From Xylaria sp. FL1777 (taxonomy: Eukaryota; Ascomycota; Sordariomycetes; Xylariales; Xylariaceae), in assembly GCA_022578965.1 (NCBI GenBank), contig MU400529.1, forward strand, positions 248,001-312,000: a DNA stretch of 64,000 nucleotides, in the 5' to 3' direction. Shown here in pieces: positions 1-64,000 of the stretch. How positions within the stretch are numbered: the first letter of the stretch is position 1; the number at the start of each line of letters is the position of its first letter. A model generated the notes under the pieces. It had not been told where the DNA came from. It worked only from the letters and a program-made list of their open reading frames with translations, and did not search any database. The position numbers were made by a program, and so were the translations under genes.

Positions 1-583
1 CAGTCGCGGGGCACAACGCAAGGTAATGCGACGCCGATGCTCGCGGCACGGTTCAGCCAGTTTGGACCGGGCCGGCCGGTCAACTTCTGGCAGAGGTAGC
101 TGGTGAAGTGGTTGCAGTTGCGGGTGAGGATGTTGTAGGCGGAGCCGTCGAATTCGAGCGAGGCTCGGTGGACGATGGTGTCGATCTCGGCCTGCGTGGC
201 GAACGTAAAGCCTTGCAGGATCTCGACTCGAAACGTGCCGCCAGGTGGCTCGGTCTTTGGTTGGGTCCAGTACACGCCGGTTACGCCTGGCCTGTCATGT
301 CCGCCGTACGCGTATTCCTTGCCGTTGATGACAACACCGGAGTGGAGGAGGGATGTGCCGAAGGTCCATAGGACCGAGGACAGTCGGCCGGGCTACAGAG
401 TAAATGTTCGGTTAGTACTGAGCTACAGCTATGGTATGTTGGGGTGTGTAGGTTGCAAGAAGGAAGGGGACTTACAGAAAGCAAATCATAGACATTGATG
501 ACTATTTCGGTTCTTGTCAGGGACAGGGTTGATCTGTGTGACTGCCTCGAAGTTTTACTAGATGATGATTTCTTGGATGACAT
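1..583 (-). CDS. PPPDE (DUF862, deSI-like) isopeptidase, 3' part beyond window
   Basis: Likely a thiol isopeptidase of the PPPDE/deSI family, whose members remove SUMO or ubiquitin from proteins. Exon 1 is 583-476 (36 codons, Ser/Lys-rich start). The intron is 475-393 (GTAAGT...TAG, phase 0). Exon 2 runs from 392 past the window start, so 166 residues are visible and the C-terminus is missing. The fold starts at IVINVYDLLS and continues as LLHSGVVINGKEYAYGG, which holds the catalytic His (residue 53). RNCNHFTSYLC holds the catalytic Cys (residue 129). The order His then Cys, with the Y-x-Y-G-G stretch after the His, is the family pattern. The gene is divergent from OLA1. Family assignment is firm; the true substrate is unknown. 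Confidence 0.88.
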
Positions 584-1998
584 GGTGGTGGATGGCGAGA
601 CGATGGCGAGAACGGGACGGTGGCCGTGGTCTGGCCAGATGCTGAACAGGTTCGTTGGAATGCAAGGTCTGTAGAGCGAGGGACTAAACTACTTGTTATG
701 TACTTAAGTATACACTCGGGTAGCGGTGGCGAGAACAATGCCGAAGGCGAAGTGGAGGGGGCTCCAGTTGAAGGGCCCGGGCACTATGACACTATTAGGG
801 AAACCTGAAAGAAATGTACACAAAAGAAACGCATACAAAAGAAGAATCAGGGTTTAAGAATGTAGGTTGATGCAAAGACCTTGATAGAAACAACAAGGCG
901 CATTGTGAATGTTGGCTGCCTTCCCTGTACATATGTACTATGCATGCCCTTGGGTAGGTAATTGGTGATTGGCTGGGATGGTCGTCGGAATAATAAAAAC
1001 GTTGAATGACTTCCAATCGGGCGTGAGTGAATAAGTGAATGCATTTTTGTGGAACAACGTACCTACCTATGTACATGTAGTATAGATAAAGTACTTGGTT
1101 ATGTACTGTAGACAGTCAAGACTAGATAATGTGCAACTCGAAGGCTAAAAGACATAGCGTGTTGACGTTTCAGCTCTTTAAGCTATTGAAAGCTATCGAG
1201 GTAAGGTAGGTGCCTAGATAGGTAGTTGATGGACGGTGGTGGTACCCAAGTCCAGAACCCCAGGTTTGGGGCAGAGTCTTGGCTGGAGGCTGAAAGCATG
1301 GCAGAGACACATAGCTCTCTGAATACCTACAAATAGAAGTACCTAGATTTTTGAAAGTCCTCGCTTATCCGGTATCTAGATTCATATGTATAAGGGAGGA
1401 ATGCATTAAATAGAGTTTGTCGGCTAAACTCTACCCCGGCCCCCGGTCCCCACTCTACGCTCAGGCATGCTTGCGGAACTCACCCAGCCCATGGGAGCTG
1501 GCGGGGCAGAATAGGATAGACGAGGTTGGTAGTCCAATCTCTCGGAATCCACTTTGCGCCGCCAACTTTTTTTTTTCTCTTCTGCCCCTCATCGAAAAGG
1601 GTTACATTAGAACAAAAGAAAAAACTGGTCTCAACTCAACTTGCCAACTTCAACCACGTCTCCCCCCCTCCTCTTCATCCCTCACAAGGTCTGTCTTCGA
1701 CCACATTTCGAGGCAAAAACACAACTGTAGACTCCGCCGGTCATTGACTCGAACAAACGCCTCACTGTTTGTTTGACGAGACCTTGAGGCTGGTCCACAG
1801 CCGACATCCTTCACCACGTCTCCCTCAACCTTCATTGCCCGCCCCTTCGTTTCTCTCTCCCGCCTTTTCGTCCCTACCGCAGCGAGCTCTGCGTTTCAAC
1901 CCCCCCTTCTCCCCCTATCTCCATCTCCTCGAGTGCCTAGTTGCACCACCATATACATCACCACTCGTACCTACGCGAAGCGACGTACACCCCCCAAA
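584..1998. promoter_or_regulatory. Divergent intergenic region between PPPDE gene and OLA1
   Basis: About 1.4 kb with no convincing gene. It holds the shared upstream sequence of two divergent genes. Short runs built on TACCTA and GTAGGT are scattered at about 1060-1080 and 1200-1230. A long pyrimidine-rich stretch (about 1640-1930, with many CCCTC, CTTC and CTCT runs) precedes the OLA1 start, as is common for core promoters and 5' leaders of highly expressed fungal genes. I cannot place a TATA box with confidence. Confidence 0.45.
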
Positions 1999-3453
1999 AT
2001 GCCCCCGAAGAAAGGTGCCGTCGAGGAGAAGGTCCTCTTGGGCCGTCCTGGCAACAACTTGAAGGCTGGTATCGTTGGTCTCGCCAACGTTGGCAAATCC
2101 ACCCTCTTCCAGGCCATCACCAAGTGCAGCCTTGGTAATCCCGCTGTAAGCCTTGCGCTATTCTACGCGTCTGCTGCTTCTCTGACTCCGTGCGAGTAGA
2201 ATTTCCCTTACGCCACCATTGATCCCGAAGAGTCTCGTGTCATCGTACCTGACGATCGCTACGATTGGCTGTGCGAAAAATACAACCCCAAGAGTCGAGT
2301 GCCAGCTCACTTGACTGTTTATGATATTGCAGGTCTTACCAGGGGCGCTTCTACTGGTGCTGGCCTCGGCAATGCTTTCCTTTCACATATCCGTGCTGTC
2401 GATGCCATCTTCCAGGTCGTACGGTGCTTTGATGACGCTGAGATCATTCACGTCGAAGGTGACGTCAACCCTGTGAGAGATTTAGATATCATTGGAGACG
2501 AACTGCGGACAAAGGATATCGAATTTACCGAGAAGGCCATAGAGAACCAGAAAAAGAAGACGCGTGTCGGTGGCCAGAGCCTGGAAGTGAAGAAGGCCAA
2601 GGAAGAGGAGGCCATCATGGAAAAGGTCCTCAACTGGTTGATAGAGGGCAAGGATGTCCGAAAGGGCAACTGGTCTCCCAAGGAGGTACGACTGAACACT
2701 TTCTTCTATTTTTGATTTTACACCCTGCCTTTTATGATGACAAAGGGCCATAGCGCCTGATCTAATCCCAGCTCTTCGAGTGCCTCGACAATACAACGCA
2801 GAGAGCGCACTGAGATAAAAAACCTGCTCTGATTTCCTACCCACCTACTCTTTCATTTAACACCACCTAGCGAGGATGATATGTATTGACTGTGTGGACA
2901 GGTTGAGGTTATTAACACCTTGTTTTTACTCTCCGCAAAACCGGTTGTATATCTCGTTAATCTTTCCGAGAAGGATTATACGAGAAAGAAGAATAAGCAT
3001 CTGGCCAAGATTGCAGAATGGATGAAGGAAAATGCCGCAGGCGATCCCATCCTACCCATCTCGGTTTGCTTCGAAGAGCGTCTAACGCATTTTGAAACCG
3101 ACGCAGAAGCTGCTGAGGAATGTAAAAAGCTCGGAATTGAATCCGCGCTACCCAAAATTGTTACAACAATGCGGAAAGCGTTACACCTACGTAGTTTCTT
3201 TACCACCGGTACAGATGAAGTTCGACAATGGACTATCAGAGAGGGTACCAAGGCACCCCAAGCTGCTGGTGTCATTCACACGGACTTTGAGAAGACGTTT
3301 ATCCAAGCCGTAGTATACAACTACGGCGTACTGAAGGAAGTTGGCGATGAATCTGAAGTTAAAGCCAAGGGTAAAGTCATGACGAAAGGAAAAGACTATG
3401 TCGTTGAAGATGGCGATATCCTATTGATTAAGGCTGGTGCCGCCAAGGGTTAG
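1999..3453 (+). CDS. OLA1: Obg-like ATPase OLA1 (YchF family)
   Basis: P-loop ATPase of the YchF/Obg-like family, cytosolic, linked in other organisms to ribosomes, stress response and proteasome function. There are three exons: 1999-2145, 2200-2685 and 2902-3453, with introns 2146-2199 (54 bp) and 2686-2901 (216 bp), both phase 0. Spliced length is 394 residues, the same as I recall for yeast Ola1. The start MPPKKG and the block [20 protein letters not shown] lead into the P-loop GLANVGKST (G1). It also has the family's [11 protein letters not shown] switch, [10 protein letters not shown] (G3), an NLSEKD block, and a C-terminal TGS-like domain ending near [12 protein letters not shown]. An upstream in-frame ATG at 1933 exists, but the family-conserved start is 1999. 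Confidence 0.97.
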
Positions 3454-3988
3454 GCGAAGACCGCTTAGTTCAGACTTCCAAGTGTAGGTATGATGCTTTC
3501 GTCTAAGTACTACGATAGACAGACAATCCACTGAAGAATTCTGCAATGGCCACGCTCAGTCTCGAGCTAATTTTCAATGCCAATGATGGCGTTACGCATC
3601 TTTCAAGTTGAAATCAATTTTTGTCAGCCTGGTAAGCAGTGTTCCAATTGTATCCCACCGTTAGCTCTATTATCAGGTGAAACGCAGCTCGGGTCCTGAA
3701 TGGAATGTTTTCTGCATGGGAGACAAAGCGACTACTGCGGCATTCCACAATTGGTTGAAAGCGGGTTTCCACAATGCTCATTGTCTCAGACTATCAAACT
3801 ATAACGCAATATTCCGGAAACAAATGAGACTATGCTCAAAGACTATATCAGCCAGCACATTAGTAGGGGCCCCAACTACTCGCTTCTAATTTCACCCAGC
3901 AACAGCAATGCACCGTATCATGAAAATCAATCGTTAACATCATATTTCTGATCAACACTCCCTCGCCAGTTAAGACGAGCAGTCAACT
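3454..3988. other. Intergenic, OLA1 3' flank and upstream of acidic protein gene
   Basis: About 535 bp of ordinary composition between two genes on the same strand. A 70-codon open frame at 3677-3889 has no recognisable content and looks accidental. No RNA gene or repeat seen. Confidence 0.5.
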
Positions 3989-5533
3989 ATGGCACCACAA
4001 CCACCTACCAAGCATCAGAAGACCCGGACGGAGTCCTCAAAGAGGCCACGTCGTAACCGTGAATCAACGACTAAGAAAAAGGGGCCAGTCAAATTTGCTC
4101 GCCCCAGCAGTCCGAGGAAGGTCACAGAAGAGCCAATCTATTCGCCGAATATTCGCAGCAGCGAGGTGAGCGAACTCACTGAGGATGACGACGAGCCTCG
4201 ACATGTCAGCTATGCACATTTGCATACTGCGGTAGAGGATGCTGCCGATGAAGAGACCGGACCCGGTAAGGGGCCTTCCGCCTCGATATCTATTATTAGT
4301 GGCAAGACACCACGTCAACTGCGCGCGGAGCGACGGGCTGCTGAGAGGCGGAACGAAGACTTCACCGATGACGAGAAGCTGGTGGCGAAGACGAAAGTGG
4401 TCAAACCAGCCTCTCGAGTATACGCAAAACGTGCAGGTGTCTGGTTGTCGGAGATGGATTGGGATCCAACCCCGGATCCCGACGGCGAGTATGACGACGA
4501 CAACAGGATGATAGTGGTTCCACCAACTCAAAGATCAAGCTCCCCGATGAAGATTGATCCAAATCCGGCATTCGCGGGTATTGCAAAGGAAGGCCAGGTT
4601 GATGCGCACCAAGCCGGGCGCTACTTGAATCCCAACGACGGTATACCACAGTCCGCGGCCGCCGCGCGGTACCTGGAGCTCATGGCGCAGCAGGGGTACC
4701 TAAACCAACCCTACAAGCCACCCTCGTCGTCCTCGTCGTCCTCGTCATCTTCCTCCTCTCCGCCTTCGTCTCGTGGGCCCATAGAAGACCCCCCTTCGCT
4801 CGAGCGACTCACCATCCACTCCGTGAAATCGCTAGAGCCATCGGGTTACGCAGCCGAGGTCTTGTATCTGCCCTCCGTACCGGAAGACCCGTACGACGAG
4901 TTCTACGATAGCTACGATGACGGCGGCGATGTTGACGTCGAAAAACACAAGTATATTGAGTATACCGTAGAGGAGCCCCAAGAGAACAAGTATATTGAGT
5001 ATAACGTGGAGGACCTCCAAGTGGACGTGCAGGAGGTCGAGGGAGGGGATGAGGAGGGGAGCGAGGGAGGAGATGAGGAAGTGGAAGTGGAAGACGAAGA
5101 GGACGAGAGTGAAGAGGAGAACAGGACTGAAAAGAACCGAAGTACGGTAGGGACCAGAACCGAAAAGAGCCGGAGCACGGTAGGGGCCAGAACTGAAAAG
5201 AGCGAGAGTACGAAAGGGGACGACGCATGGCTTGTATACCCGCGCGACACATTAATAGACAACGTCCTCAGCGCCCATCTGCGCAAAATCGCACACGTGC
5301 TGAACTTCATGGTCAGGGCCAAGGCGAGCGGGATTGAGATCGGCAGCGACTTCGACGCCCTCGCCGCCGTGCCTCGCAAGAAGTGGCTTGAACTTGTCGA
5401 CTCACCTGATTACGGCGCGGAGGTCGTGGTCGAGAAACTGTTGGAGTTGCCTATGCGGGATATCTATATCCTTACTGAACGGGCGAGCAGATTGCGGAAC
5501 GACTTGAGGCACTTAAGGATCATCATTGAGTAG
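3989..5533 (+). CDS. Acidic, low-complexity protein of unknown function (514 aa)
   Basis: A single uninterrupted frame of 514 residues that I do not recognise. The N-terminus is basic, with two Lys/Arg clusters (residues 18-23 and 29-31), which suggests nuclear targeting. Residues 109-121 are Arg/Glu-rich. A run of 12 Ser lies at 246-257. Two 13-residue units begin with KYIEY (321 and 334). Residues 350-378 are almost all Glu/Asp. Three 11-residue units begin with RTEK (379, 390, 401). The last 100 residues (about 412-514) lack low complexity and look folded and helical. Consistent codon use and length argue for a real gene. There is no catalytic motif; a nuclear or chromatin-related role is only a guess. 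Confidence 0.7.
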   Translation: MAPQPPTKHQKTRTESSKRPRRNRESTTKKKGPVKFARPSSPRKVTEEPIYSPNIRSSEVSELTEDDDEPRHVSYAHLHTAVEDAADEETGPGKGPSASISIISGKTPRQLRAERRAAERRNEDFTDDEKLVAKTKVVKPASRVYAKRAGVWLSEMDWDPTPDPDGEYDDDNRMIVVPPTQRSSSPMKIDPNPAFAGIAKEGQVDAHQAGRYLNPNDGIPQSAAAARYLELMAQQGYLNQPYKPPSSSSSSSSSSSSPPSSRGPIEDPPSLERLTIHSVKSLEPSGYAAEVLYLPSVPEDPYDEFYDSYDDGGDVDVEKHKYIEYTVEEPQENKYIEYNVEDLQVDVQEVEGGDEEGSEGGDEEVEVEDEEDESEEENRTEKNRSTVGTRTEKSRSTVGARTEKSESTKGDDAWLVYPRDTLIDNVLSAHLRKIAHVLNFMVRAKASGIEIGSDFDALAAVPRKKWLELVDSPDYGAEVVVEKLLELPMRDIYILTERASRLRNDLRHLRIIIE

Positions 5534-8500
5534 GGAGGGAGGGGAGAAGGATGAGTTTGTCGGCAACTATTTTCAATGTCTAGAGAGATTATCATAATGC
5601 ATAATGATAATACATAGCTTCTAACGTCTAGAGCCATCACTTGAAACTCATCTGTGTTTATTTCTCCCTTCGAAATCAATTCTTTGCCTCGCGAATAGCT
5701 CAGTCAGGTACGACATGACATATACGTCTAATATTACGGCTTTAACTATATTATACACTCAAGTTTTCTTCTCTATACGAGTGTAGGCCGTCCTTCAGGA
5801 CTCTGTCAAATTTCCTTTAAGCACGCCACCCTTTGCTTGACCACCCATAGTATCAGTCGCGATAAGCTCCAGCGTCCTTTCAGGGGCTCCAGTGCTCTTC
5901 CTTATGATAATTAAGGCGATCGTCGCCCTCGAGCACCTTGGTTGAATAGGATTTGACCTACTTTTGGACCCCACGAGGCTTAACAAACACGGCGCCGCAA
6001 AAAATACTACGTAGAGAAGATCATACCGCCAAGACAAAATGTAGTGTCGTTGGTGGCAGCGTAAAGCCGCCTTATGGGGGCTATACGCAGTGAGCTAAAT
6101 AAGGGGTCAACGATGCAGCTGTGTGGAGTTATTAATATACATTTTTGGTCTATCCTATGCGAACCCCCCGTGATCACTACGACGTGCCACGTAATCTACA
6201 CTAGGATAAAGTCCTCTTTTTCCCCCTCTTTTTAATATTATTGTTATTCTCTTTTTTTTTTTTTAAAAAAAAGGGGTCTTTTATCAACCTTACCTGGATT
6301 TAGATGCCTCCCCGAACGGCATGGGGAGTTATTCCGTCTGACCATAAAAGGTTGCACTACTCTCTCTACCCCTGCCAGCGCACGTTAAGCAATCCCTAAA
6401 TTCCGGGGGAATCATGCACTGACACTACAATTTTTGAAGTGCTCCGGAGTTACTTGACAACTCATTACTTGCTTTACATTGCCTCTCCCAAGTTTGATCG
6501 GCTACCTACATGTAGTCCTATAGAACGGCCGAGCAAGAATCCTACATCAGCGCCGAGCCGTGATTAAGTCACAATCCTACACTCAGTTTCAGCACATGCA
6601 TCCTCAAAGTCCTAATGTAACTACACGTAAATAAGCCCGTTTAAGTTTACTCGTTTCTACGGGTGATTCTGATTGGCTACAGAAAGCGTAAACTACAGGC
6701 CAATAGCTAACCGTATATACGACCTTTCAGTTGTTTAGACTTTCATACAACTAAATTAAGCAACCCGAGCATGTGGCCTCTGAGCTAATGCTGTGATGTT
6801 GGCTCAAGCAGGTTACAGTCAACCCTGAAAAGATTTCGGCGCTTGGGTATTGCGAACGGCTATTGTTCGCGTCCGTTTGTTTAGGCTACCATCGACCCGC
6901 CCTTGGTTGCCTACCCCTCTCTAACAACAAGCGAGAGCAGATGAAGGATGATCATACCCTGCCTAAATGTAACTGTGCCCAAGTAATGAAGGAATGCTTT
7001 ATCAGCAGCAGATTGACAGCTTGAACATGGGTGATGAAGGCTGAAACATAAACAATATGCTAGTATTGAAGTTAAAAGGCTGGGATACTTACGACCTACA
7101 TGCTGTATATTTATGGGTATCTGAGATCATTGTACCGTTCTACATAATCTAAGACTTCTAGACAATCAACTAATACTATTAAGCACCCACCTTTTGACAA
7201 CGTACTCTAATATTTTCCATCTCTATTTTCGAGCTATACAGACTTCTTCTTCTCTCATCCATTTGTCTATTCAATTTATCCATTAAGCTAAATATTCTTT
7301 TTAGGGTAAGGATTACGTGAGATGGGAAATCCTACATGTCAGAGGCTCTAATGAGGCTTGTGTAACAAAACACTTCTTCTCTTTTAGAGGTGGTCATATA
7401 ATACAAGAAACAGCAATCCTCTTTACGCCCATGAATATTTCTACTAATATCTTTTCTTTTCAACTCGTATAACTCAATATTTACCCCAACGTCTGGTTAG
7501 TCCATGTATCTATTTACTTTGCGATGCTTACCCTATTGTATTTGCTGTCAGGCTGTTTAGCACTAAGGAATAGTAGCGTGATACCTCAAATTTTAGATCC
7601 TATTTATCCCTTTTATGTTAATAGATGTAATGTATAATGTAATTCAGTATATCCATAGGATAAAGTAACTTACCATCAGTTATATCGTAGTAATCTAGAT
7701 GATTTCCTTACCTGGAGGGGGTGGCGAAAAACGATGTCGCAATGTCTCACGTCTTATAACAAGGGCTGGTGTCAGGGCTTGGAACTGAGAATTGAATCTA
7801 TTCACGATATAATAATCTGTTATGGCAGCAAAAGTTCAAGCCTCTCATCCGGGCTTGCGCCGAGCATGGTGGCTGTCCTTGAGTCTATATACAATTGGTT
7901 CGGGCTTCCTGATCTTCGGGGTCCGCCAATATGTCTCAGATTAGCGAGGGTTGTAGTACGGTCCAGGCATCTCATCGGACTGCGCGTCTGGAGATAGCAC
8001 AAGGTGTTCAGCTTGTTCAGTGCGTGTAACACCTCTATGCAGAAACTCAGTAGATAGTCACTGTAGCTTGGGAACTAAGAAAAGGGAAGGAATATAAGGT
8101 CTTGATGAAAATATCGTACGTGCTGTATTACTAACCGCTCTACGTAATCAACACACGATCAAAAACTTAGGTGTACAACGATCCTTTCCTTCACCGATTA
8201 TACGCATATGTGTGAAACACCAAGAAGAAAAAAGAAGAAGACAAAAAAAATAGGAAAGAAAGATAAACTCACACAGTTCGCGGACGAATGGTAGCGGAAT
8301 ATTCCTTTCCAAACGACACCACCGGTGGAGTGCTGGCTACCTAAGGTGACCAATCCATCAGGGGATCACATTTGACAGCAACCTCTGTGGTTGCAGTGCA
8401 GCATAGGGTTGCTTCCAAAGGTCATGCATTGTCGGAACGGAACATAAGGGGGTATACCGAGTAGAGCAAACAAATGTATACAAAAATAGAGTGATCATAA

Positions 8501-8678
8501 GCCAGGCGACAGTGTTTCCGTCCTTCAACAAGGATTTGACTCAAGATGATATGTATCTGATGCCCTGACTTTCAGCTGTTACCTCCTCACCATTTTGAAA
8601 TAATTCTGCCGAGGAACTGCTCAACGTTGATACCGCCTAGACAATAAGCTACCAGATACACGAACAACAGACCTAACA
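5534..8678. other. 3.1-kb gene-poor stretch upstream of the fusion gene
   Basis: No gene that I can support. It contains a T-run followed by an A-run near 6251-6272 and moderately AT-rich sequence from about 7,000 to 7,700. Two short open frames (5795-6037 minus and 7734-7997 plus) have no recognisable product. Some of it may be decayed repeat, but no partner copy exists in this window. The last 100-200 bp should hold the promoter of the lyase-prenyltransferase gene. Confidence 0.4.
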
Positions 8679-11518
8679 ATGACATCATCAATTCTAACGC
8701 CTATACTAAACCCTCCATCTCATGACGCCGTCATCGTTAGGCCTCTGATAAGCACCACGGCTCGTGAGCGTGAGAAGATCCTCAAAGAAGTCGAGTATAA
8801 CGTATTTGCTTTTCCTGCAGGGCTCGTCACCTGCGATTTCCTTTCCGACTCGGGCACTTCGGCAATGACTGATTTGCAATGGGCTGCATGTAAGCTTCTC
8901 TTTCCTTCAAATTATCTATTGTATCATGTTATGCGCAAGACACGCAATAGAACCAAGTCTCGGTCAGAAGAAGCTAACTATAAATTCACAGTAATTCGAG
9001 CTGACGAGAGCTACGGACGGAATTGGGGATACTACTGCCTACTAGACACCTTTCGAGACATATTTGAACGTGGAAATAGTAGGCAGCATGTATTTCATAG
9101 CATTCTTACGGGAATGGTGGATAGTGATTTCTATCAAAGAAAGCTCCTGCTGCCGTACGAGGACGGCTTCGCCAACGGAGGATCTCGTCAGCTTGAACAC
9201 CCCAATTTCTTTATCGTTCCCCAGGGCCGCTGTGCCGAGTTCCTATTATTTTCTACTCTGCGGGATATGATACCAGAGACCTCACAGAAGCCAATCGTCA
9301 TAAGCAACGGCTTCTTCGACACCACTGCAGCCCATGCTACAAGTTCAGGATTTGATATCCACACTTTCACTCAGTTCATACCGACAAAGCCGTTTATCGA
9401 AGGGTCAAAAAGCACAACAAACCCATTTATGGGAGGTCTAGATGTATCTGCGGCAGAACCCTTCATGGATAAACATCCGGGCCAAGTAAAGTTGATACTG
9501 ATCACAATCACAAACAACTGGGCTGCGGGACAGCCTGTATCGATGAAAAACATCAAAGACGCAGCCGACTTGGCGAAACGAAAAGGGGTGCCCCTATTTT
9601 TCGATGCCTGTCGATTCGCGGAGAACTCTTGGTTCGTTCAAAACTCGGAAACCGGCTACGCCAACAAAGAAATCCCTGAAATTATCCAGGAAATGTTTTC
9701 GTTCGTAGATGGGTTTACTATCAGTTTAAAGAAAGACGGCCTCTCGAACATGGGTGGCGTCTTATGTTTTCGGGACAAGGCACTATTTGCCCAACAATAC
9801 CAAGGTATAGGACATCGCCTCAAACAGCGGCAAATATTGTGCTATGGGAACGACTCCTACGGAGCAAGTAAGTTGATCTAAATCTCTGAGCAAGGACAGA
9901 CCCTTTCGACACCAATTTAAATGACCGCTCGGGACTGACAAGAATCGTAGTGAGCGGTCGCGATCTAATGGCAGCTGTTGCCGGTCTATACGAAGTAACG
10001 AAAGAGACTTATCTTAAAAATCGTATTTCTCAAGTTCGATCTTTTGCCCGAAAGCTCCATGCCAGTCATATACCGGTTTTTTTACCCACGGGGGGTCATG
10101 CAGTGTACCTTGATATGGACCGATTTTTCCACGGTTGTGATAGGGAACTCGGCGACTTTCCCTCAGTAGGCTTCACGTTAGAGCTCCTTAAAGACTATGG
10201 AATCCGATCATTTGAAGCCGGACCATTCGGATGGGAATGGGATAGAAAACCCCCCGAGGAGCGTAAGCAAGTGCCGAATCTAGTGCGATTTGCTGTACCG
10301 CGACAGGTATTTTCAGACCAGCACATCGACTACACGGTTGCCGCTATCAAAGATCTTCACAATCGCCGGCATACGTTACCGAATGTAGAAATCACCAGAG
10401 GCAAGGATATGCTTCTTCGACATTTCTCATGTGCGATGAGACCAGTCCCTGTTGATCCCGCCGTAACAGGCACGTACCTTAGTGAAGCTAGGCGGCAACT
10501 TTCCCATCTCTCTAGAGCTATTGACCAAGATGAGGCGATGAAAGAGCAACTGCTCGAAGCCTTTGAATTAGCAGCCGGTGAATGGGGTCGGGCATTAATC
10601 CCACGAGCTACAGATTCAGAGTACAGGGTTTCTTCGGATAACCACTCGCTCTTTAAGTATTCAGTTACATTGGATCAAGTAACAAGTGAAGCCAAGTTAC
10701 AATTTCTGATCGGGGCCGAACCAGAAAATAGCACTTTGACGCACCTTCAAGATGGCGCTGTGCAGCTGAATGCTACAATAGCTTCACTTGAACCGTTCGA
10801 ACTAGTCCAGGATGTCTTCTTACCAAGAACATCTGAAGGGGCTGCCGCTGCGTTGTATAGCTGTAGGATGGGGAAAACTGGCGCTGAGTGGAAAATACAC
10901 ATCAAGCCCTGGGCATCTGGGACCACCAATACCTTGTCCGTCACCCGTATAGCATTTGAACGTCTAGGTATGACTGCCGAATGGGGTCTCGTAGAGAGGA
11001 CTATGACGTCTACAGACTCGGTTGCCTACATTTCCCTAGACCTATCTACCGTTCCAGAAGACGCCTGCGTTGAGGTGTACATTGCCCACAAAGCTACATC
11101 CGCATCTGATATCGCGCGAAAGCATGAGGCAATATGTCCTCGTACGAGCGCGTTTGAGATCCAACGGTTCTGCGAGATCATAGCTGGGGGCTCATTCGGC
11201 CCCTATATGACAGAACCCCTCTTGTCATGTTTTGTCTTTGCAAACAAGGCAAGAAGCCAACCGATAGGAACGGTGTGTTTTCCTATTGAATCCTACGCCG
11301 GGAACGACAGTGAAGTTCAGGAACGCATCGAAAAATACATGCTGGCGAAATCGCTGCCACCCCTATACAGAGAACGCTACAGGACGATTGTTAGCGCGGT
11401 GCAACGTAGGCCGCTAGCCCAAAAATCTGGACTACACAGTTGGGTGAGTTTGACGCAGTCCTCGAAAGGAGCACTTTCAAACACCTTTTATCTATCACCC
11501 GATATTCCATGGGAATAA
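8679..11518 (+). CDS. Bifunctional tryptophanase-like PLP lyase fused to DMATS/ABBA-type indole prenyltransferase
   Basis: Three exons: 8679-8889, 8992-9867 and 9951-11518 (introns 102 and 83 bp, GT-AG), spliced to 884 residues. Residues about 30-488 are a beta-eliminating lyase (PF01212 type). Visible landmarks are SDSGTSAMTDLQWAALIRAD around the first splice site, DESYG (Tyr78), QGR (148-150), NGFFDTTAAH, TNNWAAGQPVSM, FFDACRFAEN (PLP-ring Asp275) and SLKKDG with the expected Schiff-base Lys318. SFEAG (450-453) has Ala where tyrosine phenol-lyase has Arg, so it is tryptophanase-like. Residues about 523-884 match the DMATS/ABBA prenyltransferase family: FKYSVTLDQ, WKIHIKP (676-682), YISLDL, VEVYIAH (736-742), GTVCFPIESYAGNDSEV, HSWVSL and a terminal NTFYLSP strand. 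Inferred chemistry is tryptophan to indole, then prenylated indole. The lyase half is firm; the prenyltransferase half rests on motif recall. Confidence 0.88.
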
Positions 11519-12022
11519 ACGCATGTGGCAGGCAAACGACTGCTAGATCTGGATAGGGGGATGCACTGGATATCGCAAGGCAGACCCCTCATTCCTCTAA
11601 CAGTCTGGGACCAAGGATTGTTCCAATCGAGCCAACCTGTATACGATCTGTACTATGGTTATATTAATTGATATAACTATACATGGCAGCCGTACTAATT
11701 TATATTCTCTTGCAAGGAGTCGTCGTAGAACGGCAAAGTTCAATTGGTCAGGCCCAGTTTGTATTATAGCATGCTGTTGAGACGGGACAATTTGCAAACT
11801 AATTGGTTTATTTTAAATAGTATATCTTAGACGTATAGGAAATCAGGTTTGACATAATATTTGTAGAACGCTTATATACGGACAAGCCAATCGGCTAGTG
11901 ACTCATTGAGAATGACGCCAAGCATCCAGTTGCGGTGAATTTATAGGCTACGGCGCCGTATTAGTATATGACTTCCAGCAGATTATTACTAAAACCATCT
12001 TTACATCTTCTACTTTTTCAGC
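11519..12022. other. Intergenic between fusion gene and methyltransferase
   Basis: 504 bp, AT-leaning, no gene seen. It should hold the 3' end of the fusion transcript and the promoter of the methyltransferase, whose ATG follows CTACTTTTTCAGC. Confidence 0.45.
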
Positions 12023-12808
12023 ATGGCTCAATCAAAAACTTCAGATCCGCTCTTCAACTCCATCCGCTACCTCCCCACAAACGAAGCCTATGACAGATGG
12101 GCCGAAGTTTACGATAGCGATGGCAACTTCCTGCAGGCGCTGGACGATCTCGAGCTCAAGACGCTCTTCCCACGGTTTCTGACATCGATCAAGTCGCCCA
12201 AGCCCTGGCGTGTAGTCGACTTGGGCTGCGGCACGGGTCGCAACACGGCGCTTCTTCTCGGGATCCCTGAAAGCGAGATCATTGCTCTCGATGCGAGCAA
12301 AGGCATGTTAGAAGTAGCGAAGACTCGGCTCGTTAACTCGAATTCAGCCTCTGAGTCCAGTCTTCGCTTCGATATTTTCGATATGCTAGCCACATCAGCA
12401 CCTCCAGCGTCCGTGGAGCCTCACACCGCAGACGCCATAATTAGCACGCTGGTCGTTGAGCACATTCCGTTGCCTAGTTTTTTCATGCACATATCACAAC
12501 TTCTTCGCCCTGGTGGAGTGCTTCTTCTGACCAATATGCACTCTCACATGGGTGGTATCTCACAAGCTGGGTTTGTGGACAAGACTACGGGGGAGAAGAT
12601 CCGGCCAACGAGCCACGCACACACTGTTGAAGACGTGATACTCGAGGCTCGTAAATGCGGGCTGGAAGTTGAGGCTGACGAGGAAGGGACAGGTATTTTG
12701 GAGAGGGCTGTTAGTAAAGATATGATTGAGAAGCTGGGACTGAGAAGTGAGAAGTGGGTTGGCATCACATGTTGGTTTGGCGGTATATTTCGTAAAGTAG
12801 ATCTATGA
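12023..12808 (+). CDS. Class I SAM-dependent methyltransferase
   Basis: A single-exon gene of 261 residues. The Rossmann-type methyltransferase fold is clear: motif I VVDLGCGTGRN (64-74), the acidic end of strand 2 at ALDAS (Asp90), the post-motif strand IISTLVVEHI (about 129-138) and LLRPGG (150-155). The N-terminal EAYDRWAEVYDS is common in small-molecule methyltransferases. The C-terminal part (NMHSHMGGISQAGFV onward) would shape the acceptor site. The substrate cannot be read from sequence. It lies 504 bp downstream of the lyase-prenyltransferase fusion on the same strand, so methylation of a prenylated indole is a reasonable inference, not a demonstrated one. Confidence 0.88.
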   Translation: MAQSKTSDPLFNSIRYLPTNEAYDRWAEVYDSDGNFLQALDDLELKTLFPRFLTSIKSPKPWRVVDLGCGTGRNTALLLGIPESEIIALDASKGMLEVAKTRLVNSNSASESSLRFDIFDMLATSAPPASVEPHTADAIISTLVVEHIPLPSFFMHISQLLRPGGVLLLTNMHSHMGGISQAGFVDKTTGEKIRPTSHAHTVEDVILEARKCGLEVEADEEGTGILERAVSKDMIEKLGLRSEKWVGITCWFGGIFRKVDL

Positions 12809-13563
12809 GGACATACGAGCACGGAGACTTAGAAGACCGGTAGAGATATAATAAATTTTAGCATAAAAATTACATTTCTCACTCAGTATGTCCGTGAACC
12901 CTCACCGATTTCTTTTTCTCTCGCTTGCCCCTTTGATAGCTGATACTATCTAAATTTCAGTCGAATCCTTAGCTTCTTACTTCTTACTGTATAACTCAGA
13001 ATTCTGAAGTCAGGTTGGATCATGCTAAAATCAACCGTCGTATCATCATTCATAGAAACCTGTTACGCCCGACTTGGGTACACTACAGATGGATAACGAA
13101 CTGTAGTAGAAATCTGAACATCCGGGTACTTAATCTAGTCATTGTCACTATCAAGCGTAGGGTTGAGTGTAGAAGAGTAATTAGCTAAACTAGTTAAGCA
13201 AACTCAGAAAATACAAGCATCCAATTCTTAACCCCTTTACAACTTCTCAGTCAACCAGCCCGTAGTGGAATACTGACAAAACCGTTTAGCTGCTGAAAAC
13301 AGGAATAAGGAACGTAATAGTAATAAGACCGCTATTGTTAACTTCTTCTCTTGAGGCCAGGCACAAAATCTCCTAATGACTTTAGTTCATTAATCAGCTT
13401 AAAATGGGGGTATGAAATAGTAAAGCGCTTCCTTCAGGGAGGGAAACAATCTGCGCTTGGTAGTGCGTAGACTAGGTTGGGCCGTTTGATACCATCAAGC
13501 TGAGCCATAACTGAGCTTCAAGTGGGCTTTTCGTGTTGCAGGTGTGATCGATGCTCATCTAAT
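12809..13563. other. Convergent intergenic region
   Basis: 755 bp between the 3' ends of the methyltransferase (plus) and the PP2C gene (minus). No gene, RNA or repeat recognised; moderately AT-rich. Confidence 0.45.
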
Positions 13564-15225
13564 CTAGATGAAAGGGGTGTTAAAAAAGACGACTTGTACG
13601 GTGATATCATCCCGTATATGTCGGGCATTTCCGTTGTTGAAGGCTAGCTGACTTGCTATCATACCACGGTATTTCCCCCCGAGCACGTTGCGGATCAAGT
13701 GGACCGCGGCGTTGTCATCCTCAACAGTTGTCCTCGCCTCCACGAATGACAACGGCATTCCCGCTCTGATTAGGCTAAAATTGAATGGTGGATAATCAGG
13801 CATTACCATGCTGACCTCGCTATCTGCTTCTTCGCTTGTAAATCCCCATGCGCTTCTGCCGCTGTACTCGATTGCGTTAAGATCCATGTCGTCAACATTA
13901 GTGTCGTCAGAATCCACGTTGTCAGGATTCATTTCATCAGGATCCGCGTTGTCAGGATTCATTTCGTTAGGATCCACGTTGTCAGGATTCATTTCATCAG
14001 GATCCGCGTTGTCACGGTCTTCGTTGTCATCTGATGCTCCGTCTGTACCAAATGTAGGGGGAACGTCGATATCACCTGGACTGCTTATCTCGCGTGGATG
14101 GAATGTTTTCATTGTTTTGTATTCGTCGGGTGGGCCTTCTTCTATGTAACTAGAAGATTCGTTGAATAGGTTCATACCCGTAGGCTTCAGCTCAGGCTCA
14201 TACTTAACGGCGGACTCCTTCGTGCGCGTGCGAAACTTCAACCAGCTTACTACAAGCTTGGCCGCTTGCCTGGTGGTGATTCTTTCCCAAAACCCGTCTG
14301 ATGCCATAATCATGAAAGATATCCTAGTAGGATCGATATTAGTAGAAGTTACCTTTGGCCCAGCACCCACGTATGGTGGCGTTCGTAGTGAGTTGGCTGT
14401 CCCTCCTCTCATACCAAAGTTGTTGCCTATATAGGATGCCAATGGCAGTGACCATTTGTAGGTTCCATCGCCGAAAGCCCGTGTGACCTCGAGGCCATAT
14501 AATCGCCCGTTTCTGATCATATTCGGTTCATAGGGGTGCTCCTGACCAAGCCTAAGAACTTCCGATTGGTTGTAACCGGTTTGGTCTTCCGATAGATGTT
14601 CCACGGACCATTCTCCGGGGTTCTCTTCTTCTGATACTAATACTGCCCTCGAATTACCAGTGCACGCAACATGTAGATTCCTTGTTCCAGGATCATAGAT
14701 GGATAGCAGTGCACATGAACCAACGAAACCAAGTGCAAGTCTCTTCACCTTGTCTTGCGAGGGCATGTTGCTCGTCACTGTAGTTTTGGCCGACTTGACG
14801 AGACAATCATCGAGCTCCATGAAACCCCTCATGATAGCTGCTCGAACTAGCATGTCCGGCACGGAGTCTTGTCCCTCGTACTCGACCAGATTGGATCGCA
14901 CAAAACGCAAAAGTTGTTTCTCTAGCACGTCTGCCGTTTCCCAGCCACCATGCCCGTCAAAAATACCCCATGTTATCCATTCACTTTTGCTCTTCCACGG
15001 TGGAGGGAATCGCCCATGAATGAACCGATCCTGTGTCGGGTCATTCGAGGCTACTCGAGTGCCGTCATACCTGCAGACGCCTGGGATATCGTCGACTGTG
15101 AAACAATAGGCCTCTTCCGATATGATACGCGTGACCTCGTCCTCATCGGGGCCCGGCCCAACGACTAATTTGTCGGTCGGTGTCTCGTCGAGAAGCGGTA
15201 CTTCAGACGAAAGTTTTGGTGGCAT
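13564..15225 (-). CDS. PP2C-family Ser/Thr phosphatase, PDP/Ptc5-like, with acidic repeat insertion
   Basis: A single exon of 553 residues. Metal-dependent PP2C motifs appear in order: NDPTQDRF (Asp66), GIFDGHGG (Asp90), VACTGNSRAVL (187-195), VTRAFGDG, MASDGFWERIT (Asp310) and RDDITVQVVFF (Asp539). The opening GVCRYDGTRVASNDP resembles pyruvate dehydrogenase phosphatase relatives such as Ptc5, but I see no mitochondrial presequence. Two usual acidic residues are changed: Gln65 stands where EDR-type motifs have Glu, and Asn191 where GDSRA has Asp. Main metal ligands remain, so activity is possible. Between the SDG and RDD motifs lies an insertion of about 180 residues with 10-residue repeats rich in Asn, Pro, Asp and Glu (about 405-445). 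Target unknown. Confidence 0.9.
   Translation of the reverse strand: MPPKLSSEVPLLDETPTDKLVVGPGPDEDEVTRIISEEAYCFTVDDIPGVCRYDGTRVASNDPTQDRFIHGRFPPPWKSKSEWITWGIFDGHGGWETADVLEKQLLRFVRSNLVEYEGQDSVPDMLVRAAIMRGFMELDDCLVKSAKTTVTSNMPSQDKVKRLALGFVGSCALLSIYDPGTRNLHVACTGNSRAVLVSEEENPGEWSVEHLSEDQTGYNQSEVLRLGQEHPYEPNMIRNGRLYGLEVTRAFGDGTYKWSLPLASYIGNNFGMRGGTANSLRTPPYVGAGPKVTSTNIDPTRISFMIMASDGFWERITTRQAAKLVVSWLKFRTRTKESAVKYEPELKPTGMNLFNESSSYIEEGPPDEYKTMKTFHPREISSPGDIDVPPTFGTDGASDDNEDRDNADPDEMNPDNVDPNEMNPDNADPDEMNPDNVDSDDTNVDDMDLNAIEYSGRSAWGFTSEEADSEVSMVMPDYPPFNFSLIRAGMPLSFVEARTTVEDDNAAVHLIRNVLGGKYRGMIASQLAFNNGNARHIRDDITVQVVFFNTPFI
13921..14010 (-). repeat. 30-bp in-frame tandem repeat within the PP2C gene
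   Basis: Three 30-bp units (13921-13950, 13951-13980, 13981-14010), with a partial unit just before at 13901-13920. The first and third units are identical; the middle one differs at a few bases. Each encodes a 10-residue block with the pattern D-N-x-D-P-x-E-M-N-P. Being a multiple of three, copy-number change would keep the frame. Confidence 0.92.
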
Positions 15226-15909
15226 AGTATGAGCGAAGGGAGAGGATTTTTCTCCTTTGAAGGTACGTGTAGGATCGCTGGTTTAAGATAGTTGTCTTTC
15301 AACCATGAAACTTAGGATCAACCATGATTTTGAAATGGACTTGAATTAAATGCTTACCTGGATACTGTGTCGCTCCCACGGCAGCACAAGATAATGTTGG
15401 CTTTCCAAGACTTGACTTGACTTGACTTGTCTATTTGGATTTATTGATACAGTCGCCGGTTGGCATCTTTATCTATGATTGATTGGAAGAAATAGTTGTT
15501 GAGTCCAATACAGTGACCGAAGGCCGGATTGCAACTGGAAGTTTCTATAGTATTTCGCAACCCACTCATACATGCTTCGCCCTCCCTGCTTCATTCTAAG
15601 GAGCGATGAACTCGATTTGGAAGGAAACTCCTACCATGAGAAGGTACATAAGTAGATGATTACTAGACTGATATACTTTAGTTGGTATTGCCTTCTGTTA
15701 ATAGAAGTGGACTATTACTACAACAAACGTTATTCAGGAGATTTGGCCAATAGACAAACTTGTTTGATAACCTCTTTCCTCGAAATAAGCTAAGAACAGT
15801 CTAATATATTAGCAGGTAGTCAATAATGATGTGGGGGTGGGAAGCCATGTGTCCTAGGGAACTATGGCGGAAGCATGTATGCATAGCGAGGGGGGAAAGA
15901 GTTGGGTAT
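15226..15909. other. PP2C 5' flank up to the edge of the AT-rich block
   Basis: About 680 bp of ordinary composition. It holds the promoter side of the PP2C gene and a short run of GACTT units at about 15411-15429. A short minus-strand open frame that crosses 15,910 is not a gene: its beginning lies inside the end of repeat P. Confidence 0.45.
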
Positions 15910-16204
15910 TGAAGTAGAGTAGAGTGGCTGAATGAGCTGACTAGCCAGTTGGAGTAAGTCTGGGCTGAGTCATATGGTAGGAATGAGAGTATGGGTATTG
16001 CGCTAGATTTCGAAGTATGGATTTGACCATTACGCACAACATTATGGAAATTAGCTACGGTTGCTTTATTTGTATTATTAAATAGCTTTTTAATTGATCG
16101 TTCAATTTTTTAATTTATATATGGCTTAATTGCTTAGATATGTAAGTTATAACTTATTTTTTTATAATTAAAATATTATAGTAGATTTTGCGCAATTATA
16201 CTGC
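15910..16204 (-). repeat. Left terminal inverted repeat of P1, outer half unmutated
   Basis: 295 bp, the reverse complement of 46,015-46,309 and 60,671-60,965. The outer 150 bp or so (15,910-16,060) keep normal composition; the inner part is mutated like the rest of the block. This is the only P end in the window with non-RIP sequence, and it marks the edge of the AT-rich region. Confidence 0.88.
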
Positions 16205-19200
16205 TTTATTTTATTAGTATTTTTAATAAAGCTAATTTTTTACTTATTATAAATAATATTATAAAATTAATAAATAAACAATTTATTATTGCTAATTTAT
16301 ATGTTTAATTTATTTATTTATTAATTGCTATAATTTTTATAAATAAAATATAATATATTATATTTAGCTATTTTAGCTAGCAATAAATAAAGCTTGCTTA
16401 ATATAAATAGTTTAATTATAATTAATAATAAATATTTAAGCTAATAGCTTTTAATTAATAAAGCTTAAAATAAACGTATAAAAATATTAAACTGTTTTTT
16501 TTAATTTAGCTTGTAAAGCATTTTTATTTTTTTTAGCAAAATAATAATTAAATGTTAAAATATTAATATAGTTCTTAAAATAGCGTAGCTAAAAAACTAT
16601 TTGTTAAAAACCCTTAAAAAGCTAAAAAGAAAGGATTTATGCTAAAAAGCTAGTGCTTTATAAAAAAAAAAGCATAATTGCTTTTATATAAACAAAAAAA
16701 AACGAAAAACAGGCTTAAAAAAAAAGTAAAAATTATAAGAACTTTTAAAAGCTATAATGCAAGCAAGTTTAATGCTTATTTACACTAAATTATGCATTAA
16801 TATATAAAGCTTTTAGTAATTAAAAATATATTTTGTTTTTTAAACTAATATAGTTTTTTATTAAAAAATAAAAAGCAAGGTTTTTTAGATGTAAATTAGC
16901 TATTATTTAGAAATTTTGCATAAAATATAACTATTATTTTTTTATAGCACTTATTATTAAATAAAAAAGCTTTAAAAAAAAAAAAAAGCATGTTATTTTT
17001 ATAAATAAAAAGCTATAAAAAAATAAAGCTTATTTAATAAAACTTGCATAAAGCAAAGCAAGCTAAATTAAAAAACAAAAAAATTAAACATTATAAAGCA
17101 TATAAAAAAATAAAAGCGCATAAAAAACAAAAATATAAAAGCATTTAAAAAAGAACTTAAAAAGCTATAAAAAATAAGCTAGCAGTTTTTATAAATATAA
17201 ACAAAAAAAATTATTAAGTTTCTTAAAAAAAAAGTTTAAAAAAACAGCATAAAAAAACCTAAATATTTAAAATACTTAAAAATTTTTAGCATTTTATACT
17301 TTTTTTTTTTTTTAAACTTATATTTTTACTTAGTTTATTTTTATTATTTTTTATAGCTTACTTTTTTTATTACTTTTATATAAACTTTATTTTGTTTTAT
17401 TATATAATTTAAAAGTTTAAAAATTATAGCTTAATTAAATAATTTAGCTATAAAAAATCGTTAAATCTTTTTATATTAATATATAAAAAATATTAAAACT
17501 ACTTATAAATAAAAAAAATAAAAATAACTAGCTTATTATTTTTAAAAAGTATTAAAGCAATTTTATTTAGCTTAAGCTATTTTAAAAATAAACATAATAT
17601 TAAAATTAAGCTATTATTTATGCTTTTTAATTTAAAATTAAACTAGCATTTATTATTTAATAAGTTAAAAATTAATAAATAGCTAAACAATTTAAATGCT
17701 TTTTTTTATATAAAGCGCTTTAAAAATATTAATAAAATTAAACAAGTTTTTGTTTATTATAATACTTTTTAAACAAAAAAAATAGTAAAAATAATATTAA
17801 AAAATTATTTATTTTAAATAAAAGTTTATAAACTATTTAAATAAAAGTTTAAGCTTTAAAACTTTAAGCAAAATAAGTTTACTATTATTATATTATAAGA
17901 TTTTAAAGCTTGCTTAAAAGCTATATATTTTATTAATTTTAAGACTTATTTTTTTTAGCATTAAATATATGCTAAAAATATTAAAGCTTAAAAAAATTAC
18001 TATTTTAATTTTTAGCTTATTTAAAGTTTGCTTAAAAAGTTAAATTAAAATACTATTAATAAAATAATAAAGTTTTTTAAAAAGTTATATAATAATTTAA
18101 ACAAAATGTTTTATAAGAACTTTTATAAAATATTAAATAACTAAATTAATAAAAAATTTAAGCTAAATTTTTATTTTAAAAAAATAAAAAAAGCATATAA
18201 AGCATAAAAAAAAGTTAATTATTTATATAATTATAATTTTAATAAGCTTTTATATATTATTATTAATGCTATTAAGCTAGCTATTAATATAATTATATTA
18301 GCTATAAAAATAGTTATTATTAAAAAGCAGCAAATAAAATTAGCTTAATATTTTATTTATAAGCAAAATATAAATAATATTATTAAGTAAATATAGCAGC
18401 TAAAGTTAAAGCAAAAAAACATAGCAATTATAAAAAAAAAACTAAAAAAAATGTTAAAAAAACTGCAAAATTAATATATTTAGCTAGTTAATTAAAAACT
18501 ATAAATACTACAATATTATAAAATTAGCATAAATTTACTAAAAAAATAAATGTTTAATATTAATGCTATAACTTTTAAATATTTATAAAAAAGCAAATAT
18601 AACTTTAAAAAACAAAAATAAAACAAATAATTGTTTAATTTTTTATAACAAATAAAGTTAAATAATTTTTATTTAGTAAAAAAAACTATTTATTAAAAAT
18701 ATAGCATAAATAATTATTATATTTATAAGTATAGCTTTGTTTATAAATTAAAAAAAAAAAACATAATATATTAAAACTTTAAATAGTGTTTAAAAAAGCT
18801 AAAATTTTTTGTAAGCTTTAAATGCATAAAAGTTTTCTTTAAAATTATAAAAATCAGAAAAAATAAAAAAGGAATTTTTAATGCTGCGTTAAAATAAATA
18901 TATAACTTTATTTTAAGTAATAATAAGCCGCTTAAATAAAAAGCTTATTATTAACTGCAGAAAAAAAACTTTGTTTTAAATAATAAAGATTTAAATGCTA
19001 AAATAAAAAGCAAACAAAGGGGTTAAAAAGAAAAAAAACTTTATTAGCTAAATAATAAGCAGCTAAACTAGTTTTTAAATAGAAAATCTAACAATTAAAC
19101 TAGTATACTTTATAAAATAAAACTAATAAAAGCTTATAATGTTAAAAAAAATAACTTAATAAATAGCAAGCTAAATAATAGCTTTATTGCAATTAATTAA

Positions 19201-19261
19201 AATTTTATATAAAACACTTTTTATAACGTAAATAGTATTAAAATTTTATAAAGCTATATAT

Positions 19262-19755
19262 TATAACAAACCTATTATATATCAATATAATAGGTTTGCC
19301 CTTAAGGTCTTAATTTGCAGGTAATAATAGGATCCTTAGCAGTAGTTTATTAAAGAGGTTTTCGGAGTACTTTTACTACTGTGCATTAATAAGGGTTTTA
19401 AAGAATTAAAAGTAAAAAGTATATTAGTGCTTAATAGTTATAAAGAAATAAAATTAATAGCTAAGGAGCTAAAACTAAGTAAGTAATTAAATATAAGAAA
19501 TGCATAATTATATAAATAAAAAAAAAGTAAAAAAAACAAAAACTTTTCTTTAAATTACTATAAGTTTAGTAAGCACTAAATTACTGTAAGCTTAGTAAGC
19601 CTTAAACTACTATAAGCTTAATAAGCTTTAAATTACTATAAGCTTAATAAGCTAAGTAAGTTATTATATAACTTAGCTTTAGTTAGCATAAGTGCAAAGT
19701 ATATATAAAGGCATTAAGTTGCTTTAAAGGCTACCTTAGTGCTAATTTTGTAACA
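19262..19755 (-). repeat. 3' LTR of Q2
   Basis: 494 bp, same length and orientation as 40,222-40,715. It begins TGTTAC (read on the minus strand) and ends TTATA. It contains about four imperfect copies of a 26-bp unit of the type ATTACTATAAGCTTAGTAAG (about 19,549-19,660). Confidence 0.92.
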
Positions 19756-19834
19756 TTATTTCTTTTTTTTTAAAATTGTTGTTTTAATAATTTTCCTGTA
19801 AGTATTTTTCTTTTTTTTTTCCTATATATTAAAA

Positions 19835-20428
19835 ATGTTAAAGCGTATTAAAAAAACTAATTGCTTATTAAAAACAGAGCAAAAACTTGTTCTTGCTTCC
19901 TTTATTAATTTTACTAGTTATAAAGTTATGCTTTATTTTTGTTGCTTTAATTAATTATTAACATATAAAATAACAAATAACATATTTTATTGCTTTAAAT
20001 GTATGTATGCTAGCTATTCTTGCAATAAGTTAAAAGTTTTAATTAACTTTATTAATAATATAGTTTTTAAACATCGTTATTTTAAAGAAAAAAAAAAGCA
20101 AACAAAATAACAGTTACTTTTAGTTTAAAAAGAACTAAAATAAGCTTAAAACAGCTTTAACTTTGTTTTAAGTAAGCTAGCTTAGCTTTATATATAAAAA
20201 CGTTTTTTAAAAGCAAAAAGCATTAAAATAGTTTAGCAAAAGCTTTAGTCTTTAAATAAATTAAACAAAATAAAGCGTATTAAAAAAGAACAAAAAGCGC
20301 TAGCAAAAAAGCAGAAATAATAAAAAAAGCAAGCTAAAGCAACATAAGCTGCTTTATTTAAGTTCGATTAAAACTCTTTAAGCGTTTTTTTTAAAGCTAA
20401 TTTTCTTTTTTTAGTTTTAGGCAGTTAA
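19835..20428 (+). pseudogene. Decayed antisense Cys-rich frame of Q2 (198 codons)
   Basis: On the strand opposite to the Q2 polyprotein, just inside its 3' LTR, a frame of 198 codons runs from ATG at 19,835 to a stop at 20,426-20,428. It is interrupted only by TAA and TAG codons of the kind RIP makes. Readable content is a basic start, a Cys cluster around FYCFKCMYASYSCN, a coiled, charged middle (KKEQKALAKKQK) and a hydrophobic end FLFLVLGS. Q1 has a diverged counterpart at the same place. Function unknown. Confidence 0.6.
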
Positions 20429-21388
20429 AATGTTAGCAATAAAACTAACTTATAATTACTGCAGTAATCTTTAAATATTTCTTAAGTTTTTAAGTATTAT
20501 TAGCATATAAATATTCTTTTTATTTAATAAGGTACTTTAAGTTATTATTGTTTTAATAAAAATTTAGTATACTTTTAACTTTATAAATATTTTAATTTGT
20601 TTTTACTTTTAGTTATGTTTTAATAAGTGTTTTAATAAGCGTTAATTCTAGTAAAAAAATATAAAAAATAAGGTAAATTTGCATATTTTTTAGTAATAAC
20701 AATTTATAGTTAATAAGTAAAATAACTTCTTTAATTTTAAAAGAACTAAGTTTTTTAAATTTTAATTTATTGCTTAGTTATTTTGTTTTAATTTAAGGAA
20801 TATTAGTATATATGTTTTATTTTTGTTATAATAAATAAACCTTGTTTTCCTTTTTAAAAGTTAGCCCTTTAGTTTGTTTTTTGTTATAATATTTTAACAT
20901 TTATTGTTATAAAAACTAAAAGCATAGTTATAATTTAATTTATAGCGTTTTGATTTCTATTGCAATAGTTTTTGCTTAAAGTACTATAATTAAAATAGCA
21001 AATGCTTTAATTAATGTTTTTTTTTGTTTTATAATAATTGTTTGTTGTTTATAAATAGCTTTATATAAAAATATGTTTATATTTTTATTTATTAACGTAT
21101 TATATAAAATTTGTGCTATTAGTAATAGTTTTACTTAATTATTTTATTAGTAGTTAATATAACTTTATAAATATTGTTTTAATATTTAGTTTAGTTTTTT
21201 TATTTATTTATTAGTTTATAAATAATAAGCAGTTAAAAACTTAAGTTTAATACTAATAAGTTTAAAAAAACTTGTTTTAAATTTAAAAGTAAATAATTTA
21301 TTTTAGTTTAAAATAATTCTTTTTAGTAATTTATATTTGTTTAAATATTAACGTATAAAAGCATATATAAGTTATTTAGCTATAATAT

Positions 21389-21526
21389 TGTTACGAATAG
21401 CTGGCGTGGGCCATTAGGGCCACTCGGAAGCTATATATGTACGGACCACCCGGATACACCAGTTTGGTGTATTGCAGACCTTTTGGGGTTATTGCTATAG
21501 TGGCTAACGGGTGGGCCACCATGACA
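21389..21526 (+). mobile_element. Unmutated 138-bp solo-LTR-like insert
   Basis: A GC-normal island in AT-rich sequence. It starts TGTTACGAAT and ends CCATGACA (TG...CA ends), and is flanked by the perfect 5-bp duplication AATAT (21,384-21,388 and 21,527-21,531). Q1 lacks it at the matching place, so the insertion is precise. Size, TG/CA ends and 5-bp duplication fit a solo LTR of another gypsy-like family. It shows no RIP changes, so it is younger than the mutation of Q2 or too short or single-copy to be recognised. Confidence 0.85.
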
Positions 21527-21531
21527 AATAT

Positions 21532-23391
21532 TTTCTTTAAATAGTAAAAAATAAGCATACTTAGTAAGTTTATTAATAATAACTTATATTTTATTATATT
21601 ATACTTTTATAACTAAATTAATTAATAAAAATAATGCTGTAATAAAATCTTAAGTAATAGTATGTTATGCTTATTTAAATATTTATATAAATTATAGTAG
21701 TTTATAAAGCTTATATTAAGCTACTTTAGCTTTGTTGCAAATATTGCATTTTTTTATAATAAACTTAACTATATTTTATAGTTTTAAAAAATCATATTTT
21801 TTTTATAGTTGTTTAACTGTTTTTATTGCTTTTTAGTGTTTATATAATAAATATTTATAGAACTTTTTAATAAACTTGTTTTATAAAAATTCTAGTAAAT
21901 AAACTTTACGTTTATATATTAGCTTGTTATTTTTTAATTTTTTGTACTTTTATAGCTATATTAACTTTTTTAAGTTATAAGCTTATTATAGCTATATATC
22001 TATAAAGTCCTTAAATATAACTTTAACTTTTAAGCTTTTATTTTTTTAAGAATATAATATTTAAATGTTTCTTTTTAAAACCTTAAATCTTTTTTAACTT
22101 TGTTAGCTAAGTATGTTTGCTTAAATATTTTCTTTTTCTTTAATGTAACATATTTTAAAGTTAAATTTAAAGAAAAAAACCATTTAATTTTTATATTGTT
22201 TAGTAATTTCTTATGTAATTATAAATTTCGTTAAGTTTTAATAATCTAAATAAATCTTAATTAGTTTTATAGTTTTTATAAAAAACAGTTCTTACTTTTT
22301 AAGTGCTATAATAATTATAAACAGTTTTTTATTATATATAAAGTATTATAATGCTACGTTTTATAGTGCTTTAAAGTAATAAGCTACTAAGTGCTATTTT
22401 TTATTGTTTTTTAGTTGTTTTAAAACTTTTATAATTATATTATTTAAAGCATTTATTTTTAGCCTTTTTTTTTTTTATAAATTAGGTAATTTAACTATAA
22501 AGTTAAAAATAACTTTTAGTTTTAGTTCTTTGAAAGCTTTTTAAGCTTTTTTTAAAATTAAAAAAAATCTTTTTTTGTATTTTTTCTTTATATATTTTGT
22601 AAAATAAAACGCTATCTTTTTAAAGTTTTAAATTAATATTTAAATATAGTTCAAAAATCCTAATGCTTATTATATGTTTATAATAGTAGCTAAATTAAAT
22701 ATTTTCTAGTTTTATACTATATTAATTTTTAACTGTTAAATTTATATTTGTTTTAAAGTAATTATAAATCCTAAAAAGTTAATTTTTTATATATGCTATA
22801 TATATTTCTTTGTATTAAGTTATAATTTTGCTTGTTTAAGTGTTTTTAATACTTAAATTACGTGTTTTTTATGTTTTTCTAATGTTTTAAAATAAATTAG
22901 GATATTATTTAAATAAATAAACATAAATTTGTTTAAAAACTTCTATAGAATTATTATTATTATGTGTTAAAAGCTAGCTAATATGTTTTATAGTTTTTAT
23001 AGCATAACTATATACTTATATAATCTATATACTGTTTATATAGCAGTTTTTCATTTTTTTTCTTTAGCTATTTTAATAGCATAATATTTATTTAAAATAT
23101 TAATTACTATAAACCACTTTGCTTAGCTAATATTTTTTTTTATAATTATTAGCAAAGTAAAAAAGTATTTATTTATAATAATAATTACGTTTAATAGTTA
23201 GTAATTAACTACTATTTGCTATATTAGTTTTTTTTTTTTATTAATTAACTGTTTTTTATTTTTTATTTTAAGTATTAATACTATAAAGTATTTAGCAAAT
23301 AACTAAGATTCTTTTAAAAATCTTTTTGCTAAATTTTTTTAAATGTATTTTTATAAAGCGTTTGTTTTGTTTAAGCTTATATAGTATACTT
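21532..23391 (-). pseudogene. Q2 reverse transcriptase to integrase segment, RIP-decayed
   Basis: Pairs, inverted, with about 33,540-35,410 of Q1. The gypsy reverse-transcriptase box reads Y-L-N-N at 22,915-22,904 instead of Y-L-D-D, within the readable run KFMFIYLNNILIYF. Many stops. Upstream pol sequence continues at 29,811-29,260 beyond the R insertion, and downstream pol continues at 21,383 beyond the solo LTR. Confidence 0.88.
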
Positions 23392-23396
23392 AATAA

Positions 23397-23591
23397 TGTC
23401 AAATATAAGGGATTATATCTTAAGCCAGAATTACTTAACTAACGGGTATTTAAAGGTAAACCTATGTTAAAAAAACAGAGGCCCTTATATAAAACCTGCA
23501 TAGCTAGCAAATTGCGTTTATATAACAAAAACAACGCGCAATTAATACAACTAATAAACCTAATGTTATATGTTATTACTTATATTTAACA
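23397..23591 (+). repeat. 5' LTR of R
   Basis: 195 bp, starts TGTCAAATATAAGG and ends TATATTTAACA; pairs with 29,060-29,254. Confidence 0.93.
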
Positions 23592-26500
23592 ATTAAAAGT
23601 CTTATTGCAACTTTTAATTACTATTAAATAAGCTATTAGCTTAATTAAGTAATTAGCATATAAAAACCAGCTAATTAAAACGCAAAAATTGCGTTAAAAC
23701 ATCTAAATAATTTCTACTTATAGAACAAAAAGCTTAAAAGCAAAGCAGTTAGCTTAAACTTATAAAATTATATTATTTTAAACCTAAATATAAAAATATT
23801 ATAGCTAAAGCAACTTATAATGCTTAAAGTTAAAAACTATCCAAAAGTAGCAATAATACTAGCATTATTTATAAGGTCTTTATTAATAGTAAACTATAAA
23901 ACTATAAATTTAAAACTTTTATAAAGTATAACAAAAATAACTATTTTTAAACAAACTGTATATAATACTAATTTAAATAATTATAATGCAAAAATACGCA
24001 AATATATTAATTAAGTTAAAACTATTAACTAATTAAAAAACTAGATTTTTAAAACAATATTTTAAAACTATAAAAATATAATGCTAAAACTTATAAATAT
24101 ATTTAACGTGTAATATAATAAGCTTTGTACTATTAAAGCATACTTAAAAGAAAGCTTTATGTATTAAGCAAAGCTAGATTATAGATTATTTATTAATAAT
24201 AGCGCAAAATAACTACTAAAAGATCTAAAAATTTAAGCAACTAAATAAAAAGAAAAGCTAGCTTTAGTAGCAAAACATAAAGCTATAAATTTTACTAAGT
24301 TATATAATATAGCTATTAACCTAAAAAAAGCACTAAAAAAAAGCTACTAAAAATAAGTAATAGCATTTTAACAAATTAATTAACAAAAAATTAAAAACGG
24401 AACTTTTAATTATATTATAATTGCAGTAAACCTGCAAAACGAAGCAAGCATTAAGCTATTAGTTTAAAGCAAGCCACCTAAAAAAAAACCTTACAAAAAA
24501 AGCTTTTATATTTTCGGAAATACAAAAGAAGTAAACAATATAATTAAAGTAAAAAAACCTTTTAGTTGCTAAAAATTAGCAAAAAGAAATTAAAGTAACT
24601 TTTATAGCAAAAAATTATAAAAACGTAAAAAAAGCATAAAACCTAAGCGTTTTTAAGCAAATATTAATAATAAAAACATAAACTATAAGCTATATACTTA
24701 AAACTATTTATTAAATAAATATTAGTATGCTTTCTTAAAAATAACAAGTAAAAACTTTATATTTAATAAAACGGTTTAAGGAATAGTTCTATAAATGCTA
24801 AAGTTTAACCTAGAACTTTTAAAAAAAATTAAACAAATTCGAAAAAAAAAAACAAAGCAAAAAAAAGCTAAACTAAATGCTGATTAACTATTAAGAAAAC
24901 TAGCTTAAACTGCGTTTATAGCTAAAAACAAAACTAAAACAATATATAATTTTAAAAACTCTGCAATTTTAAACTTAAGCACTACAATATATATATTTAA
25001 TAAAGTTAGCAGATTTTTAAACTTTAGAAAAGCTAACCTAAATAATGCAGTATATATAAAAAATAAAGTTATTTTAATTAAAGGATTTAAAGAAGTAAAC
25101 ATACGTATTTAAGAACTAAAAAAACTAGAAGTTTTTTAGCTATATAATATAGCATTTTGCTTTATAATAGCCATTAATTTAATATTACTTCGAGTTTTTA
25201 ACTAGCTAAAATACTAATAAAATAACAAACTACTTATAAACCTTTTGCAACAAAAAAATAAGTTAACTTTATGCTGTTTATAAAACTAACTTAATTAATT
25301 CGTTATAGAATATTTTTTATTATTACTTAAAAAATATACTTTTTATATATAATAAAACAAACTTAACTTATATATAAAAAAGCCAATTTTACAAAAAGAT
25401 TTATTTAAGTAGCACCTTTAAATAAGCTATTTAAAACTTAAAGCAATATAACACTTAGTAACTTTATTTTAAAAAGTAAAGATTTACTAAGCTTTTAATA
25501 AAAGTAATAAAATAAAAACCACTTAGTGCAATATATACAAAGTATTAAAAATTAAACATTAAATTAATAAACAACTATAAAAAAAGCTAATAATAGCTAA
25601 TATATAACTAGCAATTAACTTTTATAATTATAAAAATCCTTAAAAAAATAAAGATAAAAAATAATATATAATGCTTATTATTAACTGATTTTTTAGCTTT
25701 ATTTTTAACTATTATTTATATAACTGGACATATTTATTAATTAAAACTATATTTACTTATTTAATCAAACATATATAAAATTACTATAAAACCAAAGTGT
25801 TAATAATAAAATGCAACAATAAAATAACTATAAATATAAAAAGCACTTCTAAATTTGCTTAGCATTTTTAAATAACTAAAGGAATTACTTTTAAAGTATT
25901 TTCTTTTAATACTTAAGCATTTAATAAAAGTGCTAAAAGGTTAAAAGGTATAATTAAAAAAAAGGCAAAATCTATAAAAAATAAATCCAAGTTGCTAATT
26001 TACCTTTAAGTAAAAATTGTTAAAGCTGCTATATACTTTTATAATTGCATTCCTAAGTATATTTACAACTAGAAAACTTTATACAAAAAATTCTACACTT
26101 ATTTCTAAATGCAAAACGGTATAGTTAAAAGAAACAAAGTACTTGTTTTATTACATTTAAAAATCTACAAATATAAAGCGTTTGCTATAACATTAATAGC
26201 TTAGCTAAAAACTAATAAAAAAAAAAAGCTTAATTTAAAGGCTTAAATAAAATATTTAGTTAAATATTAATTATTTATTACTTATTATATATAGTTACTA
26301 AAAGCTAACAAAGTTATTATAACTAAAAACGTTATATTTAATAAAAACATTATTTTCTTAAGAAATATTGATTTTTTAAAGAATAACTTTTTAAAAACTA
26401 TTAATAAGAAGTTTAAAGCTTTATTAGCTAAAATCACTTATTAATTCTATTTAAAGACTACTTAATAAACCTTTATTAATTTATACAAGAACTAAAAAGT

Positions 26501-29059
26501 ATACGCACTAATTAACCTTGCTAAAAAAGCAAAAAACAAAAATATTAGTAAAAACATAAATCAAAATAAAAACTTGCTATTATAAATTAATTACTTATAT
26601 ACTAAAGTAATATTTGCTTTTTACTTTATTTCTTTTAAATCTTTTGTTTACTATGCTTTTTTTAGTGCTATAATTAAAAAAGCTAGCTAAAAAAGAAATT
26701 TTATAAAAACTACTAGATTGCTTAATCTTACTTTAAGGTTTAAAAAAAGTTTTTAAATAACTTTTTTTAGAATTATAGCACGTAAAAGTTGCTAAAAAGC
26801 TACGTTTAATGTAGAACGCTTAATAACTGCAAAATTATAATATAGCATACTAGTAAGCAAAGCTAATAAAGCTAAATCTTTAAAAAGATTTTTAAGCTAT
26901 TTTAGTAGCAATATTAAATTTATTAAAAACAAAGAACTTATATTTTTTGCATAAAGTGCTGCTTATTATGCTTTACTTAAATCTATTTTAGAAATGCTAT
27001 TACTTATGCTTTTATAAAGTGCTATTTATTACGCTTTACTTAAATTTATTTTAGAAGTACTACTATTTGCGCTTTTATAAAATGTTGCTTATTATGCTTT
27101 ATTTAAATCTATTTTAAAAGTATTATTACTTGCACTTTTATAAAGTGCTACTTATTGCGCTTTACTTAAATCTATTTTAGAAATGCTGCTATTTGTGCTT
27201 TTACTAAGTGCTACTTTTAGCGCTTTAACTTATTTTATTCTAGAAAATGCTTTAGCACTTTAAAAATTAAACTTTATAAAGCTGCTTTAAACTAAATCTA
27301 GAATTTATTGCTAAAACCTTTTTTTACTTTTAAAGTAGCATAAAGATTTTAGTACTTATTTTATAAGCAAATACTTTAAGCAAGCTAAAAAGTTACACCT
27401 TTAAAGCTATAAAGAAATAAATATTTAAAAAGAAATTAATATATGTATTATTTATAAAAAACTAACTTTAAACTATATATAAATGTATATTTATAAGTTT
27501 AATAAGCATAGCTTTTATTAAAAATGTAAAGCTAAACTTATTATATAAAAAAACTAATAACTAGCTAATAAAAGAGAAAATACTTATGTATTTACTTTTG
27601 TAAGCAAATTATTTTAAACTTTTATAGCTATTATAGCTAAGTTTAATCTTAAACTAAAATAGTATAATGCAGTAAATGCTTTTATTAACGCAAAACTAAA
27701 TAAAAAAATCTATATATGTATACTTTTAAGCTACTACAAATTATAGATCTCTTTTAAACTTCTTTAAATATTATATAGCTTTTAAAAATTACTGCTTTTT
27801 TAGTAGCAAGAATTAACTTAATCCTTAAAATCTATAAGCTACTAAGTAATTTTTTACAAGCTATACTACTATACTAAGCAAAAAGTTTTTATTTTTATAT
27901 ATATAAACAATATTATTTTAGCTTATTAAAAAACTAAAAAAGCTATTATTTAATAAGCAATTTTCGAACTAAAGCGCTGCTATTAAATAATTAATAAAAA
28001 TAACCTTTTGTAGTTCTTTAGCATAAAAGTTATTTAAAATTGCAAAAAAGGCTTAATTTAGCTATTATAGTTCTTATATATTAAAAAAATTATTAAGCTT
28101 AAAAATAGATTTGTTTTTAAAGCTTATACCTTAATAAAGGCAAAAAAACTTAGTTTTTATAATAAACTAGCTATATAGCAAAAGATTTATTGCTACTAAA
28201 AGAAAATAAGTTTAATTATATATAGTACTATAATTATCCGACTTAATATTGCCTTTGGAGCATTTTAATTATTATAATTTAATTTAAATCCTAAACTAAA
28301 ACACTACAAGTTTGCTAATTAATTATTGTTTTACTTTAAAACTACTTAACACTACGCGCTTTAATTTAGAAACAAAAACAAGTTTGTTGTTATAAATAAT
28401 TCTTTTTTTATTAATAACACTTTTAACTGCAAAAGTTCGCAAGCTTACGTAATAAAATTATTTAGTAAAGTTATTAAATAAAAAACTAATAAACAGAATA
28501 TAATAATAATATTTATAACTAAAGCTAAACTTTTAGCGCTTGCTTAAGCTTTTAAAAAAGCAATGTTTATTAGTTAGTTAATCAAGAAATTAAAAGTTAC
28601 ATTAAATAACTAGCAAATTTAAATCTAGTGCAATAATTAATAAACAATTAAACTTATTATAAAAAATATTGCTACATTGCAAACAAAGCTACAATACGTA
28701 AATATTTATAATTACTAATTACAACAAAAAGTTCTTAATAGAACTTTAAAAGTTGAATATATTTCTATTACTAACATAATTATTAATAGTTTAACAAAAG
28801 CACTTTTTAAAAACAAATAAAATATTTTCTTAAAACAGCTTAACTTTATAAATATTAAAAATATCTAAAAATATTAAACACCTAAAAAAATACCAAAGAA
28901 AAAATAGAAAATACTTAAAAACTTACTAGAAAAAAGAAAATCGGATATATAAATAACTAAATAAATGCAATAAGTCTTTTTAGCTAGAAATAACTACTAA
29001 GGTTAAAACAAAATATATTCATAAAAATTATCCCTTAAGAAGTGCTTTTTAAAGAAGTA
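23592..29059 (+). pseudogene. R gag-pol, Ty1/copia order, RIP-decayed
   Basis: Integrase precedes reverse transcriptase, the copia order. Integrase-like reading lies at about 25,700-26,400, for example KVLIIKCNN and later KVIITKNVIFN. The reverse-transcriptase catalytic box reads Y-I-N-N at 27,900-27,911 (Asp to Asn twice). It is followed by a decayed LWFLG-type block near 28,010 with a stop for Trp. The RNase H end is readable at about 28,516-28,578 as TKAKLLALA-stop-AFKKAMFIS. In-frame stops throughout; no function remains. Confidence 0.88.
26952..27203 (+). repeat. 63-bp tandem repeat in the R polyprotein linker
   Basis: Four consecutive 63-bp units and a degenerate fifth reaching about 27,250. 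Units share blocks such as GCTTTACTTAAATCTATTTT and differ mainly by transitions. 63 bp is 21 codons, so the array kept frame. It lies between the integrase and reverse transcriptase regions. Confidence 0.9.
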
Positions 29060-29254
29060 TATTAAATATAAAGAATTATATTTTAAGCTAGAATTACTTA
29101 ACTAACAGGTATCTAAAAGTAGACCTATATTAAAGGGACAAAAGCCCTTATATAAAACTTGCGTAGCTAGCAAGTCGCGTTTATATAACAAGAATAACGC
29201 GCAATTAATACAACCAATGAACTTAATGTTACATGCTATCACTTATATTTAACA
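29060..29254 (+). repeat. 3' LTR of R
   Basis: 195 bp, gap-free partner of 23,397-23,591. Its first bases read TATT where the 5' copy has TGTC, a RIP-type change of the LTR end. Confidence 0.93.
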
Positions 29255-29816
29255 AATAAAGCTTTAATTAATATTTATCTTTAATAAAAATGTAATAGTT
29301 TTATAAGCTATGTTTAAAAAGTTCTTTTTTTTTTCTTTTTTTAAATAGTTTGTAAAATCTATAATATACTTTTGGTATTTTATTTAGGATTTCTTTTGCA
29401 ATTTTTCTGATTTTTTTGTTTTATTTTTTATTTTTTTACTTAATAATTTTAGCTTTTTATTAAATTAAAAAGTTACTAGTTTTTAACTATAATATTTCTA
29501 AAATAATGTTATAATTAAATATATTAGCAATATTTAATATAATTTGCTTTTTATATTTTTATATATATATATTAAAAGGCTTAGTTTTTTTAAGTATGCA
29601 ACTATTATTATAGCTAGAAGTACTTTTATTAAATCCTTTAATTTTTTAAGATCTTTACTTATATTTTCAAGAAATTTTATCTTGTTTTGCTACTTTAAGT
29701 AAAATTATATTAATTTATGCTCTTAAGTTAATTAAAGTATTATACTTTTTTCTTTAATATATAAGTTTAACCTTGAACTAATTTCTTTAGTTATTATATT
29801 AAACTTTACGTAAGGC

Positions 29817-30338
29817 TATTATAAAATGGGCTAACTAAGCTAATTAAAAGGCCATATGTAAAAAAAGCATACGTAAAAGAAGTCCTATTTGCTAAAGGGA
29901 TATATATTTAAACCACTATAAGGGTTTAGTGCATAAACTTAATAAACTTAAGTATTAAGTTTATTAAGCCTTAAACTTAATAAACTTAAGCGTTAAGTTT
30001 ATTAAGCCTTAGATTTAAAACGGTATAATATTAAGCTTATTAAAAAAAGCAACATTTATAAATTACTACTACTATTTTTTTTGTTTATATAATTACGCAC
30101 TTTTTATATTTAGTTACTTATTTAGTTTTTGCTTTTTAGTTATTAATTTTATTTTTTTATAACTGTTAAGCATTAATATATTTATTGCTTTTAATTTTTT
30201 AAAACTTTTATTAATGCATAGTAATAAAAGTTCTTTAAAAACTTTTTTAACGGACTACTGCTAAAAATTTTATTATTATTTATAAATTAAAACTTTAAAA
30301 GCAAACTTGTTATATTAATATATAATAAGTTTATTATA
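29817..30338 (+). repeat. 5' LTR of Q1
   Basis: 522 bp. Starts TATTATAAAATGGG and ends TTTATTATA, consistent with TG...CA ends after RIP. It contains two copies of a 38-bp unit beginning AAACTTAATAAACTTAAG, and shares only about its last 275 bp with the Q2 LTRs. Confidence 0.92.
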
Positions 30339-33300
30339 TTTTAATAGCTTTTTAATTAATAAAACTTAGTATATAAAACAAGTATTAGTATAAAAAAGTT
30401 AAATAATAGTTAGTTTATAAAATAAACTTTTAAAAGCATATTTAAAGAATATTTAAAAAACAAAAATGCTAAACAATATTATATAAGTAAACTTTACTTA
30501 ATAATTAATAAATTAAATCTAAATTATGTTATTAAAAACAAAAAGTCAAAAATTAAGTTTAAAAATCTTAAAAACTTTTAGAACTAATAATATATTAAAA
30601 CAACAAACTTTAGTATTTTTATTAGCTATTTTTATTAAAAAAAAAGCAATAGCAAAAAAAAAAAAATTAAGCAGCAATAATAAAAAAAAGCTAATATTAA
30701 TGCTAGTGCTATAAAATAAACTAGTTGCTTTAACTTAAAAAACAGCTTAAATACTAAATGTTATAACTTTTAAATTAGTATAAATATTAGCTATAATAAT
30801 TAAAGCAATAATAATAACTATTATTGCAGCAATAAATTAAAGCTTTAAACAAATAATTATATTATAATTAACTTTTATATTACTATTAATAAACCTAGCG
30901 TTTATTTTTATTATTATTATACTTAAAGTAATAACTTAAAATAAAAAACTTAACTTTTTATTACTACTGCTGCTTTTATTATTAAGATTTTTTATAATGT
31001 TAAAAATGCTAAATATTAAAAGTTTTAAACTTATTGCTTTAAGGCTTTATAATAAATCTACAAATATAAAAGCTTTTTTAATTTATATTAAACTTTATTT
31101 AAAATAGCATTTTATTATTATTATAAAAAAAAACCAAAAAGTAATAATTATTTTATAATTTTTGTTAAAAAAAGTACTAAAATAGTTTTAACTTATTTTA
31201 AAGGATTTTTTAAAAGCTAATAAGTTAACTAATTTTAAACTAGAAATAAAAAAGATTTTTAAAGATTATGTTAAGTTTAAAAATTAAATAAAAGCACTGT
31301 TTAAAAACACTTAAAAAATAAAATACGCAAAAAAAGCACTTTATTACTTAAAATAAACAAAAATAGTAGCAAATTATGCTATAAAATTTAAACAATTAGT
31401 AATAATTTTAAGATTGCTTAAGTTTATATTATTTTATTTATTTTATAGTAAACTTAAAACTTAAGTTTAAAACAAACTATATAAAATAAATAAACTAGCA
31501 AAAATTAATATATATATTAATATAGCTATTATAATTAATTAATAATTATTTAATTAGTACTTTAAAACTAAAAAAACTAAAAAAAACAAAAAAAAAACAC
31601 TTAAAAAAGTATTAAATAAAGATTTAAACAAATTAATAAAGTTTAAAAACAATAACTTTAAAACATGTTTAAAGTTAAATGTTATAACTACGGAAAAAAA
31701 AAACACTTTTAAAAATAATGCTAATTTAAGAAAAAAAACAGAAAAAAAAGCTATAAAAAGAAAAAGATCTTTTAGCTTAAAAAAAAAGTACAAGTTATAA
31801 AAATCTAAAATAACAAAAAATAACAAAATAACTTAAAAAATATATTTTTAAAGCAAAAGTATAAAATTGCTGTTTTAAGTTAAAACAAAAGTATTATATT
31901 AAATAAATCTAAATGCTTTATTTATATAAATTAAAATAAATAAGCATATAAATATTATTTAAAAGCTTTATAGTTATTAAAACAAATTGCAAAAAAATGT
32001 ATTTGCTATATAAACAATTAAAGTTATTTAATATATAACTTAAAAAAATAATTTAACTAAAAGTAGCAAATAATAAAAAATAATAAGTTAATATAATTAA
32101 TAAACTTATAAAACTATAAAAACTTTAAACTATTAAAGCTTAAAATATAGCTTAAAAAAAAGTTTTATTTAAAGAAATAAAACTATAATTATAAATAATA
32201 TAATTATTAAACTAATTATAAATTACTAAAGTATTTAGTTGCTAAATAAACTTAAAGAAATAAAACTTATAAAACTTTAAAATAAAAATAAATAAGATTA
32301 AAAGCTATAAAAAACATTATAAAAAAAGAACTAATAAAAATAAATAAAGTATTTTTATAGCTTAAATTGCTTTAAATATAATAAAACAAAAAAGCATTAA
32401 TAGTTAATATAAAAACTAATATGTTTTAAAAACTAGAACTAATAATTTAACTAATTACTAAAAATTATTACTATAATAAAACTATAATAAAAAATAATAA
32501 TAATATTTTATAACTAAAAAATTTAAAATATAATAAAATATTATAAAATTGCTATATAATATATTATTATTATTAATATTTACTTAACAAATTAAAAAAC
32601 AATTAGTTTTTTAAACAAATTACAAAAACAGAAATATAAAACTTTTATAAATTAAAGTGGTTAATTATAATTATAGTTTATTATAAAGATTTACAAAAAT
32701 TTATAACATTTAAAAAAGATTTTAATTGCATTTATAATACTATTTTAAAAAAATATAAAAATAACTACTATAAATATTACTAGCTAATTAAAGCATAATT
32801 ATATTAAAAAATAGTTACTAAAAGCAAAAAAGCTTAAAAACTACAATTTAAAGCTTAACTAAAAGCAAAAATAAAACAAAGTATAATAACGTTTGAAGTA
32901 CTAAATAAAACAAGCATTTAAACATTTTATAAAAAAAAATCAAAAAACGAAATAAATATTTACTAAAAAAGCAGCAAGTAGCTAAAAAAACTAAGGCCTT
33001 ACATAAAGTTTAATATAATAACTAAAAAAATTAATTCAAAATTAAACTTATATATTAAAAAAAAAAGTATAACACTTTAATTAATTTAAAAGCATAAGCT
33101 AACATAATTTTATTTAAAGTAGCAAAACAAAATAAAATTCTTTAAAAATATAAGCAAAAATCTTAAAAAATTAAAAGATTTAATAAAAGTACTTTTAGTT
33201 ATAATAACAGTTATATACTTAAAAAAACCAAGCTTTTTAATATATTTATATAAAAACATAAAAAACAAATTATATTAAATATTATTAATATATTTAATTA

Positions 33301-36300
33301 TAACATTATTTTAAGAATACTATAGTTAAAAACTAGTAACTTTTTGATTTAATAAAAAGCTAAAACTATTAAGTAAAAAAATAAAAAATAAAGCAAAAAA
33401 ATCAGAAAAATTGCTAAAAAGATTTTAAACGAAATACTAAAAGTATATTATAAATTTAACAAACTATTTAAAAAAAAAAAAAAAAAGAACTTTTTAAATA
33501 TAGCTTATAAAACTACTATATTTTTATTAAGGAAAAATGTTAACTAAAACTTTATTAAGTATACTATATAAGCTTAAACAAAACAAACGCTTTATAAAAA
33601 TACATTTAAAAAAACTTAGCAAAAAAATTCCTAAAAAAGTTTTAATTATTTGCTAAATATTTTATAGTATTAATACTTAAAATAAAAAATAAAAAACAAC
33701 TAATTAATAAAAAAAAAAACTAATATAGCAAGTAATAATTAATTATTAATTATTAAACGTAATTATTATTACAAATAAATATTTTTTTTTTTTGCTAGTA
33801 ACTATAAAAAAAAACATTAGTTAAGCAAAATAGTTTATAGTAATTAATATTTTAAATAAATATTATGCTATTAAAATAACTAAAAAAAAAAAATAAAAAA
33901 CTGCTATATAAACAGTACATAGATTATATAAGTATATAATTATGCTATAAAAACTATAAAACGTATTAGCTAGCTTTTAATACATAATAATAATAATTCT
34001 ACAAAAGTTTTTAAATAAATTTGTGTTTATTTACTTAAATAATATTTTAATTTATTTTAGAACATTAAAAGAACATAAAAAACATATAACTTAAGTATTA
34101 AAAACATTTAAACAAGCAAAATTATAACTTAATATAAAAAAGTATATATAGCATATATAAAAAATCAACTTTTTAAGATTTATAATTACTTTAAAATAAA
34201 TATAGATTTAATAGTTAAAAATTAATATAATATAAAACTAAAAAATACTTAACTTAACTATTATTATAAACATATAATAAGCATTAGGATTTTTAAACTA
34301 TGTTTAAATGTTAATTTAAAACTTTAAAAAAATAGTATTTTATTTTATAAAGTATATAAAAAAAAAATATAAAAAAAAGTTCTTTTTAATTTTAAAGGAA
34401 GCCTAAAAAGCTTTTAAAGAACTAAAACTAAAAGTTATTTTTAATTTTATAGTTAAACTACTTAATTTATAAAAAAAAAAAAAGCTAAAAATAAATGCTT
34501 TAAATAGTATAATTATAAAAGTTTTAAAACAACTAAAAAACAACAAAAAATAACACTTAGTAGCTTATTACTTTAAAGCATTATAAAACGTAGCATTATA
34601 ATACTTTATATATAACAAAGAACTGCTTGTAATTATTATAGCACTTAAAAAATAAAAATTGTTTTTTATAAAAACTATAAAACTAATTGAAATTTATTTA
34701 AATTATTAAAACTTAACAAAATTTATAACTATATAAAAGATTACTAAACAACATAAAAATTAGATAGTTTTTTTTTCTAAATTTAACTTTAAAATATGTT
34801 ATATTAAAAAAAAAAAATATTTAAGCAAATATACTTAGCTAACAAAGTTAAAAAGAATTTAAAGTTTTAAAAAGAAATATTTAAATATTATATTTTTAAA
34901 AAAATAAAAGCTTAAAAATTAAAGTTATACTTAAGAACTTTACGAATATATAGCTATAATAAGCTTATAACTTAAAAAAGTTAGCATAGCTATAAAAACA
35001 TAAAAAATTAAAAAATAACAAGCTAATATATAAACGCAAAGTTTATTTACTAAAATTTTTATAAAATAAGTTTATTAAAAAGTTTTATAAATACTTATTA
35101 TATAAATACTAAAAAGCAATAAAAATAGTTAAACAACTATAAAAAAAATATAACTTTTTAAAACTATAAAACATAGTTAAGTTTATTATAAAAAAATGTA
35201 ATATTTATAATAAAGCTAAAGCAGCTTAATATAAGCTTTATAAACTGCTATAACTTATATAAATACTTAAATAAGCATAGTATACTATTGCTTAAGATTT
35301 TATTATAGCATTATTTTTATTAATTAATTTAGTTATAAAAGTATAATATAATAAAATATAAGTTATTATTAATAAATTTACTAAGTATGCTTATTTTTTA
35401 CTATTTAAAAAAAATGCAATAGTTAAACAACTTGCATATGCTTTTATACGTTAGTACTTAAACAAATATAAGCTATTAAAAAAAATTGTTTTAAACTAAA
35501 ATAAACTGTTTACTTTTAAGTTTAAAACTAATTTTTTTAAACTTATTAGTATTAAACTAAAGTTTTTAACTGCTTACTATTTATAAACTAACAAACAAAC
35601 AAAAAAATTAAACTAAACACTAAAACAGTACTTATAAAGTTATATTAATTATTAATAAAACAATTAAGTAAAACTATTATTAATAGCATAAATTTTATAT
35701 AATATATTAATAAACAAAAATATAAACATATTTTTGTATAAAGCTGTTTATAAATAGCAAGCAACTACTAAAAAACAAAAAAAAACATTAATAAAAATAT
35801 TTGCTATTTTAACTATAGTACTTTAAGCAAAAACTATTGCAATAAAAATTAAAACGTTATAAGCTAAACTATAATTATGTTTTTAGTTTTTATAATAATA
35901 AATATTAATATACTATAACAAAAAACAAACTAAAAAACTAACTTTTAAAAAAAAAAACAAAGTTTACTTGCTATAATAAAAATAAAATGCAAATATTAAT
36001 ATTTCTTAAATTAAAACAAAACAACTAAGCAATAAATTAAAATTTAAAAAACTTAGCTTTTTTAAAATTAAAGAAGTTATTTTACTTACTAACTATAAAC
36101 TATTATTATTAAAGAACATGTAAATTTACTTTGTTTTTTATATTTTTTTACTAAAACTAGCACTTATTAAAACATTTATTAAAACATAACTAAAAATAAA
36201 AATAGATTAAAACATTTATAAAGTTAAAAATATACTAGATTTTTGTTAAAACAATAATAACATTAAATATTTTATTAAATAAAAAAAATACTTATATGCT

Positions 36301-36440
36301 AACAATACTTAAGAACTTAAAAAACACCTAAAAACTACTAAAATAATTATAAACTAGTTTTATTATTAATACTTTAACTAGTTAAAGTTAAAAAAAAGAA
36401 ATTAACTTTAAATAAAACGTTTAGCGCGTTTTAATTAAAC
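30339..36440 (+). pseudogene. Q1 gag-pol with C-terminal chromodomain, RIP-decayed
   Basis: Readable with many RIP-type stops. The gag zinc knuckle is at 31,680-31,721, reading C-Y-N-Y-G-K-K-K-H-F-x-x-x-C (one Cys changed to Tyr). The reverse-transcriptase box Y-L-N-N is at 34,032-34,043 in the gypsy context FIYLNNILIYF. The integrase block is at about 35,572-35,601, decayed to A-Y-Y-L-stop-T-N-K-Q-T. The chromodomain-like segment is at 36,220-36,340 with YFIK-stop-KKY and NNT-stop-ELKKHL. The order reverse transcriptase, integrase, chromodomain defines a chromovirus. Confidence 0.9.
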
Positions 36441-36934
36441 TTTAAAAAAATAACTAGTAATAGTTATACTGTTTTAATATGCTATTTTTGTTTTTTAGTT
36501 ATATAACGTTTTTTTGCTTTAATTTGCTTAAGCTTTTTTAAATTACTTAAATTATAAGCTATAATAGCAGTTATTTTTTTTTGCTATAATTTTTTTTATT
36601 GCTTAAAACAGTAGATTTTTGCGCTTATTTTTTTATGCTTTTTTATTACTGTATTTAATTTATTTTTTAGCTTTTTGTACTAAAAAGTAAGCTATTATAT
36701 CTGCTTTAAAAACAAACTTCTAGCGTTATAATTTGTTTATTTAGCTATAATACATTTAATATATTAATTAAAGTTAAATTTTAACATTAAACATTTTGTA
36801 CTATAACAATTATAACAAAAGCATAAAGCTATTTTAATTAATTTTAATTTAATAAAAGAAAGCAAAGCAAAGTTTTGTTAAGCCTTTTGTTTAGAACGCA
36901 ATAAGCAAGGTTTTTTGAAAACTTTACTAAACAT
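36440..36934 (-). pseudogene. Decayed antisense Cys-rich frame of Q1
   Basis: Starts at an ATG read from 36,934 leftward, opposite to the Q1 polyprotein and just before its 3' LTR; the end is approximate. Readable: basic start MFSKVFKKPCLL, then FCYNCYSTKCLML and IKCIIAK, then a Lys-rich coiled-like part. Stops are TAA and TAG only in the stretch I read. It matches the position and layout of the Q2 frame at 19,835-20,428, although the sequences have diverged. Confidence 0.55.
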
Positions 36935-37034
36935 AATAAGCATAAAAAACAAAAGAAAAAAAATAAAAGAAGAAAACTTACAAAAAGAAAAACACAGAAT
37001 TATTAGAACAACAATTATAAAAAAAAAAGAATAA

Positions 37035-37556
37035 TATTATAAAATAAGCTAACTAAGCTAGTTAAAAAGCTATATATAAAAAAAGCATACATAAAAGAAG
37101 TTTTATTTGCTAAAAAAATATATATTTAAACTATTATAAAGGTTTAATATATAAACTTAACAAATTTAAGCGTTAAGTTTATTAAGCTTTAAACTTAACA
37201 AACTTAAGCGTTAAGTTTATTAAGCTTTAAACTTAAAACGGTATAATATTAAGCTTATTAAAAAAAGCAACGTTTATAAATTATTATTACTATTTCTTTT
37301 GTTTATATAATTACGTACTTTTTATATTTAGTTATTTATTTAGTTTTTGCTTTTTAGCTATTAATTTTATTTTTTTATAACTACTAAGCATTAATATACT
37401 TATTGCTTTTAATCCTTTAAGACTTTTATTAATGCATAGTAGTAAAAATTCCTTAAAAACCTTTTTAATAAACTACTGCTAAAAATCCTATTATTACTTG
37501 CAAATTAAGACCTTAAAAGCAAACCTGTTATATTAATATATAACAGGTTTATTATA
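37035..37556 (+). repeat. 3' LTR of Q1
   Basis: 522 bp, direct partner of 29,817-30,338, equal in length. Preceded by an A-rich purine tract (A run ending in GAA) suitable as a decayed polypurine tract. Confidence 0.92.
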
Positions 37557-37561
37557 AAAGC

Positions 37562-40221
37562 TTTAGTTTTTTTAGCTACTTGCTGCTTATTTAGCAAGTA
37601 TTTATTTCGTTTTTTAATTTTTTTTTATAAAATGTTTAAATGCTTGTTTTATTTAGTACTTTAAATGTTATTATACTTTGTTTTGTTTTTATTTTTAGTT
37701 AAGCTTTAAATTATAGTTTTTAAGCTTTTTTGCTTTTAATAACTATTTCTTAATATAATTATACTTTGATTAGCTAGTAATATTTATAGCAGTTATTTTT
37801 ATATTTTTTTAAAATAGTATTGTAAGTATAGTTAAAATCTTTTTTAAATGTTGCAAATCTTTAAAAATCCTTATAATAAACTATAGTTATAACTAATTAC
37901 TTTAATTTATAAAGGTTCTTTATTTCTGTTTTTATAATTTGTTTAAAAAACTAATTATTCTTTAGTTTATTAAGTAAATATTAATAGCAATAATATATTA
38001 TATAGCAATTTTATAGTACTTTATTATATTTTAGATTTTTTAGTTATAAAATATTATTATTGTTTTTTATTATAGTTTTATTATAATAATAATTTTTAAC
38101 AATTAATTAAATTGCTAGCTTTAGTTTTTAAAACATATTAGTTTTTATATTAATTATTAATGCTTTTTTATTTTATTGTATTTAAAGCAGTTTAAGCTAT
38201 AAAAATACTTCGTTTATTTTTATTAGTTTTTTTTTTGTAGTGTTTTTTATAGTTTTTAGTTTTATTTATTTTTGTTTTAAAGTTTTATAAGTTTTGTTTT
38301 TTTAAGTTTATTTAATAACTAAATGCTTTAGTAGTTTATAATTAATTTAATAATTATACTATTTATAGTTATAGTTTTGTTTTTTTAAACATAACTTTTT
38401 TTTAAGCTATATTTTAAGCTTTAATAGTTTAAAATTTTTATAGTTTTATAAGTTTACTAGCTATATTAACTTATTACTTTTTATTATTTATTACTTTTAA
38501 TTAAACTATTTTTTTAAGTTATATATTAAATAACTTTAATTGTTTATATAGCAAATATATCTTTTTGCAATTTATTTTAATAATTATAAAGCTTTTAAAT
38601 AATATTTGTATGCTTGTTTATTTTAACTTATATAAATAAAACATTTAAATTTATTTAGTATAGCATTTTTGTTTTAATTTAAAATAGCAATTTTATATTT
38701 TTGCTTTAAAAACATATTTTTTAAATTGTTTTATTGTTTTTTGTTGTTTTAAACTTTTATAACTTATACTTTTTTTTTAAGCTAGAAAATCTTTTCTTTT
38801 TTATAGCTTTTTTTTCTATTTTTTTTTTTAAATTAGCATTATTTTTAAAAGTATTCTTTTTTTCTGCAGTTATAACATTTAACTTTAAATATGTTTTAAG
38901 GTTATTATTTTTAAACTTTATTAATTTGTTTAAATTTTTATTTAACACTTTTTTAAGTGTTTTTTTTTTTGTTTTTTTTAGTTTTTTTAGTTTTAAAGTA
39001 CTAATTAAATAATTGTTAATTAATTATAATAGCTATATTAATATATATATTAATTTTTGCTAGTTTATTTATTTTGCATAATTTATTTTAAACTTAAGTT
39101 TTAAATTTATTATAAAATAAATAAAATAGTGCAAGCTTAAGCAATTTTAAAATTATTATTAATTGTTTAAATTTTATAGTATAATTTGCTACTATTTTTA
39201 TTTATTTTAAGCAGTAAAGTGCTTTTTTTGCATGTTTTGCTTTTTAAGTATTTTTAAATAGTATTTTTATTTAATTTTTAAACTTAATGTAGTTTTTAAA
39301 AATCTTTTTTATTTTTGGTTTAAAATTAGTTAACTTATTAGCTTTTAAGAAATTCTTTAAAATAAGTTAAAACTATTCTAGTACTTTTTTTAATAAAAAT
39401 TATAAAATAGTTATTATTTTTTAATCCTTTTTTATAATAGTAATTAAGTGTTACTTTAAATAAAGTTTAGCATAAATTAAAAAAGCTTTTATATTTATAA
39501 ATTTATTATAAAGCTTTAAAGCAATAAGTTTAAAACTTTTAATATTTAGCATTTTTAACATTATAAATAATCTTAATAATAAAAGTAATAATAGTAATAA
39601 AAAGTTAAGTTTTTTATTTTAAATTATTACTTTAAGTATAATAGTAATAAAAATAAATATTAAGTTTATTAATAATAATATTAACATTAGTTATAATATA
39701 ATTACTTATTTAAAACTTTAATTTATTATTATTATAGTAGTTATTATTGCTGCTTTAATTATTATAGCTAATATTTATGCTAGTTTAAAAGTTATAACAT
39801 TTAATATTTAAGCTGTTTTTTAAGTTAAAGCAACTAGTTTATTTTATAATACTAGTATTAACGTTAGCTTTTTTTTATTACTGCTGCTTAATTTCTTTTT
39901 TTTTACTACTGCTTTTTTTTTAATAAAAATAGCTAATAAAAATGCTAAAGTTTATTATTTTAATACGTTATTAGTTCTAAAAGTTTTTAAAATCTTTAAA
40001 CTTAATTTTTAACTTTTTGTTTTTAGTAGCATAACTTAGATTTAATTTTATTAGTTATTAAATAAAGTTTATTTATATAATGCTAGTTAGCATTTTTGTT
40101 TTTTAAATATTTTTTAAATATATTTTTAAAAGTTTATTTTATAAACTAATTATTATTTAACTTGTTTGTACTAATATTTGCTTTTATGTGCTAAGTTTTA
40201 TTAATTAAAAAGCTATTAAAA
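37562..40221 (-). pseudogene. Q2 gag segment next to its 5' LTR, RIP-decayed
   Basis: Reverse complement of about 30,339-33,000 of Q1. The gag zinc knuckle is at about 38,875-38,834 on the minus strand. Here the second Cys is kept (C-Y-N-C) while the His has become Tyr, the opposite of Q1. A small open frame at 38,734-39,012 on the plus strand is only an antisense shadow. Confidence 0.85.
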
Positions 40222-40715
40222 TATAATAAACTTATTATATATTAATATAACAAGTTTGCTTTTAAGGTTTTAATTTATAAGTAATAATAAAATCTTTAGC
40301 AGTAGTTCGTTAAAAAGGTTTTTAAAGTACTTTTACTATTATGCATTAATAAAAGTTTTAAAAAATTAAGAGTAAAAAGTATATTAGTGTTTAGTAGTTA
40401 TAAAAAAATAAAATTAATAGCTAAAAAGCCAAAACTAAGTAAATAATTAAATATAAGAAATGCATAATTATATAAACAAAAAAAAGGTAAAAAAAACAAA
40501 AACTCTTTTTTAAATTACTATGAGTTTAGTAAGCACTAAATTACTATAAGCTTAGTAAGTTTTAAACTACTATAAGCTTAGTAAGCCTTAAATCACTATA
40601 AGCTTAGTAAGCTAAGTAAGTTATTACGTGATTTAGCTTTAGTTAGCATAGGTACAAAGTATGTATAAAAGCATTAAGTTGCTTTAAAGGCCACCTTAGT
40701 GCTAATTTCGTAACA
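40222..40715 (-). repeat. 5' LTR of Q2
   Basis: 494 bp, direct partner of 19,262-19,755 with the same 26-bp internal units. Bounded on its outer side by the TATAT duplication at 40,716-40,720. Confidence 0.92.
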
Positions 40716-40902
40716 TATATTAAGCAAAAAGATTAGCGTAAATATGTTTTAAGCTAATTATTATAAGCTTTTATTTAAAAAAGCTGCTTTTTATTAAACA
40801 AAAAGTAAAAAAAAACTTAAAAAATAAAAAAAAAGCCTTTTATAAGTTAAACAATTAAAAAGATTTATTTAAATAATAATAAGTTCTTTATTTAGCTTAA
40901 TA

Positions 40903-42821
40903 TATTGTATTACTTAAAATTAACAGCTTTAAAAAGCTATGCTAAAAGCTACTTAATTTTACACGTAAATAAAAACCGTGCTAAAGCTAAATAAAAACAT
41001 TTTTGCTAACTGCTTGCTATTATAACTTATACCCTTTTTATAATTAACTGTATAAGCGCTACTATTTAAAAATCATGTTGTTTGATTTTTATTTAATATT
41101 GCTGCTTTTGCTGCTTGCGTTTTTGCTTGCTATGCAAGCGTAGCTTTTTGTTACTTAAACTGCTTATTAATAGTTCTTAAATAAGTTTTTTTTAAGCTAA
41201 TCTTAAAGCTTTAGTATATTAGCAATAGTTTATAATCTTGTTTTTTGCATAGTTATTAATGTAGTTTTTTTTAGCAAGCAACTTTTTAGGCAGATAATAT
41301 TTTTACTTGCTAAATTATTAGCTTTTTGCTTACGTAACGTTTTTATAGCAGTAATAATGCATAGTTAGCTTTAAGTTAGCTTTATTATAAACTATATAAA
41401 GCAGTAAATAAAGGCATTTTTAGCTAACTTGTGCGCTTAAATAGCTTTTAAGCATTTTGCTGCTTAAGCTAAATAATTACTTTAATAAAAAAAGCATATA
41501 GCTGCTTTTTCTTTAGTTTGCATAAAACATAGGTTTGCTTTATTTTTAGCGTATTTTAAAAATTTGCATTAGCTACATTTTTGCTTGTTTTTATATATAT
41601 TAGCTTAATAGCCTTATTTTTAGCAGCTATAACATTAAGTTACTACTATGTTTATAAAGTAAAAAGCTACTTAAAAATAGTAATAGTTCTAAAAAAGTTC
41701 ATTAATATATGCTATGTTTATATTTTCTATAGTTATAACTTTAATATATACTAAGTATATTTTTTGCTTACGTTATAGCAAGCAAAATAAACAAGATAGC
41801 TTTTTGATTTTTAGCTTTTAGTTAGCTAGCTTAAGTTAAGCTAGCATTTTTTTTTTTTTTATTTTTAGCACTTGCTTAATTAATAAGCTTAAAACTATTA
41901 GCTAGTATAATTAAAAGTATACTTTTAATTTTTTATTAAATGTTTAATAAGCTTATAATATATTTATTAGCATTTAGGTTTAGATTTTTTGCTTGTTAAA
42001 AATAACTTTTTAGTTATTATTTAGTAGTTTATATGCTACTTAAACTACATTCGTTTTTATTGCTTAGTTTAGCTTTTATACTATAATTAACCTTATTTTT
42101 ACTTTAGCTTTATAGCTAGCAAAAGTTATAATAATAGCTTAGTTAAAATTTGTTACTATAATAGCCCTAAAGTAAGTTAGCAAAACAACACATAAAAATT
42201 TTTTACTGCTGTTTATTTATAATGCGTTTATGTAAAACATAAACTGCTAGCAAAAAAAGTTAGCAACTTTAGTTTGCTTGTTTATATAATTCTTAAATTA
42301 TTAAATTTATATATGCAGCAATTTTATTTTTATAGCAAGCTTTTTTTGCTTTATTAATAACGCTTATAATAAGTTTTAAATAGCATATTTACTACTTTTA
42401 ATACTGCTATTTATTTATAGCTGCTTGTTTATTTGCTAGAAGTAGTACGCTTTTAATAGCTTTTTAATAATTTAGCAAGCATTACAAATAGTTTGCTTAT
42501 TTAGGTTTTTTTCGAAAAAGATTTTAGCGTTTATTATTGCTTTATTTAGCTTGTTTATATAGCACTACAAGTTTAACGTTAAGCTTATTACTAATTACTG
42601 CTAGTTTAAGTTTATATTGTTAGTTAATTATATTTAGTTTTATATTAAAGAAATTATATTATAGTTTTTTGCTTTTTTTATTTTTACTTTTATTTTTTTT
42701 TAGGCTGTTATTTGTATAAGCTTATTTTATATATAGTAGGTCTCCATGAGTTTAGTTTTTAAAGCTGCATAAGTATTTTTGTAAATCTGGCTAGTTGCAA
42801 AAAAAAGCAAAAAAAGCTCAA
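40903..42821. mobile_element. Unclassified insert of about 1.9 kb in P1
   Basis: Absent from the matching place in P2. Flanked by the 12-bp repeat TTTAGCTTAATA (40,891-40,902 and 42,822-42,833), consistent with a target duplication longer than LTR elements make. No clear inverted ends and no domain recognised. Near 42,740 a short patch (GTAGGTCTCCATGAG) is less mutated; read on the minus strand it holds an ATG that could be the start of a decayed frame. It could be a truncated LINE or a Mutator-like derivative. Confidence 0.6.
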
Positions 42822-45800
42822 TTTAGCTTAATACTAAAAATATATAAATAAACAATAATTTTTATAAGCAAAATACTTTACTAAAACTAAAGAATTTTAA
42901 TTGTTAAAAACTTTAAAAAATCTAAAAAGCAGAACTTATAAAAAAAAGCTTAGAATTTAAAAGGATATAAGCTAAAAAGTTTAAGAACTTTTTAAACAAA
43001 AAAACAAATGTTACTTTTAAAGATTTTATACTAAAAGTTTTAAAGTATTTTAATGTTTTTATTTAAATAATTGCTTAAATAAAAGCTAAATTATATTTTA
43101 AAGCAGCAAAAATTTTTAAGCTAATATTAAAAATAATACTATTATTTTTAAATAACTTTAGCAAAAATTCAAATTAGCAAATTAAATTAAATATGCTATA
43201 GCTTATTTTAAAAAAAAAAAGCAACAAGTTAAAATATAAAGCTTAACTAAAAACTTTATTATAAAAAATTTTAACTTAAATAAACATAAAAAATGCTTTT
43301 TTTTATAAAAATATAGATTTTTTAAAAAATAATATAAAGTTTTAATAACTAATAGTTAAAAAAGCATAAAAAAATTCTTAGCTAATATTATAATTAGCTA
43401 GTTAGCTTAATAAACATAAATTGCTTAATAATACTTATAAAACTAGCTTTTTATTAAACTATTTAGTAGCATAAATAAATAATAAAATAAAATATAATAG
43501 TTTTATTATGTATATTTATATGCTTTAATTTAGTTTTATAGCTGCTTTTTTAAAAAAGCAACGCTATAAAATAATAAAAGTTCTTTGCAATTAAAACTAA
43601 TAAAATAATTAAGTAATATTGTTTTTTATTTATATTGCTTTAAATTTTTAAACGTTAAAAAACAAGCTAAAGTTTAATAAAATGCTTTTTAAGATTTTAA
43701 ACTAATATAATACTATATATTTATTATTTAAAAATAACTTAAAAAAGCAAAAATTACTAATTGTTATATTTATACTGCTTTTAAAAAAAATAATATTTTT
43801 AATTAAACTTTAGCTTTATGTTAATTTTATGCTAGTAGTACTAAAAGGAAAAAAAAGGCTTAAAAAGCTAATATAGCTAATATTAATAGTTTTAAAAAGC
43901 GCTAATTAAACTTTTAACCTTTTTAAAATAAAGATTTATAAAAAGCATAATAATTATATTAATAGTAATAGCTTAAACTTATTTAAAAAAATATTAAAGT
44001 ATAAATTTTATAATAAAGAAAACTTAAGCTTAATAAATTATTTTAATTAAAAACATTTAAGCTTTTTAAATTTATGCTTTATGTTAGTTTTGCTACTAAA
44101 ATTATAAAATATTTTAGCTATATTTTTAAGCGTTATAAAGCTAAAAAAATATATATAACTTTACTTAAAGCTTACTATAAAAATAAAAAACAAAATCTAT
44201 AAAAAAAATATTATTAGAATTATTAATTTTAAAGCGTAGTTTAGCATTATTATAAACTTATTTATTAATAAAAATAGCTTTACTACTAAAAATATAAATA
44301 TAACTTAAAAAAGATTTAACTAAACTAATAATTTTATTAAATGCATAAAATGCTTAAAAACTATTATTTAAATAAGTAAAAAATTACTGCTTTTTTTACT
44401 ATATATAATTAGCAAAAAACAAGCTATTTACTTTTTATTACTAAAAATAAACTTTATTATAAAGTTTTAAATAAGTTTATATTTTTAAAGCCTTTATATA
44501 ATAGCTAATATAATACTTAAAATAAGCTAGATTATTATACTAATAATAAACTATATTAAAAGTTTAAATTTAAAGGTTTAAAAACGTTAATAATTAAAAA
44601 ACTAATATATATTTGTTAAACTACTAGCTTAATAAATAAGCTATATAAAGTACAAAAATATTAAACCTTAAATAAAAAATCTAATAATTAGCAAAAAAAA
44701 GCAAAAACAAAATTAAATAAATACTTTTTAAAAAAATATATAAATGCAAACTTTTAAAAAAATTAAAACTTATATAATAATATAACGTTAATAGCTTTTT
44801 TAACTTTTTTAGCATAAAATATTAAACTTTTTAAAAACTTAAAAATATAAAACAATAAAAAAGTTTATGCTATTTTTAATAATAATTAACTATTTAAAAT
44901 ATTTTTGATTGCAATAAAAAAAGTGCTAAAGCAAAAAAACACTAAAAGATTAACAATTATAAAAATTAAAAATCTTGCATATAAATCAAAAAGCAAAAAT
45001 AACTTAATTATAATTTTAATTTAAGCATTATTAATTTTTTAAGCTTTAAAAACTAACAAATTAATAAAAAATAAAACAATAATTTTAAATATAATATATA
45101 AAACAAAAAATAAAAAGATTTATTTTAAAAATAATATACTATTTAATAGTACTGTTTTATTTAAATTTTATAAGTAAAAAAAGCAAGCTTTAAAAAAAGC
45201 AAGCTATTACTTAAAAAATCTTGCATTATTTTAATAAAATAGCATTTATTAAAATATATATTTACGTTTTAGCACTACTTTTAAAAGCATTTAACTAATT
45301 ATTAAATAACTAGCTATTTTTTTAAAAAAGCTTTATATAATTAACTTTATTTAGCAAAAAGCAGCATTATTAACTAAAATATAATATTGCAAAAAAATAG
45401 CACTTTTATAAAATTTTTTTAAAATAAAAAAAATATATAATAAGATTTTTTTTTTTTATAAAATTAAAACAGTTTTTTATAAAGCATAATAAATTTGCAG
45501 CATTTTAATTTTTAAGCCTTTAAAAAACATTATTATAAAGGTTTTAAAAACTTAACTTAAGTATAATATTTTTAAAAAAGCTTATAGTTTATATTATAAC
45601 GCTTAGTTTTTAGTATAAAAAAAATAAAAAAGTTTAATTAATTAATTTAGCTATAAAAATAAACGTAGTTATTATATGTAATGCTAATTTTTTTTAAAGC
45701 TATAATAAGTTTTTTAAAAAGTTTATAATATATAAAGTAATTTTTATAGTTAATTTATTTTTAAAATACGATTAAATATTATTTTTTATTTTTAGTTAAG

Positions 45801-46014
45801 CAATAATTGCTTTTTTTATACTAATAAGCTTTTTTTAAATAACTACTTTTTTATAAAAAGCAATAAATTTAGTAGCTTAATTTCTAAAGGTATTATTAAA
45901 AGTTTTATATAATATATTATTAATAAAATATAAACCTTTTTTTAATAATATAATAATTAAAAAACTTATTACTAAGTATAATAATTATAAAATTACTTTA
46001 AGTATTAAAATGGA

Positions 46015-46309
46015 GCAGTACGATCGCGCAAGATTTACTATACTACTCTAATTGCAAGGAGATAAATTATAACTTATGCATTTAAGCAATTAAGCCATGT
46101 ATAAATTAGAAAATAAAACGATTAATTAAAGGGCTATCTAACAATATAAATAAAGCAACTATAGCTAATTTCTATAATGTTGTGCATAATAATCAAATCT
46201 ATACTTCGAAATCTAGCATAATACCTATACTTTTATTCTTATTATATAACTTAGCTTAGATTTACTTTAACTAGCTAGTTAGCTTATTTAGCTACTTTAT
46301 TTTACTTTA
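46015..46309 (+). repeat. Right terminal inverted repeat of P1
   Basis: 295 bp, same orientation as 60,671-60,965 and inverted relative to 15,910-16,204. Starts GCAGTACGATCGCGCAAG; outer end CTTTA at 46,309. Confidence 0.88.
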
Positions 46310-49300
46310 ATCTTTTTTTATTAAAATATAGCTGCTTTTAGTTTATTTTAATATTTATAATTATAAAGTTTCTCATTTTTATTAGCGTTTTTTAAACAAG
46401 GTTAATATTATTTTTTCTTGCTTATTTAGTTTTATAAGTTCTTTTTTATTTTTTTTGCTATGTTTAGAAGTAGCTTAAGCTTTAGTGCTTATAAAAACAT
46501 TATAGCTTCGTTAAAACTAATTTTAGCTTTTTTACGTATTTAAATATATAAGTAAAGGCCTTTAAGAATACTTAGCGTTTTTTTTGTAAAGGTGCTTATA
46601 AAAAGTTTATACTTTTTTTCTTTTAAACTATTAAGCTTAGCTAAGTCTTATATTTAGTTTACTATACTTAAAAAAAAGAATATTTGTAAAAGTATTTATA
46701 GCAAAATAACTTTATACTGCTAGAACGTTTTTATATTGCTTGTAATAAGATTTTTTTAGTATAATTATTAGTTCTTTTTGCTAGAAACCTTTTTTGCGCT
46801 TTAAAATAAAAAGCACTAAAAAAGCAAAACAATTAACTTTTAGTTTTTTTTTTAGCGTTTTTTTTTTACTTCGTATATTTTTAGCGCTTAATAGTAAAAA
46901 AGCTAACTTATTAAATCTAAAAAAAGTTGCTTTTAGTTCTTTTAAGAAATAATAAAGCTTAATGCTTATTAAAAGCAATAAACGCAAATTTTTTTGCAAC
47001 TTAAAGCTAAAATGCTTTTTAAAGTTTGCTTTTAAAAATTAAATAAGCTATTTATAACTTTTTTAATTATTAATACTTTTTTTTAAATATTAGCTTGTTA
47101 AGTTATAAAACACGTAGTATAAATATAAAGCTTTAATAAACTTATATATATAGTTATTGCGCTAGCAAAAGCAAAAAAGTATAAAATAGCTTAATATAAC
47201 CTTTATATTAAAGTGCTTTATTGTTTAATACCTTTGCAATCTTTAGAAAATTTGTTCGTTATTTTTATTAGTAATATATTTAAAGTTTAAAATATATGCT
47301 ACTTTTAAAACAGTATTAATAAAAATAGTAATCTAATAATTATTTAGGCAATATTTTATTATAAAATATTTTATTTAAAGAGTTGCAGCAATTATTATAG
47401 CTTATTTTATGTTCTGCTAGTTTATAAGAAAATTTTTTATAAACTAGCTATACTTAGGTTTAATATTTATTTTTAAAGCTTTAGCTTTTTTATTTATATA
47501 TAGCTAAAGTAACATATTTAGCAAAGCTTTTATTTTGCGCTTATTTAGCTATTCTTTAGCGTTTAGCTTTATAAAGATATTTATAATATAAACAGCTTTA
47601 ATTTTTTATTTTGTAGTATTTACTTCGTAAAAATCTTTATAGCAGCTATAAATAGCAAGCTTTCTTTAGTAATTTAAATACCTTTGTTTATACTAATAAG
47701 TTTTTTTAGCAGCTATTTATTGTTCTAAAAAGAAAATTTCTAGCTACTGCTTTTTATTATTTTTATATATTATTTTTAGAACTTTACTTAGCAAAAAACA
47801 ATAAGCCAGCTTTTATTTATTATAAAGCTTTAGTTTATTAAAATGTTTTATGTTATTATTTTTTTAATAATTATTTAAAGCTTTTTTTAATAGCAGTTTT
47901 TTTAAGGATTCTATAAATAATAACTGCTAAATATTTGGTTTTTGTACTGCAAGTTTTTATTTTTTATGTAGTTTTAGCTTTATTGCTAAAACTATTAAAT
48001 TTTTTATAAATATAATATTAAACTTATTAAAGCAGAAATTGTTATTTTTGCAGTATTTTTTAATTTTAAATAAGTATTATATTAATATTATAAAACTTTT
48101 TATAGCTATAAATCTTAACATTTAGTTTGCAGCTTATAAAAATGCTTTTAAATATTTAGTTTTTAGTTTAAGCATATAAAATAGCGTTTTATTTGCGTTT
48201 ACTAAGCGATTTTATGTAGCAAAGTATACTATAAAAGCTTTTTTCTAAAAATTAAGCGCTTTTTTACTAAGCAACAAGTTAAAAGTATAAAAAACTCTTA
48301 TTAAAATTACGTATAATACAAACTACTAATATTTTAACGCTTTTTTATTACAATACCTTTTATGTATTAAATATATTGCTTTTTTTTATATTTGTTAAAC
48401 TAAGTCTAAAAATAAGTTTTAGCAGGTTTTGCTATTTTTAAAAAACGTATAGCTAAAGTGCTTTTTTAGTACTACTTTTTTTCTTTTTTTTAGGTCTTCA
48501 AAAAACAAACTTTTTATAAAGGTTATTTCTTTTTATATAAAATAAAACTTCAAAATAAACTTTAAAAAAATATTAACTAAAAAAAGCAGTATGTTTTTTA
48601 GCTAAACATTTTCTGCATTTAGTTCTTTAATCTATAAAAAAAGCTAGCAAGCTAAATATTTTTTGTACTTTAAATTCTTAACAATTATTAGCTTTTTTTT
48701 AAAGCTATTCTTAAAAAGCTATTAGTTCTTAAAAAAAAGCTTCTTATAATTAACAGTTAGGTTTATATATATATGCTTATTTTTTCTTCTTTTTGCTTCT
48801 TTTTTAAAGTTTGCTATTTTTTATGCTAATTGCTTATACGCTTTAATATTAAGTATTAGCTCTTTAGAACTTTTAAGAAAAAATGCTTTTATTTTTAGCT
48901 AATTTGTAGTACTAGTAATTTCTTTAAAAATAGAAAATGTAATAATTAAAAGCATATGCGTATAATAAAAGCAATTTTTAATAATATTTAAACGTATATA
49001 TACTTTTGCTATGTTTTGCAATTAAGTAAAAAATGCAAGCAAGTTAAAAATTTTAATATAAGTTAAAAGTATAAAAGCAAATAATATAAAAAGGTATAAA
49101 ATACAAGTATTAATGTTAATACTACTTACTATATATAGTTTAATATTTTTAATTACTAATTTAAATTATTACTTTTTAGTAATTATAAAATTTTCTAAAT
49201 ATAAATGCTAAAAGTATTTATATTAAATGCAAAAAGTTAAAACTTATTAAGTAAATAAAATAGTAAAGTTAAATATAAGTAAAAAGTTTAATAAAGCAAA

Positions 49301-52300
49301 TATAATAAAAAAAAAGCTAAAATATATATTTTTAAATTAGCGCACCTTTTTTTTACAAACTTATTATACTATTTTTAATTTATTAATTAATTATTTTATT
49401 ACTAAAATAAATTATTAATTACTAAATGCTCTTATAATAATTATTTCTTATATGTTTATGCTAATATTAATTAAAAAATAAGCAAATAAAGTAGTTCTAA
49501 TTAGTTAAGCAATTATTTTTTAACTTTCTTTTTAATATATTTATAACTTACTTTCTTTAAATATTTATTATTATTAATAGCAAAATAAATAACTTAAGCT
49601 CTAATAAATATAAAAAAAAAGCTTGTTTTCTTTTTTAATCTGTTTTTTTTTAAGTAGTTCTAAAGCTTAAATCTTTTCTGCAATCCTTTTTCTTAGTGCT
49701 TAAGTTTTTAAATTGCTTAATTTATGCTTTTATTATAAAATCTTTGTTTTTAAGTAGCATAATTAATGCTTGCTTAACTAAGCATTTAAAAAACGATTTT
49801 TGCGTTATTAATAAAGTTTTAAACAATTAAAAAGCATTATAATAGTTAACTAATATTTGGAAAATTAATACTGCTTAGCTAATAAACAGTTGCACCTATA
49901 ATATTTAAAAAATCAAGTTTACTAATAAATAGCAAGATATATATGCCTTTTTTTTCTTTAGATCTTATTTTTTTTATTTAGCTAACTTCTTTTGTTTTAT
50001 ATAATTAAGCACTAAGCTATTTGCAAATTAAAATTTTTAATAGTAACGCTAGTAGTAAGTATGTTTAATAAAAAGTTAATTATAATTTCTTTTGTATATA
50101 TTATGTAAATTAATATATTTAAGCTAGCTTTAGCTAAGTAAAAAAACAAAAGCATTTAAAATCTTGCTTATTATATATAAAAGCAACTAAAAATAGTTCT
50201 TAAAGCAAATATATATATTAAATCCTTTATAACTTTTGCTAACTTATAGCTATATTTATATAACTATTTAAAATACAAAATGCTATACTTTATAAGCATT
50301 ACAAACAGTTATTAATAATAGCTAAAAGCAAAAAGTATATAAGGCTTTATTTTTTTTTTTTTTGCTGCATTATTTTAAAATAAAGGTTTAGTACGTATAC
50401 TAACTGCGCGTTTATTATTTAGTTATAAAACTATTTATTCTATAAGTCCAAAGGCAACATAGCTAAATATTTTAGAGCTAATATAATAACTATAGCAGTT
50501 AAAAAAAATCTTATGCCTAAAAACTCTAAAAAATAAATAGTTTTAACTAAAAATACTTTTGTTTGCTTAACTAAAAAAAAAACTAAATTAAAACGCAAGT
50601 TAAAGCGTTTTTTTTAAGCTAATCTTATTGCTTAGCTTATTAAATATAATATTAGTAAGCAATAATTTAGTATTGCTTAAAAGATTAGCATAACGCTTAA
50701 GTATTTAAAAAAATAACTAAAAAAATAAATTAAATAAGTTATATAAAGTAAAATAAAATAAGAAAATTAAACGATTTGTTTATATAGCAATGTTTTTTTT
50801 AATATAATTTGCGATTATTCTTCCTTATTATATAGCTTATAAATTCTTTCTTAAGTATAATAAATAAAAAAAAAATAGTTATTATATAAAAAGTTAAGTT
50901 GTAATATTTATAAAGGCAAATATATAAAACTTTTATAACAAGAAAATCAAAAATATATAAAATAAGAATTATTATTATTAAATCGTTAAATCTTCTTTTG
51001 TTTTTTCTTTAGTTTTTATTTTTTTAGCTTTATATAATTAAATAATTCCGCTTAATTTTCTGTAGCAAAGTTTTATTTCTGCTAAGCTTGCTTTAGATTT
51101 TACTTAAGCGTTTGTTGTTTTACTAAACGTTTATTATTACTTAATAGCAGCTTTAAGTTATTGCTAATAGTTTAAGCGCGTAAAATATAAACTAGTAACT
51201 TTTTAAAGTATAATAATAGTGTTTTTTGCTTTTTAGTAGTTTTAAAGTTTTTATTAAGTATTAAATAGTTTAAACTAAAAGCAAAAAAAGCTATTTAGTT
51301 TTAAATAAAAGTAACAAAGCAATTAAAAATAAAAAGACTTATATGTAAGCATTAATGTAATAAGATAAATTTAAGTAATTAAAACTAATAAGCAGTTCTT
51401 ACTTCTGTTTTTTTTATTTTTATGCATTTTTAAAAAAAAGCAATAATAATTTATACTAGAACTAAGCTGCTTAGTTATCCAAAAAACGTTAAGATAAAAT
51501 AAAGACCTATATTTTTAGCGTAATAATAAAAGAAGTGCTAATAAACTAGCTACTATAAAACTAACAAATATAAAACTAATAAAAAAAAAGCTATAAAAAA
51601 CACGCTTAGTTTTAAGCAAAAAAAAATAGTTTTATGTATTATAACTTAATTATATAAACTTATATAATTAGTAAAAATAAAGAACAAAACAATTAGTAAA
51701 AAAACAAAAAGTAAAAAAAAAAAATTCTGTTGCTTTAGCTTTTGTTAGTTATTACTTTTTAAAGCGCCTTATAGTATAATAGCTAAAAAAATAAAATAAA
51801 CTATTATATTTTTTAGCACTTAAGATGTTTAAAACGCTAAAAGTTATACTACAGCTTTTATAAACTTAAAAGGCTTTTATAACTTGTTATATTTTCTTTA
51901 TTTTTTGCAGCTTAATTATTATAGCTTTAATTATTAAAAGCTTTATTGTTTTAGTTTAGTTTTTAATAAATAGCTATAGCACTAATAGTTTATATATTAA
52001 AGTTAAGATTTTTTAGTTCTTAGTATTTTTAGTTATTTTATATAAATTGCTTTAATTTCTTAAAAAAAAACAACCTTTTTAATTTTTTACTAGTTAGTTC
52101 TGCTAATTAGTATTACTTATAATTAACATTTTTTTTAACTTTATAAAAGCTAATTTATTTGTATAGCAGCTTTTTGTTATTAAACTTATTTATTAAAAGC
52201 ATAATATTATAAAAAAAAACAAAAAAGCCTTTTTTAAATAGTTGCTTAATTTTATAAGCGTTTTTTTAAGATTTAGCTTTTGTAGCTAATTTTTTTTTCT

Positions 52301-54243
52301 TAGTTATAATTGCTTTAACTTTTATAATATTTTAGTTGCAGCATTTTAGCTGCTTAACTTTAGCTTTAATAAAATCTTTATAAAAAGCAATATTTTACTA
52401 TTTAATTACTTTTTATGTTAGTATTACATTTTTTACTAGCAAAATTAGCATTTTTTTATATATTAGCTTATATAAACTGTAGCTATAATAACGCATAAAA
52501 ATGTAATCTGCTTATATTACTAAGTTTAAGTACTTTAGCTAATTTTTTCTGGTTTTATTTATTATTTATATAAAGCTTTTTTTTATTAGTTTATAGCTTT
52601 TTTTAATAAAGCTTTACGCTTAAAAATAGTAAGCTAAACTATAGTTTATTTTGTAGCTTAAAGTATTTACTGCGTTTTTTATTTTTTCTTTAAATTTAAA
52701 GCTATTATTACACTTAATCTTAATAAGAACTCTATGCTAAAATATAATCTTTTCTTTAATAAATTTAAGTATTTTTAAAGAATCTATGTGTTTTAAAGGT
52801 TTAGCTTTTAAGTAAGTTATTATTTTGCATTTTGCTTTTATAATAGCTTTAAATCTGTTGCTTAATAGCATAGTTTGCATATTTATAACTTAAAAAACCA
52901 AAAGATCTAAAAAGTAATTAAAATAATATTTTTTAGTTTTTTTGCTATCTGCAGATTTTTAGCAATTAAAACAACTAGCAATTGCAACATAAACATTTTA
53001 ATAAAAGCCTTTTTAGTAATATCTTTAAGTTATTTGTTAAATTATAAATATTTAGCTTTTATAAGTTATTTTTTTATAGTTTTTTTTAATAAAAGCTTTT
53101 TAGGTTTTTTTGTTATTAATAACTTTTCTTAGCATTTTTTTAAACTTTGCTTTTTTTTAAAGGATAAACTTGTTAACAAAAAATTTAAAAGCTTTTTTTC
53201 TAAAGTATTTCTGCTTTTTTTTTGTTATAAGTTCTTTTAAAACTCGCTTAAAGATAAAATACTTAGCAATCTGCTTATTTTTTTTGCTTCAATTTTTTTC
53301 TAGGTATAGCAAAAGTTCTATTCTTTAGTATACTAAGCTTTTAATTAATTAATCGCTTGATTTTTTATATGCAATAATAATAGCTATTATATATAGTTAA
53401 AAATTAATAAAATCTTTTATATTTTTTTCTTAATAATTATTTAACTTATTTAATAGCTTAAAAGGTTTTTTAAAAAGCTTATTAGCAGCTGTATATTTTT
53501 TTTTTAGCACGTAGTAAAATATAAAATCAAAAGTCTTTATATATGTTATTTATTTTATTAATTAAGCATTTAGCAATGCTAAAAATCTATTGTTTAACTA
53601 AGCTATAAAAACTTTTGCATTAGTTTTTAGATAAAATATAATTTTATAGAAATAATTATGTAGCTTTTAAAAAATTTTAACAATAGCAAGCTTTTTTAGC
53701 TTTATAGCATTATATCTTTTTTTAGGGCTTTTTTATGTTTTAAACTTATATTTTACTAGTTTAATAGCTTTATTAACCTTTTAGCATAAAATAGCGCTTT
53801 AGCTAGTTTTAAAAGCATTAACCTTTAGCTAAATAAGTTCTTTTATATAATTAAAAGTAATAAAAATAAAAGCTATTATAATAGCTTTTTAAAGCTTTTT
53901 TATAGCTTTTTTTTATGGTTTTTTAAAGCAAAACAGCTTATTTTTTCGTAATAAAACTGTTAATAGTTTTACAATTATAGTATACTTTTATATTTATATC
54001 TGGTAGTATACTGTTATTTCTAAAAAAAACCGTACTTTTGTAATGTTTTTGTAAGTTTTTTATTCAAGAATTTTTACTACTTTTGCTTTTATTAGGCTTT
54101 TGCTATTAGTACTATATATATAGCTAACTATTTTAATTATTTGTTTTGCTTACTTGCTTTTAAGTATGCTAGCTATAATTTTAGCTAGCTTAAAATTAAG
54201 CAGCGTAGTATTAAAATTCTTAAGATGTTCTAATATAAATTGC
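46310..54243. mobile_element. S (left copy): unclassified RIP-mutated repeat
   Basis: 7.9 kb lying between the right end of P1 and the broken left end of P2. Its right 3 kb (about 51,212-54,243) is repeated inverted at 60,966-64,000; the rest has no partner in the window. It carries long decayed coding-like frames on the minus strand (for example the small open frame 46,781-46,999) with no domain that I recognise. No LTR or inverted ends found. Confidence 0.55.
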
Positions 54244-57200
54244 TTAATACTTAAAGCAACTTTACAATTATTATACCTAGTAATAAATCTTTTAATTACT
54301 ACGTTATTAAAGAAAAGTTTATACTTTATTAGTAATATATTATATAAGACTTTTAATAGTACTTTTAGGAATTAAGCTACTAAATTTATTGCTTTTTATA
54401 AAAAAGTAATTATTTAAAAAAAGCTTATTAATATAAAAAAAGCAGTTATTGCTCGGCTAAAAATAAAAAGTAGTATTTAATTGTATTTTAAAAATAAATT
54501 AACTACGGAAATTATTTTATATATTGCAAACTTTTTAAAGAACTTATTATAGCTTTAAAAAAAATTAACATTGCGTATAATAACTGCGTTTATTTTTGTA
54601 GTTAAATTAATTAATTAAACTTTTTTACTTTTTTTTTGCACTAAAAACTAAGCGTTGTAATATAAACTATAAGCTTTTTTAAAGATGCTATATTTAAGTT
54701 AAGTTTTTAAAACCTTTATAGTAATATTTTTTAAAAGCTTAAAAATTAGAATATTGCATACTTGCTATGCTTTATAAAAAACTATTTTAATTTTATAAAA
54801 AGAAAAAATCTTATTATATATTTTTTTTATTTTAGAAAAGTCTTAAAAAAGTATTATTTTTTTGTAATACTATATTTTAGTTAGTAATGCTGCTTTTTGC
54901 TAAGTAAAGTTAGTTATATAAAGCTTTTTTAAAAAAATAGCTAGTTATTTAGTAGTTAGTTAAGTGCTTTTAGAAGTAATACTAAAACATAAATATATGT
55001 TTTAATAAATGCTATTTTATTAAAATAGTATAAAATCTTCTAGGTAATAGCTTGCTTTTTTTAAAGCTTGCTTTTTTTATTTATAAAATCCGGATAAAAT
55101 AGTGCCATTAAATAGCACGTTATTTTTAAGATAAATCTTTTTATTTTTTGTTTTATATATTATATTTAAGATTATTGTTTTATTTCTTATTAATTTGTTA
55201 GTTTTTAAGGCTTAAAAAGTTAATAATGCTTAAATTAAAGTTATAATTAAGTTATACTTGCTTTTTAATTTATATATAAAATTTTTAGTTTTTATAATTG
55301 TTAATTTTTTAGCATTTCTTTGTTTTAGCGTTTTTTTTATTGCAACTAAAAGTATTTTAAATAGTTAATTATTATTAAAAACAATGTAAACCTTTTTATT
55401 GTTTTATATTTTTAAATTTTTAAAAAGTTCAATATTTTGTATAAAAGAAATTAAAAAAGCTGCTAATGTTATATTATTATATAAGTCTTAATTTTTTTAA
55501 AAGTTTACATTTGTACATTTTTTTAAACTGTGTTTTTTTAATTTTTTTTTTGCTTTTTTTTGCTAATCGTTAGATTTTTTATTTAAGGTTTAATATTTTT
55601 ATGCTTTTTGTAGCTTATTTGCTAAGCTAATAGTTTAGCAAATATATATTAGTTTTTTAATTATTAACGTTCTTAAGCTTTTAAATTTAAACCTTTAATA
55701 TAGTTTATTACTAGTATAATAATCTAGCTTATTTTAAGTATTATACTAGCTATTATATAAAAGCTTTAAAAATATAAACTTATTTAAAACTTTATAATAA
55801 AGTTTATTTTTAGCAATAAAAAATAAATAGCTTATTTTTTGCTAACTATATATAGTAAAAAAAGCAGCAATTTTTTGCTTATTTAAATAGTAGTTTTTAA
55901 GCATTTTACGTATTTAATAAGATTATTAGTTTAGTTAAATCCTTTTTAAGTTATATTTATATTTTTAGTAGTAAGGCTATTTTTATTAATAAATAAATTT
56001 ATAATAATGCTAAACTATGCTTTAGAATTAATAATCTTAGTAATATTTTCTTTATAAATTTTGTTTTTTATTTTTATAGTAAGCTTTAAGCAAAGCTATA
56101 TATATTTTCTTAGCTTTGTAACGCTTAAAAATATAGCCAAAATACTTTATAATTTTAGCAGCAAAGCTAATATAAAGCATAAATCTAAAAAGCTTAAATA
56201 TTTTTAGTTAAAGTAATTTATTAAGCTTAAGTTTTTTTTATTATAAAACTTATACCTTAATGTTTTTTTAAATAAATTTAAGCTGTTATTATTAGCATAA
56301 TTGTTATGTTTTTTATAAATCTTTATTTTAAAAAGGTTAAAAGTTTAATTAACGCTTTTTAAAACTATTAATGCTAGTTACGTTAGCTTTTTAAGCTTTT
56401 TTTTTTTTTTTAGTACTACTAACGCAAAATTAGCATTAGGCTAAAGTTTAGCTAAAAATACTATTTTTTTTAAAAGCAGCATAAGTATAACAATTAATAA
56501 CTTTTGCTTTTTTAAGTTATTTCTAGATAATAAATATATAATATTATATTAGTTTAAAATTTTAAAAAGCATTTTTTTAAACTTTAGCTTGTTTTCTAAC
56601 GTTTAAAAATCTAAAGCAATATAAGCAAAAAACAATATTACTTAATTATTTTATTAGTTTTAATTATAAAGAACTTTTATTATTTTATAGTGTTGCTTTT
56701 TTAAAAAAGCAGCTATAAAGCTAAATTAGAGCATATAAATATATATAATAAAACTATTATAGTTTATTTTTTTATTTATACGTACTATTAAATAGTTTAA
56801 TAAAAAGCTAGTTTTATAAGTATTATTTAGTAATTTATGTTTAATAAGCTAATTAGCTAATTATAGTACTAGCTAAGAACTTTTTTATGTTTTTTTAACT
56901 ATTAGCTATTAAAACTTTATATTATTTTTTAAAAAGTTTATGCTTTTATAAAAAAAAGCATCTTTTATATTTATTTAAGTTAAAATTTTTCGTAATAAAG
57001 TTTTTAGTTAAGCTTTATATTTTAACTTATTATTTTTTTTCTTTAAAATAAAACGTAGTATGTTTAATTTAATCTACTAATTTAAACTTTTGCTAAAATT
57101 ATTTAAAAGCAGTAGTATTGTTTTTAGCATTAGCTTAAGTACTTTTGCTGCTTTAAGATATAATTTAGCTTCTGTTTAAATAATTGTTTAAATAAAAACA

Positions 57201-60200
57201 CTAAAGTATTTTAGAACTTTTAATATAAGGTTTCTAAAAGTAATATTTGTTTTTTTGTTTAAAAAGTTTTTAAACTTTTTAGCTTACATTTTTTCAAATT
57301 TTAAGCTTTTTTTTGTAAGCTTTGCTTTTTAAATTCCTTAAAGTTTTTAACAATTAAAACTCTTTAGTTTTAATAAAGTATTTTGCTTATAAAAATTATT
57401 GTTCATTTGTATATTTTTAGTGTTAAATTAAATAAAAAACTTATTGTTATTTAAATAAATCTTTTTAATTGTTTAACTTACAAAAAGTTTTTTTTTTTGT
57501 TTTTTAGGTTTTTTTTTACCTTTTGTTTAGTAAAAAGCAGCTCTTTTAAATAAAAGCTTATAACAATTAGCTTAAAACATATTTATACTAATTTCTTTGC
57601 TTAATATATAGCTTTATAAAACCTTAGTGCTGTTTGCGTTATAAGAAGTGCTTTATATAAAGTTTTAATTAGTTATAATAAAGCTATTATTTAGCTTGCT
57701 ATTTATTAAATCGTTTTTTTTGATATTATAAGCTTTTATTAGTTTTATTTTATAAGGTATAAAAGTTTAATCGTTAAACTTTCTATTTAAAAATTAGTTT
57801 AGTTGTTTGTTATTTAGCTAATAAAGTTTTTTTTCTTTTTAACCCTTTTGTTTGCTTTTTATTTTAGCATTTAAATCTTTGTTATTTAAAACAAGATCTT
57901 TTTTCTGCAGTTAATAATAAGCCCTTTATTTAAGCAGCTTATTATTGCTTAAAACAAAGTTATATATTTACTTTATTGCAGTATTAAGAATTTCTTTTTT
58001 ATTTTTGTTAATTTTTACGACTTTAAAGAAAACTTTTATGCATTTAAAGCTTACAAAAGATTTTAGCCTTTTTAAATATTATCTAGAGTTCTAGTATATA
58101 ATGTTTTTTTTTTTTAATTTGTAAGCAAGGTTATATTTATAAACGTAATAATTATTTATGCTACATTTTTAACAAATAATTTCTTTTGCTAAATAAAGAT
58201 TATTTAACCTTACTTATTATAAAGAATTAAACAATTATTTTTTTTGTTTTTGTTTTTTAAAGTTATATTTACTTCTTTATAAATATTTAGAAGTTATAGC
58301 ATTAATATTAAACATTTGTTTTTTTAATAAGTTTATATTAATTTTATAATATTGCAGTGCTTATAATTCTTAATTAACTAGCTAAACATATTAATTTTGT
58401 AGTTTTTTTAGCATTTCTTTTAGTTTTTTCTTTATAATTGCTACGTTTTTTTGTTTTAATTTTAGCTGCTATATTTGCTTAATAATATTATTTATGTTTT
58501 AGTTATAAGCAAAATGTTAAGCTAATTTTACTTGCTGCTTTTTAATAATAATTATTTTAGTAGCTAATATAGTTATATTAATAGCTAGCTTAGCAGCATT
58601 AATAGTAATATATAAAAGCTTATTAAGATTATAATTATATAAATAATTAACTTTTTTTTATGTTTTATATGCTTTTTTTGTTTTTTTGAAGTAAAAATCT
58701 AGCTTAGACTTTCTATTAATCTAGTTGTTTAGTGTTTTATAAAAGTTCTTATAAAACATTTCATTTAAATTATTATATAACTTTTTAGAAAACTTTATTA
58801 TTTTATTAATAATATTTTAATTTAGCTTTTTAAGCAAACTTTAAGTAAATTAAAGATTAAAGTAGTAATTTTTTTAAGCTTTAATATTCTTAGTATATAT
58901 TTAATGCTAAAAAAAATAAGTTTTAAAATTAGTAAAGTATATAGCTTTTAAGCAAGCTTTAAAATCTTGCAATATAATAATAATAAATTTATTTTGCTTA
59001 AAGTTTTAAAGCTTAAACTTTTGCTTAAGCAGTTTATAAGCTTTAATTTATAATAAACAATTTTTTAGTATTATTTTTACTATTTTTTTTGTTTAAAAAG
59101 TATTATAATAAACAAAAACTTGTTTAATTTTATTAATGTTTTTAAAACGCTTTGTATAAAAAAAAGCATTTAAATTGTTTAGCTATTTGTTTATTTTTAA
59201 CCTATTAAACAATAAATGCTAGTTTAACCTTAAGTTAAAAAGCATAAATAATAGCTTAATTTTAGCATTATACTTATTATTAAAATAGCTTAAGCTAAAT
59301 AAAGTTGCTTTAATACTTTTTAAAAACAATAAACTAGTTATTTTTATTTTTTTTGTTCATAAGTAGTTTTAATGTTTTTTATATATTAAAATAAGAAAAT
59401 CTAACAATTTTTTATAGCTAGATTATTTAACTAAGCTATAATTTTTAAACTTTTAAGCTATATAATAGATTAAAGTAAAGTTTATACAAAAGTAATAAAA
59501 AAAGTAAACTATAAAAAATAATAAAAATAAACTAAGTAAAAGTATAAGTTTAAAAAAAAAAAAAGTATAAAGTGCTAAAGGTTTTTAAGTATTTTAAGTA
59601 TTTAAGTTTTTTTGTGCTATTTTTTTAAACTTTTTTTTTAAAAAACCTAACGATTTTTTTTGTTTGCATTTATAAGAACTATTAGCTTGTTTTTTATAGC
59701 CTTTTAAGTTTTTTTTTAAATGCTTTTGTGTTTTTGTTTTTTATGCGTTTTTATTTTTTTATGTGCTTTATAACGTTTAGTTTTCTTATTTTCTAGTTTA
59801 GCTTGCTTTGCTTTATATAAGTTTTATTAAGCAAGCTTTGTTTTTTTATAGCTTTTTACTTATAAAAGTAGCATGCTTTTTTTTTTTTTTTAAGGCTTTT
59901 TTATTTAACAATAAGCGCTATAAAAAAGCAATAGCTATGTTTTACGTAAAATCTTTAAGCAATAGCTAGCTTATATCTAAGAAACCTTGCTTTTTATTTT
60001 TTAATAAAAAACTACATTAGCTTAAAAAACAAAGTATATTTTTAATTATTAAAAGCTTTATATATTAATACGTAAACTTAGACTTATTTAGTGTAAATAA
60101 GCGTTAGATTTGCTTGTATTGTAGCTTTTTAGAGGTTTTAGCAATTTTTACTTTTTTTTAAGCCTGTTTCTTGTTTTTTTTCGTTTTTTTAAAAGCAATT

Positions 60201-60965
60201 GTGCTTTTCCTTTTGTAAAGCATTAGCTCTTCAGCAAGAATTTCCTTCTTTTAGGCCCTTAAAAGCTTTTAATAAACAGTTTTCTAGCTTTGCTATCCTA
60301 AAAATTGTACTAGCATTTTAACACCCGATTGTTGTTTTGCTAAAAAAAATAAAAACATTCTGCAAACTAAGCTAAAAAAAACAGTTCAATATTTTTATAC
60401 GTTTGTTTTAAGCTTTATTGATTAAAAGCTGCTAGCTTAAACGTTTATACTAATTATAACTAAATTATTTGCGTTAAGCAAGCTTTGCTTATTGCTAGCT
60501 AAAGCAGCTAAATATAATATATTATAACTTGCACATAAAAATTATAGCAATTAATAAATAAATAAATTAAACATATAAGTTAGCAATAATAAATCGTCCG
60601 TTTGTAAGTTTTATAATATTATCTGTTGTAAATAAAAAATTAGCTTTATTAAGAACACTAATAAAATAAAGCAGTATAATTGCGCAAGATTTATTATATT
60701 ACTCCAATTGCAAGAAAATAAATCATAACTTATGCATCCAAGCAATTAAGCTATATATAAATTAAAAAATAAAACAATTAATTAAAAAGCTATTTAACAA
60801 TATAAATAAAGCAACCGTAGCTAATTTCCATAATGTTATGCGTAATGGTTAAATCCATACTTCAAAATCTAGCGCAATACCCATACTTTTATTCCTACCA
60901 TATAACTTAGCCTAAACTTACTTTAACTAGCTAGTTAGCTTATTTAGCCACTTTACTTTACTTTA
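54244..60965. mobile_element. P2: second copy of P, left terminal repeat missing
   Basis: Inverted relative to P1 and alignable from its right end (60,965) leftward to 54,244. There the homology stops about six bases short of where the left terminal repeat should begin. In general it is less decayed than P1, as in 60,180-60,330 and around 55,085. The P1 insert of about 1.9 kb and Q2 are both absent, so P2 supplies the uninterrupted reference for those sites. Coding-like frames run right to left. Identity unknown. Confidence 0.78.
60671..60965 (+). repeat. Right terminal repeat of P2
   Basis: 295 bp, matching 46,015-46,309 in direct and 15,910-16,204 in inverted orientation; the most readable of the fully mutated copies. 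Confidence 0.88.
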
Positions 60966-63900
60966 GTATTAAGCAATTTATACTAAAACATCTTAAAAAT
61001 TTTAATGCTATACTGCTTAATTTTAAGCTAGCTAAAATTATAACTAGCACTTTTAAAAGCAAGTAAACAAAACAAACAACTAAAATAGTTAGCTATATAT
61101 ATAGCACTAATAATAAAAGCTTAATAAAAACAAAAGTAATAAAAATTCTTAAGTAAAAAACTTGCAAAAATATTATAAAAGTACAGTTTTTTTTAAAAAT
61201 AATAATATATTACTAGATATAAATATAAAAGTATGCTATAATTGCAAAACTATTAACAGTTTTATTATAAAAAAATAAGCTGTTTTACTTTAAAAAACCG
61301 CAGAAAAAAGCTATAAAAAAGCTTTAAAAAGCTATTATAATAGCTTTTATTCTTATTACTTTTAATTATACAAAAAAACTTATTTAGCTAAAAGTTAATG
61401 CTTTTAAAACTAGCTAAAGTGCTATTTTATGCTAAAAAGTTAATAAAGCTATTAAATTAGCAAAATATAAGTTTAAAACATAAAAAAGCTTTAAAAAAAG
61501 ATATAATACTATAAAGCTAAAAAAGCTTATTATTATTAAAACTTTTTAAAAGTTATAAAACTATTTTTATAAAATTATGTTTTATTTAAAAATTAATGCA
61601 AAAGTTTTTATAGTATAACTAAACAATAGATTTTTAGCATTATTAAATGCTTAATTAACAAAATAAATAGTATATATAAAAACTTTTAATTTTATACTTT
61701 ATTATATATTAGGAAAAAAATATATAGCTACTAATAAACTTTCTAAAAAACTTTTTAAGCTATTAAATAAATTAAATAATTATTAAGAAAAAAATATAAA
61801 AGATTTTATTAATTTTTAACTATATATAATAGCTATTACTATTGCATATAAAAAATTAGGCAATTAACTAATTAAAAGCTTAGTATATTAAAAAATAAAA
61901 CTTTTGCTATATTTAAAAAAAAATTAAAGCAAAAAAAGTAAGCAAATTACTAAGTATTTTGTTTTTAAGCAAGTTTTAAAAAAACTTACAACAAAAAAAA
62001 AGCAAAAACATTTTAAAAAAAAAGCTTTTAAATTTTTTGTTAATAAGTTTATTTTTTAAAAAAAAGCAAAATTTAAAAAAATGCTAAAAAAGGTTATTAA
62101 TAACAAAAAAACCTAAAAAGCTTTTATTAAAAAAAACTATAAAAAAATAATATATAAAAGCTAAATATTTATAACTTAATAAATAACTTAAAAATATTAC
62201 TAAAAAAGCTTTTATTAAAATATTTATGTTATAATTGCTAGTTGCTTTAATTGCTACAAATTTACTAATAATAAAAAAACTAAAAAACATTATTTTAATT
62301 ATTTTTTAAATCTTTTAGTTTTTTAAGTTATAAATATATAAACTATACTATTAAATAATAAATTTAAAGCTATTATAAAAGCAAAATGCAAAATAACAAT
62401 TTATTTAAAAGTTAAACTTTTAAAACATATAGATTTTTTAAAAATACTTAAATTTATTAAAAAAAAAATTATATTTTAGCATAAAGTTTTTATAAAAATT
62501 AAATATAATAATAACTTTAAATTTAAAAAAAAAATAAAAAGCGTAGTAAATATTTTAAGCTATAAAATAAATTATAGTTTAGCTTATTATTTTTAGGCTT
62601 AAAGCTTTATTAAAAAAAGCTATAAACTAATAAAAAAAAGCTTTATATAAATAATAAATAAAACTAAAAAAAATTAGCTAAAATATTTAAACTTAGTAAT
62701 ATAAACAAACTGCATTTTTATATATTATTATAACTATAGCTTATATAAGCTAATATATAAAAAAATGCTAATTTTGCTAGTAAAAAATATAATATTAATA
62801 TAAAAAATAATTAAATAATAAAATGTTGCTTTTTATAAAAATTTTATTAAAACTAAAGTTAAGCAGCTAAAACATTATAACTAAAATATTATAAAAGTTA
62901 AAACAATTATAACTAAAAAAAAAAGATTAGCTATAAAAGCTAAATTTTAAAAAAACGCTTATAAAATTAAACAACTATTTAAAAAAAGCTTTTTTGTTTT
63001 TTTTTATAATATTATGCTTTTAATAAATAAGTTTAATAATAAAAAGCTGCTATATAAATAAGTTAACTTTTATAAAATTAAAAAAAATGTTAATTATAAA
63101 TAATATTAATTAGTAAAACTAACTAGCAAAAAATTAAAAAAGTTGTTTTTTTTTAAAAAATTAAAGCAATTTATATAAAATAACTAAAAATACTAAAAAC
63201 TAAAAAATTTTAACTTTAATATATAAACTACTAATATTATAGCTATTTATTAAAAATAAAATTAAAACAATAAAGCTTTTAATAATTAAAGCTATAATAG
63301 TTAAGCTATAAAAAGCAAAAAAAATATAACAAGTTATAAAAGCTTTTTAAGTTTATAAAAGCTATAATGCAACTTTTAGCACTTTAAACATTTTAAATGC
63401 TAAAAAATATAATAGTTTATTTTATTTTTTAAGCTATTATACTATAAAACGCTTTAAAAAGTAATAACTAATAAAAGTTAAAACAACAAATTTTTTTTTT
63501 TTTTTTTTTGTTTTTTTATTAATTGTTTTGTTTTTTATTTTTACTATTTATATAAGTTTATATAATTAAGTTATAATGCATAAAACTATTTTTCTTTGCT
63601 TAAAACTAAGCGTATTTTTTATAGCTTTTTTTTTATTAGTTTTATATTTATTAGTTTTATAGCAGCTAGTTTATTAGTACTTTTTTTATTATTACGCTAA
63701 AAATATAGGTTTTTATTTTATTTTGATATTTTTTAAATAATTTAGTAGCTTAGTTTTAGTATAAATTATTATTGCTTTTTTTTAAAAATGCATAAAAACA
63801 AAAAAAACAAAAATAAAAACTGCTTATTAGTTTTAATTACTTAAGTTTATTTTACTATATTAATGCTTACATATAAGTTTTTTTACTTTTAATTGCTTTA

Positions 63901-64000
63901 TTACTTTTATTTAAAACTAAATAGCTTTTTTTGCTTTTAGTTTAAACTATTTAATACTTAATAAAAACTTTAAAACTACTAAAAAGCAAAAAACATTATT
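60966..64000. mobile_element. S (right copy), inverted, continues beyond the window
   Basis: Reverse complement of about 51,212-54,243, starting directly at the outer edge of the P2 terminal repeat. At least 3.0 kb. A decayed coding-like reading runs left to right from about 61,000 with RIP-type stops. Product unknown. Confidence 0.75.

Follow-up and report, generated by a model that had tools for sequence, protein, structure and literature searches.

A fungal tryptophanase-type lyase fused to a probably inert prenyltransferase-derived domain in Xylaria sp. FL1777

Can a single ascomycete protein lead from tryptophan to prenylindole? This question is raised by a gene in the window analyzed here (the whole stretch of 64,000 nucleotides of Xylaria sp. 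FL1777 DNA), in which a tryptophanase-type lyase is joined to a domain related to DMATS-type indole prenyltransferases (PT). The original prediction read the gene as a compact two-step route in which indole might be handed over from one half to the other. Comparison with homologs points to a different answer: FL1777 carries one representative of a lyase-PT fusion family that is widespread in fungi; in this copy, the lyase should work, the PT domain is probably inert, and plain indole is the most likely product. On balance, we regard this reading as likely.

Gene model and homology of the two halves

A scan of GT-AG combinations identifies a single join that yields an uninterrupted frame of 884 amino acids (881 with one alternative acceptor), in agreement with the spliced frame originally predicted (Table 1). 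This frame is 100% identical over 100% of its length to the public protein P0001 from Xylaria sp. FL1777 (Xylariaceae), which is named only “beta-eliminating lyase”. The junction between the two halves lies inside exon 3 and contains no stop. The sequence thus rules out two genes divided by a stop, and a reading as two separate genes is rejected given the stop-free exon 3 and the shared architecture in relatives. The second intron looks conserved in place: among the 64 relatives that lack the lyase N-terminus, 32 start at the equivalents of residues 360–385, just past this intron. In the FL1777 genome (58.7 Mb, 588 contigs), the only match to the close homolog P0002 is the 8679–11518 locus, and a search of PHROGs gave no match.

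Table 1. Features of the lyase-PT gene and its neighbors (window coordinates)
Feature	Position	Strand	Remarks
Exon 1	8679..8889	+	start codon (ATG) at 8679; encodes residues 1-70 plus part of 71
Intron 1	8890..8991	+	GT-AG, 102 nt
Exon 2	8992..9867	+	contains QGR (148-150), D180, D275, R278, PLP lysine K318 (9732-9734), Y360
Intron 2	9868..9950	+	GT-AG, 83 nt; interrupts the lyase coding region; apparently conserved in position
Exon 3	9951..11518	+	end of lyase, junction and entire PT-like domain; one open frame, stop 11516-11518
Tryptophanase-type lyase domain	8718..10447	+	residues 14-528, interrupted by the introns; PRK13238 469.9 bits, PDB 8sl7 1.9e-131
DMATS-type PT-derived domain	10457..11506	+	residues 532-881; substituted active site; hhalign E 1.2e-62, PDB CymD 2.9e-16
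YchF-type GTPase	2200-3450		neighbor
Methyltransferase	11993-12805		neighbor
PP2C phosphatase	13567-15282		neighbor

Apart from the neighbors listed in Table 1, the larger frames scanned in the 20 kb that precede the window include Tim44, S11 and NADAR, and a P450 is located about 22 kb from the gene; no secondary-metabolite cluster is obvious among the frames scanned. On the other side, an AT-rich island of about 53 kb (10–21% GC) extends from about 16100 to the end of the window at 64000 and about 5 kb beyond (positions 1 to ~5000 of the adjoining stretch L006). Its part within the window has strong indices of repeat-induced point mutation (RIP; product 1.45–1.51, substrate 0.59–0.66, composite +0.85), and no stop-to-stop frame of at least 150 amino acids is found between 15.3 and 64 kb.

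The lyase half of FL1777 passes the cut-off of the NCBIfam tryptophanase model PRK13238 (285 bits), with a score similar to those of the family members P0015 and P0049 (472.4 and 468.7 bits), as well as that of PF01212 (159.9 bits, cut-off 27), and its best structure match, over the full length, is the tryptophanase 8sl7. The family residue is present at all 11 chosen active-site positions (Y78, Q148, G149, R150, D180, D275, R278, K318, Y360, R475 and H520), and K318, D275, Y78 and QGR sit at the positions originally predicted; the lyase appears intact. The roles of these positions are assigned by E. coli TnaA numbering, in which D180 and H520 correspond to residues by which tryptophanase differs from tyrosine phenol-lyase. 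The TnaA equivalog model TIGR02617 assigns FL1777 266.6 bits, below its cut-off of 825.8, which is also missed by the other fusions scanned (five from fungi or a liverwort and one from bacteria), and the tyrosine phenol-lyase equivalog assigns 262.5 bits, below its cut-off of 720.7. Given that the two scores are nearly equal and both far under the respective cut-offs, we infer the tryptophan specificity of the FL1777 lyase from homology and the presumed residue roles. FL1777 keeps 169 of the 184 conserved lyase columns (0.92), close relatives P0002–P0006 keep 0.93–0.94 and the median of members with an intact PT site is 0.99, which suggests that the lyase half is also somewhat relaxed in this clade.

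Among the other 75 fusions, ten (P0060, P0061, P0064, P0065, P0072, P0073, P0074, P0081, P0083 and P0085; eight of them named Colletotrichum) have no histidine at position 520, with valine in nine and leucine in one. This substitution may alter the substrate choice of the lyase.

A search of PDB started with the PRENYLTRANSFERASE half alone identifies, after CymD, 6zrx (5.7e-14) and PriB (1.1e-10). An hhalign comparison of the PT half with a profile of 15 prenyltransferases from bacteria, metagenomes, fungi and a liverwort (alignment A3) covers 341 columns with a probability of 100 and 26% identity. As judged from these alignments, the whole domain shares common ancestry with bacterial-type DMATS indole prenyltransferases. 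The anticipated match to PF11991 materialized in relatives, namely P0002 (3.9e-07), P0015 (1e-09) and P0049 (4.3e-13), whereas the FL1777 protein has none at E<=1 even though P0002 is 70% identical to it. Model TIGR03429 assigns 43.5 bits to FL1777, below the cut-off of 163.85, which P0015 (95.6 bits), P0049 (109.7 bits) and the bacterial fusion do not reach either. For the PT domain of P0015, an intact member, the best PDB match is 6zrx (1.7e-36), and 7w8u, 6-dimethylallyltryptophan synthase, follows with 7e-29; beyond such bacterial-type chains, the only DMATS chain at E<=1 is the fungal 9iia (GliD1; 0.22). Together with the two GT-AG introns, the homology of both halves bears out the prediction that an ascomycete gene with introns encodes a tryptophanase-type lyase and a DMATS-type domain as one fusion.

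The PT-like domain was predicted to be complete, which is correct with respect to its length; the active site is another matter. In A3, the equivalents of E598, E617, K677, Y679, K737 and Y739 are invariant, and those of R613 and R735 nearly so. At positions 598, 613, 617, 677, 679, 735, 737 and 739, FL1777 has K, Q, G, K, H, C, E and Y, respectively, that is, it keeps two of these eight core residues and carries the substitutions E598K (10655-10657), R613Q, E617G, Y679H, R735C and K737E. The consensus residue is kept among the 75 other fusions in 73 (E598), 69 (R613), 73 (E617), 71 (K677), 71 (Y679), 62 (R735), 66 (K737) and 72 (Y739) proteins. Of 28 bacterial fusions, 27 have all eight of these residues and one has aspartate for glutamate at the third position. 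A glutamate occupies the place of Lys598 in 73/75 other fusions, 15/15 A3 sequences and 28/28 bacterial fusions. In TleC, Glu106 is reported to be catalytic and Arg119, Lys187, Arg248 and Arg378 to be diphosphate-binding (PMC4786772). Mapped by hand from motif and spacing, without superposition, Glu106, Arg119, Lys187 and Arg248 correspond to positions 598, 613, 677 and 735, and the three mapped diphosphate-binding residues are Q613, K677 and C735 in FL1777, i.e., one of the three is kept. Since the base and the phosphate contacts are both lost, prenyl transfer by FL1777 is improbable. The domain retains K677, Y739, Y811, R849 and Y876, as well as 25 of the 31 conserved columns outside the core, or 27 of 39 altogether, the latter value being low partly by construction given that eight of the 39 columns define an intact site.

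Fungal fusions and their bacterial counterparts

The fungal lyase-PT fusion family includes at least 76 proteins, FL1777 among them, in the 120 matches listed. All have the lyase at the N-terminus and the PT-derived domain at the C-terminus within one frame, an order that FL1777 shares, and the at least 75 further fused proteins among these matches rule out a fusion unique to FL1777. By sequence, the fusion is widespread in fungi. The alignment used here (A2) contains 76 of the 120 proteins, omitting P0038, P0068, P0076–P0080, P0082, P0084 and all after P0085; the omitted proteins are mostly lyase-only or partial, and at least P0080, P0089, P0101 and P0118 among them have both Pfam labels.

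The original prediction knew of no described fungal example, and no description of the fusion was found in searches of open-access papers, a scope outside which most subscription journals lie, although both Pfam domains are annotated on many public proteins. PMC8537960 reports tryptophanase genes in 16 fungi, along with two transfers into fungi; its main text contains no mention of prenyl, fusion or domain. PMC3227686 does not mention tryptophanase, lyase, Podospora, fusion or anything fused or bifunctional.

In a PT tree without FL1777, P0009, seven rows on long branches and the majority of the bacterial rows, the fungal fusions and the standalone fungal and liverwort PTs form one clade against the 16 bacterial rows retained (100/100). 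The standalone PTs of Daldinia and of Penicillium/Aspergillus nest within the fusions, a pattern that loss of the lyase in these lineages would produce. The basidiomycete Mycena pura also has a fusion (P0075); in the PT trees it is paired with P0060, a fusion from Colletotrichum. In an assembly of the liverwort Riccia sorocarpa, a 31.9 Mb contig carries a lyase-PT fusion, and a 52.3 Mb contig carries a lyase and a PT as separate proteins; these proteins (P0049, P0078 and P0177) are placed among the fungal ones in trees, which suggests a possible transfer of the genes from a fungus.

The pairing of tryptophanase and indole PT genes is already known in actinomycetes: PMC3617294 describes Type A clusters in which an iptA-type tryptophan 6-prenyltransferase is paired with tryptophanase, and, for Streptomyces, proposes a pathway in which tryptophan is prenylated first and elimination comes after. 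One genome scan agrees with this pairing, as stated in the original prediction. A tryptophanase match is present in the flanks of 18 of the 45 bacterial PT loci, a lower bound given that several loci have flanks shorter than 6 kb, and in 15 of the 18 linked loci no more than about 200 bases separate its start from the end of the PT match before it. The genes are not always separate, however. In Micromonospora sp. HM5-17 (L023:5797-8553), PT and tryptophanase share one frame, whereas in the related loci L028, L035 and L041 a stop separates the two genes. Among the 120 matches listed to the HM5-17 protein, 28, lying between P0193 and P0242, are fusions, the named ones from Micromonospora and Streptomyces (19 named Streptomyces), and in all 28 the PT comes first and the lyase second. 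Two further arrangements were noticed: P0188, a bacterial-type protein, has a DMATS domain joined to a PF14518 domain, and in Calothrix sp. PCC 7103 the PT match lies in two pieces (L034:6040-6717 and 7791-8114) and is apparently interrupted.

The lyases of the PT-linked bacterial loci are 31–35% identical to the lyase of P0015 and group separately from the fungal lyases, in a clade of their own (100), in a tree that includes 26 of the 76 fusions and 20 lyase-only proteins. Grouping of the fungal fusion lyases with the linked bacterial ones is disfavored (p-AU 0.033) in a tree built from 14 fusions of fungal or liverwort origin, 11 lyase-only proteins, 17 of the 18 linked bacterial lyases (all but L008), five of the 28 bacterial fusions and seven further bacterial lyases. 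The idea that the fungal fusion descends from the gene pair of actinomycetes was rejected given the separate lyase clades and the reverse order, although p-AU 0.033 is only moderate. Coupling of PT and lyase seems to have at least two origins, with the domains in opposite order. This provides the strongest indication that the two activities are functionally connected.

Repeated loss and tempo of change in the PT half

Retention of the eight core residues varies across the 76 fusions: 54 have all eight, 12 have seven, six have five or six, and four have four or fewer. Those with all eight include the Podospora anserina protein P0063 (PODANS_4_1090), although the region around Y78 is missing from its gene model. 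The last group consists of FL1777, P0009 from Astrocystis sublimbata, P0026 from Xylaria sp. CBS 124048 and P0019 from Xylaria palmicola; the latter three keep one, two and four core residues, respectively, with TIGR03429 scores of 45, 56.7 and 44 bits and all 11 lyase residues in place. The nearest relative of FL1777, P0038 from Xylaria sp. FL0043, shares 83% identity with it across the lyase; its gene model ends about 40–50 residues beyond, with the PT domain absent, and the short tail, judged by eye, resembles a PT remnant.

On a lyase-only tree, loss of the PT core requires four changes, and a smaller lyase tree with 33 of the 76 fusions also gives four across the 5–95% range of bootstrap trees; in both, four or fewer core residues are scored as dead, members with five or six are unscored and the truncated P0038 is counted as dead. 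A single clade of the five affected rows is rejected on the smaller tree (p-AU 0.0018). K737 is lost in all eight sampled fusions of the FL1777 clade (P0001–P0006, P0009 and P0025), so that weakening of the PT might have started once, in the ancestor of the clade.

The overall rate of change in the PT half is ordinary. In excess PT divergence given lyase divergence, FL1777 ranks 41 of 67 (nine of the 76 A2 rows were removed by a length filter), and none of the Tajima relative-rate tests reaches 3.84 (largest chi-square 3.68). The end branch of FL1777 in the PT tree has 0.38 changes per column, and in a neutral simulation of 130 amino-acid changes, which ignores indels, the frame stays open in 4 of 3000 runs. 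The few open frames in the simulation, combined with the ordinary rate, suggest that the fold was under selection for most of the branch; a PT half that simply decayed neutrally along the whole branch is not favored. Given a fold probably held for most of its history and a domain that is still open and full length, either PT activity disappeared recently or the domain is retained for something else, e.g., a structural role.

Likely function and comparison with known systems

Members of the family with intact sites look bifunctional. By analogy, tryptophan would be prenylated and then undergo beta-elimination to yield prenylindole, pyruvate and ammonia, or the two steps would occur in the reverse order. 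The handover of indole that was originally envisaged presupposes that the lyase acts first, contrary to the order in the Streptomyces precedent (PMC3617294). The two-step conversion of tryptophan to prenylindole is plausible for most of the family and unlikely for FL1777, where the PT site is lost. In FL1777, the kept active-site residues suggest a lyase that still works, a PT domain without its catalytic glutamate and with most of the diphosphate-binding residues gone is probably inert, and the product would most likely be plain indole, not prenylindole. This reading is favored by the difference between the lyase (11/11) and the PT core (2/8), the repetition of the losses, the truncated sister model and the bacterial coupling; the ordinary PT rate, the constraint on the frame, the variability of R735 and K737 in relatives and the lyase column value of 0.92 count against it. 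A broader scenario, in which fungi and actinomycetes independently fused tryptophanase and PT in opposite orders as prenylindole synthases, and Xylariaceae switched off the prenyl half at least four times while keeping the lyase, thereby toggling between prenylindole and volatile indole, is put forward tentatively, with a chance that falls somewhat short of even.

Of the other readings, a repurposed pseudo-enzyme, in which the PT domain would serve the lyase as an oligomerization, binding or regulatory module without prenyl transfer, appears unlikely. It is compatible with a frame that stays open and an overall rate that stays normal although the active site is lost, and with the same loss in three other full-length members; however, the FL0043 model keeps the lyase without the domain, which seems dispensable there, and recent loss accounts for the data equally well. 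That both halves are active and turn tryptophan into prenylindole is very doubtful: the homologous domain is full length, its frame was constrained over most of the branch and five of its PT residues, from K677 to Y876, are retained, but lysine replaces the nearly universal catalytic glutamate, five further core residues are changed and PF11991 finds no match.

The lyase could also act mainly on another amino acid, i.e., tyrosine, cysteine or only prenylated tryptophan, a possibility suggested by the near-equal equivalog scores and by the missing His520 in ten other fusions. We consider it rather improbable, given that the model passed by FL1777 and its best structure match are both named tryptophanase, and that D180 and H520, which match tryptophanase rather than tyrosine phenol-lyase, are kept. 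Finally, the whole gene might be an early pseudogene without function, given that it ends about 4.5 kb from the RIP-marked island, the PT active site is lost, the sister gene model is truncated and the lyase columns are below the median of intact members. Against this stand the absence of a RIP signature in the gene itself (composite −0.18 to −0.87), the conservation of all chosen lyase residues, and the intact splice sites and frame, which make such a fate very unlikely.

If functional, the fusions predict prenylindoles from many ascomycetes and provide a genetic route to fungal indole, and the intact, half-dead and split enzymes represent a natural series in which to test channelling of a volatile intermediate by fusion.

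With respect to known systems, FL1777 resembles tryptophanase (PRK13238, 8sl7) in the full-length match and the retention of the chosen PLP and catalytic residues, and differs in the additional C-terminal PT-derived domain. Fungal DMATS such as FgaPT2 (PF11991) belong to the same superfamily and share the core motifs of intact fusion members, whereas FL1777 has no PF11991 match and the P0015 domain matches bacterial-type chains. The bacterial PT-tryptophanase fusions (P0193, P0208, P0219 and others) likewise hold the two domains in one protein, but, unlike FL1777, in the reverse order and with the PT core residues kept. The actinomycete Type A clusters (PMC3617294) pair the same two enzyme families for prenylindole chemistry, and the PT domain of the fungal fusion is of the bacterial type, as indicated by the match of P0015 to 6zrx; they differ in having separate genes, PT first, and a lyase of a separate clade, and the PT site of FL1777 is substituted.
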